Positions 1-64,000 of a stretch of 64,000 nucleotides of DNA are shown here, piece by piece. The position numbers and the translations under genes were made by a program. The stretch is taken from assembly GCF_004365965.1 (NCBI RefSeq), contig NZ_SOEB01000004.1, positions 62,001 to 126,000 of the forward strand, in the 5' to 3' direction. Within the stretch, counting starts at the first letter, position 1. Each line of letters starts with the position of its first letter. The notes under the pieces are model-generated. The model did not search any database. It worked only from the letters and a program-made list of their open reading frames with translations, and had not been told where the DNA came from. This DNA comes from Rhodovulum visakhapatnamense. GTDB lineage: Bacteria; Pseudomonadota; Alphaproteobacteria; Rhodobacterales; Rhodobacteraceae.

Positions 1-908
1 TCGGGCTCAGCCACTACCCGCGCGACGCCGGCACCGCCGAGGATCTCTTGCGGGCCGCCGACATGGCGCTCTACTCGGCGAAATCGAACGGCCGCGACCG
101 GGTCTTCCATTTCAAGGAAAGCCTGCGCTTCACCAGCGAACGCCGCCTGCGCGTGTTCAGCGCGCTCCGCAAGGCCCTGTGCGAGGACAGCTTCCGGCTG
201 GTGTTCCAGCCCAAATTCGACATTGCCGACCGCAGCCGGATCCTTGGCGCCGAGGCGCTGCTGCGCTGGCGCGATCCGCTGCTTGGCGACATCTCTCCGG
301 GCGAATTCGTGCCTCTGGCCGAGGCCAACGGTCTTTACAATGCGCTCGACCTGCGGGTGCTCAAGCTGTTCGCCCGGCAACAGGGCGAGTGGATCAGGCG
401 CGGGCTGCAGGTTCCGATTTCGGTCAACATCTCGGCGCGGTCGCTGCAGACCAGCGAACTTTTGCCGACGGTTCTGGCACTGCTCGACTACCACGACATT
501 CCGCCCGAGCTGCTGCTGCTGGAGATCACCGAAACAGGGCTGATGAACTGCACCAGCGAGGCCTCCCAGAACCTCGCGGATCTGGCCGATGCCGGGGTGC
601 GGATCTCGATCGACGATTTCGGCACCGGCTATTCGTCGCTGGCCTATCTGCAGAAGCTGCGCCCGAGCGAGCTGAAGATCGACCGCAGTTTCATCGCCCA
701 GCTGAACGCCCGCGACGGCGCCTCGGACAGCATCGTGCGCGCCATGCTGGCGCTGGCCGAAAGCCTGCAGCTGACCACCGTCGCCGAAGGCATCGAGAAC
801 GAGGAACAACTGTCCTGGCTGGCCGAGAACGGCTGCGGCTGCGGCCAGGGGTTCCTGGTCAGCCCGGGGCTTGAGATCCCGGCCTTCGAATCCCTCGTCG
901 CCGCGTAA
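1..908 (+). CDS. GGDEF-EAL domain protein, 3' part (c-di-GMP phosphodiesterase)
   Basis: The frame is already open at the window start, so only the end of the GGDEF domain is present (GLSHYPRDAGTAEDLLRAAD, then ALYSAK). A complete EAL domain follows. It has the EALLRW signature, NISARSL, LLEITETG, the DDFGTGYSSL loop, KIDRSF and VAEGIE, so the metal-binding and catalytic residues of an active phosphodiesterase appear intact. The family hydrolyses cyclic di-GMP to pGpG. Whether the GGDEF half is active, and which sensor domain precedes it, cannot be seen. The gene ends in a hairpin terminator and converges on the next gene. Confidence 0.93.
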   Translation, partial: GLSHYPRDAGTAEDLLRAADMALYSAKSNGRDRVFHFKESLRFTSERRLRVFSALRKALCEDSFRLVFQPKFDIADRSRILGAEALLRWRDPLLGDISPGEFVPLAEANGLYNALDLRVLKLFARQQGEWIRRGLQVPISVNISARSLQTSELLPTVLALLDYHDIPPELLLLEITETGLMNCTSEASQNLADLADAGVRISIDDFGTGYSSLAYLQKLRPSELKIDRSFIAQLNARDGASDSIVRAMLALAESLQLTTVAEGIENEEQLSWLAENGCGCGQGFLVSPGLEIPAFESLVAA

Positions 909-972
909 GACGGCGCGAGGCGGGGAAGACCGCCCACCCGGACCCCGCGTCCGGGCCAAGACGGACAAGCCC

Positions 973-1002
973 ACGGGGCGGTGCAACGCGCCGCCCCGTT
1001 TC
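973..1002 (+). terminator. Hairpin terminator after the GGDEF-EAL gene
   Basis: A perfect 9-bp stem (ACGGGGCGG pairing with CCGCCCCGT) around a 9-base loop is followed by a short TT. It lies between two convergent genes. The T-tract is weak, so termination strength is uncertain. Confidence 0.55.
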
Positions 1003-1029
1003 GCATCGGCAATGCGGGTCCGTTGCGCC

Positions 1030-2127
1030 TCAGGCGCCAAGCTCCCGCACGGTGATGGTATAGGCAAAGCCCGACGGCTCCAGCTCGTCGCGCCGCCGCC
1101 CGTCGGATTCGGCCTGCGGGTACATCAGGAACGGCAGCGGCCCGTTCGCCGATCCGGGCAGCGTCACGTCATGGGCGGCGTTCAGGGCGATCCAGTTGCC
1201 CTCCCAGGCGCCGAAAAGACCAGAACGCACCGCCTGCACCGCCGGATCGGCCAGGGTCAGGGTCTTCGGCGGTTCCTCAAGCACGACCTTGCGCACATCG
1301 GCCGGGTCGGCAGGCACCCAGCCGAAGCCGTCCAGATAGACATCGGCCCGGCAATGCTGGGCCTTGGTCACATCGGACGACCCCGCGCCGAGGCTTTTGT
1401 AGCCGAAGGCCGAGGGCGCGACGCGAAGGCCATAAAGATCGCGCGCGGGCAACCCGGCGGCCCGGGCGAGGCCCACGAAAAGCGCGTTGAGATCGGCGCA
1501 TTTCCCGGTCAGGTCGCCGCTTTTCAGCATCGAGGCCACATCGCCCAGACCGCAGCCCCGGGTCCTGGGGTTGCGGTCGGTGCTGTCGACCACCCAGTCG
1601 TAGATCCGCCGCGCCTTTTCCAGATCGCTGCCCGCGTCGCCGACGATGTCCATCGCCGTCTCGTACACGATGCCATCGGTCGGGATCAGCGCGGTCGGGG
1701 CGGTATGGCGGGCGCGCTCGGCCTCCGGCAAGGGCGGAAGATCCTGCGGGCGCGACAGATCGACGGCCCGGTCCTGCGCCGAGGCAACGGCCGTGACCAC
1801 CAGGTCGGCGGGGGCATCGGCGGCGGGCCAGACCGCCTCGACGAACCGTGCCCCGGTGGCGCCGTCGGTCTTGAGGCCCGCACGCTGGGCATTGGTGGTC
1901 CAGCGCGCGGCGCCCGCCTGCATCCAGTCGCCCTCGGTCATCGCGGGCACCGGCACCCAGGCGCGGACCGGTTTTCCCACCCGCGGGATCGCCAGCCGCG
2001 TCGTTATCTCAAACCGGCGCCAGCCCGAGGGCTCGGGGGCGAACCGGGCCGCGGCCGGGCGCGGCAGCGCCATCCCAAGCGCCATCGCGGCCCCTGCGGC
2101 CAACACCGCCCGTCTCTTCATCGTCAT
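1030..2127 (-). CDS. Exported transglutaminase-like domain protein
   Basis: The 365-residue protein starts with a basic region (MKRR) and a hydrophobic Ala-rich stretch ending near AAARFAP, which looks like a signal peptide. The RR pair is compatible with Tat export but the full Tat motif is absent. A transglutaminase core is visible late in the protein: the Cys in GKCADLNALFVGLARAAG, the His in AQHCRADVYLDG and the Asp in WVPADPADV. The start has a GGAGGAAG ribosome site about 10 bases upstream. Such proteins are usually periplasmic proteases or crosslinking enzymes; the substrate is unknown. Confidence 0.8.
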   Translation of the reverse strand: MTMKRRAVLAAGAAMALGMALPRPAAARFAPEPSGWRRFEITTRLAIPRVGKPVRAWVPVPAMTEGDWMQAGAARWTTNAQRAGLKTDGATGARFVEAVWPAADAPADLVVTAVASAQDRAVDLSRPQDLPPLPEAERARHTAPTALIPTDGIVYETAMDIVGDAGSDLEKARRIYDWVVDSTDRNPRTRGCGLGDVASMLKSGDLTGKCADLNALFVGLARAAGLPARDLYGLRVAPSAFGYKSLGAGSSDVTKAQHCRADVYLDGFGWVPADPADVRKVVLEEPPKTLTLADPAVQAVRSGLFGAWEGNWIALNAAHDVTLPGSANGPLPFLMYPQAESDGRRRDELEPSGFAYTITVRELGA

Positions 2128-2243
2128 GGCAAAGCTTCCTCCCTGCCGATCCGGGGCCCCGGCTCGGCCAGCGCGGGGGCCTATGCGGCGGGATTTAGCC
2201 CGGGCGAGGGAATTGCCCAGACGTCCAGCTGCCCGAAGGGAGA

Positions 2244-3416
2244 TCAGCCCGCGACCGGCAGACGCTGGCGGACCAGCGTGGTCCAGTAGGAACAGCCCCA
2301 GCCGATGGCCTCGTCGTTGAAATCGTAGCGCGGGTGGTGCAGGCCCTGGCTCGGCCCGTTGCCGATATTGATCAACGCGCCCGGCACCTCGTTCAGCATG
2401 AACGAGAAATCCTCGCCCCCAAGGGTCGGCGGCATGTCGGTCGTGACCGCCTCGTCGCCCGCGACCGCACGCGCGGCGGCTGCGGCCAGATCGGTCTGGG
2501 CCGCGTGGTTCACCGTCACCGGGTAGTGGCGGATATACTCGACGCGGCCGGTCGCATCGCAGGCTGCGGCGATGCCCTCGACCATCTGCTTGAGCCGCGC
2601 CTCGATATGGTCGCGCACCTCCTCGCGCAGGGTGCGCACGGTGCCGGTGATCGAGATGTCCTGCGGGATCACGTTGAACGCATCGCCCCCGTGGATCGAA
2701 CAGAGCGACACCGCCGCGCTGTCGATCGGGTCGATGGTGCGCGAGGTCAGGGTCTGAACCGCCTGGATCACCGCCGCCGCGACCGGCATCGGGTCGATGG
2801 TGGTGTTCGGCCGCCCGGCATGGCCGCCGCGGCCCGAAACGGTGATCCGTACCTCGTCGACCGAGGCCATGATCGGTCCCGGCGCGATGGTGAACTGCCC
2901 GACCGGCAGGCCGGGCCGGTTGTGCATCCCGTAGACCTCGTCGCAGGGCCAGCGGGCGAACAGCCCGTCCTCGATCATCGCCTTCGCGCCGGCGCCGCCC
3001 TCTTCGGCGGGCTGGAAGATCACGATCACGGTGCCGTCGAAGGCCCGGCTGTCGGCCAGATGCCGCGCCGCGCCCAGGAGCATCGCGACATGCCCGTCAT
3101 GGCCGCAGGCATGCATCTTGCCCGGCACGGTCGAGGCCCAGTCGGCGCCGGTCTCCTCGCGGATCGGCAGCGCGTCCATGTCCGAACGCAGCCCGATCAT
3201 CCGCCCCGAGGCATTGCTCTGGCCCCGGATCACGCCGACGACGCCGGTCCGGCCGATGCCCTCATGCACCTCGTCGACGCCCGCCGCGCGCAGCGCCTCG
3301 GCCACCTTCGCCGAGGTGCGCGGCAGATCGTACAGCAGCTCGGGATGGCGGTGCAGGTCGTGGCGGAATTCGACCAGTTCCGAGATGTGCTTGGCGACCC
3401 AGTTCTCGACGGCCAT
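2244..3416 (-). CDS. M20-family amidohydrolase (hippurate hydrolase-like)
   Basis: A 390-residue zinc amidohydrolase of the HipO / M20D type. The metal-binding motifs HACGHDGHVAML and FQPAEEGGAGA are present, as is the late GGEDFSFML segment. The family removes acyl, indole-acetyl or carbamoyl groups from amino-acid nitrogen, or opens amide bonds. It is the last gene of the long minus-strand operon that starts with a peptide-type ABC transporter. It begins 3 bases after the ATC-hydrolase-like gene ends, so a deacylation step following ring opening is a reasonable inference. The substrate is not determined. Confidence 0.88.
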   Translation of the reverse strand: MAVENWVAKHISELVEFRHDLHRHPELLYDLPRTSAKVAEALRAAGVDEVHEGIGRTGVVGVIRGQSNASGRMIGLRSDMDALPIREETGADWASTVPGKMHACGHDGHVAMLLGAARHLADSRAFDGTVIVIFQPAEEGGAGAKAMIEDGLFARWPCDEVYGMHNRPGLPVGQFTIAPGPIMASVDEVRITVSGRGGHAGRPNTTIDPMPVAAAVIQAVQTLTSRTIDPIDSAAVSLCSIHGGDAFNVIPQDISITGTVRTLREEVRDHIEARLKQMVEGIAAACDATGRVEYIRHYPVTVNHAAQTDLAAAAARAVAGDEAVTTDMPPTLGGEDFSFMLNEVPGALINIGNGPSQGLHHPRYDFNDEAIGWGCSYWTTLVRQRLPVAG

Positions 3417-3419
3417 CCT

Positions 3420-3890
3420 TCAGTCCTTCTTCTTCATGCGATACCGGAAATCGCAGTGGCTTGCGCCCTGCATGATGGTCTGGGTGCGGGTCATCTCGAT
3501 CTCGGGATTGTAGCCGATGCAGAAATCGCCATCGCGGTTGCAGGACAGCAGATGCCCGATCTCGCCGATCCCCATCTCGCGATACATCTCGGCATAGCGG
3601 CAGCGGGTGACGTTGAAATCCATCTTTTCCGACGACATCTCCAGCGGCTCGATTTCCAGCGCGTCTTCCTTCGTCCAGTTCGGCAGGATCGCGGCGTAGT
3701 CCACCAGATCCGGGGCGTGATCGAGACCGGCGGCCAGCGCCCGGCCCTGCTCGATCGCCGAGCGCGAGCAGGTCTCGCCGATCACCGCCTCGGCCTCGGC
3801 CCGGCCCGAACGTTCCGAGATCACGTCGAAGGCATGTTTCAGGATCATCGCCTCGATGCGGCGGCGTTCGAGGATCGGCAGGTCGTTCAT
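3420..3890 (-). CDS. L-2-amino-thiazoline-4-carboxylate hydrolase family protein
   Basis: The 156-residue protein matches the small ATC-hydrolase family in length and pattern: a helical N-terminal half, then EMSSEKMDFNVTRCRYAEMYR, a Cys-rich LLSCNRDGDFCIGYNP segment and a C-terminal TIMQGASHCDFRY. In Pseudomonas the named enzyme opens the thiazoline ring of ATC to N-carbamoyl-L-cysteine. Many family members have unknown substrates. Here it sits between an FAD amine oxidase and an M20 amidohydrolase, which resembles the ATC-hydrolase plus N-carbamoyl-cysteine hydrolase pair. Assignment to the family is firm; the substrate is inferred only. Confidence 0.8.
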   Translation of the reverse strand: MNDLPILERRRIEAMILKHAFDVISERSGRAEAEAVIGETCSRSAIEQGRALAAGLDHAPDLVDYAAILPNWTKEDALEIEPLEMSSEKMDFNVTRCRYAEMYREMGIGEIGHLLSCNRDGDFCIGYNPEIEMTRTQTIMQGASHCDFRYRMKKKD

Positions 3891-3906
3891 TCTCTTGGCT
3901 CCTCGC

Positions 3907-5211
3907 TCAGAGATCGGGTTCGGTCAGGTCCTTGCGGCGCAGCCAGGCCAGATAGGCCGGGGCCATGCGGGTCAGCAGGGCGTGATAGGGGAAGGCCTGC
4001 GGCTCGGTCACCGGCAGCGCCAGCCCGCGCGGGTCCTCGCCCGCGACGGCGCGCGCCATCTCGCGGCCAAGCGCCGTGCCCAGCGCCACGCCGCGCCCGT
4101 TGCACCCGGCCCAGGCCCAGCCGTCGGGGCCGAGCTTGTGAACACGGGGGAAGCGGTCCCAGTTCATCGAGAGATACCCGGACCAGACATGGGTCATCTT
4201 CGGCACGCCAAGCTCGGGGAAGGCCTCGGCCAGGTTCCGCGCGGCCTTGGCCTCGGCCCGCCCGGCATCGTTCCAGCCGGGAATGATCGCGGCACCGGTG
4301 ATCAGCCGGTTGCGCGCGTCATAGCGGAAGAAGCGCAGATCGCCCCGGGTGTCCGACACCGCTTGGCGTCCGGGCAGGATCCTGGCGCGAAGGTTCTCGC
4401 CCAGCGGTTCTGTCGCCATCTGCCAGGAATGGACGGGGATGAAGCTGCGTGCGATCTTCGGCGCAAGCCCTGCGGCCAGCTTGCCGGTATAGGCATTGCT
4501 GGCCAGGATCAGCGCGCGCGCCCGGACCTTGCCCGCCGCGGTCGCCGCGACCCATTCGGCGCCCTGCCGCTCGAACCATTTCACCGGGCTTTGTTCGTGG
4601 ATCACCGTGCCATGGCTTTCGGCCGCGCGGGCCAGCTCGCGCGCCAGCGCCAGCGGGTTGATATGCCCGCCGGTGGGCGCATACATCCCGCCGTGCCAGA
4701 AGTCGCTGCCCAGGATCTGGGCGGTTTCCCTGGCATCCTTCAGCGACACGTCGAAGCCGAAGCGGCGCCAGGCCTCGACCCGCTTTTCGCTCAGCTTTAC
4801 GCGGCCCGGCGAATGGGCGGGCTGGAACCAGCCGGTCTGTTCGGCCTCGGCCTTCAGCCCCTCGCGGCGCACGATGTCAAAGAGCAACCCCGCCGAACCG
4901 CCGATCAGCTCGGCAAAGCGCCGCCCGGTCTCGCCGAAGCGGGCGACCCAGGCATCGGGCTCGGCGGCGGTCAGGGTCGGGATCACCTGGCCATTGTTGC
5001 GCCCCGAGGCGCCCCAGCCAACCGCCTGCCCTTCCAGCAGCACCACCCGCTTGCCCTCACGCGCCAGATGCAGCGCCGCCGACAGCCCGGTAAACCCGCC
5101 GCCGATGACGACCGTGTCGGCCTCGACGGTACCCGCAAGCGGGGGCGCCGGGGTCCGGGGGGGCGCGGTATCGGCCCAGAGCGAGGGCGGAAAGGTCACG
5201 GGATCGGTCAT
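3907..5211 (-). CDS. FAD-dependent amine/D-amino-acid oxidase (DAO family)
   Basis: A 434-residue flavoprotein with an N-terminal dinucleotide-binding motif (VVIGGGFTGLSAALHLA, about residues 36-52) and the GASGRNNGQV segment typical of gamma-glutamylputrescine oxidase / glycine oxidase relatives. The C-terminal part has GCNGRGVALGTALG, the usual FAD-binding end of DAO proteins. It should oxidise a C-N bond of an amino acid or amine to an imine. Its start overlaps the stop of the class V aminotransferase gene by 4 bases, so the two are co-translated. Confidence 0.87.
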   Translation of the reverse strand: MTDPVTFPPSLWADTAPPRTPAPPLAGTVEADTVVIGGGFTGLSAALHLAREGKRVVLLEGQAVGWGASGRNNGQVIPTLTAAEPDAWVARFGETGRRFAELIGGSAGLLFDIVRREGLKAEAEQTGWFQPAHSPGRVKLSEKRVEAWRRFGFDVSLKDARETAQILGSDFWHGGMYAPTGGHINPLALARELARAAESHGTVIHEQSPVKWFERQGAEWVAATAAGKVRARALILASNAYTGKLAAGLAPKIARSFIPVHSWQMATEPLGENLRARILPGRQAVSDTRGDLRFFRYDARNRLITGAAIIPGWNDAGRAEAKAARNLAEAFPELGVPKMTHVWSGYLSMNWDRFPRVHKLGPDGWAWAGCNGRGVALGTALGREMARAVAGEDPRGLALPVTEPQAFPYHALLTRMAPAYLAWLRRKDLTEPDL

Positions 5212-6854
5212 GCCGGGGTCTCCTTGTCGGTCAGGGCGGCGGCGACCTCTTCGGGCAGCCAGAACCAGCGCAACGCCTCGTCATCGGCGTCAAGAGCGGT
5301 CCCGGCGGCGGCCGAGGCCGCAGCGCGGCCCTTTTCGACCAGACGCGCCGCCTCGGCAAGGCAGGTCTCGAAATCGGGGGCGGCCGCGTCGTCCTCGGGC
5401 ATCGCCCAGAGATCCGAGAGGCGTTCGGGCGGCGGCGCTGGCTCGGCGCCCAGCGCGCGCCAGACCCCATGCGCGACGTCCAGCCGGTACAGCGGCAGCA
5501 GCGCCAGCCCGTTTCGCGCGATGAAGACCAGCGCCCGGGCCAGCCGGTCGACATCCTCGTCCGAGAAGAAGTAGTTCACCCCCAGCCGCACCCAGCCGGG
5601 TCGGAAGGCGGTATGGCCCCGCGCGACCGCCTCGGAAAAGCGGTGGCTGCGGGCGTCGTCGATGTCCAGCAGATGGTGCCCATAGGGCCCGGCGCAGGAA
5701 CAGCCGCCGCGCGCCTGGATGCCGAACAGATCGTTCAGAGCCGCCACGACGAAGCCGTGATGCAGATGCCGCGCGCCGATGCGGATGTTGAACGAGAAGA
5801 TCCCCAGCCGGGGCGCGTTGCGCGGCCCCAGAAGCTCGATCCCCGGCTCGGCCGACAGCGCCGCCTCGAGCCGGGCGCGCAGCTCGCCCTCGCGCGCCTC
5901 GATGGCCTCGGCGCCAAGCTCGGTCTTCAGCGCCAGCACCATGCCCGCGCGGATATTGCCGACGATCGAGGGCGTGCCCGCCTCTTCGCGCGCCTCGACC
6001 GCCTCGACATAGCATTGCTCGGCCGCGCTGACGAAGCTGACCGTGCCGCCCCCGACCACCGTGGGCCGGGGCGTCGTCAGCAGTGCGCGATCGGCGATCA
6101 GCAGACCCGAGGCCTCCGGCCCGCCCGGAAACTTGTGCGGCGAGACCAGCGCCGCGTCGATCCGGTCGCCCGCGCCCGGCGCGCTTTCGGCCATCCGGAC
6201 CGCGACATAGGGGGCGGCGGCGGCGAAATCGATCACGCACCAGCCGCCCGCCTCGTGCAGAAGCCGCGCGACCGCGCGGATATCGGTGCGGATGCCGGTC
6301 ACGTTCGAGGCCGCCGAGAATGCCCCCACCATCAGGGCCGCATCCGCATGGGCCGCGATCTCGCGCCTCAGCGTCGGAAGGCAGATCGCGCCCGCCGCAT
6401 CCAGCGGAATGCGCACCAGCCTCGCCCCGCTCTCGCGCCAGGGCAGGTCGTTCGAGTGATGCTCATAGGGGCCTACGAAGACCACCGCCTCGGGGCCAAG
6501 CTGCCCGGCGGGCCCGCCCATCTGCAGCGCCCGGACCAGCTTGTCGGCGGCGCCGGTACTGCCCGCGCCGCAGAAGATGACGGCATGGGCCTCGTCCGCG
6601 CCCATGCCCTCGCGCACCGCCGCCCGCGCCAGTTCGCGCAGTTCCGTGGTGCGGCGGCCGGTATAGGAGGTTTCGGTATGGGTGTTGCCATAGACCGGCA
6701 GCACATGGCGCCGGATCGCGTCCTCGACAAAGCCCAGCGCCCGGCCCGAGGCGACATAGTCGGCATAGATCAGGGCGCGCGGACCGAAGGGGCCGGGAAT
6801 GGCGGCACCCTCCCCGATCAGGGCGCGGCGGATGTCTTCGAAATGCAGTGACAT
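5208..6854 (-). CDS. Class V aminotransferase / cysteine desulfurase-like PLP enzyme
   Basis: The 548-residue product has the class V fold: GNTHTETSYTGRRTTE near the N-terminus, CGAGSTGAADKLV, and the PLP lysine in ALVSPHKFPGGPEASG. A cysteine-bearing loop GGCSCAGPYGHHLL sits where desulfurases carry their active Cys. It is longer than IscS/SufS (about 400 residues) because of an extra C-terminal region. I chose the ATG at 6854 because the frame upstream runs into the ABC-transporter gene. It is the fifth gene in the operon, 11 bases after the ATPase gene. The reaction could be desulfuration, epimerisation or elimination. Confidence 0.82.
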   Translation of the reverse strand: MSLHFEDIRRALIGEGAAIPGPFGPRALIYADYVASGRALGFVEDAIRRHVLPVYGNTHTETSYTGRRTTELRELARAAVREGMGADEAHAVIFCGAGSTGAADKLVRALQMGGPAGQLGPEAVVFVGPYEHHSNDLPWRESGARLVRIPLDAAGAICLPTLRREIAAHADAALMVGAFSAASNVTGIRTDIRAVARLLHEAGGWCVIDFAAAAPYVAVRMAESAPGAGDRIDAALVSPHKFPGGPEASGLLIADRALLTTPRPTVVGGGTVSFVSAAEQCYVEAVEAREEAGTPSIVGNIRAGMVLALKTELGAEAIEAREGELRARLEAALSAEPGIELLGPRNAPRLGIFSFNIRIGARHLHHGFVVAALNDLFGIQARGGCSCAGPYGHHLLDIDDARSHRFSEAVARGHTAFRPGWVRLGVNYFFSDEDVDRLARALVFIARNGLALLPLYRLDVAHGVWRALGAEPAPPPERLSDLWAMPEDDAAAPDFETCLAEAARLVEKGRAAASAAAGTALDADDEALRWFWLPEEVAAALTDKETPA

Positions 6855-6865
6855 GGGAAGGTCCT

Positions 6866-8503
6866 TCAGGCGGCGTCCGTTGCCAGGTCGGGCGGCGTCC
6901 AGCCACGGCCCGGGATCGAGGCCAGAAGCTGTTGCGTATAGGGATGGCTCGGCGCGGCAAAAAGCTCGGCGGTGACGCCGGTCTCGACGATCCGGCCCTT
7001 CTGCATCACGATCACCCGATCGCAAAGCTGGGCCGCGACCCTCAGATCGTGGGTCACGAACAGAACCGACAGGTCGAGCCGGTCGCGCAGGTCGGCCAGA
7101 AGCTTCAGCACCTGCGCCTGCACCGACACGTCAAGCGCCGAGACGGGTTCGTCGGCGACGATCACCTTCGGCTCCATCGCCAGCGCCCGGGCGATGCCGA
7201 TCCGCTGGCGCTGCCCGCCCGAGAATTCGTGCGGATAGCGGGTGGCGGCGGCGGGCGACAGCTCGACCAGCTCCAGCAATTCGCGGGCACGCGCCCGGGC
7301 GGCCTTCGGGTCGGCGCCATGGACGATGGGCCCCTGCGCGATCAGGTCCTCGACCCGCTTGCGCGGGTTCAGCGAGGCCATAGGGTCCTGGAACACCATC
7401 TGGATATGGCGCCGCATCTCGCGCAGCTCGCGCGGCGAACAGGCCAGCAGGTCGGTGCCGTCGACCTCGACCGCACCGCAATCGGATTCCAGCAGCCGGG
7501 TCACGATCCGCGACACCGTGGTCTTGCCCGAGCCGCTTTCTCCGACGACGCCCAGCGTCTCGCCCCGGCGCAAGGTGAAGGACAGGTTGTCGACCGCCGT
7601 CACCGGCGCGCGCTTGCCCGAAATCAGGCTGCCGCGCGCGGCGAAGGTCTTGACCAGCCCCTCGGCCCTCAGAACCACCGGCGCATCCCGGAAATCGCGC
7701 GGGCGCGGCGGCACCAGTGCCGGGATCGCGCCGATCAGCGCGCGGGTATAGGGATGTTTCGGCCGGTTCAGCACCTCGGCGGCGGTGCCCTGTTCGACCA
7801 TCTCGCCCTTGCTCAGCACCACCACCCGATCGGCAATCTCGGCCACCACGCCGAAATCGTGGGTGATGAAGAGAATGCCCGCGCCTTCCTTTTCCTGCAG
7901 CTCGCGGATCAGCTTGAGGATCTGCAGCTGGGTGGTGACATCGAGCGCCGTGGTCGGCTCGTCGGCGATGATCAGTTTCGGCTCGCAGGCCAGCGCCATG
8001 GCGATCATCACCCGCTGCCGCTGCCCGCCCGAGACCTGATGCGGATAGGCATGATAGACCGACCGGGGGTCGGGGATATGCACCAGATCGAGCAGTTCCA
8101 GAACCCGCGCGCGCCGCGCCTTGCGGCCCAGCCCGGTGTGCAGCCGCAGCACCTCGTCGATCTGCCAGCCCACCGTCTTCTGCGGGTTCAGCGCGGTCAT
8201 CGGCTCCTGGAAGATCTGGGCGATGCGGTCGCCGCGGATCTGCTTCATCTCGCGCTCGGACAGCGCCAGCAGATCCTGGCCCTCGAAGCGGATCGACCCT
8301 TCGGCGACGCGGACATGGGGTTCGGGCAGAAGCCGCATGATCGCGCCCGCGGTCAGCGACTTGCCGGACCCGCTTTCGCCGACCAGACAGACGATCTCGC
8401 CGGGGTTCACGCTCAGGTTCAGCCCGTCGAGCGCGAAGGGGCGGTCGGACCCCTTGGGCAAGGCGATCTTGAGGTCGCGGATGTCGAGAACAGGATCGGT
8501 CAT
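6866..8503 (-). CDS. Dipeptide/opine-type ABC transporter, fused double ATPase (DppD-DppF)
   Basis: The 545-residue protein has two complete ABC ATPase domains in tandem. The first has Walker A GESGSGKS, signature VSGGQRQRV and Walker [13 protein letters not shown]. The second has [18 protein letters not shown] and [12 protein letters not shown]. The oligopeptide helper segments after each domain ([31 protein letters not shown]) are of the OppD/OppF type. In most systems these are two genes; here both ATPases are one chain. It energises the permeases encoded just upstream (overlap of 4 bases). Confidence 0.94.
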
Positions 8504-9378
8504 TGTTTCTTCTGCCTCGGGTTGAGCGCGTCGTTCAGCCCCTCGCCCAGCAGCGAAAAGGACAGCACCGTCAGCACGATGGCGATGCCGGGAATGACGG
8601 CGCAGTACCAGTCGGTGCGCAGGACCGCGCGGCCCTGCCCGATCATGTTGCCCCAGCTGGCATGGTTGGGATCGCCCAGCCCCAGGAAGGCCAGCGCGCT
8701 TTCCAGAAGGATCGACAGCGCCATGATGACCGAGGCGTAGACGATTACCGGCGGCAGCGCGTTGGGCAGGATCTCGCGAAAGATCAGCGCCCCGTTCGAG
8801 ACGCCCAGATTGCGCGCCGCATCGACGAATTCGCGGCTGCGCAGCGACAGGAACTCGGCCCGCACCATCCGCGCGGGCGCGGTCCAGGACACGATGGCGA
8901 TGGCGAGTGTGATATATTCGATGGACGACCCCAGGATCGCCACCAGCGCCAGCAGCAGCACGAAATTGGGGATGGTCTGGAAGGCCTCGGTCACGCGCAT
9001 CAGCACATCGTCAACCCAGCCGCCGAAGAAGCCCGCCAGGGCGCCCACGACGACCCCGATGGCAATCGACAGCAGCGTCGCCAGAACGCCTACCAGCAGC
9101 GAGATCCGCGCCCCGTGGAACAGCTGGGCCAGGATATCGCGGCCGAGCTGATCGGTGCCAAGCGGCACGGCCCAGTCGGTGAAGGGCTTCGTCAGCGGGT
9201 CTCCCGCCCGGCGCAGCGGGTCGGTGGGCTCGATCAGCCCGGCCGTGGCCGCCATCACCAGCACGGCCCCGAACAGCACCAGCCCCAGCAGGGCGGCGCG
9301 GTTGCGGGCGAAGCGGCGCCAGAGCGCGACGGCGGGGGCGGCCTCGGCGCGCGGCAGGTCTGTGGTCGCGGCGGTCAT
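8500..9378 (-). CDS. Dipeptide-type ABC transporter permease (DppC-like)
   Basis: A 292-residue inner-membrane permease. It has the N-terminal first helix (FARNRAALLGLVLF), the OppC_N segment DPLTKPFTDWAVPLGTDQLGRD, and the EAA loop VRAEFLSLRSREFVDAARNLG. The ATG at 9378 overlaps the stop of the preceding permease gene by 4 bases, which fixes the start. It pairs with the DppB-like permease to form the translocation channel of this importer. Confidence 0.93.
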   Translation of the reverse strand: MTAATTDLPRAEAAPAVALWRRFARNRAALLGLVLFGAVLVMAATAGLIEPTDPLRRAGDPLTKPFTDWAVPLGTDQLGRDILAQLFHGARISLLVGVLATLLSIAIGVVVGALAGFFGGWVDDVLMRVTEAFQTIPNFVLLLALVAILGSSIEYITLAIAIVSWTAPARMVRAEFLSLRSREFVDAARNLGVSNGALIFREILPNALPPVIVYASVIMALSILLESALAFLGLGDPNHASWGNMIGQGRAVLRTDWYCAVIPGIAIVLTVLSFSLLGEGLNDALNPRQKKQ

Positions 9379-10358
9379 TTCAGGGCGATCCTTGAATCGA
9401 GGCGGGCGTACAGCAGGTCGGTGAGGAAGTTCACGATGACGACGATGATCGCGCAGAGGAAGATGATCCCCATCAGCATGTTCATGTCGCGCTGGATCAC
9501 CGACTGATAGGCCAGCTGGCCGAGCCCCGGCAGCGCGAAGATGGTCTCGACCACCACCGAGCCCCCCAGCACGGTCGAGAATTGCAGCCCCAGAAGCGTG
9601 ACCACCGGCAACAGCGCGTTGCGCATGATGTGATGGATCATAAGCCGGGTCTCGCCCGCGCCCTTGGCCCGCGCGGTCCGCACGAAGTCGAGATCGGCGA
9701 CCTCCAGCACGCTGGCCCGCATCAGCCGCAGATAGAAGGACAGGTAGATCAGCGACAGCGCCGCGGTCGGCATGATCAGGTGCAGCACGACGTCGATCAC
9801 GTGATCCCAGCCGGTATAGAAGGCCGCGACATCGCTCAGCCCGCTGACCGGCAGCCAGCCCAGCTTGACCGAGAACAAGAGGATCATCATCAGCGACAGG
9901 AAGAAGCTGGGCGTCGCGTAGAAGATCAGCCCCAGCGTCGAGATCGCATTGTCGGTCAGCGAATAGGCGCGCCGCGCGGCGATGGCGCCGAGGCCCACAC
10001 CGATGGAAAAGGCAAGGCTCAGCGAGGTGCCCATCAGCATCAGCGTGGTGCCGAGCCGTTCCCACAGGATCGCCGCCACCGGCTGTTCGTAGACGAAGGA
10101 CCAGCCGAAATCGAACTGGATCAGCTTGGCCATGTAGCGCCCGAGCTGGACCCAGACCGGCTGGTCGAGCCCGTATTCGGCGCGCAGCCGGGCGATATAG
10201 GCGGCATCGGCGCCGCCCATGTCGCCGACCAGCGCATCGACGGTATCGCCGGGCGCCAGCTTCAGCAGCAGGAAGGTGCCCACCATGATCAGGATCACCA
10301 CCGGCACGGCCTGCAAAAGCCGCCGCAGCGCGTAGGTGAGGACTTGGGTCAGTTGCAT
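9375..10358 (-). CDS. Dipeptide-type ABC transporter permease (DppB-like)
   Basis: A 327-residue multi-pass membrane protein of the OppB/DppB type. It starts with YALRRLLQAVPVVILIMVGTFLLLKLAPGD, has the EAA loop (LEVADLDFVRTARAKG) and ends with the VNFLTDLLYARLDSRI segment. It lies between the binding-protein gene and the DppC-like gene in the operon. The transported compound is probably a short peptide, opine or modified amino acid, judging from the catabolic genes downstream. Confidence 0.93.
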   Translation of the reverse strand: MQLTQVLTYALRRLLQAVPVVILIMVGTFLLLKLAPGDTVDALVGDMGGADAAYIARLRAEYGLDQPVWVQLGRYMAKLIQFDFGWSFVYEQPVAAILWERLGTTLMLMGTSLSLAFSIGVGLGAIAARRAYSLTDNAISTLGLIFYATPSFFLSLMMILLFSVKLGWLPVSGLSDVAAFYTGWDHVIDVVLHLIMPTAALSLIYLSFYLRLMRASVLEVADLDFVRTARAKGAGETRLMIHHIMRNALLPVVTLLGLQFSTVLGGSVVVETIFALPGLGQLAYQSVIQRDMNMLMGIIFLCAIIVVIVNFLTDLLYARLDSRIALK

Positions 10359-10424
10359 GTCGGAGGTTCCGGAAGGGGGGGCCAGGCCCGGACGGTCGCG
10401 CCGCCCGGACCCGGGGTCATCGGA

Positions 10425-12032
10425 TCACTTCTCGAGCCAGAGATCGTACCAGCTCGACGAGTTCCAGCGCGGGGTGTTGTGGTGGTTGTGGAGCTTCTGC
10501 GAGGTGACCGAGATGAAGGGATGCTCGATCGCGAAGATCACCGGGATCTCTTCCATCGCGAGCTTCTGGATCGCGTGATAGTCCGCGGCCCGCTGGTCGG
10601 GATCAAGCTCGGCCTGGGCCTCGTCGATCATCCGGTCCATCTCGTCGGACTGCCAGCCGAACTGGTTCGACCAGGGGGTTCCCGCAGGCGAGCCCGAGCG
10701 CAGCCAGACCATGGTCGAGACCGCCGGGTCCGACCGGAACTGATGCCAGCCGTTCGCGGTGTCGAAATCGTGGTCGCGATAAACCCCGTTCAGGAAGCCC
10801 GGCGCATCGTTCGTGAGGATCTCGACCTCGATGCCGATCTCCTTCATCGCCTGGGCGAAATACTCGGCCCAGAGCTGGGTATACTCGCCCCAGGGCGCCG
10901 GCCGGTGGCGCAGCTTGAACCGGATGCCGTCGGGACCTTCGGGATGGCCGGCCTCGTCCAGCATCTTCTTGGCCAGCTCGGGATCGTAGGCATAGGTGGT
11001 CACGTCATCGGTGTAGTTCGCGCCGCCAGCGGACGGGATCGGACCCCGGCCCGGCTTGGCATAGCCGCGCATGATGGTCTTGATCGCATAGTCGATGTCG
11101 AGCCCGTGATAGATCGCCTGCCGCACCTTCAGATCGGCGAGGATCGGGTTGCGATGATTGAACTCGACGGTCGAGTGGGCGACGTTGTTCTCGTAGCCTT
11201 GGGTCCCGACATCGAAGCCGTCCATCTTCGAGAACCGCTCGATATCGGCCATCGAGACTCCGTTGAAGCCGGATTCGTGGATCTCGCCCGCCTCGATGGC
11301 CGCCGCCGCCGCCGACTTGTCGGGGATGAAGCGCCAGACGATGCGGTCGAGATAGGGGTATTCCTTGCCGCGCCAGTAATCGTCGTTGCGCCCCGCGATC
11401 ACGTATTGCCCGCGCTTGTACTCGACGAACTTGAACGGCCCGGTGCCGACCGGCGCGGTATTGTGCTCGTTCCGCATGATGTCGGTGCCCTCGTAAAGAT
11501 GCTTGGGCACCGGATGGCCGAGATCGGGCATCGCCGCGACGAACAGGTCCAGCGGCATCGGCTGCGAATAGTTGAACACGGCGGTATGGGGATCGGTGCA
11601 GTCGACCGACTCGAGGTATTGCTGCAGCGTCGAGGAATAGTTGAGCAGCGGCTTCCACAGCTCCATCGCCGAGAAGGCGACGTCGTCGCAGGTGAAGGGT
11701 TCGCCATCGTGCCAGTTGACGCCCTCGCGCAGATTGACGGTGATGTGCAGCCCGTCATCGGTCGAGGACCAGTCTGTCGCCAGCACCCCCACGGGGCCGT
11801 CATAGGACTTGTCGATCAGCGGCTCCATGATCTTGCCGGTGATGTTGTAGACCCCGGTCGAGGCCCGCAGCGCGGGATTCAGGATGCGCTGTTCCGAGGG
11901 CATGTGGATGATGGCGGTGCCGCCGTGCCGGGGCTCCTGTGCCGCGGCGGGTCCCGCCAGGGCCGAGACGGCAGCCCCGGCCAGAAGCCAGCCCCATGCC
12001 GATCCGCAGGCCGATCTGCTGGTCGTGATCAT
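10425..12032 (-). CDS. Periplasmic substrate-binding protein of a dipeptide/opine ABC importer
   Basis: A 535-residue SBP_bac_5 family protein. The ATG at 12032 gives a signal peptide (WLLAGAAVSALAGPAAAQ) and has an AGGGAT ribosome site; the open frame extends further upstream but without signal-peptide sense. Family features seen include the LREGVNWHDGEPFTCDDVAFS segment, VGTGPFKFVEYKRGQY and the late YHAIQKLAMEEIPVIF stretch. It is the first gene of an eight-gene minus-strand operon. Family members bind peptides, opines, nickel or haem; the enzymes behind it point to an amino-acid derivative. Confidence 0.93.
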   Translation of the reverse strand: MITTSRSACGSAWGWLLAGAAVSALAGPAAAQEPRHGGTAIIHMPSEQRILNPALRASTGVYNITGKIMEPLIDKSYDGPVGVLATDWSSTDDGLHITVNLREGVNWHDGEPFTCDDVAFSAMELWKPLLNYSSTLQQYLESVDCTDPHTAVFNYSQPMPLDLFVAAMPDLGHPVPKHLYEGTDIMRNEHNTAPVGTGPFKFVEYKRGQYVIAGRNDDYWRGKEYPYLDRIVWRFIPDKSAAAAAIEAGEIHESGFNGVSMADIERFSKMDGFDVGTQGYENNVAHSTVEFNHRNPILADLKVRQAIYHGLDIDYAIKTIMRGYAKPGRGPIPSAGGANYTDDVTTYAYDPELAKKMLDEAGHPEGPDGIRFKLRHRPAPWGEYTQLWAEYFAQAMKEIGIEVEILTNDAPGFLNGVYRDHDFDTANGWHQFRSDPAVSTMVWLRSGSPAGTPWSNQFGWQSDEMDRMIDEAQAELDPDQRAADYHAIQKLAMEEIPVIFAIEHPFISVTSQKLHNHHNTPRWNSSSWYDLWLEK

Positions 12033-12126
12033 GTCGAAATCCCTGTTGTTATGGTCTTGCCATCCGGGCATGCGCCCCGGAAGCGTCCGCCCGACCAAAA
12101 AGCGGCAACCCGACAGCAACGTCAAT

Positions 12127-12137
12127 GCAAATTTTGC
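12127..12137. promoter_or_regulatory. Palindrome GCAAATTTTGC, candidate operator between divergent operons
   Basis: Arms GCAAA and TTTGC are perfect around one central base. It lies in the 196-bp gap between the ABC-transporter operon (minus) and the SDR operon (plus). The Lrp/AsnC-family regulator encoded in the SDR operon is the obvious candidate to bind it. This is inference from position and symmetry only. Confidence 0.35.
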
Positions 12138-12179
12138 GCTTCGACGATGATTATCGGAAGGACATCCTACCCTTTTGGC

Positions 12180-12185
12180 TATACT
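12180..12185 (+). promoter_or_regulatory. Candidate -10 element of the SDR operon
   Basis: TATACT is a near-consensus -10 box 43 bases before the SDR start codon, in an otherwise GC-rich genome. No good -35 box is found at the standard spacing (GAAGGA lies there), so an activator may be required if this is the promoter. Confidence 0.35.
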
Positions 12186-12228
12186 GCGCGAAAACATTCC
12201 CTCATACTTGCGGAAAGGGTGAACAAAT

Positions 12229-12951
12229 ATGCAGAACTGTGTCTGGATCACGGGCGCCGGTTCCGGAATTGGCGCGGCCATGGCGCGGGCCTTCGCCGGG
12301 GCGGGCTACCGCATCGCGCTGACCGCGCGTTCGGAGGACCGCATGACCGCGCTGGCCGAGGAACTTGGCGGCCCCGGCGACCGGCTGCGGGTCTTTGTCG
12401 GCGATGTCACCGACCGGGCGCGCATTCTGGCAATTGCCGAAGAGATCGTCCAGTGGGCGGGGCGGATCGACGTGCTGTGCAACAATGCAGGGCTGAACGT
12501 GCCGCTCCGGCGCTGGGACGAGCTTGACTGGGACAGCTGGGACCGGGTGATCGCCACCAACCTGACCGGCGCGCTGAATGTCATCGCCGCGGCGCTGGGG
12601 CCGATGCGGCGGCAGAAATCCGGCGTGATGATCCATACCTCGTCCTGGGCCGGGCGGTTCCATGCGCCCTTGGCGGGCGTGCCCTATGGCGCCTCGAAAC
12701 ACGCGCTGACCGATCTCAGCGCCAGCCTCAACGCGCAGGAGGGCGAAAACGGCATTCGCTCGACCGCGCTTTGCCCGGGCGAGGTGGCGACGCCGCTGCT
12801 GAACGGACGGCCCGGCTTCGACCCCTCCCGCGCGGCCGAAGTGATCCAGCCCGAGGACGTGGCCGCACTGGCGTTGCAGGTCGCGGGCATGAACCCCAAT
12901 GTCGCGATCCATGAAATCACCTTTGCGCCGGTGCTGCGCGCGCCCCGCTGA
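12229..12951 (+). CDS. Short-chain dehydrogenase/reductase (SDR)
   Basis: A 240-residue classical SDR. The NAD(P)-binding motif TGAGSGIG is at residues 6-13, NNAG follows at about 84-87, the catalytic Ser is in IHTSSWAGR, and the YGASK motif supplies Tyr and Lys. An Arg follows in LTARSEDR, which may favour NADP. It is the first gene of a plus-strand operon with a glyoxalase-like protein and an Lrp/AsnC regulator, divergent from the transporter operon. The hydroxyl or carbonyl substrate is unknown. Confidence 0.9.
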   Translation: MQNCVWITGAGSGIGAAMARAFAGAGYRIALTARSEDRMTALAEELGGPGDRLRVFVGDVTDRARILAIAEEIVQWAGRIDVLCNNAGLNVPLRRWDELDWDSWDRVIATNLTGALNVIAAALGPMRRQKSGVMIHTSSWAGRFHAPLAGVPYGASKHALTDLSASLNAQEGENGIRSTALCPGEVATPLLNGRPGFDPSRAAEVIQPEDVAALALQVAGMNPNVAIHEITFAPVLRAPR

Positions 12952-12979
12952 CCCGCCTGTTGAACTGAAGGAGCTTCCG

Positions 12980-13840
12980 ATGAGCCATCCCGTAAAAGGC
13001 GTCGACCACGTCTTCCTGCTGGTCGAGGATCTCGACCGGTCCGCCGAGGCCTACCGCCGCCTGGGCTTCACGCTGTCGCCGAAGGGCCTGCACAGCGCGG
13101 CCAAGGGCACGGCGAACTACACCCTCATGTTTCCCGCCGATTACATGGAGCTGCTGGGCATCGTGACGCCCACCGAGGGCAACGCGCCCCGGCGCGAGGC
13201 TCTGGCGCGCGAGGGCGAGGGGCTGCGCGCGGTCGCCTGCCGGATCGACGATGCCGACGCCGCGAAGACCGCGCTCGACGCGCTGGGGATCGCGACCGCC
13301 GAGGTCGGGCATTTCGAGCGCCCGGTGCCGCTGCCGGGCGGCGGCACAGCGCCCGCGGCCTTCGCCACCCTGCCCTATGCCGAGGCCGAACTGCCCTTCG
13401 GGCTGGTCTTCATGTGTCAGCACAAGACCCGCGAGACGGTCTGGCTGCCCGAGCTTCTGACCCATCCGAACCGCGCCTGCGGCCTGGGCGCGATCTTTGC
13501 CCAAAGCGCCGATCCCGAGGCCGCGGCCGCCCGGCTGGCCCGGCTGTTCGCCGCCGGAACGGTCGTGCCCCTCGACGGCGGGGCCAGGGTCGAGACCGGC
13601 CCGGACTCGGCGCCGATACTCTGCCTGACCGGGGCCGCGCTGGCCGCGCGCTTTCCCGGGATCGATCTCTCGGCCCTGCCCGCCGAGGGTCTGGCGGGGC
13701 TCGCCATCCGGTCGGAGGACATGGCGGCGACGGCAGCCTGCCTGACCGGGGCCGGGGTCGCGCCGGTCGAGACCGCGGCGGGGCTGGCGCTGGCGCCCGC
13801 CGACTGCGCCGGGGCGGTGCTGGAGTTCGTTCCCGCATGA
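12980..13840 (+). CDS. Glyoxalase-like (VOC superfamily) domain protein
   Basis: A 286-residue protein opening with VKGVDHVFLLVEDLDRSAEAYRRLGF, the usual first strand-helix unit of vicinal-oxygen-chelate proteins, with a metal-candidate His at about residue 9. A second weaker repeat unit follows (GLGAIFAQSADPEAAAARLARLF). The start is supported by AGGAG six bases upstream. It shares a 4-base stop-start overlap with the Lrp-type regulator. Similar proteins are often annotated as glyoxalase-like domain PF13468. Its reaction is not predictable from sequence. Confidence 0.8.
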   Translation: MSHPVKGVDHVFLLVEDLDRSAEAYRRLGFTLSPKGLHSAAKGTANYTLMFPADYMELLGIVTPTEGNAPRREALAREGEGLRAVACRIDDADAAKTALDALGIATAEVGHFERPVPLPGGGTAPAAFATLPYAEAELPFGLVFMCQHKTRETVWLPELLTHPNRACGLGAIFAQSADPEAAAARLARLFAAGTVVPLDGGARVETGPDSAPILCLTGAALAARFPGIDLSALPAEGLAGLAIRSEDMAATAACLTGAGVAPVETAAGLALAPADCAGAVLEFVPA

Positions 13841-14352
13841 GCACCGGCCGCAAGACCCGCGGCGCGGACCGGAAATCGGGCGAAACGCCCGATTTCGACG
13901 AAATCGACCGCAAGATCCTCGAGATCCTGCAGCGCGACGCCGATCTGGCGGTGAACGCGCTGGCCGATATCGTGGGGCTCAGCCCCACCCCCTGCTGGCG
14001 GCGGATCAAGCGGCTGGAAGAGGCGGGCGTGATCAAGGGCCGGGTCGCGGTCGTCGATCATGCCCGCGCCAATGTCGGCATGACGGTCTTCATCGGCATC
14101 ACCGCGCCCCGCCACGAGACGTCCTGGCTGAACAGCTTCCGCGCGCTGATCGACGACATCCCCGAGATTGTCGAGGCCTACCGGCTGACCGGGGCGACCG
14201 ACTATATCCTGAAGGTCGTGGTGCCCGATATCTCGACCTATGACCGGGTCTACAAGACGATGATCGAGCGGCTCGATTTCTCGCAGATCAATTCCTCGAT
14301 CTCGATGGAAGAGCTGAAATTCACCACCGCCGTGCCGACCAGCTATCTGTAA
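13837..14352 (+). CDS. Lrp/AsnC-family transcriptional regulator
   Basis: The 171-residue protein has a long basic N-terminal tail, a winged helix-turn-helix (IDRKILEILQRDADLAVNAL, then LSPTPCWRRIKRLEEAGVI) and a C-terminal RAM ligand-binding domain with the LTGATDYILKVVVPD core. Such regulators sense amino acids and usually act on adjacent genes, so it likely controls this operon and the divergent transporter operon. The ATG overlaps the previous stop (ATGA). Its 3' end is only 3 bases from the end of selD on the opposite strand. Confidence 0.92.
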   Translation: MSTGRKTRGADRKSGETPDFDEIDRKILEILQRDADLAVNALADIVGLSPTPCWRRIKRLEEAGVIKGRVAVVDHARANVGMTVFIGITAPRHETSWLNSFRALIDDIPEIVEAYRLTGATDYILKVVVPDISTYDRVYKTMIERLDFSQINSSISMEELKFTTAVPTSYL

Positions 14353-14355
14353 CGC

Positions 14356-15408
14356 TCAGCCAAGCACGACCCCCGGCGCGGCGCCATCGGCCGTCTCGAT
14401 CCGGCCGATCCGCGCGGCCGCTTCGAAGCCGTGCCGGGCAAAGACCTCCAGCACCGCCCCTGCCGTGTCGGGGGCCGCGCTGACCAGAAGCCCGCCGCTG
14501 GTCTGCGGATCGGTCAGAAGCGCGCGGTCGTCCTCGGCGAAGCCGTCGGGCAGCCGGACGCTCGCACCATAGCTTTCCCAGTTCCGGCCCGAGGCGCCGG
14601 TCGCGCAGCCCGCCGCCAACAGCGCGCGCACGCCGTCCATCACCGGCACCGCGTCCCAGTCCAGCACCGCCCGGCATCCCGCGCCCCGCGCCAGTTCCAG
14701 CGCATGGCCCGCCAGCCCGAAGCCGGTCACGTCGGTCAGCGCGTGCACGCCGTCAAGCGCCGCCAGATCGGGGCCGGGCGTGTTCAGCCGCGTCGTGGTG
14801 TCGATCATCCGGGCATAGCCGTCCGCATCAAGCAGCCCCTTCTTCAGCGCGGCCGACATCACGCCCGTGCCAAGCGGCTTGCCGAGGATCAGCAGATCGC
14901 CCGGCCGCGCACCGGTATTGGCCCGCACCCGGTCGGGATGGACGAGGCCCAGCGCCACCAGCCCGTAGATCGGCTCGACCGAATCGATGCTGTGCCCGCC
15001 CGCGACCGGAATGCCCGCCGCCGCGCAGGCTGCGGCACCGCCTTCAAGGATACGGCCGATGGTGGCGGTCGAAAGCTTCGCGATGGGCATGCCCAACAGC
15101 GCCAGCGCCAGGATCGGCCGCCCTCCCATGGCATAGACATCGCTTAAGGCATTGGTCGCGGCGATGCGGCCGAAATCATAGGGGTCGTTCACCACGGGCA
15201 TGAAGAAATCCGTGGTCGCGACCAGCGCCTGGGTGTCGTTCAGCCGGTAGACCGCGGCATCGTCGGAACTGGCGGTGCCGATCAGCAGATCGGGCGGCAC
15301 CGGCAGGCCGGGCATCTTCGCCAGCAGCTCGCTCAGCACCCCGGGCGCGATCTTGCAGCCGCAGCCGCCGCCATGGGCCAGGGACATCAACGCGGGCTCG
15401 TCGGTCAT
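14356..15408 (-). CDS. selD: Selenide, water dikinase
   Basis: SelD makes selenophosphate from selenide and ATP, the selenium donor for selenocysteine and 2-selenouridine tRNA. The 350-residue product is colinear with the E. coli enzyme: active-site loop HGGGCGCKI (Cys form, not selenocysteine), DDAAVYRLND, STDFF-like TTDFFMPVVNDPYDFGRIAA, GGHSID and CDPQTSGGLL-like TDPQTSGGLL. The ATG at 15408 follows an AAAGGAGA ribosome site. No selA, selB, selC or mnmH is in the window, so the selenium end-use is encoded elsewhere. Confidence 0.96.
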   Translation of the reverse strand: MTDEPALMSLAHGGGCGCKIAPGVLSELLAKMPGLPVPPDLLIGTASSDDAAVYRLNDTQALVATTDFFMPVVNDPYDFGRIAATNALSDVYAMGGRPILALALLGMPIAKLSTATIGRILEGGAAACAAAGIPVAGGHSIDSVEPIYGLVALGLVHPDRVRANTGARPGDLLILGKPLGTGVMSAALKKGLLDADGYARMIDTTTRLNTPGPDLAALDGVHALTDVTGFGLAGHALELARGAGCRAVLDWDAVPVMDGVRALLAAGCATGASGRNWESYGASVRLPDGFAEDDRALLTDPQTSGGLLVSAAPDTAGAVLEVFARHGFEAAARIGRIETADGAAPGVVLG

Positions 15409-15461
15409 GCCGGGTCTCCTTTCGGGCAGTCCCCGCGATAGGACCGCCCGCAGGGCCCCGC

Positions 15462-15467
15462 TGTCAA
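15462..15467 (-). promoter_or_regulatory. Candidate -35 box (TTGACA) upstream of selD
   Basis: On the minus strand a consensus TTGACA lies 54-59 bases before the selD start. The -10 region at 17-base spacing reads GTCCTA, which is poor. The call rests on the -35 match and location only. Confidence 0.3.
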
Positions 15468-15605
15468 CGGAAAGCCTGTGCGGCGCGTGCCATCCCCGAT
15501 GGCAGAGGGCCGCCTTTGACGCATCCGGCACTGGCGGCGGGCGCGCGGCTGGGGCATGTCGGAGGGGAGGCGGTTGCCCGCCGCGCCGGTCGACCGGAGC
15601 CCGAG

Positions 15606-16892
15606 ATGCAGAACGACCACCGATCCCATGGCCTGTGGGAAGAGACCGCGCCCGCGCTGGCAGTGGCGGACACGCCCCCGCTGACAAGTCCCGCCGAGGC
15701 CGATGCCGTCATCGTCGGCGCGGGCTATACCGGGCTGTCGGCCGCGCTGCATCTGGCCGAGGCCGGACGGCGGATCGTGGTGCTTGAGGCGGCCGAGGTC
15801 GGCTTTGGTGCCTCGGGCCGGAATGTCGGGCTGGTCAATGCCGGGATGTGGACCCTTCCCGACCAGATGCCGAAGGCGCTGGGTCCCCTCTACGGACCCC
15901 GGCTGCTGGAGCTTCTGGGCTCGGCCCCGGCCGAGGTCTTTGCCCTGATCGCGCGCCACGGGATCGCCTGCGAGGCGGTGCGGAACGGCACGCTTCACTG
16001 CGGGGTCGGTGCTGCCGGGCTGGCCGAGCTGACCGAGCGCGCCCGGCAATGGCGCGCGCGCGGCGCCCCCGTCGAGCTGCTGGATGCCGCCGAGGCGCAC
16101 CGCCGGATCGGCGGCGGGTCCTATGCCGGGGCGCTGTGGGACCGGCGCGCGGGCACCCTGCAGCCGCTGGCCTATGCGCGCGGGCTTGCCCGGGCCGCGA
16201 TGGCCGCGGGCGCCACGATCCATGCCCGGAGCCCCGTGACCGGGATTGCCCGCGAGGGCGCCGACTGGGTGGCCCGGACCCCGACCGGGCAGGTTCGCGC
16301 GAAATGGCTGGTGCTGGCGACCGACGCCTATACCCGGCAGGTCGCGACCGGGTTGCGCCGCGAACAGATCCGCCTGCCCTATTTCAACATGGCGACGCCG
16401 CCCTTGCCGCCCGATATCCGCGCCACGATCCTGCCGGGCGGCGAGGGCTGCTGGGATACCAGACGGGTGCTGTCCTCGTTCCGGCTCGATGCCGACGGAC
16501 GGCTGGTCTTCGGGTCGGTCGGGCAGCTGGCCGCGCCCGATTTCGCCGTCCATCGCGACTGGGCCCTGCGCGCCATGCACCGGATCTTTCCGCAGCTGAG
16601 GGGCATCGGCTTTGCAACGCACTGGTTCGGCTGGATCGGCATGACCGGCGATCACCTGCCGCGCCTGCACCTGCCGGGCGAAAACGCCCTCGCCATAGCG
16701 GGTTATAACGGCCGGGGCATCGCGCCCGGCACCGTCTTCGGCAAGGCCATCGCGGCCCATGTCGCGGGCGATCTGCCGCTTGAGGCGATGCCGCTGCCGG
16801 TCTCGAGGATCGCGCCCGCGCCGCTGCGCCGGGGGCGGGAGCTTTTCTTCCGCGCCGGGGCGGTGGCCACACATCTTGTCTCCGACCGCTGA
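15606..16892 (+). CDS. FAD-dependent oxidoreductase, L-pipecolate oxidase-like (AmaA type)
   Basis: A 428-residue DAO-family flavoprotein with the FAD motif VIVGAGYTGLSAALHLAEAG (about residues 34-53), the GASGRNVGLVNAG segment and the C-terminal GYNGRGIAPGTVFG. An ATG exists further upstream (15516), but the one at 15606 gives the family's usual short N-terminus. It is a distant paralogue of the oxidase at 3.9-5.2 kb. Together with the ALDH7-type dehydrogenase two genes later it resembles the amaA-amaB pair of Pseudomonas, where AmaA oxidises L-pipecolate to piperideine-6-carboxylate. Substrate by context only. Confidence 0.8.
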   Translation: MQNDHRSHGLWEETAPALAVADTPPLTSPAEADAVIVGAGYTGLSAALHLAEAGRRIVVLEAAEVGFGASGRNVGLVNAGMWTLPDQMPKALGPLYGPRLLELLGSAPAEVFALIARHGIACEAVRNGTLHCGVGAAGLAELTERARQWRARGAPVELLDAAEAHRRIGGGSYAGALWDRRAGTLQPLAYARGLARAAMAAGATIHARSPVTGIAREGADWVARTPTGQVRAKWLVLATDAYTRQVATGLRREQIRLPYFNMATPPLPPDIRATILPGGEGCWDTRRVLSSFRLDADGRLVFGSVGQLAAPDFAVHRDWALRAMHRIFPQLRGIGFATHWFGWIGMTGDHLPRLHLPGENALAIAGYNGRGIAPGTVFGKAIAAHVAGDLPLEAMPLPVSRIAPAPLRRGRELFFRAGAVATHLVSDR

Positions 16893-16904
16893 CGGAACCC
16901 GACC

Positions 16905-18326
16905 ATGCCAAGCCTGCACCTGACCCGTCCGGTCCCGCCCGAAATCCTGTCCCGTGCCGCGGGCGGCCTGTCGATCCTCATGCTGTCGGCACTGATCGCG
17001 GGGACGCTTGCCACCGGGCGGCTGGCGGGCGCCGGGGCGGTTCTCGATATCGCGGCCGTCGCGGCGGTGGCGCTGGCGCTGTTGCGGCTCGACCGGGTGT
17101 CGCGGATCGCGCGGATATTCCTTGGCGCCGCCGCGCTGTCGGTCGCGCTGGTGGCCGCGACGCTGCCCGAGGCGATGCCCGCGATGCGGCAGGCGCTGAT
17201 GCAGGGCACGGCCTTTTCGGCCTTCCTGACGGCGCTGGGGCTGATCCGGGCGCCGGTGCGCGGCTCGAAGGCCATCGCCCGGGCGGCCGAAGCGCTGTTC
17301 GCCCATACCGCCCGGGTGCGGATCGTCGCGGTCAGCCTCGGCGCGCAGGCGATTTCGGTTCTGTTCAACATCGGCACCATCGGCATGATCTCGGATATCG
17401 CCGCCGATCACGATGCCCGCCGCGCGACCGAGGGGCGGCGGCGGATCGACACCGGGGCGATGACGCTGGCCGCGCTGCGCGGCACGCTGATGATGACGGT
17501 CTGGTCACCGATCGGGCTCGGCTTTGCCATCGTCACCAGCGCGATCCCCACGCTCGACCCGGTGCTTTTCCTGGCGCTGGCCCTGGCCGCGGCCCTGACC
17601 ATCGCGGTCGTCACGGCCCTTCTCGACGCGCGGAAGGCCCCCGCGCCGTCCGGGCAGGCGGCCGAGGCCGCGCCGCCGGGCTCGGCCGGGGCGCTGGTGG
17701 CGGTGCTGGCCGCCGTGGCCGGGCTTGTCGCGGTGACGATCCTTCTGCACCGGCTGCTGGACATCAGCTTCCTCATTGCCGCCTGCATCGTACTGCCGCT
17801 CCTGGCCGTGATCTGGCCCCGGATCGAGCGCGGCCTGCCCCGGTCCGGGGGCAGCGCGCTGGTCCGGGTCTCGGCCGCCTCCGAGGGCATGGCGACCGAA
17901 AGCACCATCTTCCTTGCCGCCGCCGTGATCGGGGCGGCCGTCGCCCAGGCGGCGCAGGCGATGGGCATCGACGCGCTGATCGAGCGCGGGTCCCTGCCGC
18001 CGCTTGCGGTGATCCTCGCCTGTCTGCTGGCGATCCCGGCCGCGGGCGCGCTGATGATCCCGCATTCCATCGTCATGGTGATGGCCGCGCAGCTGTTCGG
18101 CGCCAGCCCGGTCGGCGCCCAGCACCCCTATGCGCTGGGGCTGGCGCTGTGCCTGGCCTGGGCGCTGGCGATCTCGGCCTCGCCGATCTCGGCCATGTCG
18201 ATCATCACCGGTCGGCAATTGCACCGCCCGCCCCATCATGTGAGTTTCAGGGTCAACCGGGGCTTCACGCTGATCGCCATGACACTGGCCGTGGCGATGA
18301 CAGCCCTCGTCTATGTCGTCGAATAG
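16905..18326 (+). CDS. Multi-pass membrane protein, probable transporter of unknown family
   Basis: The 473-residue protein is almost entirely hydrophobic, with about 10-12 membrane segments. Recognisable stretches are FNIGTIGMISDIAADH near residue 150, LRGTLMMTVWSPIGLGFAIVTSA near 190, a charged cytoplasmic-looking stretch rich in Ala/Pro near 245, and ISASPISAMSIITGRQLHRPPH near the end. Paired hairpin-like Asn/Gly/Ser-Pro motifs in two halves recall ion-transporter superfamily carriers, but I do not recognise the family. It lies between the pipecolate-oxidase-like and ALDH7 genes, so it may import or export their substrate. Confidence 0.75.
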   Translation: MPSLHLTRPVPPEILSRAAGGLSILMLSALIAGTLATGRLAGAGAVLDIAAVAAVALALLRLDRVSRIARIFLGAAALSVALVAATLPEAMPAMRQALMQGTAFSAFLTALGLIRAPVRGSKAIARAAEALFAHTARVRIVAVSLGAQAISVLFNIGTIGMISDIAADHDARRATEGRRRIDTGAMTLAALRGTLMMTVWSPIGLGFAIVTSAIPTLDPVLFLALALAAALTIAVVTALLDARKAPAPSGQAAEAAPPGSAGALVAVLAAVAGLVAVTILLHRLLDISFLIAACIVLPLLAVIWPRIERGLPRSGGSALVRVSAASEGMATESTIFLAAAVIGAAVAQAAQAMGIDALIERGSLPPLAVILACLLAIPAAGALMIPHSIVMVMAAQLFGASPVGAQHPYALGLALCLAWALAISASPISAMSIITGRQLHRPPHHVSFRVNRGFTLIAMTLAVAMTALVYVVE

Positions 18327-18372
18327 GCCGCTCCCGGCACTCCCGGGCCGCGCCCAACAGGAAGGATCGCAG

Positions 18373-19881
18373 ATGACCCTCAGGACCGACACCGAAGCCC
18401 TTCTGGCAACTCTCGGCGTCGACCGCAGCGCCTTTACCGGCGGCGGCATGGCCAGCTTCTCGCCCATCACCGGCGAAGAGATCGCCGATGTCGCGCCTGC
18501 CACCGCCGAAGAGGCCGCCGCCGCCATCGCCCGCGCCAGCGCGGCCTTCCGGGTCTGGCGCATGGTTCCCGCGCCGAAGCGGGGCGAGCTGATCCGGCTG
18601 TTCGGCGAAGAGCTGCGCGCGGCCAAGGCCGAACTTGGTCGGCTGGTGTCGATCGAGGCCGGCAAGAGCCCCTCGGAAGGCGCGGGCGAGGTGCAGGAGA
18701 TGATCGACATCTGCGACTTCGCGGTGGGTCTGTCGCGCCAGCTTTACGGGCTGACCATCGCGACCGAGCGTCCCGGCCACCGGATGATGGAAACCTGGCA
18801 CCCTCTGGGGGTCGTCGGCGTGATCTCGGCCTTCAATTTTCCCGTCGCGGTCTGGTCCTGGAACACGGCGCTGGCGCTGGTCTGCGGCGATCCGGTGATC
18901 TGGAAACCCTCGGAAAAGACCCCGCTGACGGCATTGGCCTCGATGGCAGTGCTGGCCCGCGCGCTCAAGCGGTTCGGCGAGGCGCCCGAGGGGCTGGTGC
19001 AGGTGCTGATCGGTGGCGCCGAGGTCGGCGCGGCGCTGGTCGACAGCCCCGATGTGGCGCTGGTCTCGGCCACCGGCTCGACCCGGATGGGGCGGATCGT
19101 CGGGCCGAAGGTGGCGGCGCGCTTCGGCCGTGCGATCCTGGAGCTTGGCGGCAACAACGCGGGCATCGTCTGCCCTTCGGCCGATCTCGACATGGCGCTG
19201 CGGGCCGTGGCCTTCGGGGCTATGGGCACGGCCGGGCAACGCTGCACCACCCTGCGCCGGCTTTTCGTGCATGAGGATGTTTATGACACGCTCGTACCCG
19301 GGCTGATCCGGGCCTATGACTCGGTCACCGTCGGCAACCCGCTGGAAAGCTCGGCCCTGGTCGGGCCGCTGATCGACGGCGCCGCCTATCGGGCGATGCA
19401 GGCCGCGCTGGCCGCGGCCCGCGCGGCGGGCGGAACCGTTCATGGCGGCGAGCGCGTGGCCATCGGCCCCGACACCGCCTTCTACGCCCGCCCCGCGCTG
19501 GTCGAGATGCCCGAGCAGACCGGCCCGGTTCTGGAGGAAACCTTCGCGCCCATCCTCTACGTGATGAAATACAGCGACTTCGACGCGGCGATCGAGGCGC
19601 ATAACGCGGTCGGCGCGGGGCTGTCGTCTTCGGTCTTCACCACCGACCTGCGCGAGATGGAGCTGTTCCTGTCGGCCCGCGGGTCCGATTGCGGCATCGC
19701 CAACGTGAATATCGGCACCTCGGGCGCCGAGATCGGCGGGGCCTTCGGTGGCGAGAAGGAAACCGGCGGCGGGCGCGAAAGCGGCTCGGATGCCTGGAAA
19801 GGCTACATGCGCCGCGCCACCAACACCATCAACTATTCGCGCGATCTGCCGCTGGCCCAAGGCGTCGTCTTCGACATCTGA
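18373..19881 (+). CDS. Aldehyde dehydrogenase, ALDH7 / aminoadipate-semialdehyde type (AmaB-like)
   Basis: A 502-residue NAD-dependent aldehyde dehydrogenase. The catalytic residues are Glu257 (ELGGN) and Cys291 (GQRCTT). GQRCTTLRRLF, FNFPVAVWSWNTALAL and the C-terminal GGAFGGEKETGGGRESGSD are characteristic of the ALDH7 (antiquitin) group, which oxidises alpha-aminoadipate semialdehyde in lysine/pipecolate breakdown. In Pseudomonas this enzyme (AmaB) acts directly after pipecolate oxidase. The ATG at 18373 gives the normal N-terminus. It is the last gene of the plus-strand run and converges on the RpiR regulator with only 6 bases between. Confidence 0.9.
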   Translation: MTLRTDTEALLATLGVDRSAFTGGGMASFSPITGEEIADVAPATAEEAAAAIARASAAFRVWRMVPAPKRGELIRLFGEELRAAKAELGRLVSIEAGKSPSEGAGEVQEMIDICDFAVGLSRQLYGLTIATERPGHRMMETWHPLGVVGVISAFNFPVAVWSWNTALALVCGDPVIWKPSEKTPLTALASMAVLARALKRFGEAPEGLVQVLIGGAEVGAALVDSPDVALVSATGSTRMGRIVGPKVAARFGRAILELGGNNAGIVCPSADLDMALRAVAFGAMGTAGQRCTTLRRLFVHEDVYDTLVPGLIRAYDSVTVGNPLESSALVGPLIDGAAYRAMQAALAAARAAGGTVHGGERVAIGPDTAFYARPALVEMPEQTGPVLEETFAPILYVMKYSDFDAAIEAHNAVGAGLSSSVFTTDLREMELFLSARGSDCGIANVNIGTSGAEIGGAFGGEKETGGGRESGSDAWKGYMRRATNTINYSRDLPLAQGVVFDI

Positions 19882-19887
19882 GGCGGT

Positions 19888-20787
19888 TCAGGAGGCAGGG
19901 TCGGACAGCTCCAGTTCGTCGAGATCCTCGCGCAGGGTCTCGACCGCGTTCAGGTGCAGAAGGCCCGCCTCGCCCAGCGCGGCGGCGCACTCCGTCGCCA
20001 GAAGCCGCATCAGCGCCAGAGCCCCGGCATAGGAATCGCGCGGCGTGCGGGTTTCCACCGCGCAGGTGAAGGTCCAGGCGGCATGGGCCGGGGCGCCGCG
20101 CAGGCTGGCATCGCAGACCAGCAGCACCCGCGCGCCGCGCGCGGCCACCGCCTGCACCAGCCGCGAGAACCGCGCCGGGCGCCGCCTGAGCCCGACGATC
20201 ACCGCCACATCCTCGGGGCCGAGCCCGGCGACGCCCTCGGCCGCGGTCTGTCCATCCAGCAGAAGCGGCGCGACATCGGGCCGGATCTGGGCCAGCTGGG
20301 CGGTCAGGTAGTCGGCCAGAAACCGGCTGTTGCGAAATCCCATGACCCGCACCCGCCGCGCCCGCCCCAGAGCCCCCGCCGCATCGCGCAGCACGCCCGG
20401 ATCGACCCGCGCCAGCGTCGCCTCGATCAGGTCGGCCTCGGCCCGGATCAGCCGGGCGAAGGGCCGCCCCTCCTGCCCCGGCTCGGCCTCTTCGGTCATG
20501 AACAGCGGCGAGCCGGTCTCGCGCAGCTTGCGGGCATCGAGCCGGGCGCTTTCGAAATTGCGATAGCCCAGCCGCTGCACGATCCGGCTGACCGTGGCGT
20601 TCGAGACGCCCGCCTGCGCCGCCAGTTCCGAGGCGCTCCAGACCGCCATTTCATGGGGCGCCGACAGGATCGCATCGGCCACCTTGCGCTCGCCGCCCGG
20701 CAGGCCGTCATAGGCGCGGTGGATCCGCTTGAGCAGCGATCCGGCCAGCTCGGCCCCGTCCTCGGTCTGTGCGCCCGGCTTGGTCAT
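19888..20787 (-). CDS. MurR/RpiR-family transcriptional regulator
   Basis: A 299-residue regulator with an N-terminal HTH_6 domain (AQAGVSNATVSRIVQRLGYRN near residues 55-75) and a C-terminal SIS domain (VRVMGFRNSRFLADYLTAQLA; VAVIVGLRRRPARFSRLVQ). The family usually binds phosphosugars, but many members near amino-acid or purine catabolic genes sense other ligands. It is divergent from the polyamine-type transporter operon across a 255-bp region with two AT-rich palindromes, so local control is likely. Confidence 0.93.
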   Translation of the reverse strand: MTKPGAQTEDGAELAGSLLKRIHRAYDGLPGGERKVADAILSAPHEMAVWSASELAAQAGVSNATVSRIVQRLGYRNFESARLDARKLRETGSPLFMTEEAEPGQEGRPFARLIRAEADLIEATLARVDPGVLRDAAGALGRARRVRVMGFRNSRFLADYLTAQLAQIRPDVAPLLLDGQTAAEGVAGLGPEDVAVIVGLRRRPARFSRLVQAVAARGARVLLVCDASLRGAPAHAAWTFTCAVETRTPRDSYAGALALMRLLATECAAALGEAGLLHLNAVETLREDLDELELSDPAS

Positions 20788-20937
20788 GGCCTATCGTTTT
20801 CACAGATCCGACTCTGGCGCAAATCGGTTTTCATGTCCCGCGCGCTGGTCCTGTTCGGACGGTCCGAGGGACATACTGTGCCTGATTTCAAGGCATATCC
20901 GGGCGCGATGCGCCCACCCGTGCAGCAAATCCGATAT

Positions 20938-20951
20938 GAAAATATTCTTTC
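20938..20951. promoter_or_regulatory. Candidate RpiR operator, upstream half-site
   Basis: An AT-rich imperfect palindrome with GAAA / TTTC ends, centred 31 bases (three helical turns) from the better palindrome at 20969. Both lie between the divergent regulator and transporter genes. Confidence 0.35.
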
Positions 20952-20968
20952 TTCATTTTTGCTTTTAC

Positions 20969-20982
20969 GAAAATTTATTTTC
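20969..20982. promoter_or_regulatory. Candidate RpiR operator GAAAATTTATTTTC
   Basis: GAAAAT and ATTTTC form perfect 6-bp arms around TT. RpiR-family proteins often bind such GAAA...TTTC palindromes. The site sits 61 bases before the binding-protein start codon in the most AT-rich stretch nearby, so it could overlap the promoter. Confidence 0.45.
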
Positions 20983-21042
20983 CCATCCAGTCTGGCGCCA
21001 GGACGGCCTGCCCCTTCCCGTTCCGCTACGAAAGGACACCGC

Positions 21043-22110
21043 ATGAACCGCAGAGACCTTCTGAAGACTGCCCTGGCCGGGACGGCGCTCGGCGCCTTCG
21101 GACCCGCTTTCCGGGCCGATGCCGCCACCGGCATCCTGTGGATGACCTGGGAGAACCTGGCCAAGGACGACTACCTTGCCCCGTTCCTCGCCGCCAACGA
21201 CATCGCCCTGACCAAGACCTTCATCGGCACCGATGACGAACAATTCGCCAAGCTGCGCGCCGGCGGCGCCGATTCCGTCGACCTGATCACGCCCGGGCTC
21301 GACAAGGTGGAATACTACACCGCCTCGGACCTGCTGCAGCCCATCGACTTTGCCAGGGTGCCGAACGCCGCCAAGCTGTACGACACCTTCAAGCAGACCC
21401 CGCTGGGCAAGGTCGACGGGCAGACCTACGGCATCCCGTTCTACTGGGGCATCAACCCCATCGTCTACCGCGCCGACCTGATGGAAGCCGAACCAGACTG
21501 GTCGGTCTTCTTCGAGGGCGACGCGTATAACGGCAAGCTGGCCATGCGCGACTATGCGCTGGAAGGCATCATGATCGCCGCGATGTATCTGGGCATCCCC
21601 GAATCCGAGATGTTCACCATGGACGACCGCCAGCTGGCCGAGGTGAAGAAGGTTCTGAAGATCCAGAAATCGAAGCTGCGCACCTACTGGAACTCGATCG
21701 GCGACCTGACCAACCTCTTTGCCACCGGCGAGGTGGTCTGCGCCTTCTCCTGGGTGCCGCCCTATTACGAGCTTCGCGCCAAGGGCATCGACATGGGCAT
21801 GGCCAAGCCCAAACAGGGCGTCATCGGCTGGTGCGATACCATCGCGGTGCCGAAGGGCGTCGAGGGCGCCCGGCTCGACGCGGCCTTCGCGCTGGTCGAC
21901 TACCTGCTGGGCCCCGATTACGGCAAGATGCTGGCGGTGGGCGGGCCCTATGCGCAATCGACCTCGGCCGCGCGGGATCATCTGACCGAGGAGCAGCAGG
22001 ACAAGATCTTCATCAAGGACCTCTCGGTGATGGACAGCTTCGTCTGGAAGCAGAACCCGCCCCGCTATGGCGACTGGGTCGCGCTCTGGAACGAAGTGAA
22101 GGCCAGCTGA
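21043..22110 (+). CDS. Polyamine-type ABC transporter substrate-binding protein (PotD-like), Tat-exported
   Basis: The 355-residue protein has a canonical twin-arginine signal (NRRDLLKTALAGTALGAFGP) and then the PotD-like fold: WMTWENLAKDDYLAPFLAAND, FAKLRAGGADSVDLITPG, a YGIPFYWGINPIVYRADL segment and the C-terminal FVWKQNPPRYGDWVALWNEV. The family binds putrescine, spermidine or related cationic compounds, but many members bind other organic nitrogen molecules. It opens an operon of three transporter genes and three catabolic hydrolase/lyase genes. Confidence 0.92.
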   Translation: MNRRDLLKTALAGTALGAFGPAFRADAATGILWMTWENLAKDDYLAPFLAANDIALTKTFIGTDDEQFAKLRAGGADSVDLITPGLDKVEYYTASDLLQPIDFARVPNAAKLYDTFKQTPLGKVDGQTYGIPFYWGINPIVYRADLMEAEPDWSVFFEGDAYNGKLAMRDYALEGIMIAAMYLGIPESEMFTMDDRQLAEVKKVLKIQKSKLRTYWNSIGDLTNLFATGEVVCAFSWVPPYYELRAKGIDMGMAKPKQGVIGWCDTIAVPKGVEGARLDAAFALVDYLLGPDYGKMLAVGGPYAQSTSAARDHLTEEQQDKIFIKDLSVMDSFVWKQNPPRYGDWVALWNEVKAS

Positions 22111-22112
22111 GA

Positions 22113-23195
22113 ATGGCTGTCGCCGAAAACACCGCAGCCGGGCGCCGGACGCGCCCGCTGCTGGAGGCCATCGCGCTTTACAAGTCCTACGGGTCCGTTC
22201 AGGCGGTGCGGGGGATCGACCTTGCGCTGGCGCATGAAAGCTATGTGACCCTGCTGGGCCCCTCGGGCTGCGGCAAGACCACTCTCCTGCGCATGGTCGG
22301 CGGCTTCGAAGCCATCGGTTCGGGCACCCTGATGCTGGACGGAGCGCGGCTTGACGACCTGCCCGCGAACTTGCGGCCGATCAACACCGTCTTTCAAAGC
22401 TACGCGCTGTTCCCGCATCTGACGGTGCTGGAAAACGTGGCCTTCGGGCTCAGCTACCGGTCCCTGCCGAAAGACCGGATCAAGGCCCGCGCCCGCGAGG
22501 CGCTGGCGACCGTCCGGATGGAGGCCATGGCCGACCGCCGACCGCGCCAGCTGTCAGGCGGCCAGCAACAGCGCGTGGCGCTGGCCCGCGCCATCGCCAA
22601 CGAACCGCGCCTTCTGTTGCTGGACGAGCCGCTGTCCGCGCTCGACCGCCGGATGCGCAAGGACATGCAGATCGAGCTGAAGGACCTGCAACGGCGGCTG
22701 GGCATGACCTTCCTGCATGTGACCCACGACCAGGAAGAGGCCTTTGCGCTGTCGGACCGGATCGTCGTGATGCGCGATGGCCGGATCGAACAGCAGGGCG
22801 CGCCGGGCGACATCTATGCCCGCCCCGCCACCGCCTATGTGGCCGATTTCATCGGTGGCGCCTCGTGCCTGCCGGGGCGCATCCTCGGTCAGGTCGGCAA
22901 GAGCTATGCCATCGAGACCGCACTGGGCCGCCATGTCGTGCCCGGGGTGAGCGGGCTGAGCGTGGGGGCGCGCGCGGTGCTGTGTCTTCGATCCGAGAAG
23001 GTGGCGCTGGGGGAAACCGGCACGCCTGCCCATGTGACACACGCGGTCTATCGCGGCGCCGACTGGCTTCTCGAATGCGTGGCGGGCGGGCAGATCTTTC
23101 AGGTTACCCATGTCGGGCCGCCCCCCGCCCCGGGCGAGACGGTGCGGCTGTCCTTCGACCCCGACCGGGTCTGGATCGCGCGGGAGGCCGCCTGA
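22113..23195 (+). CDS. Polyamine-type ABC transporter ATPase (PotA-like)
   Basis: A 360-residue ATPase starting 2 bases after the binding-protein stop. It has Walker A GPSGCGKT, the Q-loop in TVFQSYALFPHLTV, signature LSGGQQQRVALARA, Walker B LLLLDEPLSALD and the switch His in VTHDQEEA. A C-terminal TOBE region (residues about 275-355) follows, as in PotA/MalK-type ATPases. It overlaps the next permease gene by one base. Confidence 0.94.
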   Translation: MAVAENTAAGRRTRPLLEAIALYKSYGSVQAVRGIDLALAHESYVTLLGPSGCGKTTLLRMVGGFEAIGSGTLMLDGARLDDLPANLRPINTVFQSYALFPHLTVLENVAFGLSYRSLPKDRIKARAREALATVRMEAMADRRPRQLSGGQQQRVALARAIANEPRLLLLDEPLSALDRRMRKDMQIELKDLQRRLGMTFLHVTHDQEEAFALSDRIVVMRDGRIEQQGAPGDIYARPATAYVADFIGGASCLPGRILGQVGKSYAIETALGRHVVPGVSGLSVGARAVLCLRSEKVALGETGTPAHVTHAVYRGADWLLECVAGGQIFQVTHVGPPPAPGETVRLSFDPDRVWIAREAA

Positions 23196-24052
23196 TGCGC
23201 CCGCAATCCGCCGGAACCTGGCTGGCCCTGCCCGTGGTCGCGGCGCTGGGCGCGCTTTGCCTCGCGCCGCTTGCGATCCTCTTTGCCTATTCCTTCTTCT
23301 CGGTCGATTTCGTCACCATCTCGCATGACCCGAGCCTGAAGAACTACGCCCGCATCCTTCAGTCCGAGACCTATCGCGGGCTGATCGCCCGGGCCTTCGG
23401 ATCGGGGCTGCTGGTCGCCGCGATCACCGCCGTGATCGGCTATCCCGTCGCCTGGTTCCTGGCCAAGCGGGCGGGCGCGGCCAAGACCATGCTGCTGACG
23501 CTGCTGCTGGTGCCGCTTTATTCCGGAGACCTTCTGCGCATCTTCGCCTGGCGGGTGCTGCTGGGGGCCGAGGGCGCGATCAACCGCAGCCTGATCTGGC
23601 TTGGCGCCATCGACGCGCCGTTGCAGGGGCTGCTGTTCAGCCCGCTCGCCACCCATATCGCGCTGACCTACAATTACCTGCCCTTCATGGTGATCGGACT
23701 GTGGCTGGCCTTCGAAAGCCTCGACGACGCCTGGCTGGAGGCCGCGGCCGATCTGGGCGCCCCCGGACGGGACCGGTTCCGCCGGGTGACGCTGCCCCTG
23801 ACCGCGCCCGGGCTGATCGCGGGCGGGCTGATGGTCTTCGTGATGGTGGTGGGCGACTATCTGACGCCGCAGCTTCTGGGCGGGGCCTCGGGCGTGACCG
23901 TCATCTCGGCCATCAACGACCTGTTCGGCACCGCCTTCGACTGGCCGCTGGGCTCGGCCATCGCCTGGACGATGCTGGCGATCCTGATGCTGTGCTTCGG
24001 CGCGGGCGCGGTCCTGATCCGGCGGTCGAGCCTCGTTGCGGAGGGCGCCTGA
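23195..24052 (+). CDS. Polyamine-type ABC transporter permease (PotB-like)
   Basis: A 285-residue membrane protein with six predicted helices and the EAA loop LEAAADLGAPGRDRFRRVTLP. It starts inside the ATPase stop codon (TGATG) and ends directly before the second permease. It should form the channel heterodimer with the next product. Confidence 0.93.
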   Translation: MRPQSAGTWLALPVVAALGALCLAPLAILFAYSFFSVDFVTISHDPSLKNYARILQSETYRGLIARAFGSGLLVAAITAVIGYPVAWFLAKRAGAAKTMLLTLLLVPLYSGDLLRIFAWRVLLGAEGAINRSLIWLGAIDAPLQGLLFSPLATHIALTYNYLPFMVIGLWLAFESLDDAWLEAAADLGAPGRDRFRRVTLPLTAPGLIAGGLMVFVMVVGDYLTPQLLGGASGVTVISAINDLFGTAFDWPLGSAIAWTMLAILMLCFGAGAVLIRRSSLVAEGA

Positions 24053-24826
24053 ATGTCCCGTCTCGGTACGCTCTGGGTCTGCCTCGTCTTCGGCTTCATG
24101 TATCTGCCGATCGCCATGATCGCGCTGTTCTCGGTCAATACCTCGGACGTCATGGCCTTTCCGCTGACCGGCGTCACCGGCCAATGGTTCGCCGAGATCC
24201 TCGGCGACGGCCGGCTTGGCGGCGGGTTTCTGACCACGCTGGCGGTGGCCTTTCCGGTGGCGCTTCTGACCACGCTCCTTGGGGCCGCCGCGGCGCTGGC
24301 GCTGAGCTTCTACGCCACCCGCTTCCGGGTGCTGTTCGCGGCGCTTCTGCTGCTGCCCTTCCTGGTGCCGCGGCTGATCCTTGCCGTGGCGCAACTGATC
24401 CTTTTCAAGGAACTGGGCGTGTCGCGGTCGCTGCTGACGGTGATCGCGGGGCAGTCGGTCATCATCCTGCCCTTCACCACGGTCATCGTCGCCTCGGTCC
24501 TGATCCGCATCGACCGCCGACTGATCGAGGCCGCCGCCGATCTGGGCGCCTCGGGCTGGTCCAGCTTTCGCCGCGTGGTGCTGCCGCTGATGGGCAACGG
24601 GCTGATGGCCGCCTGGGTGATCGCCTTCGTGCTGTCCTCGTCGGAATACGTCCTGACCGCCTTCCTTTCGGGCCGCCAGCAAGCCCTGTCGGTGCTGGTC
24701 GCGTCGGATTTCCGCTTCGACCTTTCCCCCAGCCTCAACGCGCTCGCCGTGCTGATCGTGCTGGGCAACATCGCCCTCGTGGTGATCGCCGAGGCGATCC
24801 GCCACCGCTCGGGGCGGCTCAACTGA
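24053..24826 (+). CDS. Polyamine-type ABC transporter permease (PotC-like)
   Basis: A 257-residue inner-membrane permease with the EAA loop IEAAADLGASGWSSFRRVVLP in its last third and a first helix LWVCLVFGFMYLPIAMIALF. The start codon follows the PotB-like stop with no gap. Length and motifs fit PotC. Confidence 0.93.
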   Translation: MSRLGTLWVCLVFGFMYLPIAMIALFSVNTSDVMAFPLTGVTGQWFAEILGDGRLGGGFLTTLAVAFPVALLTTLLGAAAALALSFYATRFRVLFAALLLLPFLVPRLILAVAQLILFKELGVSRSLLTVIAGQSVIILPFTTVIVASVLIRIDRRLIEAAADLGASGWSSFRRVVLPLMGNGLMAAWVIAFVLSSSEYVLTAFLSGRQQALSVLVASDFRFDLSPSLNALAVLIVLGNIALVVIAEAIRHRSGRLN

Positions 24827-24828
24827 CC

Positions 24829-26082
24829 ATGCAGGGGACCATGACCCAGACGCTTTCCTTCACCAACACCCTGGGCCAGGGCGCCCGGACCGAAATCGTT
24901 TCGAACCCGCATTGCGCGCCCGGCTACGGTCCCGCGCAGGAGGTCGTGCTGAACGACACCGCCTTCGCCCGCGCCCGCGCCACCATCGCCGCCTGGCCCG
25001 GCTATGCGCCGACCCCGCTGCTGAGCCTGCCCGGGCTTGCGGCCGAGGCCGGGATCGCAGGACTTTACTACAAGGACGAGGCCGGGCGCTTCGGGCTGGG
25101 CAGCTTCAAGGCGCTGGGCGGGGCCTATGCGGTGCTGCGGCTTCTGTCGCGCGAGATCGCGGCCCGCGAGGGCATCGCCGAGCCCACGGCCAAGGCAATC
25201 CTGGCGGGCGATCATGCCGCAACCGTCGCCGCCATCACCGTCTGCTGCGCGACCGACGGCAATCACGGCCGGTCGGTCGCCTGGGGCGCGCGCACCTTCG
25301 GCTGCCGCTGCGCGATCTTCATCCACGCGACCGTGTCCGAGGGCCGCAAGGCCGCCATCGAGGCTTATGGCGCCGAGGTCCGCCGCTGTGCCGGAAATTA
25401 CGACGACAGCGTCCGCGAGGCGCAGGAGACCGCCACCCGCGAGGGCTGGTTCGTGGTCTCCGACACCTCCTATCCGGGCTATACCGAGGTTCCGAAGGAC
25501 GTGATGCAGGGCTATGAACTGATGGCGGCCGAGGCCGCCGACCAGCTTGACGCGCCCCCCACCCATATCTTTGTGCAAACGGGCGTCGGCGGCGTCGCGG
25601 CGGCAGCAGCGGCCCATTTCCGCCGCCGCCATGGCGCGGCCGCGCCGAAGGTGATCCTGGCCGATCCCGAGGCCTCCGCCTGCTGGATCGAGACGATCCG
25701 CGCAGGAACGCCCACCGCCGTCACCGGCGATCTCAACACGCTGATGGCCGGGCTTGCCTGCGGCGAGGTCTCGCTTCTGGCTTGGGACGTGCTGAAACCG
25801 CTGGCTTTCGCCGCGGTCTCGGTCGCGGACGCGGATGCGGTGGCGATGATGCGGCGGCTCGCGCATCCGTTGCCGGGCGATCCGGCCATTGTCGCGGGCG
25901 AATCCGCCGTTGCGGGGCTGGTCGCGCTGATGGCGGCCGCGGCGCCCCCCGAGGCCGCGGCGGCGCTGGGTCTGGGGCCGGACTCGCGGGTTCTGGTCTT
26001 CGGGACCGAGGGCGACACCGACCCCGCGCTTTACGAGAAACTGGCCGGTCGCCCGGCCGCCGAGGTGAGGGCCGAGGCATGA
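24829..26082 (+). CDS. Diaminopropionate ammonia-lyase
   Basis: The enzyme (DpaL / YgeX) splits 2,3-diaminopropionate into pyruvate and two ammonia, using PLP. The 417-residue product shows the family layout: YYKDEAGRFGLGSFKALGGAYAV with the PLP lysine, CCATDGNHGRSVAWGARTFG, SEGRKAAIEAYGAEVRR, a SDTSYPGYTEVPKDVMQGY segment and the phosphate-loop QTGVGGVAAAAAAHF. A second ATG at 24841 has an AGGGG close before it and may be the true start. It follows the permease by 2 bases and overlaps the next gene by 4, so it belongs to the transporter operon. Confidence 0.93.
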   Translation: MQGTMTQTLSFTNTLGQGARTEIVSNPHCAPGYGPAQEVVLNDTAFARARATIAAWPGYAPTPLLSLPGLAAEAGIAGLYYKDEAGRFGLGSFKALGGAYAVLRLLSREIAAREGIAEPTAKAILAGDHAATVAAITVCCATDGNHGRSVAWGARTFGCRCAIFIHATVSEGRKAAIEAYGAEVRRCAGNYDDSVREAQETATREGWFVVSDTSYPGYTEVPKDVMQGYELMAAEAADQLDAPPTHIFVQTGVGGVAAAAAAHFRRRHGAAAPKVILADPEASACWIETIRAGTPTAVTGDLNTLMAGLACGEVSLLAWDVLKPLAFAAVSVADADAVAMMRRLAHPLPGDPAIVAGESAVAGLVALMAAAAPPEAAAALGLGPDSRVLVFGTEGDTDPALYEKLAGRPAAEVRAEA

Positions 26083-27335
26083 CAGCGGACCTGACGATAA
26101 ATCTCGACCGGCTGATGAGCCGGATCGCCGAGCTGGGCCGGATCGGCGCCCTGCCCGGCGGCGGCTGCAAGCGGCTGGCGCTGAGCGCCGAGGATGCCGA
26201 GGGCCGCGCGCTGGTCACCGGCTGGTTCCGCGCGGCGGGGCTAGAGGTCCGTACCGACGTGATCGGCAATTGCTGGGCGATCCGGCCGGGGCGGTCGGGC
26301 GGCGCGCCGGTGGTGATGGGCTCGCATATCGACACGGTCGCGACCGGCGGGCTCTATGACGGGGTGCTGGGCGTGCTGGGCGGGCTCGAGGTCATCGAAA
26401 GCGCGATCGAGGCCGGAACAGAGACTGAAAAGCCCCTTGCCGTGGCCTTCTTCACCAATGAGGAAGGCGCCCGCTTCGCCCCCGACATGATGGGATCAGG
26501 CGTGGCGCAGGGCGGGCTCGACCTGGACGAGATGCTGGCCAAGGTCGGTATCGACGGGGTGAGCGTGGCCGAGGCGCTGGCCGCCATCGGCGCGGCCGGG
26601 CCCGACCCGGTGGGCGCGCTGGCACCCGATACCTATCTGGAGCTGCATATCGAGCAGGGCCCGGTGCTGGAGGCCGAAGGGCTCGACATCGGCGTCGTGA
26701 CCGGGGTGCAGGGGATTTCCTGGACCGAGATCACGATCGAGGGGCAGGCCGCCCATGCGGGCACGACGCCCATGGCGCTGCGCCACGACGCGGGGCTTGT
26801 GGCGGCGCGGATCGCGACCGAGGCCCGCGCCATCGCCGACGCGTTCGGCCCGCCGCAGGTCGCGACCGTGGGCCGGATCGCGCTGACGCCCGATCTGGTC
26901 AACGTCATCCCCGAACGCGCCGTGCTGACCGTCGATCTGCGCAACACCGACGAGGCCCGGCTGCAGGCGGCCGAGGCCCGGCTTTTCGAGCGCGCCGAGG
27001 CCTTCGCCGCCGCCGGGGGCTGCCGGCTATCGCGCCGGACGCTGGCCCGGTTCGAACCGGTGGCCTTCGACGCAACGCTGGTCGACGCGGTCGAGGCGGA
27101 GGCCCAGGCGCTGGGGCTGACGCACCGGCGCATGCCCTCGGGGGCGGGCCATGACGCGCAGATGTTCGCGCCGCGCTGCCCCTCGGCGATGATCTTCGTG
27201 CCCTCGCAGGACGGCATCAGCCACAACATCCGCGAATTCACCGCGCCCGGACAGATCGCGCCGGGCGTGCGCCTGCTGGCGCAGGTGGCGCTGGCCCGCG
27301 CGGGCCGGATCGACCAGAAAGGACAGACCGAATGA
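26079..27335 (+). CDS. Zn-dependent N-carbamoyl-L-amino-acid hydrolase / allantoate amidohydrolase family
   Basis: A 418-residue M20C-type enzyme. Metal and substrate motifs are present: GSHIDTVATGGLYDGVLGV, TNEEGARFAPDMMGS, the EQGPVLEAEG segment, GQAAHAGTTPM (dimer-lid His) and GAGHDAQ near the end. Family members remove carbamoyl groups from N-carbamoyl-L-amino acids, beta-ureidopropionate or allantoate. It overlaps both neighbours by 4 bases, between diaminopropionate ammonia-lyase and a second, unrelated carbamoylase, so a ureido substrate is strongly suggested. Exact specificity is not visible. Confidence 0.9.
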   Translation: MTADLTINLDRLMSRIAELGRIGALPGGGCKRLALSAEDAEGRALVTGWFRAAGLEVRTDVIGNCWAIRPGRSGGAPVVMGSHIDTVATGGLYDGVLGVLGGLEVIESAIEAGTETEKPLAVAFFTNEEGARFAPDMMGSGVAQGGLDLDEMLAKVGIDGVSVAEALAAIGAAGPDPVGALAPDTYLELHIEQGPVLEAEGLDIGVVTGVQGISWTEITIEGQAAHAGTTPMALRHDAGLVAARIATEARAIADAFGPPQVATVGRIALTPDLVNVIPERAVLTVDLRNTDEARLQAAEARLFERAEAFAAAGGCRLSRRTLARFEPVAFDATLVDAVEAEAQALGLTHRRMPSGAGHDAQMFAPRCPSAMIFVPSQDGISHNIREFTAPGQIAPGVRLLAQVALARAGRIDQKGQTE

Positions 27336-28306
27336 GCCGCAAGATCGTCGCCGCCGCCGCCCAGCTGGGCCCCATCGCCCGGACCGAGCCGCGCAGCTCG
27401 GCCGTCGCGCGCATGCTGGCGCTGATGGAAGAGGCCCACCGGCGCGGCGCCCGCCTTGTCGTCTTTCCCGAACTGGCGCTGACCAGCTTCTTTCCGCGCT
27501 GGCTGATCGAGGACGAGGCCGCGCTCGATGCCTTTTACGAAACCGAGATGCCGAACGCCGACACCCAGCCGCTGTTCGACGCGGCGGCGCGGCTGGGCAT
27601 GGGCTTTTATCTGGGCTTCGCCGAACTGCTGACCGAGGGCGGTCTCAAGCGGCGCTTCAATGCCTCGATCCTCGTCGATCCCGAGGGCCGGATCGCGGGC
27701 CGCTACCGCAAGGTTCACCTGCCGGGGCATTACCATCCCGAGGACTGGCGCCGCTTCCAGCATCTGGAAAAGCGCTATTTCGAACATGGCGATCTGGGCT
27801 TTCCGGTCTACGACTTCATGGGCGGCAAGGCCGGCATGTGCCTGTGCAACGACCGCCGCTGGCCCGAGACCTTCCGGGTGCTGGCGCTGCGGGGCGCCGA
27901 ACTGGTCATGCTGGGCTACAACACCCCGCAACACTATCCGCAGGCGCCCGAACACGACCATCTGCAGGATTTCCACAACCATCTCAGCCTGCAGGCGGGC
28001 GCCTATGCCAATGGCTGCTGGGTGATCGGCACCGCCAAGGCCGGGCTCGAGGAGGGCTGCGAGCTGATCGGCGGCAGCTGCATCGTCGCCCCCACCGGCG
28101 AGATCGTGGCAATGGCGCAGACCCGTGGCGACGAGGTGGTGACCGCCGAAATCGACCTCGACCGCTGCAGCGAGCTGCGCAAGAACATCTTCAACTTCGC
28201 GCTGCACCGCGAGCCCGGCGATTACGGCCCGATCTGCGAGGGTGCCGAGGCCCGGGCGGCCGAACGCGACGCGATCACGACAGCCAGCCGGTTCGCGCGC
28301 GACTGA
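27332..28306 (+). CDS. N-carbamoyl-D-amino-acid hydrolase (nitrilase superfamily)
   Basis: The 324-residue product is closely colinear with the Agrobacterium D-carbamoylase over its whole length. The catalytic triad falls at the same numbers: Glu47 (VVFPELALTSFFPRW), Lys127 (RKVHLPG) and Cys172 (CLCNDRRWPETFR). NTPQHYPQAPEHDHL and EEGCELIGGSCIVAPTGEI also match. The enzyme cleaves the ureido group of N-carbamoyl-D-amino acids to the free amine, CO2 and ammonia. It is the last gene of the operon. No hydantoinase is adjacent, which sets it apart from ordinary hydantoin-utilisation clusters. Confidence 0.92.
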   Translation: MSRKIVAAAAQLGPIARTEPRSSAVARMLALMEEAHRRGARLVVFPELALTSFFPRWLIEDEAALDAFYETEMPNADTQPLFDAAARLGMGFYLGFAELLTEGGLKRRFNASILVDPEGRIAGRYRKVHLPGHYHPEDWRRFQHLEKRYFEHGDLGFPVYDFMGGKAGMCLCNDRRWPETFRVLALRGAELVMLGYNTPQHYPQAPEHDHLQDFHNHLSLQAGAYANGCWVIGTAKAGLEEGCELIGGSCIVAPTGEIVAMAQTRGDEVVTAEIDLDRCSELRKNIFNFALHREPGDYGPICEGAEARAAERDAITTASRFARD

Positions 28307-28333
28307 TGCGCCCGGCGCCCGCCCCGGCCGGGT

Positions 28334-29374
28334 TCAGGTGCCGTCCCGCCGGGCGTGAACGACGACCGACATGCCCGGCGCCAGACGGTCCTCGCCGGTC
28401 TGGCCGGGGTCGATCTCGATCCGGACCGGAAGCCGCTGGGCGATCTTGGTGAAATTGCCGGTCGCCGTCGAATTGCCGAGCACGCTGAATTCCGAGGCGG
28501 TGGCGGGCGACAGCAGTGACACGGTGCCCGTGAAGCGCCTGTGGCCCAGCGCGTCGACCTCGAAGCGCACCGGCTGCCCCGGATGCAGGCCCGACAGGTC
28601 GGTTTCCTTGACGTTGGCGATCACCCAGATCCGGGCGGGAACCAGCGACATCATCGCGCTGCCCGCGGTCACGTATTGCCCGACCCGCACGTTGATCTGG
28701 CCAAGCCGGCCGTTTTCGGGCGCGCGGATCACAGTATGCTCGATGTCGATCTTGGCCAACTCGACCGCCGCCAGTTCGGCGGTCACGCGGGCGCTGAGGG
28801 TATCGGTGCGGACCTTGGCGGTGCCGACATCCTCGCGGGCAACATCCACGTCGCTCAGCGCCTCGGTCAGGGCGGCCTCGGCCTGGCGCAACCTCAGGTC
28901 GCTGTCTTCCGCATCGGCGGCCGAGATCACGCCCTTTGCGCGCAGCCGGTCCTGCCGGTTCCATTCGGCCCGGGCGGTATCGACCGCGGCGCGGGCGGCC
29001 TCGGCCGCGGCCTTGCGCGAGTCGAGCGTGGCGCGGGCAGAGTTGATGTCCTGGTCGTTGGCCTTCAGCGCGGCGCGGGCGCTGGCCAGTTCGGCCTCGG
29101 CCCGCGCCAGGGTCTGCCGGGCGGTCCGGTCGTCGAGCCGCACCAGCACGTCGCCGGTCGCCACCGTCTGAAAGTCCGACACAGGCACCTCGGTCACATA
29201 GCCCGCGATCTGGGGCGACAGTGTCGCCACATTGCCCCGCACATAGGCGTTCTCGGTGCGGATCTCGTCCCCGGCGAAGGGCGGCAGATGCCAGGCGAAA
29301 AGCACGATGCCGATGCCCAGCACACCGATGAGCACGATCAGAACGGTCGGAATATGGTGTTTCAGGATTTGCAC
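28334..29374 (-). CDS. HlyD/EmrA-type membrane fusion protein of a multidrug efflux system
   Basis: A 346-residue periplasmic adaptor with one N-terminal membrane anchor (VLIVLIGVLGIGIVLFAW), a lipoyl half-motif (YVRGNVATLSPQIAGYV), a long Ala-rich coiled coil (about residues 95-200), the second lipoyl half (IRAPENGRLGQINVRVGQYV) and a beta-barrel domain. The start is GTG at 29374, preceded by GAGG. It works with the EmrB-like pump encoded just upstream, 10 bases apart. Confidence 0.9.
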   Translation of the reverse strand: MQILKHHIPTVLIVLIGVLGIGIVLFAWHLPPFAGDEIRTENAYVRGNVATLSPQIAGYVTEVPVSDFQTVATGDVLVRLDDRTARQTLARAEAELASARAALKANDQDINSARATLDSRKAAAEAARAAVDTARAEWNRQDRLRAKGVISAADAEDSDLRLRQAEAALTEALSDVDVAREDVGTAKVRTDTLSARVTAELAAVELAKIDIEHTVIRAPENGRLGQINVRVGQYVTAGSAMMSLVPARIWVIANVKETDLSGLHPGQPVRFEVDALGHRRFTGTVSLLSPATASEFSVLGNSTATGNFTKIAQRLPVRIEIDPGQTGEDRLAPGMSVVVHARRDGT

Positions 29375-29384
29375 GGAAGAAACC

Positions 29385-31007
29385 TCATTCGGGGGCGGCG
29401 CCGGGGCCGGCCATCCGCGCCCGCAACCAGTCGCGGGCGACATGGCCCAGAAGTGCGGCAAGCGCGCAGAAAGCCAGCGTCGAGACCAGGGCAGACACAT
29501 CGTTATAGGCGGAAACCGTGGCCTCGCGGGTGACGTCGGATGCCAGCCGGGCGACCGCCTGGATCTGCAACTGGCCCGGGTCGCTGACGCTGGAGGAAAG
29601 CTGCGCCCGGATCTCGGCCAGCCGCCCGGCCACAAGCGGGTCGCCGACCTGCAGCTGGGCGTCGATCCACTGCGCATGGGCCGTGGTCCGGGCAGCCACG
29701 AAGGTCCGGTAAAGCCCCGAGCCGATGGTCCCGCCAAGGATCTGGCTCGACAGGAACACGATGACAAAGCTCAGCAGATATTGCGGGCCCTTGCCGAGCG
29801 CCTTGACCAGCCCGGCCGCCATCGCCGACGGCAGGAACAGCGCGGCGGCGAAGCCGACCATGCCCTGGCTCAGCATCCGCTGGGCCGGGCTGACATCGGA
29901 ATTGGCATGGGCCTCCAGCGCCGAGCCGACCGCGATCAGCAGAAGCGCCACGACATGAATCGCGGGCACGCGCTCGATCTTCATCACCAGCGCGCAGGCG
30001 GCGCCGCCCGCCACGGTGGCCAGCGAGATCACCCAGAACAGCGGCGCGATCTGTTCGGGCGCGTAGCCCAGCGCCTGAAACAGGCCGGGCGCCCCGGCGG
30101 TCTGTTCGGACAGGATGATCCGGAAGACCAGCAGCGCCGCGCTGAGATGCAGGATCTCGGGCGTCGTCAGCCAGCGCACGTCCAGAAGCGGCGCCTTGCG
30201 ATGCAGCTCGATCACCAGCGCCGCCACCACTCCGGCGATCGACAGCGCCAGCACCGGTCCGATCCAGGGCGCAGCGGTCCACCAGTAGATGTATCCGGTG
30301 GTAAAGCAGGAGACGAGCCCGCCGAACGCGACGGCGATCAGTCCGAAGGAGATCAGGTCGAGCCCCCGGATCACCCGGACCCGGTCGCCATGCGGCAGCG
30401 GCAGGCGGAACACCAGACACAGGCAGACCATCGACATGCCGAGCTTGAGCAGCAGGATGCTGGTCCAGCTGCCATCGGTGAGGATCCCGGGGCTCAGCGC
30501 CCGCGCCAGCGGCATGCCGAGCGACATGAAGGTCAGCGCGCATGGCAGGCCCAGCCTCATCTTCAGCCGCTGCGGCAGCGGTTCCAGCGCATAGAGGATG
30601 GCCAGCGTCGACAAGGGCGCCGCCGAGATCCCCGACAGCAGCTCGACCGCCAGCGCCGAGCGCAGATCGACGGTCAGCAGGCTCAGAAGCGCCACCGCCG
30701 CATAAAGCGCGATGGACACTTCGGCAAAGCGGCGCAGCCCGTATTGCGCCCGGATCTTGATCAGCATCAGCGGCAACGAAGCGCGCGGGGCCATGAAGGC
30801 CACGATCAGCCAGGAAGTCTGGCTTTGGGTGGCGCCAAGCTCGCCGGCCAACGTCGGGATATTGGCCGCCAGAAAGCCCTGCCCCAGCGACTGCGAGACG
30901 CCGATGAAAAGCGAGGCGCCGATATAGGCCAGGGCCAGCGGCAGCGGTTTCGGCACGAAAGGCGGAGGTTCTGGCACGGGAGGGGCGGATGGCGGCGTCT
31001 CGCTCAA
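29385..31007 (-). CDS. MFS transporter, EmrB/QacA-like drug efflux pump
   Basis: A 540-residue protein with about 14 membrane segments after a Pro-rich start. Family signs are the LGATQSQTSWLIVAFM region, FAEVSIALYAAVALLSLLT and a large late extracytoplasmic loop before the last helix (residues about 435-505). The motif C-like glycine pattern is weak. It is flanked by MarR and EmrA-type genes in the classical emrRAB-like set, although the order here is regulator-pump-adaptor. It overlaps the regulator stop by 4 bases. Confidence 0.9.
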   Translation of the reverse strand: MSETPPSAPPVPEPPPFVPKPLPLALAYIGASLFIGVSQSLGQGFLAANIPTLAGELGATQSQTSWLIVAFMAPRASLPLMLIKIRAQYGLRRFAEVSIALYAAVALLSLLTVDLRSALAVELLSGISAAPLSTLAILYALEPLPQRLKMRLGLPCALTFMSLGMPLARALSPGILTDGSWTSILLLKLGMSMVCLCLVFRLPLPHGDRVRVIRGLDLISFGLIAVAFGGLVSCFTTGYIYWWTAAPWIGPVLALSIAGVVAALVIELHRKAPLLDVRWLTTPEILHLSAALLVFRIILSEQTAGAPGLFQALGYAPEQIAPLFWVISLATVAGGAACALVMKIERVPAIHVVALLLIAVGSALEAHANSDVSPAQRMLSQGMVGFAAALFLPSAMAAGLVKALGKGPQYLLSFVIVFLSSQILGGTIGSGLYRTFVAARTTAHAQWIDAQLQVGDPLVAGRLAEIRAQLSSSVSDPGQLQIQAVARLASDVTREATVSAYNDVSALVSTLAFCALAALLGHVARDWLRARMAGPGAAPE

Positions 31008-31441
31008 CGGGCGCCCATCGCATCGAGGTTCCGCTGGATCTTGCGGATCGTCGCCAGCGCCCGGTCAAGCTCGTCGGGATCGATGCCGCGATAGACCTCT
31101 CGCCGCAGATCGTCGGTGAACTCCGTGACATCTCGCGCCTGCCGACGGGCGTCCGCCGTCAGATAGAGGCAGCGCACCCGCTTGTCCTCGGCCGAGAAGC
31201 GACGTTCGACCAGACCCGCCGCCTCGAGCGCATCGAGGGTGCGGTTCATCGAGGGCGTCCGGATATCCAGCCGCTCGGCCAGTTCGACCTGGGTCAGCCC
31301 CTCGCAACCGGCGATGGTGACCAGCGCCTGTGCCCGCGCATAGGTCATGTCAAGCGCGGTGGCGCGCGCATTGAACCGCTTGCGGATCCCCCGCACCAGC
31401 CGGAACACCTCGGGCAGAAACGTCTTCTGAACGGCCTGCAT
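31004..31441 (-). CDS. MarR-family transcriptional regulator of the efflux operon
   Basis: A 145-residue winged-helix protein: YARAQALVTIAGCEGLTQVELAERL, the recognition helix in RTPSMNRTLDALEAAGLVERR, and the wing SAEDKRVRCLYLT. It is the first gene of the operon; the start at 31441 was chosen because the longer frame reads through the AT-rich promoter. MarR proteins are normally repressors released by the pump's drug or phenolic substrates. Confidence 0.9.
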   Translation of the reverse strand: MQAVQKTFLPEVFRLVRGIRKRFNARATALDMTYARAQALVTIAGCEGLTQVELAERLDIRTPSMNRTLDALEAAGLVERRFSAEDKRVRCLYLTADARRQARDVTEFTDDLRREVYRGIDPDELDRALATIRKIQRNLDAMGAR

Positions 31442-31466
31442 CGCCGGATCGCCTTTAATTACCCTG

Positions 31467-31477
31467 CTAATGATTAG
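31467..31477. promoter_or_regulatory. Palindrome CTAATGATTAG upstream of marR, candidate operator
   Basis: An 11-base palindrome, perfect around its centre, lies 26-36 bases before the MarR start, beside TTAATTA. MarR operators are often such short AT-rich palindromes over the promoter, so autoregulation is likely. Confidence 0.45.
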
Positions 31478-31545
31478 GAAGATAAGGTTTCGCCCGGCAG
31501 AGGCAAGCAGGTACGGTTCACGACGTCTCGACAGAGCGGGAAAGG

Positions 31546-31794
31546 TCAGCGCCTCAGGGCGCCCGCCTCGCGGTCGAGCGTCGCCCGCTCGGCCGCGTCG
31601 AGGCGGGCCAGCGCTTCGGCTTCCGACCCGGTCTCGGCCAGGGCGCGTGCCCAGATCCGCGCGACCGAGGCGGCGCTCCAAGGCAAAACCGCCCGGGCCA
31701 CCCAGGCCCGGGCCGGGGCAGGCAGGCGATCATGCGCCGCCATCGGGCAATGCCGCCGCCTTCGCCGCAACGGACTGCTCGCGTTGCCGGTCAC
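31546..31794 (-). CDS. Small DUF6525-like protein
   Basis: The 82-residue product read from GTG at 31794 has a basic start ([17 protein letters not shown]) followed by [21 protein letters not shown] and a DAAERATL segment. This pattern resembles short DUF6525 proteins of Rhodobacterales, by recollection. A shorter form would start at the ATG at 31743. Its 5' end overlaps the COG0523 remnant. Function is unknown. Confidence 0.55.
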
Positions 31795-32015
31795 GCCCGA
31801 CGGCCCCAGTGCGAGAACGGGTCGGGTGGCCGCGCCCCGGCTTCCGGGTAGAACCGCGTCTCGGGCACCATCCACCGGTCGAGCAGGGCCCTGATCCGGG
31901 CGCGGTTCACCGCCATCCGGCGGCCCTCACGGGTTTTCAGCACATGGTTGAGGAGCGTGGTCTTTCCGGCCCCGAGAAAACCGGAAAGGACGGTTACGGG
32001 AAGGCGGTCGGCCAT
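31791..32015 (-). pseudogene. Remnant of a COG0523 (CobW/ZigA-type) GTPase with a large internal deletion
   Basis: The short frame encodes only 74 residues. The first 34 are a typical COG0523 N-terminus with Walker A ([21 protein letters not shown], then [10 protein letters not shown]). The sequence then jumps to a C-terminal-like end ([15 protein letters not shown], then PDPFSHW), as seen at the end of ZigA-type proteins. About 300 internal residues, including the CXCC metal motif and the other GTPase motifs, are missing. The frame is intact, so a deletion rather than stops killed it. An AT-rich Zur-like palindrome lies just upstream. Confidence 0.7.
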
Positions 32016-32028
32016 TTGGCACTCGGAT

Positions 32029-32064
32029 GATACACTATATTATACGATATAGTATAACATACAT
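32029..32064 (-). promoter_or_regulatory. AT-rich palindromic region, candidate Zur box
   Basis: Within this 36-base AT-rich stretch, ACTATAT and ATATAGT form perfect 7-bp arms (32034-32053) and the flank reads TATAACAT, a half-site typical of zinc-uptake regulator boxes in alphaproteobacteria. It starts 14 bases upstream of the COG0523 remnant, a gene type usually repressed by Zur. It also lies within the gap to the YggS-type gene, whose 3' end faces it. Confidence 0.5.
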
Positions 32065-32171
32065 GGTGGGGCAAGTGACCGTTCCATCGCCAGCGCCGAA
32101 GTCGGGATATGGTCGGCAGCGGCTCGGATCCGCGCCGGACGCGATTTTTCGCAGAAAAATCGGCCGCCCGT

Positions 32172-32825
32172 TCAGCTGTAGCTGCGGGCGCCGAAGATCG
32201 CGCTGCCCACGCGCACATGCGTCGCCCCCAGCGCGACAGCCTGTTCGAAATCGTCGCTCATGCCCATGGAAAGGCCCGAAAGCCCGTTCCGCGCCGCGAT
32301 CTTCGCCAGAAGCGCGAAATGCAGGGATGGCGTCTCCTCGACCGGCGGAATGCACATCAGCCCCCGCACCGGCAGATCCATCCCCCGGCATTCGGCGACA
32401 AAGGCATCCGCCTCGGTGGGCAGCACCCCAGCCTTCTGCGCCTCCTCCCCGGTATTCACCTGGACGAAGAGATCCGGGCAGCCGCCCCGCTCCTGCGCGT
32501 GATCGGCCAGCCGCCGGGCCAGCCTGAGCCGGTCGAGCGAGTGGATCGCATCGAAAAGCTCAACCGCCTGCCGCGACTTGTTGCTTTGCAGCGGGCCGAT
32601 CAGGTGCAATTCGACCCCTGCGAACCGCTCGCGAAAGGTCGGCCACTTGCCCGCGGCCTCCTGCACCTTGTTCTCGCCGAAGATGCGCTGGCCCTCCTCC
32701 AGCACCGCCTCGACCCGCTCCAGCGGCTGCACCTTCGAGACGGCGATCAACGTCACCGACCCGGGCGCGCGCCCGGCCGCCCGTTCCGCTTTTGCCAGCC
32801 GCGCGCGAATATCCTCAAGCCCCAT
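32172..32825 (-). CDS. YggS/PLPBP-family pyridoxal-phosphate homeostasis protein
   Basis: A 217-residue single-barrel PLP protein. The PLP lysine lies in LIAVSKVQP near residue 31. GENKVQEAAGKW, HLIGPLQSNK, FVQVNTGEEAQKAG, LMCIPP and LSMGMSDDFEQAVALGATHVRVGSAIFG are all family hallmarks. It buffers PLP and affects amino-acid and keto-acid pools. The ATG at 32825 gives the usual N-terminus; an upstream ATG (32843) would add six residues. It overlaps the sulfotransferase gene end by 11 bases. Confidence 0.95.
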   Translation of the reverse strand: MGLEDIRARLAKAERAAGRAPGSVTLIAVSKVQPLERVEAVLEEGQRIFGENKVQEAAGKWPTFRERFAGVELHLIGPLQSNKSRQAVELFDAIHSLDRLRLARRLADHAQERGGCPDLFVQVNTGEEAQKAGVLPTEADAFVAECRGMDLPVRGLMCIPPVEETPSLHFALLAKIAARNGLSGLSMGMSDDFEQAVALGATHVRVGSAIFGARSYS

Positions 32826-34977
32826 TGTCGTCTCCGATTGCATCGCCCAGCGCCTCGGTCAGCTCGGCCAGCTCGTCGGCATGCCGCTGCCAGGCCTTCA
32901 TCGAGGTGGCATAGATCGGCTGCCGCACCTGGGCGAGGCTCAGCGTCGCCACCCGGCGCTCGGTCTTGTGGAAATTCAGGCAATTGTCCTGCCAGTCCAG
33001 ACCGCAGGCCGCGACCAGCGCCCGGGCCTGGGTCTCGGGATCGGCGATCAGGTCCTCATAGCGGATCTCGTAAAGATCGCCGGGCAGCTTCCTGCGCCAG
33101 AAAGCGATCATCTCGAGGAACATCCGGTAGTACAGCCCCAGATCGCGCAGGTTGGTCGCGTAGCGGTGCGTGCCCTCGGCAAACATGTTCTTGTAGATCG
33201 ACAGGCAGATGTCGCGCGGATCGCGATGCACGACCACGATCCGGGCGCGGGGCAGCGCCAGCCGGACCAGCCCGGCCACCATATAGGTCTGGATCGACTT
33301 GTCGCTCACCAGATCCGACCCCGGAAACCGGCTCCGGAACTCTGTCTCGATGCGATGGCCCAGCGCCGCGATCTCGGCATCGCCGATCCGGTCGAGCGGC
33401 CGCAATCCGTCCGTCCCCTGCAGCAGCTTCATCGCCTCGGCCGCCACATAGACGATTTCGCCGCCGCCCGTGACCCGCGAATGACTGGCCACGATCTGCT
33501 CGACCAGAGTGGTGCCCGAGCGGGGCATGCCGGTGACGAAAATCGGCGCGTACTCCGCGACGCCCTCGATTTTTCGCTCAGAAAAATCGGTGCCCTCGAA
33601 GGCGGCCATCACCGCGTCGATCTCGGCCCGGCGTTCGGCGATGTCATAGGGATGCCGCGCCCGCATCAGGTCATTGGCGGGCCGAAGATAGGTGAAGACC
33701 CGGTCATGCGCCTTGATCTGCTCCATCGCGCGCGACAGCGCGAATCCCAGATGCATCCGGCTTTCGTCACCCAGCGCCGGATCGGCGAAAAGCGCCTCCA
33801 TCCGGGCCAGCAGAGGATCTTCGGGCGTCACCTTGTAGGTGGCCAGCATGGTCCGGTAATGCTCGCCGTTGCGGGGCTCCAGCGCGATGGCCTGCCGGAA
33901 ATCCGCCTCGGCGGCGGCAAACTCACCCAGCGATTGCAGCAGCATGCCGCGCAGACTGTAGCCCAGCGCCAGACCCGGCTCGGCCGCAATCGCGGCGTCG
34001 AAACTGCCCCGCGCGGTCTCGGTGCGGCCTTGCTTGGCCTGCGCCTCGGCCAGGCGGACACGGACGATGGCGCGGTCATGCCCGGCCGCCATCGCGGCCT
34101 CCAGGACTTTCTCGGCCGCCGCCGGGTCTCCGGTCTCCATCAGCAGATGCGCCAGTGCCAGATGCCCGTCGAGATAACGGGGCTCGGCCGCCACCGCCCG
34201 GCGAAGCGCCGCCTCGGCCTCGGCCTTCCGCCCGAGCCGGGCGAGCCCCTCGCCCAGCGCGACCAGCGTCAGCGGGTTCTTCGGCGCGCGCGCCAGTGCG
34301 GCCTCCAGGTGCCGGACGCCCGCCGCCACGTCGCCGGTCCGGACCAGAAGCCGACCGAGCCCACTGCGCAATTCGGGGTAGTCGGGCGCCAGCGCCAGCC
34401 CCGCCTCAAAGCTCGCGCGGGCCGCGGCGGTCTTGCCCTGATCGACCCGGGCAGCGGCCAGCAGGGCAAAGGCCACCGCCGAATCGGGATGCGCCCGGGT
34501 CAGGGCCTCGGCGCGCCGTTCGGCTTCGCCGGGGCGGCCCGCGCGCAACGCGGCCAGCACCGCCTCGGCTGCCTGCGGCGGCGCCGACCCAAGCGGGGCG
34601 CCGCCTTTCGCGGGGGCAAGCCGGGCCTCGAGCGTCGAAAGCAGCGCCGCGGGCAGCCCTGCCTTGCGCGCGGCCTTCAGAAAGCGCGTGGTCCGGGCGG
34701 GATCGCCAAGCCGGGCCAGCGCCCCGGCCTCCATCTGCCAGATCGCAGCCTCGGCGGGCCGGGCCTTGCGCGCCGTTTCGAACCGGGCGGCGGCCTCGTC
34801 CGCGGCACCGCGTGCCAAAGCGATCCTGCCAAGCTGGACCGCGGCCTCGGCCAGTCCGGGCTGACCGTCGAGAAGCGCGCGATAGGCCGCTTCGGCCGCC
34901 TCGATCCGGCCCGCGCGCTGCAGCCGCTGCGCCTCGTCGAAGCGGCGCTTCGTCTCGGTCTGGCTCAGCGGCAGCAT
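32815..34977 (-). CDS. TPR-repeat sulfotransferase
   Basis: The 720-residue protein has about 430 N-terminal residues of tetratricopeptide repeats (for example AEAAYRALLDGQPGLAEAAV; PELRSGLGRLLVRTGDVAAG; AEADFRQAIALEPRNGEHY). A sulfotransferase domain follows, with the PAPS 5'-phosphosulfate loop FVTGMPRSGTTLVEQIVASH and the 3'-phosphate motif VVHRDPRDICLSIYKN. Family members transfer sulfate from PAPS, some to protein tyrosines. No signal peptide is seen, so it is probably cytoplasmic. The acceptor is unknown. The start is at 34977. Confidence 0.9.
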   Translation of the reverse strand: MLPLSQTETKRRFDEAQRLQRAGRIEAAEAAYRALLDGQPGLAEAAVQLGRIALARGAADEAAARFETARKARPAEAAIWQMEAGALARLGDPARTTRFLKAARKAGLPAALLSTLEARLAPAKGGAPLGSAPPQAAEAVLAALRAGRPGEAERRAEALTRAHPDSAVAFALLAAARVDQGKTAAARASFEAGLALAPDYPELRSGLGRLLVRTGDVAAGVRHLEAALARAPKNPLTLVALGEGLARLGRKAEAEAALRRAVAAEPRYLDGHLALAHLLMETGDPAAAEKVLEAAMAAGHDRAIVRVRLAEAQAKQGRTETARGSFDAAIAAEPGLALGYSLRGMLLQSLGEFAAAEADFRQAIALEPRNGEHYRTMLATYKVTPEDPLLARMEALFADPALGDESRMHLGFALSRAMEQIKAHDRVFTYLRPANDLMRARHPYDIAERRAEIDAVMAAFEGTDFSERKIEGVAEYAPIFVTGMPRSGTTLVEQIVASHSRVTGGGEIVYVAAEAMKLLQGTDGLRPLDRIGDAEIAALGHRIETEFRSRFPGSDLVSDKSIQTYMVAGLVRLALPRARIVVVHRDPRDICLSIYKNMFAEGTHRYATNLRDLGLYYRMFLEMIAFWRRKLPGDLYEIRYEDLIADPETQARALVAACGLDWQDNCLNFHKTERRVATLSLAQVRQPIYATSMKAWQRHADELAELTEALGDAIGDDNGA

Positions 34978-35075
34978 GGTCGAACTCCTTCCGGGGCGGT
35001 GTCGGGGCCGGGGTAGCACGCCGCCGCCGCCTTGTCGATTTCGCGCCGGGCGCCGAACGCCGCCCCGCAAATGAA

Positions 35076-35101
35076 AAGAGCGGACCCGAAGGCCCGCTCT
35101 T
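35076..35101 (-). terminator. Intrinsic terminator of the porin gene
   Basis: AAGAGCGG pairs with CCGCTCTT around a short GNAA-type loop, and the minus strand continues TTTTCAT. It begins 24 bases after the porin stop. This is the clearest intrinsic terminator in the neighbourhood. Confidence 0.85.
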
Positions 35102-35124
35102 CCCAATTCGAAGTCCGGTTGGAC

Positions 35125-36171
35125 TTAGAAGGACATCGCAACGCCGAGCGAGTAGGTCTCGAAGTCGCCGTCCACATTGTCCACGTCCGAGTCGCTGTAG
35201 CCAGCGACGATCGCGGCGCCGCCGCCCAGATCGTAGGCCGCAGTCAGAGCCCAGCCATCGGCATCGCCGATGTCGGCTTCAAACTTGCCGTAGCTCACGC
35301 CCACCGACAGCGCGTCCATGGTGTAGCCCAGGCCGACCGCATAGTGGTCGATATCCGAGTTGCCAGCGCCGCTCGGATCGTAGTTCGAGTATTCGAACCC
35401 GGCTTTGAAGCCGTTGTTGAAGTCGGCCGACACGGTCGCGGCAATGATGTCGACTTCGGTGCCAGCGGCCCAAGTCAGAGTGGTGTAGTCTTCCAGGTTG
35501 CCCGGAGCCCAGCCGCCGAGGCCAGCTTCCAGGTATTGGTAGCCGAGGCCGAAGCCGAGGCCAACGCCGCCCATGTCGGTGTTGTAGCTGATCGCCAGGG
35601 CGTAGCCGTTGTCGGCGTCGTCGGTGCCGCTGTCGTCGTCGTTCAGTTCCATCGACGCCGAGAAGCCGAAGTCGCCGAAGGCGTAGTCGTAGCGCAGGAT
35701 CTGGTTGTCGTAGGCGGCGTCGCCATACGAGCCCTGGTAGCCGGCGTGAACGGTTTCGTCGTCGCCGATGCTGTACTGGCCGACAGCGTTGTGGGCTTCG
35801 GTCAGGCGCTTGTCGACGGCGCCGTCGATTTCACCCAGGGTCAGGGTGCCGAAGTCGCCCGAGATGAACACGGCTTCGTTGTCGAGCGTGACGTTGCCGT
35901 TTGCGTTCGGCTCGGCTTCGGTCGAGAAGTCGACCGAGATCCCGAAGGACAGGCCGCTGTCGGTCTGGCCCGAGCCGACGACCGTCAGGGTGAAGTCGTT
36001 GTTGAATTCGGTGGTGGAGTCGTCGCCGTTACCGACAAAAGTGCTGACGCCCGGGGCGTCTTTGCCGCCGCCGACGATACCCATTTCCGCCGAGCCCGAG
36101 AAGGTGATGTCAGCCGCAGCGAAGCCGGCCGAGGCAACCAGCGCGGTGGTCGCGAAGAGAACCTTTTTCAT
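35125..36171 (-). CDS. Outer-membrane porin
   Basis: The 348-residue product has a signal peptide (KKVLFATTALVASAGFAAA), then alternating amphipathic strands rich in Gly, Asp and aromatic residues, and ends in the outer-membrane sorting signal with terminal Phe (LGVAMSF). It resembles the 16-stranded general porins of Rhodobacter. The acidic composition (many DD pairs) suggests calcium-rich loops or a marine habit. Codon use is strongly biased (AAC, GGC, GTC), as expected for an abundant protein. A GAGGGAAAA ribosome site precedes it and a terminator follows. Confidence 0.94.
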   Translation of the reverse strand: MKKVLFATTALVASAGFAAADITFSGSAEMGIVGGGKDAPGVSTFVGNGDDSTTEFNNDFTLTVVGSGQTDSGLSFGISVDFSTEAEPNANGNVTLDNEAVFISGDFGTLTLGEIDGAVDKRLTEAHNAVGQYSIGDDETVHAGYQGSYGDAAYDNQILRYDYAFGDFGFSASMELNDDDSGTDDADNGYALAISYNTDMGGVGLGFGLGYQYLEAGLGGWAPGNLEDYTTLTWAAGTEVDIIAATVSADFNNGFKAGFEYSNYDPSGAGNSDIDHYAVGLGYTMDALSVGVSYGKFEADIGDADGWALTAAYDLGGGAAIVAGYSDSDVDNVDGDFETYSLGVAMSF

Positions 36172-36476
36172 GGTTTTCCCTCATTCGTTTCTAGATGCAC
36201 CTCAGGCCGGAGCCCCGAACTGAGTATGTTGGTGGTGTCGCTCCTCCCCCCCTGAATTGCAAGGAACACGGTCCGGGACCGCGAACGCTCCGCCCGATTG
36301 ATGCAGCGATGCCACACAGCGGGTCCTGCCCCGGCGGGCCTCGGAACAGCCTGCCGCACCCGCTGTCGGCCTTGCCGCGGGACGCGCGCGCAAACGAGCC
36401 TTTGAAAAGGGAAAAACCTTGTCGGCTTTCCATGCCTCCGGTAAAGACCCGAAAAGGATCGAAGGGGATAGTGAGA
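36172..36476. other. 305-bp divergent intergenic region between porin and DUF3576 genes
   Basis: It contains the porin leader on the minus strand (GAGGGAAAACC before the start) and, on the plus strand, the candidate promoter at 36419. No open frame in it looks protein-like and no clear operator is seen. Confidence 0.6.
36419..36447 (+). promoter_or_regulatory. Candidate promoter of the DUF3576 gene
   Basis: TTGTCG (36419-36424) and TAAAGA (36442-36447) are separated by 17 bases and lie 30 bases before the start codon. The match to the housekeeping consensus is moderate. Confidence 0.35.
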
Positions 36477-36992
36477 ATGACCGTTTCCAGCTTCTCGCGC
36501 GTGGCGCTGATCGCCGTGGCAACGGCCGGTCTTTCGGGCTGCGGCGGCGGATGGTTCGGCGGCAGTTCCAGCCCCGAGGCGCGGCAGGCCAATCTGGATG
36601 CTCAGTACGAGAACACGCCGATGGCCGAAGTCGAACGCGAGCGCAAGACGTCGTCGTCGGTCTGGGATCTGTTCAACAGTGACGACCCCAATGTGACCGT
36701 CGAGGTCAACAAGTACCTCTGGCAGGCCTCGCTGGAAGTGTTGAACTTCCTGCCGATTCGGTCGGTCGATCCCTTTACCGGCGTGATCGCGACCGATTAC
36801 GGCACCCCGCCCGGCGGCGGTCGGGCCTATCGTGCCACCGTCTATGTGCAGGACCCCGCGCTCGATGCGCGGTCGCTGAAGGTGTCGCTGCAATCGAAGG
36901 GCGGCGCCGTCAGCCAGGAAACCGTGCGCGCCGTCGAGGACGCGATCCTGACCCGCGCCCGCCAGCTTCGCGTCCGCGACAGCCGGCTCTAG
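36477..36992 (+). CDS. DUF3576 lipoprotein
   Basis: A 171-residue lipoprotein: signal [17 protein letters not shown] with lipobox LSGC. The body has [34 protein letters not shown] and ends with the [16 protein letters not shown] helix, matching the alphaproteobacterial DUF3576 family. It probably sits at the periplasmic face of the outer membrane. The gene before leuS-lptE in this order is common in Rhodobacterales, which hints at an envelope role but proves nothing. Confidence 0.88.
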
Positions 36993-37002
36993 CCTTCTTC
37001 CG

Positions 37003-37026
37003 AAGCCCGCCCGGACATGCGGGCTT
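37003..37026 (+). terminator. Hairpin after the DUF3576 gene
   Basis: AAGCCCGC and GCGGGCTT form a perfect 8-bp stem with an 8-base loop, 11 bases after the stop. There is no T-run, so it may be a weak terminator or an mRNA-stabilising end. Confidence 0.5.
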
Positions 37027-37137
37027 GATACGGCCACGTGGCGCAGGCGGCTCTGGACGCCTTGCGCCTGCGCGACTATTGACATCGCCGTACCCCGCAC
37101 CGACCGCCCGCAAACGAAGCACCGAGGACCGCAAGAC

Positions 37138-39948
37138 ATGGCGCGCTACACCCCAGCCGAGATCGAGCCGAAATGGCAATCCGCATGGGAGGCGGGCGGC
37201 ACCTTCGCCGCCACCCGCGACGAAGCCCGGCCGAAATACTACGTGCTCGAGATGTTCCCCTACCCCTCGGGGCGCATCCACATGGGCCATGTGCGCAACT
37301 ACACGATGGGCGACGTGGTCGCGCGCTACAAGATGTCCTGCGGGTTCAGCGTGTTGCACCCGATGGGCTGGGACGCCTTCGGGATGCCCGCCGAGAACGC
37401 CGCGATGGAGCGGGGCGGCCATCCCAAGGACTGGACCTATGGCAACATCGCCGACATGCGCGCGCAGATGAAGCCGCTGGGCCTCAGCATCGACTGGTCG
37501 CGCGAATTCGCCACCTGCGATCCCGAATATTACGGCCAGCAGCAGGCGATGTTCATCGACATGCTGGGCGCGGGGCTGGTCTATCGCAAGAACGCGACCG
37601 TGAACTGGGACCCGGTCGACATGACCGTTCTGGCCAACGAGCAGGTGATCGAGGGCAAGGGCTGGCGGTCGGGCGCGCCGGTGGAACGGCGCGAGCTGAC
37701 GCAATGGTTCTTCAAGATCTCGGATTTCGCCGAGGAGCTGCTGGAGGCGCTGGACGGGCTCGACAACTGGCCCGAGAAGGTCAAGCTGATGCAGCGCAAC
37801 TGGATCGGCCGCAGCCGCGGGTTGCAGATGGGCTTCGATCTGGTCGACGCGCCTTCGGGCTTCGACCGGGTCGAGGTCTATACCACCCGGCCCGACACGC
37901 TGATGGGGGCAAGCTTTCTGGGCATCTCGCCCGATCACCCGCTGGCCAAGGCGCTGGAGGCCGAGAACCCCGAGGTCGCTTCCTTCTGCGCCGAGTGCCG
38001 CCGCATGGGCACCTCGGAAGAAGAGCTGGAAAAGGCCGAGAAGAAGGGCTTCGACACCGGGCTGACCGTGCGCCATCCCTTTGACGAGACGTGGGAACTG
38101 CCGGTCTACATCGCCAACTTCATCCTGATGGATTACGGCACCGGCGCCATCTTCGGCTGCCCGGCGCATGACCAGCGCGACCTCGATTTCGCGCGGAAAT
38201 ACGGTCTTCCGGTGATCGACACCTTCGTGGCGCTGGACGGCGGCACGCCGGTCGGCACCGAGGCTTTCGTACCGGCGAAGCCCGAAAGGGTCCGCTGGCT
38301 GAAAGCCTTTGCCTGGGACGAGATCGCCAGCGGCGAAGAGGCCATCGAGGCCGCGATTCGCCATTGCGAAGGGAAAGGCATCGGCCAGGGCGTGACCAAG
38401 TTCCGCCTGCGCGACTGGGGCCTGTCGCGGCAACGCTACTGGGGCTGCCCGATTCCGGTGGTGCATTGCCCCGAGTGCGGCGTGGTGCCCGAGAAGAAGG
38501 AAAACCTGCCGGTCCGCCTGCCCGACGACGTGACCTTCGACCAGCCCGGCAACCCGCTGGACCGGCACCCGACCTGGCGGGACTGTGCCTGCCCGAGCTG
38601 CGGCAAGCCCGCGAAGCGCGAAACCGACACGATGGATACTTTCGTCGATTCGTCCTGGTATTTCGCGCGCTTCACGGCACCCCACGCGGCCACCCCGACC
38701 AAGATGGCCGAGGCCGACTACTGGATGAATGTCGACCAGTATATCGGCGGGATCGAACATGCGATCCTGCACCTGCTTTATTCGCGCTTCTTCGCCCGGG
38801 CGATGCAGATCACCGGCCATCTGCCGAAAAAGGCAATCGAGCCCTTCGATGCGCTGTTCACCCAGGGCATGGTGACGCACGAGATCTATGAGGTCAGAGA
38901 AGCTTTTCAGGGGCAAGAATATATTGGCATGACACAGCCCCAGCCAGCTGATCATCCCGTTCACACCTTCCGCTCTCGCTATTTTCTTCCTGAAGAGGTG
39001 ATTGCTTTTGACCTAAAGGGTGATGTTCTCGAAGAGTTTCGAGGCTCCTTTCCTCTAGGTCGCGTAGCCGTTCCACGGCAACTCTTTGAAGAGCGCTACC
39101 CTAATTCGACGTCCCAAGAAGATCTCGAAGAGTTCTTTCGGGAACTAGACCCTCGCCTGCGTATTAGGGCGGTCCCCTCGGCCAAGATGTCGAAATCGAA
39201 GAAGAACGTCGTCGACCCGGTCAACATCATCCAGGCCTTCGGGGCGGATACCGCGCGCTGGTTCGTGCTGTCCGACAGCCCGCCCGAACGCGACGTCGAA
39301 TGGACGGCGGCGGGCGCCGAGGCGGCGTTCCGGCATCTGGGCCGGGTCTGGCGCATTGCCGAAGGCCTTGTCGAAGAGATGAACGGCGGCGGCATCGCGG
39401 CCTATGAGGAAGAGGCGCCGGCAGCCGCGTCAGCCGATGCGAACGGCCCGGGCGCGGCCGAAAGGGGGGGAGACGACCTGGCCCTCCGCCGCGCCCTGCA
39501 CAAAACCATCCACGATGTGACAATGGGTATCGAAAGTTTCGGCTTCAATACCTCGGTGGCAAAACTTTACGCCTTTACCAATACCCTGGCCAAATCCACG
39601 GCCTCCCTTGCCGCGCGACGAGAGGCCGCGACGGTCATGGCGCAGCTGATGGCGCCGATGACCCCGCACCTGGCCGAAGAGGTCTGGGAGGCGCTGGGCA
39701 ATCCCGGGCTGGCGGCCGAGGCGCCCTGGCCCAAGGCCGATCCGGCGATGCTGGTCGAGGATACGGTGACGCTGCCGATCCAGATCAACGGCAAGCGCCG
39801 GTCCGAGATCCAGGTGGCCAGGGACATGCCCAAGGAAGAGGTTGAAAAGCTGGTGCTCGCCGACGATGCTGTGATCAAGGCGCTGAATGGCGGCGCCCCG
39901 AAGAAGCTGATCGTCGTCCCGGGCCGCATCGTCAATGTCGTCGTCTGA
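37138..39948 (+). CDS. leuS: Leucine--tRNA ligase
   Basis: The 936-residue class I synthetase charges tRNA-Leu. It has the HIGH-type motif in [14 protein letters not shown], the editing-domain threonine-rich [12 protein letters not shown] and [16 protein letters not shown], the HLLYSRFF core segment and KMSKSKKN. The segment between VTHEIYEV and KMSKS is about 105 residues, roughly twice what I expect in relatives, and has foreign base composition (see the separate entry). Another Ala/Gly-rich insertion ([16 protein letters not shown]) lies near residue 760. All catalytic motifs remain in frame, so the enzyme should be functional. A TTGACA lies 54-59 bases before the start. Confidence 0.97.
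38890..39175 (+). other. Compositionally foreign island inside leuS, at the leucine-specific domain
   Basis: By eye, 92 of 180 bases are G or C between 38941 and 39120, against roughly two thirds in surrounding leuS. Codons that are rare elsewhere here (CTA, GAT/GAA runs, ATT, TCT, TTT) cluster. The encoded stretch contains [20 protein letters not shown] and [20 protein letters not shown]. It sits directly before KMSKS, where bacterial LeuRS carries its mobile leucine-specific domain. The frame is intact across both borders. Confidence 0.75.
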
Positions 39949-40438
39949 CCGCCGCGCCTTTCTCGTATCCGGGCTGACCGCCGCGGGGCTCGCCCTGGCG
40001 GGCTGCGGCTTTCGTCCGGTCTACGGGCCCGGCGGCCCGGCCGACGGGCTGCGCGGCAGGATCGCGGTCGATGCGCCCGACTCGGTGGTGGGCTTCCTGC
40101 TGGTCGAAGAGCTCGAGACCCGGCTTGGCCGGGCCGAGGCGCCCCGCTGGCGGCTGGCCTACAGCATCGACACCGAAAGCGAAGGCCTCGGCGTCACCGC
40201 CGAGCAGGACACCACCCGCTACAACATCACCGGGCGGGTCGGCTTCCAGCTGCGCGATCTCGACAGCGGGCAGGTGGTGCAATCGGGCGAGGTCGCGTCC
40301 TTCACCGCCTATTCGGCGACCGGCAGCACGGTCGCGACCCGCGCCGCCGAGCGGGACGCCTACCGGCGGCTGATGGTCATTCTCGCCGATGAAGTGGTGA
40401 CGCGGCTTCTCGCTACCTCCGGCACCTGGGCGCAATGA
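39935..40438 (+). CDS. lptE: LPS-assembly lipoprotein LptE
   Basis: A 167-residue lipoprotein that plugs and assists LptD in the outer membrane. The signal ([19 protein letters not shown]) ends in lipobox LAGC and is followed by GFRPVYGP, the start of mature LptE in alphaproteobacteria. It overlaps the end of leuS by 14 bases and the start of holA by 4. The leuS-lptE-holA order is conserved in many Gram-negatives, which supports the call. Confidence 0.93.
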
Positions 40439-41463
40439 AGCTTTCCCCACGGGAGGCCACGGGGTATTTCGCCCGGCCCGAGCCGGATCGCGCGGGGCTT
40501 CTGATCTATGGCAATGACGCGATGCGCGTGGCGCTGAAGCGCCAGCAGGTGATCGCCGCCCTTCTGGGCCCGAATGCCGAGGAAGAGATGCGGCTCACCC
40601 GGCTGTCCGCCGCCGACCTGCGCGCCGACCCGGCGGCGCTGACCGATGCGGTCAAGGCGCGCGGCTTCTTTCCCGGGCCTCGCGTGGTCTTCCTGGACGA
40701 GGCGACCGATGCGCTGGCCGACCGGATCCTCGGGGCGCTGGCCGACTGGCAGAAGGGCGACGCGCAGATCGTGCTGACCGCGCGCCAACTGCCACCGAAA
40801 TCGGCGCTTCGGAAAGCGTTCGAAGCCCATCCCGAGGCCTATGCCATCGGCATCTACGACGACCCGCCCGGCCGCCCCGAGATCGAGGCGATGCTGGCCG
40901 AAGCCGGGCTGGGGACGGTCGACCGCGCGGCGATGGGGACGCTTCTCGATCTGGCCACCGCGCTCGATCCCGGCGATTTCCGCCAGACCGTCGAGAAGGT
41001 CGCGCTTTACAAGCTGAACGATCCCGCGCCGCTGACGCCCGAGGACGTGGCCGCCTGTGCGCCGCGTTCGACCGAGGCCGAGGCCGATGCTCTGATCCAT
41101 GCGGTGGCCGAGGCGAAGACCGCCGAGATCGGCCCGCTGCTGCGCCGGTTGCAGGCGCAGGGGATGGCGCCGGTCACGCTTTGCATCGCCGCGACCCGGC
41201 ATTTCCGCCAGTTGCACGCCGCCGCCGCCGATCCCGACGGCGCAGCCTCGGGCATCAACCGGCTGCGCCCGCCGGTCCATTTCAAGGCGCGCGACCGGAT
41301 GGTGCGGCAGGCGCAGGGCTGGGGCATGCACCGGCTGGAACAGGCGCTGGGGCTGCTGCTTGACACCGACCTGCAGCTCCGTTCGTCCCAGCGCGCCCCG
41401 CAGATGGCCCTGATCGAACGCAGCCTCGTCAAGCTGGCGGTTCTGGCGTCGCGGCGCGCTTGA
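40435..41463 (+). CDS. holA: DNA polymerase III subunit delta
   Basis: A 342-residue clamp-loader subunit. The N-terminal domain includes GLLIYGNDAMRVALKRQQVI, LSAADLRADPAAL and FFPGPRVVFLDEATD; the C-terminal collar has FRQTVEKVALYK and VTLCIAATRHFRQLH. It opens the beta clamp within the clamp loader. Position after lptE and length are typical. Confidence 0.94.
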   Translation: MKLSPREATGYFARPEPDRAGLLIYGNDAMRVALKRQQVIAALLGPNAEEEMRLTRLSAADLRADPAALTDAVKARGFFPGPRVVFLDEATDALADRILGALADWQKGDAQIVLTARQLPPKSALRKAFEAHPEAYAIGIYDDPPGRPEIEAMLAEAGLGTVDRAAMGTLLDLATALDPGDFRQTVEKVALYKLNDPAPLTPEDVAACAPRSTEAEADALIHAVAEAKTAEIGPLLRRLQAQGMAPVTLCIAATRHFRQLHAAAADPDGAASGINRLRPPVHFKARDRMVRQAQGWGMHRLEQALGLLLDTDLQLRSSQRAPQMALIERSLVKLAVLASRRA

Positions 41464-41516
41464 CCGCGCCGCGATTTGCTGGAACCCCTGAGGAACGTGC
41501 CAAGGGGGATGTGGCG

Positions 41517-42104
41517 ATGTATCGGGTCATTGGCAGCGGCAACAGTCGCGCACGGCGGGTGCTGTGGCTGATGGAGGAACTGGGGCTCGACTACGAGCAT
41601 GTGCCCGCGCTGCCCCGGTCCGAGGATGTGGTGGCGCTCAATCCCGCGGGCAAGGTGCCGGTGCTGATCGCCGACGGGGTGCCGATCCTCGATTCGACCG
41701 CGATTTTGACCTTTCTGGCCGACCGGCACGGGCAGATGACGCAGCAGGCGGGCACCATCGAGCGCGCCATTCAGGACAGCATGACTCAGTTCCTGCTGGA
41801 CGAATTCGACTCGGCGCTGTGGATGGCGGCGCGGCACAGTTTCGTGCTGCCCGAAGAGCTGCGGCAATCGGCGATCAAGGACAGCCTGAAATGGGAATTC
41901 ACCCGCAGCCAGGAAGTGCTGGTCGGGCGCATGGGCCCCGGGCCGTTCCTGCTGGGTCCCGAGATGACCGTGCCGGACATCATCCTGACCCATTGCGGCG
42001 ACTGGGCCGAGGCCGCGCATTTCCCGATCACCCAGCCCCGGCTGGCCGAGTATCTGGCCCGGATGCGCACCCGCCCCGCCTACCGGCGCGCCCAGGCCGC
42101 CTGA
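41517..42104 (+). CDS. Glutathione S-transferase family protein
   Basis: A 195-residue protein with the thioredoxin-like N-domain (YRVIGSGNSRARRVLWLMEELGL; NPAGKVPVLIADGVPILDST, the cis-Pro and ES/DST glutathione-binding loop) and an all-helical C-domain (GPFLLGPEMTVPDIILTHC). I chose the ATG at 41517, which has AAGGGGG at good spacing; an in-frame ATG at 41460 would overlap holA. Substrate unknown. Confidence 0.9.
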   Translation: MYRVIGSGNSRARRVLWLMEELGLDYEHVPALPRSEDVVALNPAGKVPVLIADGVPILDSTAILTFLADRHGQMTQQAGTIERAIQDSMTQFLLDEFDSALWMAARHSFVLPEELRQSAIKDSLKWEFTRSQEVLVGRMGPGPFLLGPEMTVPDIILTHCGDWAEAAHFPITQPRLAEYLARMRTRPAYRRAQAA

Positions 42105-42108
42105 GGGC

Positions 42109-43338
42109 TCAGCGCGCCAGCCGCCGCGCGGCCGCCTGCCCGGCCCAGCGGCCGGTCGCCAGGCAAGCGGTCAGCAGATAGCCGCCGGTCGGCGCCTCCC
42201 AGTCCAGCATCTCTCCGGCCGCGAAGGTCCCAGGCCGCGCGGTCAGCATCAGGTCGGGATCGAGCGCCTCCCACATCAGCCCGCCCGCGGTCGAGATCGC
42301 CTCGTCGATCGGGCGCGGCCCGGCATGGGCGATGGGCAGCGCCTTGATCCGCGCCGCCAGTGCGGGCCCTTCGGGCAGCGGGCGGCCGAATTCCATCAGC
42401 AGCGCCAGCCGCGCCGGGTCGAGCCCCAGCGCCTTGCGCAGATGGTTCGAAAGGCTCGCCTTGCCGCGTGGCCGCGACAGCCGGTCCGCCACCCAGTCGG
42501 GCGTCCGGTCAGGCAGCAGGTCGGCGACCAGCGGCGCCCCGTCGCGCAGCGGCCGGGACAGCGCATAGATGCCCCCGCCCTCGAGCCCGCGCGCCGAGAT
42601 CACGAACTCGCCCCGGTGCCAGGGCCCGGCGCCGGCCCGCAGCGCCACGCCCTTGACCGGCAGCCCGAAATGGCGGGCCATCGGCCCCGACCAGTCGACC
42701 TTGAGCTCGACATTGGCGGGCGCGAAGGGCGCCAGCGGCAACCCTGCCTGTGCAAGCGGCCCGGCCCAGGCCCCGGTCGACCCCAACCTGGCCCAACTCG
42801 CCCCGCCGAAGGCCAGGATCGTGACCCCGGCCGCCATCCGACGCGGCCCCTCGGGCGTCTCGAAGACCGAGGCGTCGCCGTCCCAGCCGCCCCAGTGCCA
42901 GCGCCGCCGGAGCTGCGCCCCCTGTCCCGCGAGCCGCCCGAGCCAGGCCCGCAGGAGCGGGGAGGCCTTCATCGCGGTCGGAAAGACCCGGCCGGTGCTG
43001 CCCGCAAAGACCGGCTGGCCCAGCCCCTCGGCCCAGCGACAGACCTCGCCCGGGCCGAACGCCTCAAGCATAGGCCGAAGCCGCGGCGCGGCCTCGGCAT
43101 AGGCCGCCAGAAAGGGCTCGAACGGTTCAGCCCTGGTCAGGTTCAATCCCGATTTTCCCGCCATCAGGAACTTGCGGGCGGGCGCGGCCAGTGCCTCGGC
43201 GATGACGACCGGCACGCCCGCCGCGCCCAGCGCCTCGGCCGCCATCAGGCCCGCCGGACCCGCGCCCACCACCAGCGCGGGAAGCCTTTCGGCCGCCTGC
43301 TCCGGCGCAGCCTCCTGCATTCCTGCCCTGTCGCTCAT
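42109..43338 (-). CDS. HI0933-like flavoprotein (NAD(P)/FAD-dependent oxidoreductase)
   Basis: The 409-residue protein has an N-terminal FAD motif (LVVGAGPAGLMAAEALGAAG), then KFLMAGKSGLNLTRAEP, characteristic of the HI0933/YhiN family, and a C-terminal TARPGTFAAGEMLDWEAPTGGYLLTACLATG. The physiological reaction of this family is not established. The start at 43338 follows GGAGG. It converges on the GST gene with 4 bases between. Confidence 0.9.
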   Translation of the reverse strand: MSDRAGMQEAAPEQAAERLPALVVGAGPAGLMAAEALGAAGVPVVIAEALAAPARKFLMAGKSGLNLTRAEPFEPFLAAYAEAAPRLRPMLEAFGPGEVCRWAEGLGQPVFAGSTGRVFPTAMKASPLLRAWLGRLAGQGAQLRRRWHWGGWDGDASVFETPEGPRRMAAGVTILAFGGASWARLGSTGAWAGPLAQAGLPLAPFAPANVELKVDWSGPMARHFGLPVKGVALRAGAGPWHRGEFVISARGLEGGGIYALSRPLRDGAPLVADLLPDRTPDWVADRLSRPRGKASLSNHLRKALGLDPARLALLMEFGRPLPEGPALAARIKALPIAHAGPRPIDEAISTAGGLMWEALDPDLMLTARPGTFAAGEMLDWEAPTGGYLLTACLATGRWAGQAAARRLAR

Positions 43339-43474
43339 GGCCGCGCCTCCGTTCCGCTTGGCCGCGCGGCACAATGCCCGGCGGCCTCTGCATCCTCTGC
43401 CTCGGGAACCTCGAAGCAGCAAGGCCGAGCGGTTCCCCTGGACGGGGCAATTCACGGCGCGAGCGCGAAAACGA

Positions 43475-43512
43475 AAAGAGGGTCGGCGGGACCAAACCTG
43501 CCGACCCTCTTT
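43475..43512 (-). terminator. Intrinsic terminator of tRNA-Thr
   Basis: AAAGAGGGTCGGC pairs perfectly with GCCGACCCTCTTT over 13 bp, and the minus strand continues TTTTCGTTTTCG. It starts 8 bases after the tRNA 3' end and ends before the flavoprotein gene region. Confidence 0.9.
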
Positions 43513-43520
43513 GCGATCAG

Positions 43521-43596
43521 TGGTGCCGGTGAAGGGACTCGAACCCCCGACCCCATCATTACGAATGACGTGCTCTACCAGCTGAGCTACACCGGC
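43521..43596 (-). tRNA. tRNA-Thr (anticodon CGU)
   Basis: A 76-base cloverleaf including encoded CCA. Acceptor GCCGGTG pairs with CACCGGC, the D-arm is GCTC...GAGC, the anticodon stem CGTCA/TGATG encloses loop TTCGTAA with anticodon CGT (reads ACG), and the T-loop is TTCGAGT. A terminator follows directly, so it is a single-gene unit. Confidence 0.97.
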
Positions 43597-43650
43597 ACTG
43601 TGGCGGGGTCTTTAGCACCCTCGCGGGAGGGTGTGTAGACCCTTTTTGTC

Positions 43651-45048
43651 CTACTCCACCGACTTTTCCAGACCGCCGCCGACCAGCAGCGGCAGCATGT
43701 CCGACGCCCCGGCCAGCGCCGCCTGGTTCGCGGGCGCGGGCTTCCAGGCCAGCGTGTCGAACCCGCCGCAATGGCCGCAGACCGGCGCCCAGGCCGGCTG
43801 GACCGTGGCGCAGCTGTCGCAAACCCATTGCGGGCCGCGCGGAGCGCCCAGCGCCTTGGCCAGGAAGCCGCGCACGACCTCGTCGTCAGAGCCCAGACCG
43901 CGCTCGATCGCCGCCATCAGGGTCAGCGCGCGCACCGTCGGCGCGGTGTCGGCCAGATCGCCCAGCGCCTTGCGGGCGGCCGGGAAATCCTCGGCGGCGA
44001 TGGCCAGTTCGGCCGTCAGCATCCGGGTTTCGGGATCGTCGGGCCGAACATCGGTCAGCTGGCCGAAACGCAAAATCCGGTCCTGCGGGGTCTCGTCGGG
44101 CACCAGTTCGGCGAAGGCCGCGGCGATGTCGGGATGGGGCTGAGCCTCCCAGGCGCGGCGCAGCACCCGCACCGCCTGCTTTTCGCGGCCCTGCGCGTGA
44201 TAGGCCCGGGCCGCCATCACCGCGGCGGGCACCAGGTCGGGCGACAGCTTGTTGGCCTCGATCGACAGGTCGCGGGCGCGCGGCTCGTCGCCATCGACCA
44301 TCAGATCGCGCGCCTCGCAAACCGCCAGCACCGCATCGCGGCGCCGGTGCAGGTCGCGCGGGATATTGCCGTGCCGGAGTTTCGCGTTCAGCGTCTTGCG
44401 CGCGCCCTTCCAGTCTTCGGCATTGGCCTGCAATTGCAACAGCGTGGTCTGGGTCTCGGCATGGCGCGGCTTCAGCACGAAGGCCTTTTCCGCCAGCTTG
44501 ATCGCGGTTTCCGTGTCGCCCTCGGCAAGCTTCTGTTTCATCAGCCCGCGCACGCCCACGAAACGGGTGCGGTCGTCGCCCAGAAGCTTCTTGTAGATGT
44601 CGCGGGCCCGGCCCTTGTCGCCCAGCATCTCGGCCGCCTGGGCCGACAGCAGGTTGGTCAGGTCCGGCCGGCGCAGAAAGCGTTCGGCCTTGGCGGCGTT
44701 CGACATCGCCAGCCGCGCCTCGCCCGAAGCGAGTGCCAGCATGCCGTCGGCCAGCGCCTGAAACCCGCGACGCTCGCGCGAGCGGCTGAAATAGCGGCTG
44801 ATCGCGGTTTCGTCGCCGTTCAGGAAGCGCACCAGCGCCACCAGGAACCCGGCGACGCGCAGCAGCAGCCAGACGCCGACCACGGTCAGCAGCGCCAGGA
44901 TCACCGCCTGCAGCGGGCCCAGCACGAATTCCATGTCCGCGACCGCGACCCTGAGGCCCGGTCCCGTCTCCATCAGGATGCCGGCCCCATAGGCAAGCGC
45001 GGCGACGAGGATCACGAAGAAGAGGATCTTGAGAAGGGACCAGAGCAT
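43651..45048 (-). CDS. hemY: HemY-domain protein (TPR membrane protein)
   Basis: A 465-residue protein with two N-terminal membrane helices (LLKILFFVILVAALAYGAGILM and LQAVILALLTVVGVWLLL), the HemY_N pattern RERRGFQALADGMLALASGEARLA and following TPR-like helices. The C-terminus has an unusual zinc-ribbon-like set CDSCATVQPAWAPVCGHCGG. HemY-like proteins accompany haem-synthesis genes but their role is structural or unknown; it is not protoporphyrinogen oxidase HemY. It follows the Mic60-like gene by 13 bases. Confidence 0.88.
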   Translation of the reverse strand: MLWSLLKILFFVILVAALAYGAGILMETGPGLRVAVADMEFVLGPLQAVILALLTVVGVWLLLRVAGFLVALVRFLNGDETAISRYFSRSRERRGFQALADGMLALASGEARLAMSNAAKAERFLRRPDLTNLLSAQAAEMLGDKGRARDIYKKLLGDDRTRFVGVRGLMKQKLAEGDTETAIKLAEKAFVLKPRHAETQTTLLQLQANAEDWKGARKTLNAKLRHGNIPRDLHRRRDAVLAVCEARDLMVDGDEPRARDLSIEANKLSPDLVPAAVMAARAYHAQGREKQAVRVLRRAWEAQPHPDIAAAFAELVPDETPQDRILRFGQLTDVRPDDPETRMLTAELAIAAEDFPAARKALGDLADTAPTVRALTLMAAIERGLGSDDEVVRGFLAKALGAPRGPQWVCDSCATVQPAWAPVCGHCGGFDTLAWKPAPANQAALAGASDMLPLLVGGGLEKSVE

Positions 45049-45061
45049 GTTTCGCGCGTCC

Positions 45062-46297
45062 TCAGTTGCTGTTCAGCGTTTGCTCGAGGCTCTGCGCGGC
45101 CTCCACGGCATTGGCGCGGGCACGGGCGGCACCGATCCAGTCCGACATCTCGGCCTTGGCCTCGGCATCAAGCCCGTCGAGTTCGGACAGCGCCGTTCCC
45201 AGATCGTCCTTGCGCAGCGCCGCCTCGGCCCGCGACAGGATCGCGTCGGCATCGTCGCCCTCCTTGGGCGTCAGCGAGCGCACGCCCAGCTGGCTGCGCA
45301 CGAAGGCCTTGAACCTGTCCCCGACACCGCCCGCGGCCTGCTCCTTGAGCGAGGTTTCAAGCGCGGCCCGGGCCGCCGCCGGAAATTCTGATTGCAGCTC
45401 GGGCAGGGTGGCGACGCCGCTGTCGGCCACCGCCGTCAGTGCCTCGGGCACCTCGATCGACCCGAACTGGCCCAGCGCGGGCGCAAAGGGCGAGCCGTCG
45501 GCCAGCGCCGCGTCGATCCGCATCAGGGCACCGCGCGCCTCGACCTGGGCGGCCCGGTCCATCGCCGCGCCGATATCGGCCTCGGCCTTCTCGGCCACCT
45601 GCTGCACAGAGGCGCTGAGCTCGGCATTCTGCTCGCGCATCTGCGCAATCTGATCCTCATAGGCCTTGAGCGCGGCCGCCGCCTCGCCGCTGGCCGCTGC
45701 GGCCGGAGAATTGGCAAGCTCGGTCACGCGCGCGTCGATCCCGGCGACCTGCTCGGCGATCTTGCCGATCTCGGTCTGAAGCGCGTCGATCTGCCCGGCC
45801 AGCGCCTCGCTGCCGCCGCCCGCAGACAGGCCGTTCAGCGCGGTCTCGATCCGGTCGAGCCGGTCGCCATTGGCGGTCAGGGCCGCCATGCCCGTCTCGC
45901 CCAGCCCGGCGCTGGTGCCCGGGAAGGACCAGCCCTCGGGCTGGATATATTGCGCGGTGACGAAGCCGATGCCCGCGGCCAGAATGCCGCCCAGAACCGG
46001 GGAAACCGCTCCGATCAGGCCCGGCTTGGACGGAGCAGGGGCCGGTCCAGCGGCCGGGGCCTCGGGTTCCGGTGTCGTTTCGATTGGCTTTTCTTCCGGC
46101 GCCTCGTCCTGAACGGGCGCGGCCTCGGAGGGCGCGTCGGCGCGCTCGGGGCTGTCGGCGACCGGCTCGTCCGCCTCATCGCGGTCGCGCGCCGTGCGGA
46201 TGGCCGCTTCCAGCCGGCCTTCGCCGGGCTCCTGTCCGCCTTCGGGATGCGACGGCTTGGTATCCAGGGAATCGGTTTCGTCTTCGGTTTTAGCCAC
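45062..46297 (-). CDS. Alphaproteobacterial Mic60 (mitofilin) homologue
   Basis: A 411-residue protein with an acidic Pro/Glu-rich N-terminus, one membrane segment (GAVSPVLGGILAAGIGFVTAQYI near residue 100), a long Ala-rich coiled coil (about 140-240) and a C-terminal mitofilin-type region (LRKDDLGTALSELDGLDAEAKAEMSDWIGAARAR). The GTG at 46297 gives this start. Placement between hemD and hemY is the known location of bacterial Mic60, which helps shape intracytoplasmic membranes in some alphaproteobacteria. Confidence 0.82.
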   Translation of the reverse strand: MAKTEDETDSLDTKPSHPEGGQEPGEGRLEAAIRTARDRDEADEPVADSPERADAPSEAAPVQDEAPEEKPIETTPEPEAPAAGPAPAPSKPGLIGAVSPVLGGILAAGIGFVTAQYIQPEGWSFPGTSAGLGETGMAALTANGDRLDRIETALNGLSAGGGSEALAGQIDALQTEIGKIAEQVAGIDARVTELANSPAAAASGEAAAALKAYEDQIAQMREQNAELSASVQQVAEKAEADIGAAMDRAAQVEARGALMRIDAALADGSPFAPALGQFGSIEVPEALTAVADSGVATLPELQSEFPAAARAALETSLKEQAAGGVGDRFKAFVRSQLGVRSLTPKEGDDADAILSRAEAALRKDDLGTALSELDGLDAEAKAEMSDWIGAARARANAVEAAQSLEQTLNSN

Positions 46298-46378
46298 GGG
46301 AACCCGCCTTTCGATTCGCTTCGTCTCAGACCGCGCGTCGCGCACCGCCTCACACATTAAAGACTCGCCGTTACGGCC

Positions 46379-47101
46379 TCAAGGCACCCCCACGGCGCCC
46401 ATTACCGCAGCCAGACCGTCCATCATCGCCGGGCCGTCGGGCCGGTCGGCCTCGATCAGGGCCACCGGGTCCGGCCCGTCCCAGGAGGCCGTGACCGCGG
46501 CACTCATGCTCACCAGAGCCAGACGCCCCCCCGATCCGCGCAGCCGCTCGGCCACCAACCGGGCCGAGCGGGGCGAGAAAAGCGGCAGCAGGACCAGCGG
46601 CGCGGCCTCGATCTCGGCCAGGATCCCGGGCGGGAAGGGCAGGGCCTCCTGCGCGTAGACGATGCGTTCCTCGGTGGGGATGCCGATGGCACTGAGCGCC
46701 TCGGCCAGCTCGACCCGGGCATGTTCGCCGCGCAGGTGCAAAAGCCGCCCCTTCGGCGGCCGCGCGGTGAAATGCGCGATCATCGAGGCCGCGGTGCCCT
46801 CGGCCGCGGTGGCGCGGAACCCGGCGGCGCGGGCGGCATCGGCGGTGCGCTCGCCCACGCAATAGGCGGGCAGGCTCCGGTCGCCATTGACGGCCGCAAG
46901 CGCGGCGACCCCGTTCTCGGACGTGAACAGCACCCCCGCGAAACCGTCGAGCAAGACCGGATCGGTGCGCGGCACGATGTCAAGCACCGGCGCCGTGCGG
47001 ATCGCGATGCCTGTGCCGAACCTCTGAACGAACGCGTCGGCAAAGCGGTCCGACTGGGCCCGGGGCCGGGTCATGAGAAGCAGCGGCGGATGCTGGGGCA
47101 A
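46379..47101 (-). CDS. hemD: Uroporphyrinogen-III synthase
   Basis: The 240-residue enzyme closes hydroxymethylbilane to uroporphyrinogen III, the branch point for haem, chlorophyll and cobalamin. HemD is poorly conserved; the support is [19 protein letters not shown] at the start, [42 protein letters not shown] and the length. The operon with the mic60 and hemY genes and the divergence from tsaD match Rhodobacterales gene order. Confidence 0.88.
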
Positions 47102-47179
47102 GGCGTACCTCCTCGCGGGATTGTGCCTGTGGTCCCCGTGGTGTTACCTGCCGACCGACGGGTACGCAACGGCAGAGCC

Positions 47180-48265
47180 ATGGCCGACACACTGACGATC
47201 CTGGGGCTGGAGAGCAGCTGCGACGATACGGCCGCCGCCCTGGTGCGCCTGCGCGCGGGCGAAAGGCCGGAAATTCTGGCCTCGGTGGTCGAGGGCCAGA
47301 CCGCGCTGCACGCGGCCTATGGCGGCGTGGTGCCCGAGATTGCCGCCCGCGCCCATGCCGAACGGCTGGATCTTTGCGTCGAACGCGCAATGGCCGAGGC
47401 CGGTCTGGGGTTCGGCGATCTCGACGCGGTGGCGGTCACCGCGGGGCCGGGGCTGATCGGCGGGGTCCTCTCGGGGGTGATGGTCGCCAAGGGGATCGCC
47501 GCCGCGACCGGGCTGCCGCTGGTCGGCGTCAACCATCTGGCCGGGCACGCGCTGACGCCCAGGCTGACCGACGGGCTGGACTTTCCCTATCTGATGCTGC
47601 TGGCTTCGGGCGGGCATTGCCAGTTCCTGGCGGTGTCGGGTCCCGAGGAGTTTGCCCGGATCGGCGGCACCATCGACGACGCGCCGGGCGAGGCCTTCGA
47701 CAAGACCGCCAAGCTGCTGGCGCTGCCCCAGCCCGGCGGCCCTGCAGTCGAGCGCACCGCCGAAACCGGCGATCCGGCGCGCTTTGCCTTTCCGCGGCCT
47801 CTGATGGACCGGCCAGGCTGCGACATGTCGTTTTCAGGGCTGAAGACCGCGCTGCTGCGCGCCCGGGACCGGATCGTCGCCGAAAAGGGCGGGATCACGG
47901 TGCAGGACCGCGCCGATCTCTGCGCCGGGTTTCAGGCCGCGGTGCGCGACGTGCTGGCCGGCAAGGCCGCCCGGGCACTGGCCGCCTGTCCCGAGGCGAC
48001 CGCGCTGGCCGTCGCGGGCGGGGTCGCGGCGAACCGCGCGATCCGGGCCGCGCTGGAGGATCTGGCCGACAGGGCCGGGCTGCCCTTCGTGGCGCCGCCG
48101 CTGTCGCTTTGCACCGACAATGCCGCGATGATCGCCTGGGCCGGGCTTGAACGCTTTCGCCTCGGTGCCCGCGACGACATGGCGCTGGCCGCCCGGCCGC
48201 GCTGGCCGCTTGACAAAAGAAGCCCCGCGCTGATCGGGGCCGGCAAGAAAGGAGCCAAGGCATGA
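47180..48265 (+). CDS. tsaD: tRNA N6-threonylcarbamoyladenosine transferase TsaD
   Basis: A 361-residue ASKHA-fold protein that transfers the threonylcarbamoyl group to A37 of tRNAs reading ANN codons. Motifs: [14 protein letters not shown] at the start, [13 protein letters not shown], the metal-binding [32 protein letters not shown] and [13 protein letters not shown]. It begins an operon with gpsA (4-base overlap). Its partner TsaE is encoded at 59.7 kb in the same window. Confidence 0.96.
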
Positions 48266-49227
48266 CAAGGATCGGAATCGCGGGGGCAGGGGCCTTCGGC
48301 ACGGCGCTGGGCGTCGTGCTGGCGCAATCCGGGCGCAAGGCGACCATCTGGGCGCATGAGGCCGCCTTTGCCGAAGAGATCCGCAGCCGCAACGAAAACC
48401 CGCGCCTGCCGGGGGTTCAGCTGCCTGAAAACGTTTCTGTCTCGGCCCGGATCGCGGATATCGCCGAGTGCGACCTGATCCTGCTGACGACGCCGATGCA
48501 GGTGCTGTCAAGCGTTCTCGACACTTACGGGCCGGTGCTGAAGGCCCGGCACATGGTCGCCTGCTGCAAGGGCGTCGATCTGGCCACCGGGCGGGGACCG
48601 AGCGCGATCATCGCCGAAACCTGCCCCGAGGTGGTCCCGGCCGTGCTGACGGGCCCCAGCTTTGCCGCCGACATCGCCCGCGGGCTGCCGACCGCGCTGA
48701 CGCTGGCCTGCGCCGATCCCGAGGCGGGCCTCGCGTTGCAGGAACGGCTGTCGACGCCGACGCTCAGGCTGTACCGCAGCACCGATACCGTGGGCGCCGA
48801 GCTGGGCGGCGCGCTGAAGAACGTGATGGCCATCGCCGCGGGCATCGTCATCGGCACCGGGCTTGGCGAAAGCGCGCGGGCCGCGCTGATCACCCGGGGC
48901 TTCGCCGAAATGCAGCGCTTTGCCCAAAGCTATGGCGCCGAGCCCGAGACGCTGGCCGGGCTGTCGGGCTTCGGCGATCTGGTGCTGACCTGCACCTCGC
49001 AGCAGTCGCGCAATTTCGGCTATGGCGTGGCGCTGGGGCAGAACGCCTGGTTCGACCCCGATGTGACCGTCGAGGGCGCGGCCACCGCCCGCGCCGTCGC
49101 CGCCATCGCCAAGGCGCGCGGCATCGACATGCCGGTGACCCAAAGCGTCGCCCAGGTCATCGACGGCCGCCGCAGCATCGAAGAGGCGGTCAAGATCCTG
49201 CTGAGCCGCCCCCTGAAGGAGGAATGA
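48262..49227 (+). CDS. gpsA: Glycerol-3-phosphate dehydrogenase [NAD(P)+]
   Basis: The 321-residue enzyme reduces dihydroxyacetone phosphate to sn-glycerol-3-phosphate for phospholipid synthesis. The NAD(P) motif [15 protein letters not shown] is at the N-terminus. The catalytic Lys is in [14 protein letters not shown], and [17 protein letters not shown] and [21 protein letters not shown] are family signatures. Confidence 0.96.
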
Positions 49228-49229
49228 CC

Positions 49230-49502
49230 ATGTATTTCGCGCTGATCTGCCGGGACAAGCCCGGCCATCTGGAGATCCGCAAGGCCAATCGCGAGGCGCA
49301 TCTGGCCTATGTCGCCGAGACCGGCGTCGTGGCGCAGGCCGGGCCCTTCCTCGACGACGCGGGCGACATGTGCGGGTCGCTGGTGATCCTCGATGTCGCG
49401 GACAAGGCGGCGGCCGAGGCCTGGGCCACGAACGATCCCTATGCCGGGGCGGGCCTGTTCGAAAGCGTCTCTGTGCAGGCCTGGAAGAAGGTCGTCGGCT
49501 GA
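49230..49502 (+). CDS. YciI-like protein
   Basis: A 90-residue dimeric ferredoxin-like protein of the YciI family: YFALICRDKPGHLEIRKANREAH with the characteristic His, GPFLDDAGDMCGSLVI and the DPYAGAGLF segment. An AGGAGG site fixes the ATG at 49230. It overlaps the EVE gene by one base. Biochemical role unknown. Confidence 0.92.
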   Translation: MYFALICRDKPGHLEIRKANREAHLAYVAETGVVAQAGPFLDDAGDMCGSLVILDVADKAAAEAWATNDPYAGAGLFESVSVQAWKKVVG

Positions 49503-49915
49503 TGGCCTTCTGGCTGTTCAAATCCGAGCCCAACACCTGGAGTTGGGACGATCAGGTCGCGAAAGGCGCGACCGGCGAGGAATGGGACGGCGTGCGCAAC
49601 TATCAGGCCCGCAACACCATGCGGGCCATGAAGATCGGCGATCGGGGCTTCTTCTACCATTCGCTCAGCGAAAAGGCCGTGGTCGGCATCGTCGAGGTGA
49701 TCGCCGAGGCCCATCCCGACAGCAAGGCCGACGATCCGCGCTGGGACTGCGTCGACATCAAGGCGGTCGCGCCCTTGCCCCGGCCCGTCACGCTGGACAT
49801 GTGCAAGGCCGAGCCGCGGCTGGCCGACATGGTCCTGGTCAACAATTCGCGCCTTTCGGTGCAGCCGGTGACCGACGAGGAATGGCGGATCGTCTGCGAG
49901 ATGGGCGGGCTTTGA
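49502..49915 (+). CDS. EVE domain protein
   Basis: A 137-residue PUA-fold protein of the EVE family: FWLFKSEPNTWSWDDQ at the start, WDGVRNYQARNTMRAMKIGDRGFFYHS, VGIVEVIAEAHPD and a late MVLVNNSRLSVQPVTDEEW. These proteins recognise modified bases in nucleic acids and related domains bind tRNA or methylated DNA. It ends the tsaD-gpsA-YciI run, which is a housekeeping context rather than a defence one. Confidence 0.94.
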   Translation: MAFWLFKSEPNTWSWDDQVAKGATGEEWDGVRNYQARNTMRAMKIGDRGFFYHSLSEKAVVGIVEVIAEAHPDSKADDPRWDCVDIKAVAPLPRPVTLDMCKAEPRLADMVLVNNSRLSVQPVTDEEWRIVCEMGGL

Positions 49916-49930
49916 CCGCCCGCCCGCTGC

Positions 49931-50791
49931 TCAGAACCGGTTCAGCGGGATCTTGAGATAGGACCGCCCGTCATCCTCGGGCTCGGGCAGGCGGCCGCCG
50001 CGCAGGTTGACCTGCAACGCGGCCAGCATCCGGTCTGGCAAGGAAAGGGTCGCATCGCGCGCCTGCCGGGTCTTCAGAAAGTCCTCGCGCGTCGCGCCGT
50101 CGAGATGCACGTTCCGGCGCTGCTCGGCCACCGTCGCCATCGGCTGAACCGCCGCGCCCTCGTCGGGATAATCATGGCCGATGAACAGCCGCGTCTCGTC
50201 CGGAAGCGACAAGAGCCGCCCGAGCGAGTCGTAGAGGACCGAGGCGCTGCCGCCCGGAAAATCCGCCCGCGCGGTCCCGGCACCCGGCCGCAGGAAGGTA
50301 TCGGCCACGAAGGCAGCATCGCCCACGAGATAGCTGACCGAGGCCAGCGTATGGCCCGGCGTCGTCAGCACCCGCAGCGTCATCTGCCCAAGCGCGATCT
50401 CGTCGCCCTCGCGAAACAGCCGGTCCCAGTCGCGGCCATCGGCGGGGAAAGCCTCGGGCAGGTTGTAAAGATCGCGCCAGAGCGCCTGCACCTCGGTCAC
50501 CCGCGCGCCGATGCCCCGCCGCGCGCCCAGCGCGTAGCCGAGGTAATGCGCCGCCGAGAAATGGTCGGCATGGGGATGGGTATCGAGCACCCAGCCGATC
50601 CTCAGCCCCTCGGACCGGACATGGTCGAGAATCCTGTCGGCATTGGCGGTCGTGACGCGAGCCTCGGCCGGATCGAAATCGAGAACCGGGTCGATCACGA
50701 CGCCCTCGCGGGTGGCGGGGTCGTGGACCACGTATTGCAGGCTGCCTGTGGCCTCATCGTGGAACGATGTCACTACGGGCGAAGCTTTCAT
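49931..50791 (-). CDS. MBL-fold metallo-hydrolase, persulfide dioxygenase/Blh-like
   Basis: A 286-residue metallo-beta-lactamase fold enzyme. The iron/zinc motif is THPHADH (about residues 72-78), followed by TTPGHTLASVSYLVGD and FIGHDYPDEG. The overall layout fits the ETHE1/Blh persulfide dioxygenase group, which oxidises glutathione persulfide to sulfite. Related genes are often regulated by BigR/SqrR-type sulfide sensors, none of which is nearby. It converges on the EVE gene. Confidence 0.85.
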   Translation of the reverse strand: MKASPVVTSFHDEATGSLQYVVHDPATREGVVIDPVLDFDPAEARVTTANADRILDHVRSEGLRIGWVLDTHPHADHFSAAHYLGYALGARRGIGARVTEVQALWRDLYNLPEAFPADGRDWDRLFREGDEIALGQMTLRVLTTPGHTLASVSYLVGDAAFVADTFLRPGAGTARADFPGGSASVLYDSLGRLLSLPDETRLFIGHDYPDEGAAVQPMATVAEQRRNVHLDGATREDFLKTRQARDATLSLPDRMLAALQVNLRGGRLPEPEDDGRSYLKIPLNRF

Positions 50792-51127
50792 GGGAAATTC
50801 TCCGGTCGTTTAAGCGTCCGGGGGATCGATATCCCCCAAGACGAGAACAACCGGCATGGCGGACAGTTCCGCCAGAGGCGATGCGGCAGAGCCGGAGCGG
50901 GAGGTTATGAATGGAGGGTTCCGCAAGTGCAGAACCCTCCATCACCCCACGTGCACCCTAGCGCACCACACGTGAATTCTATGAGGGCCCTGCCATCCTG
51001 GCGGGCATGAATTGACCATACGCCGACCACGTCCTTTGCACAAACCCAATGTCCCTGGCATTTTATACGACTTGCTGGAAACAGTTCCGGGACAGGGCGG
51101 ACTCTGTTGCGGTTCGTCCGGCGGGAA
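50792..51127. other. 336-bp gene-free stretch with two perfect hairpins
   Basis: No frame here reads like protein. It holds a 7-bp hairpin (GGGGGAT / ATCCCCC, 50820-50837) near the hydrolase start, and a 9-bp hairpin (GGAGGGTTC / GAACCCTCC, 50913-50940). TTTTATAC at 51061-51068 is the most promoter-like element. The base composition is less GC-rich than neighbours. It may hold the hydrolase promoter and possibly a small RNA. Confidence 0.5.
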
Positions 51128-51469
51128 CTAGCCGTAAATGTGTTCCTTCCCGAATTGCAGGACCAGCATGTAGTACAGCACGGCACGGTACTTGTGCGGG
51201 TTCGAGACGCCATAGGTCTCGATCGCGGCCTGGATCGCCTCGTCCAGATCGGGGCCGTCGGGCAGGCCCAGCTTGCGGATCAGGAAATTGCGGCGCACGG
51301 TCTCGATCTCGCCCGGCTGGGTGGCCGCCACGACCTCGGCATCGGCATCGTAGATCGCCGGGCCGCAGCCGATGGTGACCTTGGTCAGCAGATCCATGTC
51401 GGGCTCCATCCCGTATCTTGTCCTGAGATCCTGCGCGTATTTCTCGATCAGCTGATCGCGCTTTCCCAT
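51128..51469 (-). CDS. DUF2853 family protein
   Basis: A 113-residue protein of a small alphaproteobacterial family: KRDQLIEKYAQDLRTRYG, DMDLLTKVTIGCGPAIYDADAE and the C-terminal NPHKYRAVLYYMLVLQFGKE. A GAGGAGGAAAG ribosome site sits directly before the ATG. Mostly helical, no signal or membrane segment; function unknown. Confidence 0.88.
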   Translation of the reverse strand: MGKRDQLIEKYAQDLRTRYGMEPDMDLLTKVTIGCGPAIYDADAEVVAATQPGEIETVRRNFLIRKLGLPDGPDLDEAIQAAIETYGVSNPHKYRAVLYYMLVLQFGKEHIYG

Positions 51470-51644
51470 CTTTCCTCCTCCTTTGTCCTGAGGCCTCCTC
51501 TCCGGGATCGAGCCTAGGCGCCCCGGACCGTCGGGCAAGGAAAATCCGGGCCCCGCGCCGCCCGATGTGTCGCTTTCGCGTCTTGAGACCGGCGGGCGCA
51601 GGGTGTCAGATCGCGCCCGGGCCTGGACAGAGGGAAAAAACGAC

Positions 51645-52847
51645 GTGACCTACCTGAAGACCACACCGACGCGCGACGGCTTTTTCGGCAGCTATGGCGG
51701 CGCCACACTGCCGCCGCCGCTGGAGCCGCATTTCGGCGAGATCCGCGAGGCCTATGACCGGATCTCGAAATCGGCCGATTTCATCCGCGAGCTGCGCTAT
51801 ATCCGCACCCATTTCCAGGGGCGGCCGACGCCGGTCTCGTACCTGAGGAACCTCAGCGATCTTTGCGGTGGTGCGCAGATCTATGCCAAGCGCGAGGATC
51901 TGAACCATACCGGCGCACACAAGCTGAACCATTGCATGGCCGAGGGCCTGCTGGCCAAGTTCATGGGCAAGACCAAGCTGATGGCCGAAACCGGCGCGGG
52001 CCAGCATGGCGTGGCGCTGGCCACCGCCGCGGCCTATTTCGGCATGGAGTGCGAAATCCACATGGGCGAGATCGACATCGCCAAGGAGGCGCCCAATGTC
52101 ACCCGGATGAAGCTTCTGGGGGCCGAGGTGGTGCCGGTGGGTTTTGGCGGTCGCTCGCTGAAAGAGGCCGTGGACAGCTGTTTCCAAAGCTATATCGCCC
52201 AGGCCGATCACGCGCTTTTCGCCATCGGGTCGGTGGTGGGGCCGCATCCCTTCCCGATGATGGTGCGCAACTTCCAGCATGTGGTGGGGGTCGAGGCGCG
52301 CGAACAGTTCCTGGACATGACCGGCGAGCTGCCCGACATGGTCGCGGCCTGCGTCGGCGGCGGGTCGAACGCGATGGGGATCTTCTCGGGCTTCATCGAG
52401 GATGACGTGGCGCTTTACGGGGTCGAGCCCGCGGGCACCTCGTCCAACCTGGGCGATCACGCCGCCTCCATAGCCTTTGGTGAGGATGGCGACATCCACG
52501 GGTTCCGCACCATCGTGCTGAAGGACGAGAATGGCGAACCGGCACCGGTGCACACCGTGGCCTCGGGGCTGGACTATCCCGGGGTCGGGCCGGAGCACGC
52601 GCATCTGCACCGCAGCGGACGGGTCACCTACACCACCGCCAACGATGCCGAGGCGCTGAAAGCCTTCTTCGAGCTGTCGCGCCGCGAAGGCATCATTCCC
52701 GCGCTGGAAAGCGCCCATGCGGTGGCCTTCGCGATGCGCGAGGCCAAGGCGCATCCCGGCAAGTCGATCCTCGTGAACCTGTCGGGGCGCGGCGACAAGG
52801 ATATCGACTATGTGACCGAAACCTTCGGCTTCGGCGAGGCTCTCTGA
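51645..52847 (+). CDS. Stand-alone tryptophan synthase beta-subunit paralogue
   Basis: A 400-residue PLP enzyme of the TrpB family. The PLP lysine (about residue 93) is in [13 protein letters not shown], the catalytic Glu in [15 protein letters not shown], the phosphate loop GGGSNAMG and LSGRGDKD near the end. The N-terminus and several blocks ([30 protein letters not shown]) differ from the canonical rhodobacterial TrpB that is coupled to TrpA, and no trpA or trpF is here. It probably makes tryptophan from indole and serine, or is an indole-salvage or related PLP enzyme. The GTG start at 51645 follows GAGGG at long spacing. Confidence 0.87.
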
Positions 52848-52875
52848 GCCGCTCGGCCGAACCTGCATAAAGCAA

Positions 52876-52903
52876 GGCGCCGCCCGGAAATCCGGACGGC
52901 GCC
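52876..52903 (-). terminator. Terminator of ahcY
   Basis: GGCGCCG...CCGG pairs with CCGG...CGGCGCC around an AAAT loop with one C/A mismatch. On the minus strand TTGCTTTATG follows. It lies between convergent trpB-like and ahcY genes and may serve both. Confidence 0.75.
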
Positions 52904-52927
52904 AGCCTCGCGCACGACGCGCGCAGA

Positions 52928-54322
52928 TCAGTAGCGGTAATGCTCGGGCTTGAAGGGGCCTTCGGGCGTCACGCCGATATAGGCGGCCTGCTCGGGCGAC
53001 AGGGTCGACAGCTTGACGCCGATCTTGGCAAGATGCAGCCGGGCGACCTTTTCATCCAGATGCTTGGGCAGGATGTAGACTCCGGGCGGATAGTCCCCCT
53101 CCTTGGTGAACAGCTCGATCTGCGCCAGCACCTGGTTGGTGAAGGAGGCAGACATCACGAAGGACGGGTGACCGGTGGCATTGCCGAGGTTCAGCAGGCG
53201 GCCTTCGGACAGCAGGATGATGCGGGCGCCCGAGGGCATCTCGATCATGTCCACCTGGTCCTTGATGTTGGTCCATTTGTGGTTCTTCAGCGCGGCCACC
53301 TGAATTTCATTGTCGAAGTGGCCGATATTGCCGACGATGGCCATGTCCTTCATCTCGCGCATATGCTCAATGCGGATCACGTCCTTGTTGCCGGTCGTGG
53401 TGATGAAGATGTCGGCCGAGGCGACCACGTCTTCCAGCACGACCACCTCGAAGCCGTCCATGGCGGCCTGCAGCGCGCAGATCGGGTCGACCTCGGTCAC
53501 CTTCACCCGGGCGCCGGCACCGCGAAGCGACGCGGCCGAGCCCTTGCCGACATCGCCATAGCCGCAGACCACGGCGACCTTGCCCGCCATCATCACGTCG
53601 GTGGCGCGGCGGATGCCGTCGACCAGGCTTTCCTTGCAGCCGTACTTGTTGTCGAATTTCGACTTGGTCACGCTGTCGTTCACGTTGAAGGCCGGGAAGG
53701 GCAGCAGGCCGTTCTTGTGCAGATCATAAAGCCGGTGCACGCCGGTCGTGGTCTCTTCCGAGACGCCCTTGATCGCGTCGCGCTGTTTCGTGAACCAGCC
53801 GGGGGTTTCGGCCAGCCGCTTGCGGATCTGGGCGAACAGCGCCTCTTCCTCTTCCGAGGTCGGCACGGCGATCAGGTCGTCTTCGCCATTCTCGACCCGC
53901 GCGCCCAGCAGCACGTAAAGCGTGGCGTCGCCGCCATCGTCGAGGATCATGTTGGCCGTGCCCTCGGCGAACTGGAAGATCTTGTCGGTATAGGCCCAGT
54001 AATCGGGCAGCGTCTCGCCCTTGATGGCGAAGACCGGCACCCCGGCCTCGGCGATCGCGGCGGCGGCATGGTCCTGGGTCGAGAAGATGTTGCACGACGC
54101 CCAGCGCACATCGGCGCCGAGCGCGACCAGCGTCTCGATCAGAACGGCGGTCTGCACCGTCATGTGCAGCGACCCGGCGATGCGCGCGCCCTTCAGCGGC
54201 TTGGCCTCACCGTATTCCTCGCGGAGCGCCATCAGGCCGGGCATTTCGGTTTCGGCGATGTCCAGTTCCTTGCGACCGAACCCGGCCAGCGCGATGTCCT
54301 TGACGATGTAGTCCGGCGCCAT
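52928..54322 (-). CDS. ahcY: Adenosylhomocysteinase
   Basis: The 464-residue enzyme hydrolyses S-adenosylhomocysteine to homocysteine and adenosine. Visible signatures are [21 protein letters not shown], the [15 protein letters not shown] block, [14 protein letters not shown], the NAD-binding [26 protein letters not shown] and the C-terminal KPEHYRY. The ATG at 54322 follows GAGGAGAG. The leader contains a long inverted repeat (separate entry). In Rhodobacter capsulatus the LysR regulator HvrB activates ahcY; here only a fragment of such a gene survives nearby. Confidence 0.97.
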
Positions 54323-54340
54323 GGCGCAACTCTCCTCGTA

Positions 54341-54387
54341 ATTGTCGGCTCGAACGGCACATACCATCACGCGCATGGCTCGACAAT
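54341..54387 (-). promoter_or_regulatory. Inverted repeat in the ahcY leader
   Basis: ATTGTCG and CGACAAT are perfect 7-bp arms enclosing 33 bases; the pairing may extend through the neighbouring GAGC-type sequence. It ends just before the ahcY ribosome site on the minus strand. It does not show the conserved core of SAH riboswitches as far as I can judge. It may be an operator or a leader structure. Confidence 0.35.
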
Positions 54388-54433
54388 GCGGCTGCGCCGT
54401 GGCAATCGGGCGGCCCAAGGGAAACGGATCGCT

Positions 54434-55024
54434 ATGAAACAAGCGCGCGCATGGCAGAGAATGCTGTCGGGACGCAGGCTCGACCTGCTGGACCCGACGC
54501 CGTTCGATATCGAGATCGAGGACATCGCCCATGGCCTTGCCTTCGTGGCGCGCTGGAACGGCCAGACCCGCGGCGACTATCCCTATTCGGTGGCCGAACA
54601 TTCCCTTCTGGTCGAGGAAATCTACGGCCGGATGCAGCCCGAGGCGCCGGTCCGCTGGCGGCTGGCTGCACTGCTGCACGATGCGCCCGAATACGTGATC
54701 GGCGACATGATCTCGCCGGTGAAAGCCGCCGTAGGCCCAAGCTATGGCGAGCTTGACAAGCGGCTGGCCTCGGCGATCCATATCCGCTTCGGTCTGCCCG
54801 CGGCGGTGCCCGAGCGGACCAAGAAGGCGATCAAGCGGGCCGACAGCCTGTCGGCCTGGCTTGAGGCGACCCAGATTGCCGGGTTCGACGCGATCGAGGC
54901 GAACCGGTTCTTCGGTCGCCCCCGACCCGAGTTGATCGAGGGGCTCGAGATCCGGTTGCGCCCGCCGGTCGAGGTACGCGCGGCCTATACCGCGCGTCAT
55001 GCCGAGCTGATGGCGCGTCTATAA
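54434..55024 (+). CDS. HD-domain phosphohydrolase (YfbR-like)
   Basis: A 196-residue HD-superfamily hydrolase. The metal ligands are His in VAEHSLLV (about residue 56) and the HD pair in [19 protein letters not shown] (about 79-80), with a later Asp in [12 protein letters not shown]. Relatives are 5'-nucleotidases or nucleotide phosphohydrolases. It is divergent from ahcY across 111 bp. A small conserved gene in this position next to ahcY in Rhodobacter capsulatus (orf5) may be its equivalent; that link is inference. Confidence 0.88.
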
Positions 55025-55038
55025 CGCGACCGCCCGAT

Positions 55039-55220
55039 GGGGCGGCGACGCGTGCCGGGTACGGGCTGTCGATCCAGCCGATCACCCCGGTCGAGGACGA
55101 TCTGGCCGCAGGCAGGCAGTCCGCGCTGTTCGATCAGGACTGGCAGCGGATCGGCCATCACATCGTGACCCGGCCGGGGCAGCATTCCCCGCGGCTGCGC
55201 GCCTTCATCGACTGGTTGCG
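55039..55220 (+). pseudogene. C-terminal fragment of a LysR-type regulator (possible hvrB remnant)
   Basis: Directly after the HD gene the frame reads AATRAGYGLSIQPITPVEDD, LAAGRQSALFDQDWQRIGHH, IVTRPGQ and LRAFIDWLRQA. This is the typical last 60 residues of a LysR-type effector domain (the L-A-x-G-R-L, H-x-V-x-R-P and F-x-x-W-L pattern). No start codon, helix-turn-helix or upstream two thirds exist. The normal stop is also lost, and the regA terminator hairpin begins immediately after. Position between regA and ahcY matches hvrB of Rhodobacter capsulatus. Confidence 0.72.
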
Positions 55221-55250
55221 GCAGGCCTCACGTCAGGATCTGAGGCCTGC
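55221..55250 (-). terminator. Hairpin downstream of regA
   Basis: GCAGGCCTCA and TGAGGCCTGC form a perfect 10-bp stem with a 10-base loop, 17 bases after the regA stop. No T-run follows on the minus strand, so it could terminate weakly or protect the mRNA end. Confidence 0.55.
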
Positions 55251-55267
55251 CCGGATCAGGTGCGGTC

Positions 55268-55819
55268 TTACCGCGGGCTGCGCTTGGCCAGGATCCGCTG
55301 CAACGTCCGGCGGTGCATGTTCAGCCGACGCGCGGTTTCCGAGACGTTTCGGTCGCATTGCTCGTAGACCCGCTGGATATGCTCCCAGCGCACGCGGTCG
55401 GCCGACATCGGGTTGTCGGGCGGCGGCGGCAGCGCCTCGCCATTCGACAGAAGTGCTGCGGTGACGTCATTGGCGTCGGCGGGCTTCGACAGATAGTCGG
55501 TCGCGCCGATCTTGACCGCGGCGACGGCGGTGGCGATGGCGCCATAGCCGGTCAGCACCACGATCTTGGCATCGGGACGCTTTTCACGCAGGGTTTCGAC
55601 CACGTCGAGCCCGCTGCCATCCTCCAGGCGCAGGTCGACCACGGCATAGGCCGGGGGGCGCGCCGAGGCGATGGCCTTTCCGGCAGCGACCGTCTCGGCC
55701 ATTTCGGGCTGGAACCCCCTCTTTTCCATTGCCCGCGCGAGACGCCGGAGAAACGGTTCGTCGTCGTCAACGATCAACAGCGACGGGTCGTCCCCGATTT
55801 CATACTCCTGCTCAGCCAT
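55268..55819 (-). CDS. regA: Redox response regulator RegA/PrrA/ActR
   Basis: A 183-residue two-domain regulator. The receiver has the acidic pocket LLIVDDDEPFLRR, the phospho-Asp at about residue 62 (VVDLRLEDGSGLDV), VLTGYGA and the conserved Lys in YLSKPAD. A proline linker (EALPPPPDNP) leads to a Fis-type helix-turn-helix (SETARRLNMHRRTLQR) that is almost invariant in the family. Phosphorylated by RegB when oxygen is low, it controls photosynthesis, respiration, carbon and nitrogen fixation genes. It follows senC on the same strand. Confidence 0.97.
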   Translation of the reverse strand: MAEQEYEIGDDPSLLIVDDDEPFLRRLARAMEKRGFQPEMAETVAAGKAIASARPPAYAVVDLRLEDGSGLDVVETLREKRPDAKIVVLTGYGAIATAVAAVKIGATDYLSKPADANDVTAALLSNGEALPPPPDNPMSADRVRWEHIQRVYEQCDRNVSETARRLNMHRRTLQRILAKRSPR

Positions 55820-55898
55820 GCGACACCCTCCTGGTGAGCGTAATATTCCGGACGTTCTAGAATGTTAACGGGGCAGGGTCAATTTAACTCGTTCCCGC

Positions 55899-56534
55899 TC
55901 AGGGCTTTCCCGCGCCGTTGTCGACAAGGCAGGCCACCCGCGCGGCCATGTCTTCGGGCGTGGTGTCGCGATCGAACACCTCGACCACGCCCGCGCCGGG
56001 AAAGGCGAGGTAGGTGAAGGTCGAATGGTCGATCAGGTAATAGGGGTCCTCGGGGTCGCGGATCCGAAAGAAGGTGCGGTAGGCGCGGCTGGCCCCCTGC
56101 ACCTGGTCGGGCGTGCCGGTCAGCGCCAGCATCCGCGGATGCATCATCGAGGCGAAGGCCGCCAGGGCCTCGGGCGTGTCGCGGGCCGGATCGACCGAGA
56201 TGAAGACCGGACGCACCTGATACCCCTGCCGTTCCAGAAGATCGACGGCATCGGCATTGCGGGCATTGTCGAACGGGCAGACATCGGGGCAGAAGGTGTA
56301 GCCGAAATAGATCAGCGTCGGGCCGTCGATCACATCGGTTTCTGTCCGTGCGGCGCCGGTCTGGTCGGTCAGGGTAAAGGGTCCGCCCAGTTCGGACAGA
56401 CCGGACCGGGAGCCACCGCTGCGGCAGGCGGCAAACCGGTCCTCGGGCGCCCAGGGCCCCCAGATGAACAGCGCAGGCACCGCGACCGCCGCCAGAAGCG
56501 CAAGGGCCGCGCCTGCCAGTATGTACCGTCTCAT
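55899..56534 (-). CDS. senC: SCO1/SenC/PrrC family copper protein
   Basis: A 211-residue membrane-anchored thioredoxin-like protein. One N-terminal helix (ILAGAALALLAAVAVPALFIW) precedes the domain with the copper motif FCPDVCP and the distal His in DHSTFTYL. It delivers copper or reducing power for cytochrome c oxidase assembly and, in Rhodobacter, links oxidase activity to RegB. The ATG at 56534 follows GGAGG. It is divergent from regB across 97 bp and upstream of regA. Confidence 0.95.
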   Translation of the reverse strand: MRRYILAGAALALLAAVAVPALFIWGPWAPEDRFAACRSGGSRSGLSELGGPFTLTDQTGAARTETDVIDGPTLIYFGYTFCPDVCPFDNARNADAVDLLERQGYQVRPVFISVDPARDTPEALAAFASMMHPRMLALTGTPDQVQGASRAYRTFFRIRDPEDPYYLIDHSTFTYLAFPGAGVVEVFDRDTTPEDMAARVACLVDNGAGKP

Positions 56535-56631
56535 CCGCGCCTCCGCCGCCATCCGACACCCGATGTGCTTCCCACATTGATCGCCCCTCGTGCCGCGATT
56601 AACAAGGGGACAGCCTGAACCTGGGGGTCCG

Positions 56632-58026
56632 ATGTCCGATATTGCAACCGGCCTGCTGCCGCCAACCGAGCGCAGCAACTGGATCCGCCTGCGGACCCTG
56701 ATCCTTCTGCGATGGGCGGCCATCGCGGGACAGGTCGTCGCCATCGCGGTGGCCATCCTCTATTTCCAGATCCAGCTCGATCTGGGGCTGTGCCTGCTGG
56801 TGATCGGCGCCAGCGTCCTGGCCAATGTGATCGCGGTGGCGATCTATCCCGAAAACCGGCGCCTGTCGGAAAACGAGGCGATGCTTACGCTGCTGTTCGA
56901 CGTGGTGCAGCTGTCGGCGCTTCTGTTCCTGACCGGCGGGCTCAACAACCCCTTCGCGCTGATGCTGCTGACGCCGGTCACCATCTCGGCGACGGCGCTG
57001 GGGCGGATGTCGACGCTGTTCATCGCCCATACCGCCTTCGCGCTGATCACGCTGATGACCTTCTATCATGTGCCTCTGGTCGATGCCGCGGGAGAGATCC
57101 AGGAATTGCCCCATCTGTTCCTGTTCGGCTTCTGGGCCGCGCTGGTGATCGGGATTTCCTTCCTGGGGCTTTACGCCGACCGCGTGACCTCGGAGATGAA
57201 CAATATGTCGGACGCGCTGCTGGCGACCCAGATGGCGCTGGCCCGCGAACAGAAGCTGACCGATCTGGGCGGCGTGGTCGCCGCCGCAGCGCATGAGCTG
57301 GGCACACCGCTGGCGACGATCAAGCTGATCAGTTCGGAACTGCTGGACGAGGTCGAGGACAAGCCCGGCCTGCGCGAGGACATCGAGACGCTGCGCGAGC
57401 AGGCCGACCGCTGCCGCGACATCCTGCGGTCGATGGGACGGGCGGGCAAGGACGACCTGCATATGCATACCGCGCCGCTGAAGGCGGTGATCGACGAGGC
57501 GGCCGAGCCGCATCTGGATCGCGGAAAGGAGATCGTCTTCAGCTTCGAGCCGATCCATGGCGGCAGCCCGCGGATGCCGGTGATCTACCGCCGCCCCGAG
57601 GTGATCCACGGGCTGAGAAACCTGATCCAGAACGCCGTCGATTTCGCCGAAAGCCGGGTCTGGGTCGTGGCGCAATGGACCCAGGACGAAATCAGCGTCC
57701 GGATCATGGATGACGGGCCGGGATATCCGTCGCACCTGCTGGGCCGCATCGGCGACCCGTTCGTGCGGATGCGCAAAAGCTCCGAACATCAGAAGAAGCG
57801 GCCGGAATACGAAGGCATGGGACTTGGGCTATTCATCGCCAAGACGCTGCTGGAACGCTCGGGCGCCACGCTGAGCTTTGCCAACGGGCGCGACCCGATG
57901 CTGACCTCGGAACGGTCCGATCAGCGCGGCGCGGTGGTCGAGGTCGAATGGTCCGCCTCCAAGATCGGCGTCAGTGCCGAGGCGCAACTGGCGGCTCTGG
58001 GCGAGAACACCCCGATCGAGGCCTGA
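56632..58026 (+). CDS. regB: Redox sensor histidine kinase RegB/PrrB
   Basis: A 464-residue kinase with six N-terminal membrane helices. The quinone-sensing motif GGLNNPFALML is present. The phosphorylation site is His221 in AAAHELGTPLATIKL, and the redox-active cysteine of the family is at Cys261 (ADRCRDILRSMG). The ATPase domain follows with NLIQNAVDFA, DDGPGYP and GMGLGLFIAK. It senses the ubiquinone pool and thiol redox state and phosphorylates RegA. Gene order regB / senC-regA is that of Rhodobacter. Confidence 0.97.
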   Translation: MSDIATGLLPPTERSNWIRLRTLILLRWAAIAGQVVAIAVAILYFQIQLDLGLCLLVIGASVLANVIAVAIYPENRRLSENEAMLTLLFDVVQLSALLFLTGGLNNPFALMLLTPVTISATALGRMSTLFIAHTAFALITLMTFYHVPLVDAAGEIQELPHLFLFGFWAALVIGISFLGLYADRVTSEMNNMSDALLATQMALAREQKLTDLGGVVAAAAHELGTPLATIKLISSELLDEVEDKPGLREDIETLREQADRCRDILRSMGRAGKDDLHMHTAPLKAVIDEAAEPHLDRGKEIVFSFEPIHGGSPRMPVIYRRPEVIHGLRNLIQNAVDFAESRVWVVAQWTQDEISVRIMDDGPGYPSHLLGRIGDPFVRMRKSSEHQKKRPEYEGMGLGLFIAKTLLERSGATLSFANGRDPMLTSERSDQRGAVVEVEWSASKIGVSAEAQLAALGENTPIEA

Positions 58027-58129
58027 GACCGCCCCGGATCAATCACCACACGCATACGTTGAGTTAACTGGAATTTAACCAAGATGACGTTTTACTGAAC
58101 AGACTGACCGAAGGAGCCTCGCCCGCACC

Positions 58130-59692
58130 ATGGATATCGACTTGACCTCTGCGCTGGTTCTTGCGGGCGTATCCCTGATCAGCGCGTTGGTGGCGGTATT
58201 CCTTTTGCCCCTCATTCCCCGACGCTCCCCGTCCCCGGGCGCGGAATCCAGAAACAGCATGGTATTTCTCTTCGATGGAGAACATCTGGTGGATGCCACG
58301 CCGGACGGGCGCCGGTTTCTGGCAGGCGGCCCCAAGGGCCTGACCGACTGGCAGCGGTTCTGCGCCCTGATCGTGCCGCGTTTCCCCGGTTTTCCCGAAC
58401 GAATGGAGCGGTTGCCCAAGGACGGCTCGGCCCTTCTGACCGAAGCCGGGGGCGAGGCGCAGCTGACCGCGACCTGGCTTGACGGGGTGATCCGCCTGAC
58501 GCTGCAGATGCCGCGCTTCGACGAGGATGCGGGCCTGACCGACGCCCAGAGCCTGGCCGCGCTGACCGCGGAACTGGCCACGCTCCGCGATGTGGTCGAG
58601 GCGATGCCGACCCCGGCCTGGCAGCAGGACGACAAGGGGGGTGTGGCCTGGGCCAACAGCGCCTATCTCGACATCGTGCGCAGCCGCCATGACGCGGGCC
58701 AGATCGTCTGGCCGCTGCCGGTGCTGTTTTCACAACCCAAGGGGGAACCGGGCTCGCCGCACCGTCAGGTCATCGACACCGGCAGCGGCTCTGGGACTGG
58801 TGCTGGCCGCGACCGCTGGTTCGACTGTGTGGCCGTCGAGGCCCATGGTGCCTCGCTGCATTTCGCGCTTCCGGCCGATGCCACCGTCCGGGCCGAGACC
58901 GCGCTTCGGAACTTCGTGCAGACCCTGACCAAGACCTTCGCCGAACTGCCCATCGGACTGGCCGTCTTCAACCGCAGGCGCGAACTGGTGCTGTTCAACC
59001 CCGCCATGTCCGAGCTTTTCAACCTCGAGCCCGAATTCCTGACCGGACGGCCCACGCTTCTGAACGTGCTAGACCGGCTGCGCGAAACCCGGATGATGCC
59101 CGAGCCGAAGAACTACCGGTCCTGGCGCGAACAGATCCTGCGGCTGGAACGCGATGCCAGCGACGGCGTCTATTCCGACACCTGGACCCTGCCCGGCGGA
59201 CAGGTCTACCGGGTCACCGGGCGCCCGCATCCCGACGGCGCCGTGGCCTTCCTGTTCGAGGATATCAGCACCGAAATGTCGATGACCCGCCGGTTCCGCG
59301 GCGAGATCGAGACCGGGCAGGCCGTGATCGACTCGCTGCCCGAAGCCATCGTGGTGTTTTCCAGCGCCGGGGTCCTGACCCTGTCGAACAGCGCCTATGC
59401 CGAGCTTTGGGGCGAGGACCCGCGCCTGGTGATGGGTACCACCGATATCGCCGGGGCCACGGCGAAATGGCAGGCGCAATGCCTGCTGACCCAATCCGAG
59501 GCCGCCGCCGATCTGTCGCACCGCATCCGCCAGCGCGAAGCCTGGAGCTGCGAGTTGATCCGCCGCGACGGCAGACGGCTCGACTGCTTCCTCAAACCCG
59601 TCGCGGGCGGCTGCATGATGGTCGAGTTCCGCGACGCGACCCAGGCCGATGCGGCGGACGCCCACCCGGTGCCGCGCGCCTCGACGGGCTGA
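58130..59692 (+). CDS. Membrane-anchored PAS-domain protein without visible output domain
   Basis: The 520-residue protein has one N-terminal membrane helix (ALVLAGVSLISALVAVFLLPLI). It continues with a degenerate PAS-like region (VVEAMPTPAWQQDDKGGVAW), a clear PAS (LPIGLAVFNRRRELVLFNPAMSELF) and a third (VIDSLPEAIVVFSSAGVLTLSNSAYAELWG). It ends about 100 residues later with no kinase, GGDEF or DNA-binding module. AAGGAG supports the start. Placement directly after regB on the same strand (103 bp) suggests signalling, but a partner is not visible. Confidence 0.85.
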   Translation: MDIDLTSALVLAGVSLISALVAVFLLPLIPRRSPSPGAESRNSMVFLFDGEHLVDATPDGRRFLAGGPKGLTDWQRFCALIVPRFPGFPERMERLPKDGSALLTEAGGEAQLTATWLDGVIRLTLQMPRFDEDAGLTDAQSLAALTAELATLRDVVEAMPTPAWQQDDKGGVAWANSAYLDIVRSRHDAGQIVWPLPVLFSQPKGEPGSPHRQVIDTGSGSGTGAGRDRWFDCVAVEAHGASLHFALPADATVRAETALRNFVQTLTKTFAELPIGLAVFNRRRELVLFNPAMSELFNLEPEFLTGRPTLLNVLDRLRETRMMPEPKNYRSWREQILRLERDASDGVYSDTWTLPGGQVYRVTGRPHPDGAVAFLFEDISTEMSMTRRFRGEIETGQAVIDSLPEAIVVFSSAGVLTLSNSAYAELWGEDPRLVMGTTDIAGATAKWQAQCLLTQSEAAADLSHRIRQREAWSCELIRRDGRRLDCFLKPVAGGCMMVEFRDATQADAADAHPVPRASTG

Positions 59693-59733
59693 TCCGACTT
59701 GCGGGGCCTCGGGCAGGCGTTAAACATGCGTCC

Positions 59734-60237
59734 ATGTCCGGAACCCGTCTTTCCCTTTCGCTGGCCTCCGAGGCCCAGACCCGCGCCCTCGCCGACCGGC
59801 TGGCGGCGGTCCTCGGGGCTGGCGACACGCTGCTTCTCGACGGGCCGATCGGAGCGGGCAAGACTGCCTTCGCCCGCGCGCTGATTCAGGCCGCGCAGGC
59901 CCGCGCCGGGCTGCCGGTCGAAGACGTGCCCTCGCCGACCTTCACCCTGGTCCAGACCTACGAGGCGGGGCCGTTCGAGATCTGGCATGCCGATCTTTAC
60001 CGGCTGGGCCATCCCCATGAGGTGCTCGAACTCGGGCTCGACGAGGCGTTCGAGCTGGCGCTTTGCCTGATCGAATGGCCCGACCGGCTGGGCGACCTGG
60101 CCCCGGCAGACGCCCTGCGCCTGACCTTCGGCCCCGGCCCATCCGACACCGCCCGGACGCTCGATCTCGTTTCGGCCGACCCGTCCTGGGCCGACCGCCT
60201 GTCCTTCCCTGCTGCAAAAGACGACCCCGATGCGTGA
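59734..60237 (+). CDS. tsaE: tRNA threonylcarbamoyladenosine ATPase TsaE
   Basis: A 167-residue P-loop protein: Walker A LDGPIGAGKTAFARAL, VPSPTFTLVQTYE, and WHADLYRLGHPHEVLELGLDEAF, all TsaE hallmarks. It cycles TsaB-TsaD during t6A synthesis. It overlaps the amgK-like gene by 8 bases and starts the final operon of the window. Confidence 0.96.
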   Translation: MSGTRLSLSLASEAQTRALADRLAAVLGAGDTLLLDGPIGAGKTAFARALIQAAQARAGLPVEDVPSPTFTLVQTYEAGPFEIWHADLYRLGHPHEVLELGLDEAFELALCLIEWPDRLGDLAPADALRLTFGPGPSDTARTLDLVSADPSWADRLSFPAAKDDPDA

Positions 60238-61237
60238 CACTGCCTGCGCCGATTTCCTCGCCCGCGCCGGATGGGCCGAGGCCCGCCGCGCGCCCCTGGC
60301 GGGCGATGCCTCGAACCGCCGTTACGAGCGTCTGGCCCGCGGGACCGAAACCGCCGTTCTGATGGATGCCGATCCGGCGCGGGGCGAGGATGTCGGCCCC
60401 TTCATCGCCATCGCCCGGCACCTGACCGGGCTTGGCCTCTCGGCCCCCGCGATCCTGGCCGAGGACGCGACGCAGGGCTTTTTGCTGCTTGAGGATTTGG
60501 GCGACGCCCTGTTCGCCCGGGTGCTTGCCGACGATCCCGGACCGGAAGACACGCTTTACGCCGCCGCCACCGACCTGCTGGCCGATCTGCACCGCGCGGC
60601 CCCGCCTGCGGGGCTTGCCGCCTATGACGCCGAGACCATGGCCGATCTGGCCTGCCTGCCGTTCCAGTGGTACCTGACCGGGCTTGGCAGGCCCGCGCCC
60701 CAGGCAGAGATCGCGGCCTTTCGCGCCACGATCAGGACCCGACTGGAGTCCACCGCGCCGCCCTCGGTGCTGATCCTGCGCGATTATCACGCCGAAAACC
60801 TGATCTGGCTGCCCGACCGCAGCGGCGCCGCCCGGGTCGGGCTTCTCGATTTTCAGGACGCGCGCGTGGGCCATCCCGCCTACGATCTGGTGTCGCTTCT
60901 GGAAGACGCGCGCCGCAACGTGCCCCCGGCGCTGCAGGTCCGGATGCGCGCGCGCTATGTCGCCCGCACCGGCAGCGATCCCGACGCCTTCGCCCGCGCC
61001 TATGCCCTGACCGGCGCCCAGCGCAACCTGCGCATTCTGGGCGTTTTCGCCCGGCTGTGCCTGCGCGACGGCAAACCCGGCTATCTGCGGCTGATGCCCC
61101 GGGTCTGGGCGCATCTGATGACCGATCTCGACCACCCGGCGCTGGCCGACCTGCGCGATCAGGCGCTCCGCCTGCTGCCCCCGCCCGACCCCGACCGCCT
61201 TGCCAGGATCGAAAGCCGATGCGCCCGACGGCCCTGA
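60230..61237 (+). CDS. amgK: Aminoglycoside-phosphotransferase family sugar kinase (AmgK-like)
   Basis: A 335-residue APH-fold kinase: AGDASNRRYERL at the N-lobe, [14 protein letters not shown], the catalytic loop LILRDYHAENLIWL and LLDFQDARVGHPAYDLVSLL with the metal Asp. AmgK phosphorylates N-acetylmuramate or N-acetylglucosamine at C1 during peptidoglycan recycling. The call depends on the overlap (19 bases) with a MurU-type nucleotidyltransferase gene, the known partner. Confidence 0.88.
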   Translation: MRDTACADFLARAGWAEARRAPLAGDASNRRYERLARGTETAVLMDADPARGEDVGPFIAIARHLTGLGLSAPAILAEDATQGFLLLEDLGDALFARVLADDPGPEDTLYAAATDLLADLHRAAPPAGLAAYDAETMADLACLPFQWYLTGLGRPAPQAEIAAFRATIRTRLESTAPPSVLILRDYHAENLIWLPDRSGAARVGLLDFQDARVGHPAYDLVSLLEDARRNVPPALQVRMRARYVARTGSDPDAFARAYALTGAQRNLRILGVFARLCLRDGKPGYLRLMPRVWAHLMTDLDHPALADLRDQALRLLPPPDPDRLARIESRCARRP

Positions 61238-61911
61238 TGCTGTTCGCCGCCGGGTTCGGCACCCGGATGCGGCCGCTGACCGACGACCGGCCCAAGCCGC
61301 TGATCGAGGTGGCAGGGCGGCCGCTGATCGACCATGCGCTGGCGCTGGCCGAAGGCGCCGGGCTGAACCGCATCGTCGTGAACGCGCATTACCGCGCCGG
61401 GCAGATCGAGAGCCATCTGGCCGGACGCCACGGCATCGCCGTCCTGCGCGAGACCCCCGAGATCCTCGATACCGGCGGCGGGCTGCGCCATGCGCTGCCG
61501 CTGCTGGGCAGGGGCCCGGTCTTCACGCTGAACAGCGACGCGGTCTGGACCGGGCCGAACCCGCTGGCCACGCTGGCCGCCGCCTGGGACCCGGCCCGGA
61601 TGGACGGGCTTTTGCTGCTGATCCCGCGCGACCGCGCGACCGGTCACGCCGGGACGGGCGATTTCCGGTGCGATGCCGACGGACGCCTGACCCGTGGCCC
61701 GGGCGGGGTCTATTCGGGCGCCCAGATCCTCAGGACCGACGGGCTGGCCGAGATCCCCGAGCCGGTCTTTTCGCTCAACCGCCTCTGGGACCGGATGCTG
61801 ACCGAGGGGCGGCTTTTCGGCGTTCTGCATCCCGGCGGATGGTGCGATGTGGGCCATCCGGGCGGGATCGCCGAGGCCGAGGCGTTGCTGGCGGAGCAGA
61901 CTGATGTTTGA
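61219..61911 (+). CDS. murU: Nucleotidyltransferase, MurU-like (N-acetylmuramate-1-phosphate uridylyltransferase)
   Basis: A 230-residue sugar-phosphate nucleotidyltransferase: LFAAGFGTRMRPLTDDRPKPLIEV (signature and catalytic Lys), VVNAHYRAGQIESHL, ILDTGGGLRHAL and FTLNSDAVW. MurU makes UDP-MurNAc from MurNAc-1-phosphate and bypasses de novo synthesis, the route that gives fosfomycin resistance in Pseudomonas. It overlaps addB by 8 bases. Confidence 0.9.
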   Translation: MRPTALMLFAAGFGTRMRPLTDDRPKPLIEVAGRPLIDHALALAEGAGLNRIVVNAHYRAGQIESHLAGRHGIAVLRETPEILDTGGGLRHALPLLGRGPVFTLNSDAVWTGPNPLATLAAAWDPARMDGLLLLIPRDRATGHAGTGDFRCDADGRLTRGPGGVYSGAQILRTDGLAEIPEPVFSLNRLWDRMLTEGRLFGVLHPGGWCDVGHPGGIAEAEALLAEQTDV

Positions 61912-64000
61912 GGGAAGCACGCCCCGCCTCTATGGCCTGCCGCCCGGCGCCGATTTCCCGCGCGATCTGCTGATCGGGCTGGAACAGAGACTGTCCGGCG
62001 CCCCTCCCGAGGCCTGGGCCGAGGTCGAGATCTGGGTCAATACCGAACGCATGCGGCGGCGTCTGGTCGCCCTTTTCCAGGCCGGGCCGCCGCGCCTGCT
62101 GCCGCGCATCCGCCTGGTGGCAGAGCTGTCCCGCCATCCGATCCTCGCCGATCTGCCCGCGCCCGTTTCGCCGCTTCGGCGGCGGCTGGAACTGGCGCAA
62201 CTGGTCCGCGCGCTGCTGGACCGCGCCCCCGATCTGGCGGCGCGCAGTTCGGCCTTCGATCTGGCCGACAGCCTCGCCGCGTTGCTGGACGAAATGCAAA
62301 CTGAGGGCGTGCCGCCCCGCGTGCTGCACCAGCTCGATGTCGGGAACCTCTCGGCGCATTGGGCGCGGGCGCGGCAATTCCTGACGCTGGTCGAGGGCTG
62401 GCTTGGCGCCGACCTGTCCGACCGGCCCGGCACCGGCGCCCGCCAACGGCTGGCGGTCGAACGCCTGGCCGCGCGCTGGCGCGCCGATCCGCCCCGCCAT
62501 CCCGTCATCGTCGCCGGCACGACCGGATCGCGTGGCGCGACCGCGCTGTTCCTCAGGACGGTCGCCGGTCTGCCCCAGGGGGCCGCCGTGTTGCCCGGCT
62601 TCGACTTCGACATGCCCACCGCGATCTGGGAAGGCCTTGACGACGCGCTGGCCGCCGAGGACCACCCCCAGTTCCGCTTTCGCCGAATTCTCGACGACAT
62701 GGGGATGGCCCCCGAGGCAGTCGCGCCCTGGATCGGCACGCCCGCCCCGTGCCCGCCGCGCAATCGTCTGGTCTCGCTCGCGCTCCGGCCCGCCCCCGTT
62801 ACCGATCAGTGGATGGAGGACGGCCCCCGGCTGACCGGGCTCGACCGGGCCACAGAGGGGCTGACCCTGATCGAGGCGCCTTCGCCGCGCGCCGAGGCGC
62901 TGGCCATCGCGTTGCGGCTGCGCCGGGCCGCCGAGGACGGGCAAAGCGCCGCACTGGTCACACCCGACCGGACCCTGACCCGGCAGGTGACCGCTGCGCT
63001 CGACCGCTGGGGCATCCGGCCCGACGACAGTGCGGGCATGCCGCTGCCGCTGTCGCCGCCGGGGCGGTTCCTGCGCCAGGTCGCGGCACTGTTCGGGCGG
63101 CCGCTGACGGTCGAGACGCTGCTGGCGCTGCTCAAGCATCCGCTGACCGCCTCAGGCCCGGGCCTGCGCGCCGATCACCTGCGCTGGACCCGCGAGCTGG
63201 AACTGCATCTGCGCCGGAACGGTCCGGCCTTCCCCGATGGTCGCGCGCTGATCGGCTGGGCGGCGGGCAGCGAGGACGGGCGCGAGGCCTGGGCCGTGTG
63301 GCTTTCCGCAGCGCTGGATGGCGTCGATCGGGCCGGAACAGAGCCGCTTTCAACCCATGTCGTGCGCCACCGTGCGGCCTGCGAGACCCTCGCCGCAGGT
63401 CCCGGCAGCACCGACCCCGGCGGGCTTTGGCTGGAGGAGGCGGGTGCGCAGTCCCGCGCGGCGCTGGACCTGCTGGCCGACGAAGCCGACGCGGGCGGCG
63501 AGATGACCCCCGGCGATTTTTCGGCGCTGCTCGACTCGGTGCTGCGCGACGGCACCGTGCGCAGCGCGGTCGAGCCGCATCCCGGGGTGATGATCTGGGG
63601 CACACTCGAGGCCCGCGTTCAGGGCGCCGATCTGGTGATCCTCGGCGGACTGAACGAGGGCACCTGGCCCGAAACCCCGGCGCCCGATCCCTGGCTGAAC
63701 CGGCAGATGCGGGCCGAGGCGGGGCTGTTGCTGCCCGAACGTCAGATCGGGCTGGCCGCGCATGACTTTCAGCAGGCGGTCTGCGCCCCCGAAGTGGTGA
63801 TCTCGCGCGCGATCCGCACGGCCGAGGCCCAGACCGTGCCCGCGCGCTGGCTAAACCGGCTGACCAACCTGATGGACGGGCTGGGCGGCACTGGCGGCCC
63901 CGAGGCGCTGGCCGCGATGCGGGCGCGGGGGCAAGGCTGGCTTGACATGGCGCAGGCGCTCGACCGGCCCGCCGAACCGCTGCCCGCCGCGCGTCGCCCC
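61904..64000 (+). CDS. addB: Double-strand break repair protein AddB, 5' part
   Basis: The frame is open for 699 codons to the window edge; AddB is normally about 980-1000 residues in alphaproteobacteria. Visible segments are WVNTERMRRRLVALF, LLPRIRLVAELSRHP, FDLADSLAALLDEMQ, VIVAGTTGSRGATALFL, LALLKHPLTASG and the helicase-like LVILGGLNEGTWPETP with DPWLNRQMRAEAGL. AddB is the nuclease/scaffold partner of AddA in end resection before RecA loading. The C-terminal nuclease and iron-sulfur cluster region lies beyond the window. Confidence 0.95.
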   Translation, partial: MFEGSTPRLYGLPPGADFPRDLLIGLEQRLSGAPPEAWAEVEIWVNTERMRRRLVALFQAGPPRLLPRIRLVAELSRHPILADLPAPVSPLRRRLELAQLVRALLDRAPDLAARSSAFDLADSLAALLDEMQTEGVPPRVLHQLDVGNLSAHWARARQFLTLVEGWLGADLSDRPGTGARQRLAVERLAARWRADPPRHPVIVAGTTGSRGATALFLRTVAGLPQGAAVLPGFDFDMPTAIWEGLDDALAAEDHPQFRFRRILDDMGMAPEAVAPWIGTPAPCPPRNRLVSLALRPAPVTDQWMEDGPRLTGLDRATEGLTLIEAPSPRAEALAIALRLRRAAEDGQSAALVTPDRTLTRQVTAALDRWGIRPDDSAGMPLPLSPPGRFLRQVAALFGRPLTVETLLALLKHPLTASGPGLRADHLRWTRELELHLRRNGPAFPDGRALIGWAAGSEDGREAWAVWLSAALDGVDRAGTEPLSTHVVRHRAACETLAAGPGSTDPGGLWLEEAGAQSRAALDLLADEADAGGEMTPGDFSALLDSVLRDGTVRSAVEPHPGVMIWGTLEARVQGADLVILGGLNEGTWPETPAPDPWLNRQMRAEAGLLLPERQIGLAAHDFQQAVCAPEVVISRAIRTAEAQTVPARWLNRLTNLMDGLGGTGGPEALAAMRARGQGWLDMAQALDRPAEPLPAARRP

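Follow-up and report, generated by a model that had tools for sequence, protein, structure and literature searches.

What does an operon accomplish when it couples an importer to a diaminopropionate ammonia-lyase (DAPL) and to two carbamoylase-type hydrolases? Such an operon occupies positions 19888-28306 of the window, i.e., the whole 64,000-nt stretch of Rhodovulum visakhapatnamense DNA that was analysed (NZ_SOEB01000004.1 of GCF_004365965.1, positions 62,001-126,000). Here, genes for a Pot-like importer are followed by those for DAPL, an M20C amidohydrolase, and a D-carbamoylase, while the gene for an RpiR-family regulator diverges from them (Table 1). The original prediction of a tight operon with a divergent regulator is borne out by the gene coordinates and family matches; from the PotD-like gene to the D-carbamoylase gene, the successive junctions are a 2-base gap, a 1-base overlap, an abutment, a 2-base gap, and two 4-base overlaps. 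Judged from sequence, there is an even chance that the operon serves to break down N-carbamoylated D-2,3-diaminopropionate to pyruvate, the likeliest such compound being (R)-2,3-diureidopropionate ((R)-DUPA), with the D-carbamoylase acting on the 2-ureido group and the M20C enzyme on the 3-ureido group.

Table 1. Genes and predicted operator sites of the locus, in window positions
Feature	Position	Strand	Matches and remarks
RpiR-family transcriptional regulator	19888-20787	-	HTH_6 PF01418 51 bits; SIS PF01380 30 bits
Predicted operator site 1	20936-20953	.	one mismatch to ATGAAA-N6-TTTCAT; top-scoring place of the whole window
Predicted operator site 2	20967-20984	.	three mismatches; 31 bases from site 1
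PotD-like periplasmic binding protein	21043-22110	+	PF13416 92 bits
PotA-like ABC ATPase with TOBE domain	22113-23195	+	PF00005, PF08402
PotB-like ABC permease	23195-24052	+	PF00528
PotC-like ABC permease	24053-24826	+	PF00528
2,3-Diaminopropionate ammonia-lyase (PLP enzyme)	24829-26082	+	PRK08206; PDB 4d9g
M20C amidohydrolase, proposed 3-ureido remover	26079-27335	+	TIGR01879; PDB 8c46
D-carbamoylase, proposed D-isomer 2-ureido remover	27332-28306	+	PF00795; PDB 2ggk

Assignment of the three enzymes

The lyase can be assigned as a DAPL by its family score and catalytic Lys/Asp residues. It passes PRK08206 (474 bits, cut-off 276) and TIGR01747 (282 vs 274), its match to PDB 4d9g reaches 1e-64, and its K94, D143, and D212 align with K77, D120, and D189 of the E. 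coli enzyme, which we take to be catalytic. DAPL homologues elsewhere in the order Rhodobacterales adjoin quite different partners, so a DAPL alone is no proof of a ureido substrate. The window enzyme also misses the stricter model TIGR03528 (317 bits, cut-off 532), a point that favours a lyase acting on something other than diaminopropionate, whereby pyruvate would come from a different N-carbamoyl-D-amino acid that bears a leaving group at the beta position, e.g., N-carbamoyl-D-serine. Two general traits count for such a substrate: D-carbamoylases accept a broad range of N-carbamoyl-D-amino acids, and some activity on D-serine is a feature of DAPL enzymes. So do the more distant DAPL/D-carbamoylase pairs, which adjoin Dpp-type ABC genes, together with genes resembling 3-hydroxy-D-aspartate aldolase (locus L129; 190 bits, cut-off 690) and DgaE (locus L140; 167, cut-off 600). 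Set against the two family models passed, the catalytic residues retained, and the YgeY-type genes that accompany DAPL in relatives and on plasmids (see below), a serine-like substrate is nonetheless unlikely.

The last gene of the operon encodes a PF00795 carbon-nitrogen hydrolase whose top PDB match is the N-carbamoyl-D-amino-acid amidohydrolase 2ggk (442 bits), and its active-site and substrate residues mark it as a probable D-carbamoylase. An exact Glu47/Lys127/Cys172 triad had been claimed for it, and all three residues were found in the alignment (K127 and C172 are presumably triad members), as were H129, H144, R175, R176, and H215. Across the aligned rows, E47, K127, C172, R175, R176, and H129 occur in 135/135, H215 in 134, and H144 in 122. 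PMC3546935 lists H129, H144, R175, R176, and H215 as substrate residues; among the characterised D-carbamoylases in its alignment, not one is described as active on beta-ureido acids. The window enzyme falls within a 70-row clade (support 100), of which 66 rows adjoin DAPL and 0 lie beside a hydantoinase alone; 62 of the clade's rows with a DAPL neighbour had been picked via DAPL, so the fairer figure is 8/12 non-own members from unselected genome samples. It had been considered that these hydrolases might usually travel with hydantoinase and meet DAPL only here, and the clade's adjacency to DAPL speaks otherwise. Ten residues are peculiar to the DAPL-linked clade, among them W139, H201, Y202, H208, D209, Q212, E281, and N285.

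The remaining hydrolase scores 409 bits against TIGR01879 (cut-off 204), and H83, D94, E128, E129, H190, and H382, which we take to be its metal and catalytic residues, do not vary across 19 aligned rows, the window's among them; by score and residues, it is classed as an M20C hydantoinase/carbamoylase amidase. Its top PDB match is the N-carbamoyl-beta-alanine amidohydrolase 8c46 (341 bits), and its apparent likeness to beta-ureidopropionase is a similarity to this entry only; PDB entries named N-carbamoyl-L-amino-acid hydrolase likewise match. Both hydrolase families are promiscuous, which counts against the (R)-DUPA reading. A subtype was also sought in the PRK09290 models, where the enzyme falls narrowly below PRK09290.1-3 (447 vs 452) and above the general PRK09290.1-5 (409 vs 399), and was dropped, as these scores imply no specificity.

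Recurrence of the gene unit

The original prediction called for a search of other genomes for the three-enzyme neighbourhood, and the neighbourhood recurs. Among the 80 best DAPL relatives, a D-carbamoylase lies near DAPL (same strand, at most 4 kb away) in 63 loci and an M20C gene in 35 (33 loci with both); an RpiR relative is nearby in 40. Close relatives of the M20C enzyme (E<=1e-110) are found in 7 of 121 sampled genomes of the order, its own included, and all seven adjoin DAPL. Finally, the set RpiR-DAPL-M20C-D-carbamoylase is carried by five plasmids, two from Rhizobium and three from Cupriavidus. The enzyme triplet is conserved as a unit in both Alpha- and Betaproteobacteria. A chance assembly of genes with no common pathway, for which no supporting point was found, is scarcely credible; it is contradicted by this recurrence, in versions whose importer is TRAP-type or Pot-like and which share one type of operator. 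The M20C gene is missing nearby from 30 of the 63 D-carbamoylase loci, and 17 of the 80 loci lack the D-carbamoylase; both observations count against the (R)-DUPA reading. A search of the open literature, with subscription papers mostly outside its reach, returned no paper linking DAPL with carbamoylase or N-carbamoyl-D compounds.

Importer and predicted operator

In gene content and order, the importer resembles a PotD-type ABC importer such as PotABCD, but all four subunits fall below the NCBIfam cut-offs for PotA (371<482), PotB (174<348), PotC (138<326), and PotD (70<582). The label “Pot-like” is therefore uninformative on the ligand, and a claim of polyamine import was dropped. The PotD-like protein, which has a weak, below-cut-off match to a Tat signal, shares 86-89% identity with its counterparts in five Pot-type relatives from other genera, 77% with that of L021, and 48% with that of L079. 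Around the 80 best DAPL relatives, the importer is of the TRAP type in 40 loci and Pot-like in nine. PDB neighbours of the TRAP binding protein comprise many DctP relatives with diverse names, from which no ligand can be inferred.

The motif ATGAAA-N6-TTTCAT occurs with at most two mismatches in 27 of 31 intergenic regions (resampled mean 0.6), and site pairs 31 bases apart, with at most three mismatches each, occur in 22 of the 31 (resampled maximum 1, any spacing). One operator type stands upstream of the TRAP and Pot versions alike and, in Rhizobium, of a Pot-hydantoinase operon as well. Four other sites in the R. visakhapatnamense genome have a single mismatch; none is near a hydantoinase- or DAPL-like gene, as named by eye, and they were taken as chance. 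The genome's two hydantoinase loci have no good operator site.

Hydantoinase and YgeY genes in related loci

It had been argued that no hydantoinase is present and, hence, that ureido acids are imported. The window indeed holds no hydantoinase match above 70 bits, but the argument is weak: two D-hydantoinase homologues reside on other contigs of the same genome, and in two Rhizobium relatives a D-hydantoinase sits inside the Pot-like importer operon, behind the same predicted operator. A D-hydantoinase (PRK13404, over cut-off) is present in three relatives' loci, beside the carbamoylase in L011 and in a divergent operon in L202 and L203, and a gene of the Asp/Glu/hydantoin racemase family lies near the L011 set. 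Such companions, and a D-carbamoylase of the same family with the known residues, recall hyu clusters, from which the window differs by its separate D-carbamoylase clade, its DAPL partner, and its want of a hydantoinase match.

E. coli ygeX does adjoin ygeY, as originally stated. YgeY-family genes (over the PRK13004 cut-off, not that of TIGR03526) occur in L010, L011, L204, and L206, each alongside both the M20C and D-carbamoylase genes. YgeY-like genes are rare in plasmids (4 of 72,556 records at 1e-60), where each of the four is at most 4 kb from a DAPL gene and two belong to Cetobacterium clusters with ssnA. Because, in the four relatives with YgeY, candidate decarbamoylases (three) outnumber ureido groups (two), the M20C enzyme may be an L-specific 2-ureido hydrolase. 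The two hydrolases would then be stereo-complementary on a single 2-ureido substrate (3-amino-2-ureidopropionate or its hydantoin, 5-aminomethylhydantoin), M20C taking the L and D-carbamoylase the D form, with YgeY removing any 3-ureido group and DAPL finishing. The D-carbamoylase loci without a nearby M20C gene, the M20C matches to L-amino-acid hydrolases, and the report that E. coli DAPL is equally active on D and L forms (PMC12507026) all agree with this scheme. We consider it rather doubtful, as the top PDB match of the M20C enzyme is a beta-ureido hydrolase and both DUPA and albizziin, through their 3-ureido group, are beta-ureido acids; moreover, YgeY-like genes occur in only 2 of the 80 best-relative loci, so the scheme mostly needs a substrate devoid of a 3-ureido group. 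The R. visakhapatnamense genome has no YgeY-like gene at 1e-40 and none over the TIGR03526 cut-off.

Proposed pathway and its published counterpart

For (R)-DUPA catabolism, RpiR is predicted to act on the paired operator sites of the divergent promoter region, and the importer would bring in the ureido compound. Alternatively, it would bring in 5-(ureidomethyl)hydantoin (UMH), a hydantoin that could be opened by a D-hydantoinase encoded elsewhere in the genome. Going by enzyme family, the D-carbamoylase would act on the D-isomer by hydrolysing its alpha (2-) ureido group, and removal of the beta (3-) ureido group would be left to the M20C enzyme; together they would give D-2,3-diaminopropionate, two CO2, and two NH3. 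DAPL would convert the D-2,3-diaminopropionate to pyruvate and two NH3.

Li et al. 2025 (PMC12507026) describe 2,3-diureidopropionate as an intermediate of the reductive uric acid pathway; it loses both ureido groups before DAPL (YgeX) finishes. In E. coli, HyuA opens UMH, YgeY takes the 3-ureido group, and YgeX makes pyruvate; the 2-ureido group is taken by YgeW or, in C. difficile, by the D-aminoacylase homologue UacY (PMC12507026). The order is disputed, which counts against the (R)-DUPA reading: according to PMC12990295, a second group holds YgeW responsible for the 3-ureido group. In favour of the reading, the R configuration has been proposed for the ureido intermediates (PMC12990295). 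Both systems place DAPL last, after ureido removal, and include an M20-superfamily hydrolase, and some versions of the module carry a D-hydantoinase or YgeY-family gene. They differ in that a D-carbamoylase (nitrilase superfamily) would replace YgeW/UacY, M20C stands instead of or beside YgeY, and the module has an ABC or TRAP importer and RpiR. Furthermore, YgfK, SsnA, and XdhD homologues are not over cut-off in the R. visakhapatnamense genome, nor YgfK in any of the 385 genomes sampled from the class, by searches in each of which 1 of 14 control genomes was over cut-off; the want of these genes counts against the (R)-DUPA reading. The original interpretation has thus gained the three-enzyme unit and a published intermediate, and has lost its step from missing hydantoinase to imported acids.

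It is tempting, if tentative, to see here the lower part of the urate-reduction pathway in an aerobic, environmental form: UMH or (R)-DUPA released by anaerobic urate reducers would be scavenged by proteobacteria living in the sea, sediment, soil, and sewage, and the D-carbamoylase clade would have evolved for this task. If so, D-hydantoinase and D-carbamoylase would have a natural substrate, and the D configuration and D-specific 2-ureido removal, two points left open in PMC12990295, would be favoured. The clade's tie to DAPL offers a concrete, testable natural substrate and a possible natural role for a family of enzymes familiar chiefly through their industrial use. It also bears on the stereochemistry of the ureido intermediates of the urate pathway and on which ureido group leaves first, and suggests a flow of carbon and nitrogen from anaerobic urate reducers to aerobic bacteria. 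The gene set would be a variant, with D-carbamoylase and M20C, of a pathway arm published in 2025.

Another contig of the genome carries a reductive pyrimidine (Pyd)-type cluster, named partly by eye, in which a dihydropyrimidinase accompanies an M20C enzyme. Like the Pyd beta-ureidopropionase, the window enzyme is an M20C of the carbamoylase branch, but the Pyd copy is a paralogue, 44% identical, with other partners. Conceivably, a dihydropyrimidinase opens 5-amino- or 5-ureido-dihydrouracil to albizziin-type acids, from which M20C makes diaminopropionate while the D-carbamoylase has a side role; in keeping with this, the second UMH-like compound given to E. coli HyuA, 5UDU (understood here as 5-ureidodihydrouracil), was opened too (PMC12507026). 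Such a route is highly improbable, given that an M20C is already encoded on the dihydropyrimidinase contig, where inspection by eye shows no DAPL, and that the D-carbamoylase is kept more widely (63/80) than M20C (35/80).

Genes of the operon

The gene content and layout of the original prediction were borne out; the genes are intact, and family scans agree with their assignments (Table). The 2,3-diaminopropionate ammonia-lyase (DAPL) exceeded the cut-offs of PRK08206 and TIGR01747 and fell under that of the stricter TIGR03528, and none of the importer subunits reached a Pot cut-off in these scans. Solved-structure relatives exist for DAPL, the M20C amidohydrolase, and the N-carbamoyl-D-amino-acid amidohydrolase (D-carbamoylase), and alignments indicate intact active-site residues. 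Rhodovulum kholense, the closest named record found, possesses the entire operon, with a 95% identical DAPL. Beside the module lie genes for an FAD oxidoreductase (DAO), a 473-aa protein with no Pfam or NCBIfam match, and an L-piperidine-6-carboxylate dehydrogenase (806 over 730 bits), which suggests a separate lysine/pipecolate route adjoining the module.

Table. Locations of features in the window and in fetched loci (L-numbers)
Feature	Location	Strand	Remarks
RpiR	window 19888-20787	-	divergent from seven-gene operon
Predicted operator sites	window 20936-20953 and 20967-20984		motif ATGAAA-N6-TTTCAT
PotD-, PotA-, PotB-, PotC-like, DAPL, M20C, D-carbamoylase	window 21043-28306	+	neighbours touching or overlapping
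DAO, 473-aa protein, dehydrogenase	window 15606-19881
Short frame after DAPL	L047:11304-11558
Urease operon	L093:5365-7074
Urease operon	L094:12067-13740
Deaminase-family gene	L079:9486-9974		PF00383
Ureidoglycolate-lyase family gene	L139:6472-6948		PF04115
Nucleoside-hydrolase-like and adenine-deaminase-like genes	L019:4984-7634
Operator-like site	L211:1501-1518 (G000:C14:27695-27712)		one mismatch

Recurrence of the module

Neighbourhoods were counted for the best 80 of 302 DAPL relatives on one-genome-per-species contigs, with D-carbamoylase sought within 4 kb and M20C within 3 kb of DAPL on the same strand. Record titles place most of these 80 loci in Rhodobacteraceae and the rest in other Alphaproteobacteria, apart from a few in Granulosicoccus. 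The three-enzyme neighbourhood is recurrent: D-carbamoylase lies beside DAPL in 63 loci (17 are without it) and M20C in 35, including 33 with both hydrolases; in the other two, the contig stops inside M20C (L024) or the D-carbamoylase gene is absent (L086). Importers are of the TRAP (40) or Pot-like (9) type, and RpiR occurs at 40 loci, hydantoinase at one, and YgeY-like genes at two.

Several loci carry additional features. At L047, a short frame resembles, by eye, the end of a D-carbamoylase, perhaps reflecting module decay. Two genomes that belong to a single family group have a urease operon next to DAPL and D-carbamoylase (identified in L093 through an NCBIfam call for urease alpha and in L094 by eye). 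A cytidine/deoxycytidylate deaminase-family gene comes first in the DAPL/D-carbamoylase operon of L079, beside a 48% PotD relative. In L139, DAPL-M20C-D-carbamoylase is directly preceded by a ureidoglycolate-lyase family gene and has an Asp/Glu racemase family gene downstream, and in L019 nucleoside-hydrolase-like and adenine-deaminase-like genes precede a truncated PotC and the same three genes.

A reverse test started from the hydrolases, with no selection through DAPL. M20C (E<=1e-110) occurred in 7/121 genomes of the order, own genome included, and DAPL adjoins all seven. D-carbamoylase (E<=1e-60) occurred in 11/121, with DAPL beside it in five (own included), and in 67/385 genomes of the class. 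Neighbourhoods from the best 70 of 99 further class places and 7 of 12 order places included five duplicates of named loci, leaving 72 unique D-carbamoylases, with DAPL beside 10 and hydantoinase beside 14. In a FastTree phylogeny of 135 rows (134 unique plus the window), the window enzyme falls within a 70-row clade (support 100) comprising 66 DAPL-linked rows, four with neither partner, and none with hydantoinase alone; hydantoinase-linked D-carbamoylases lie outside it. Because 62 clade rows entered through DAPL, the fair figure is that 8 of 12 non-own members from unselected samples are DAPL-linked, versus 7/65 rows outside. D-carbamoylases of this clade are therefore not normally found with hydantoinase, and these linkages run against the alternative that the two hydrolases usually accompany hydantoinase and meet DAPL only here.

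Proposed roles of the two hydrolases

As described by Li et al. (2025; PMC12507026), HyuA opens 5-(ureidomethyl)hydantoin toward 2,3-diureidopropionate, whose 2-ureido group is removed by YgeW or UacY and whose 3-ureido group is removed by YgeY before YgeX (DAPL) yields pyruvate. Percudani (PMC12990295) cites Liu et al. for YgeW removing the 3-ureido group first; according to Percudani, the order of removal and the proposed R (D) configuration are still open. The window module is a variant of this known arm, differing in organisms and enzyme set, and no joint description of these was found in the open-access literature. D-carbamoylase would suit an R 2-ureido acid, and M20C, whose closest PDB relative is an N-carbamoyl-beta-alanine amidohydrolase, would suit the 3-ureido group. 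Two observations count against this positional assignment: M20C, D-carbamoylase, and YgeY co-occur in four relatives, a combination that suits a division of labour by stereochemistry instead, and 30/63 D-carbamoylase loci (within the best 80 of 302) have no M20C nearby. Overall, the observation of genes, families, and layout stood, and the interpretation stood in part and was widened.

Plasmid-borne modules and added genes

RpiR-DAPL-M20C-D-carbamoylase also occurs on plasmids of Rhizobium sp. ACO-34A and R. daejeonense, both with a divergent PotD-A-B-C-hydantoinase operon beside it, and of Cupriavidus oxalaticus, C. necator N-1, and Cupriavidus sp. KK10. In C. oxalaticus and C. necator the module is extended by two genes, one MFS-like and one of the YgeY family (PRK13004 393 and 392, cut-off 321; both under TIGR03526). 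YgeY is likewise included in the Antarcticimicrobium module (L010) and, with D-hydantoinase, in that of Pseudodonghicola (L011), near an Asp/Glu/hydantoin racemase family gene. YgeY-like genes were found in 0/121 genomes of the order at 1e-40, a sample containing no positive, and are rare on plasmids (4 of 72,556 records at 1e-60), always <=4 kb from a DAPL gene; two belong to Cetobacterium clusters ordered dpaL, YgeY, D-aminoacylase, ssnA.

A shared predicted operator

Intergenic regions that separate RpiR from its neighbour share the motif ATGAAA-N6-TTTCAT. Found and counted on the same 31 regions, it occurs with <=1 mismatch in 19 (mean 0.04 in 200 first-order Markov resamplings) and with <=2 in 27 (resampled mean 0.6, maximum 4). 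Site pairs exactly 31 bases apart (<=3 mismatches each) occur in 22/31, versus a resampled maximum of 1 at any spacing; at L028 and in the plasmid modules of Rhizobium and Cupriavidus the pairs are 30 bases apart. Good sites were present in 8/8 module loci beyond the 31 (L013, L014, L028, L202-L206) and lacking in L079, L187, and the own genome's two hydantoinase loci. In Rhizobium, predicted sites precede both the Pot-hydantoinase operon and DAPL. One predicted operator type precedes TRAP and Pot versions alike, which suggests a single inducer and a single family of substrates. An operator-like site in the own genome (L211) overlaps the start of a sodium/alanine-symporter-like gene (by eye) and is probably due to chance.

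Source of the substrate

Neither YgfK, SsnA, nor XdhD was found over cut-off in the own genome, and YgfK was over cut-off in 0/385 sampled genomes of the class; as far as these three proteins indicate, the substrate would not come from urate reduction in the same cell. The earlier argument that no hydantoinase is present, and hence that imported ureido acids are the likely input, was not upheld. Two own-genome homologues exceed the TIGR02033 D-hydantoinase cut-off: one, under PRK13404, sits in a pyrimidine-type cluster with a separate M20C (44% identical to that of the window), and the other, on contig C23, is over PRK13404 and 65% identical to the Rhizobium module hydantoinase. Given these homologues, hydantoin is a possible input in R. 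visakhapatnamense too.

Other DAPL settings

A commoner Rhodobacterales DAPL (~50% identical; L189-L201, L187-L188) has other partners, named by eye from sequence starts, often an M20 amidohydrolase-like gene and at several loci an ectoine-hydrolase-like M24 peptidase or maleate-isomerase-like protein; L187 and L188 combine DAPL, M20C, and a second M20-like gene without D-carbamoylase. DAPL may be the final step of several deacylation routes. More distant DAPL/D-carbamoylase pairs with Dpp-type ABC genes, L129 (adjacent PRK09237 amidohydrolase) and L140 (a similar one, by eye, plus a DgaE-like PLP enzyme), possibly represent a second substrate class.
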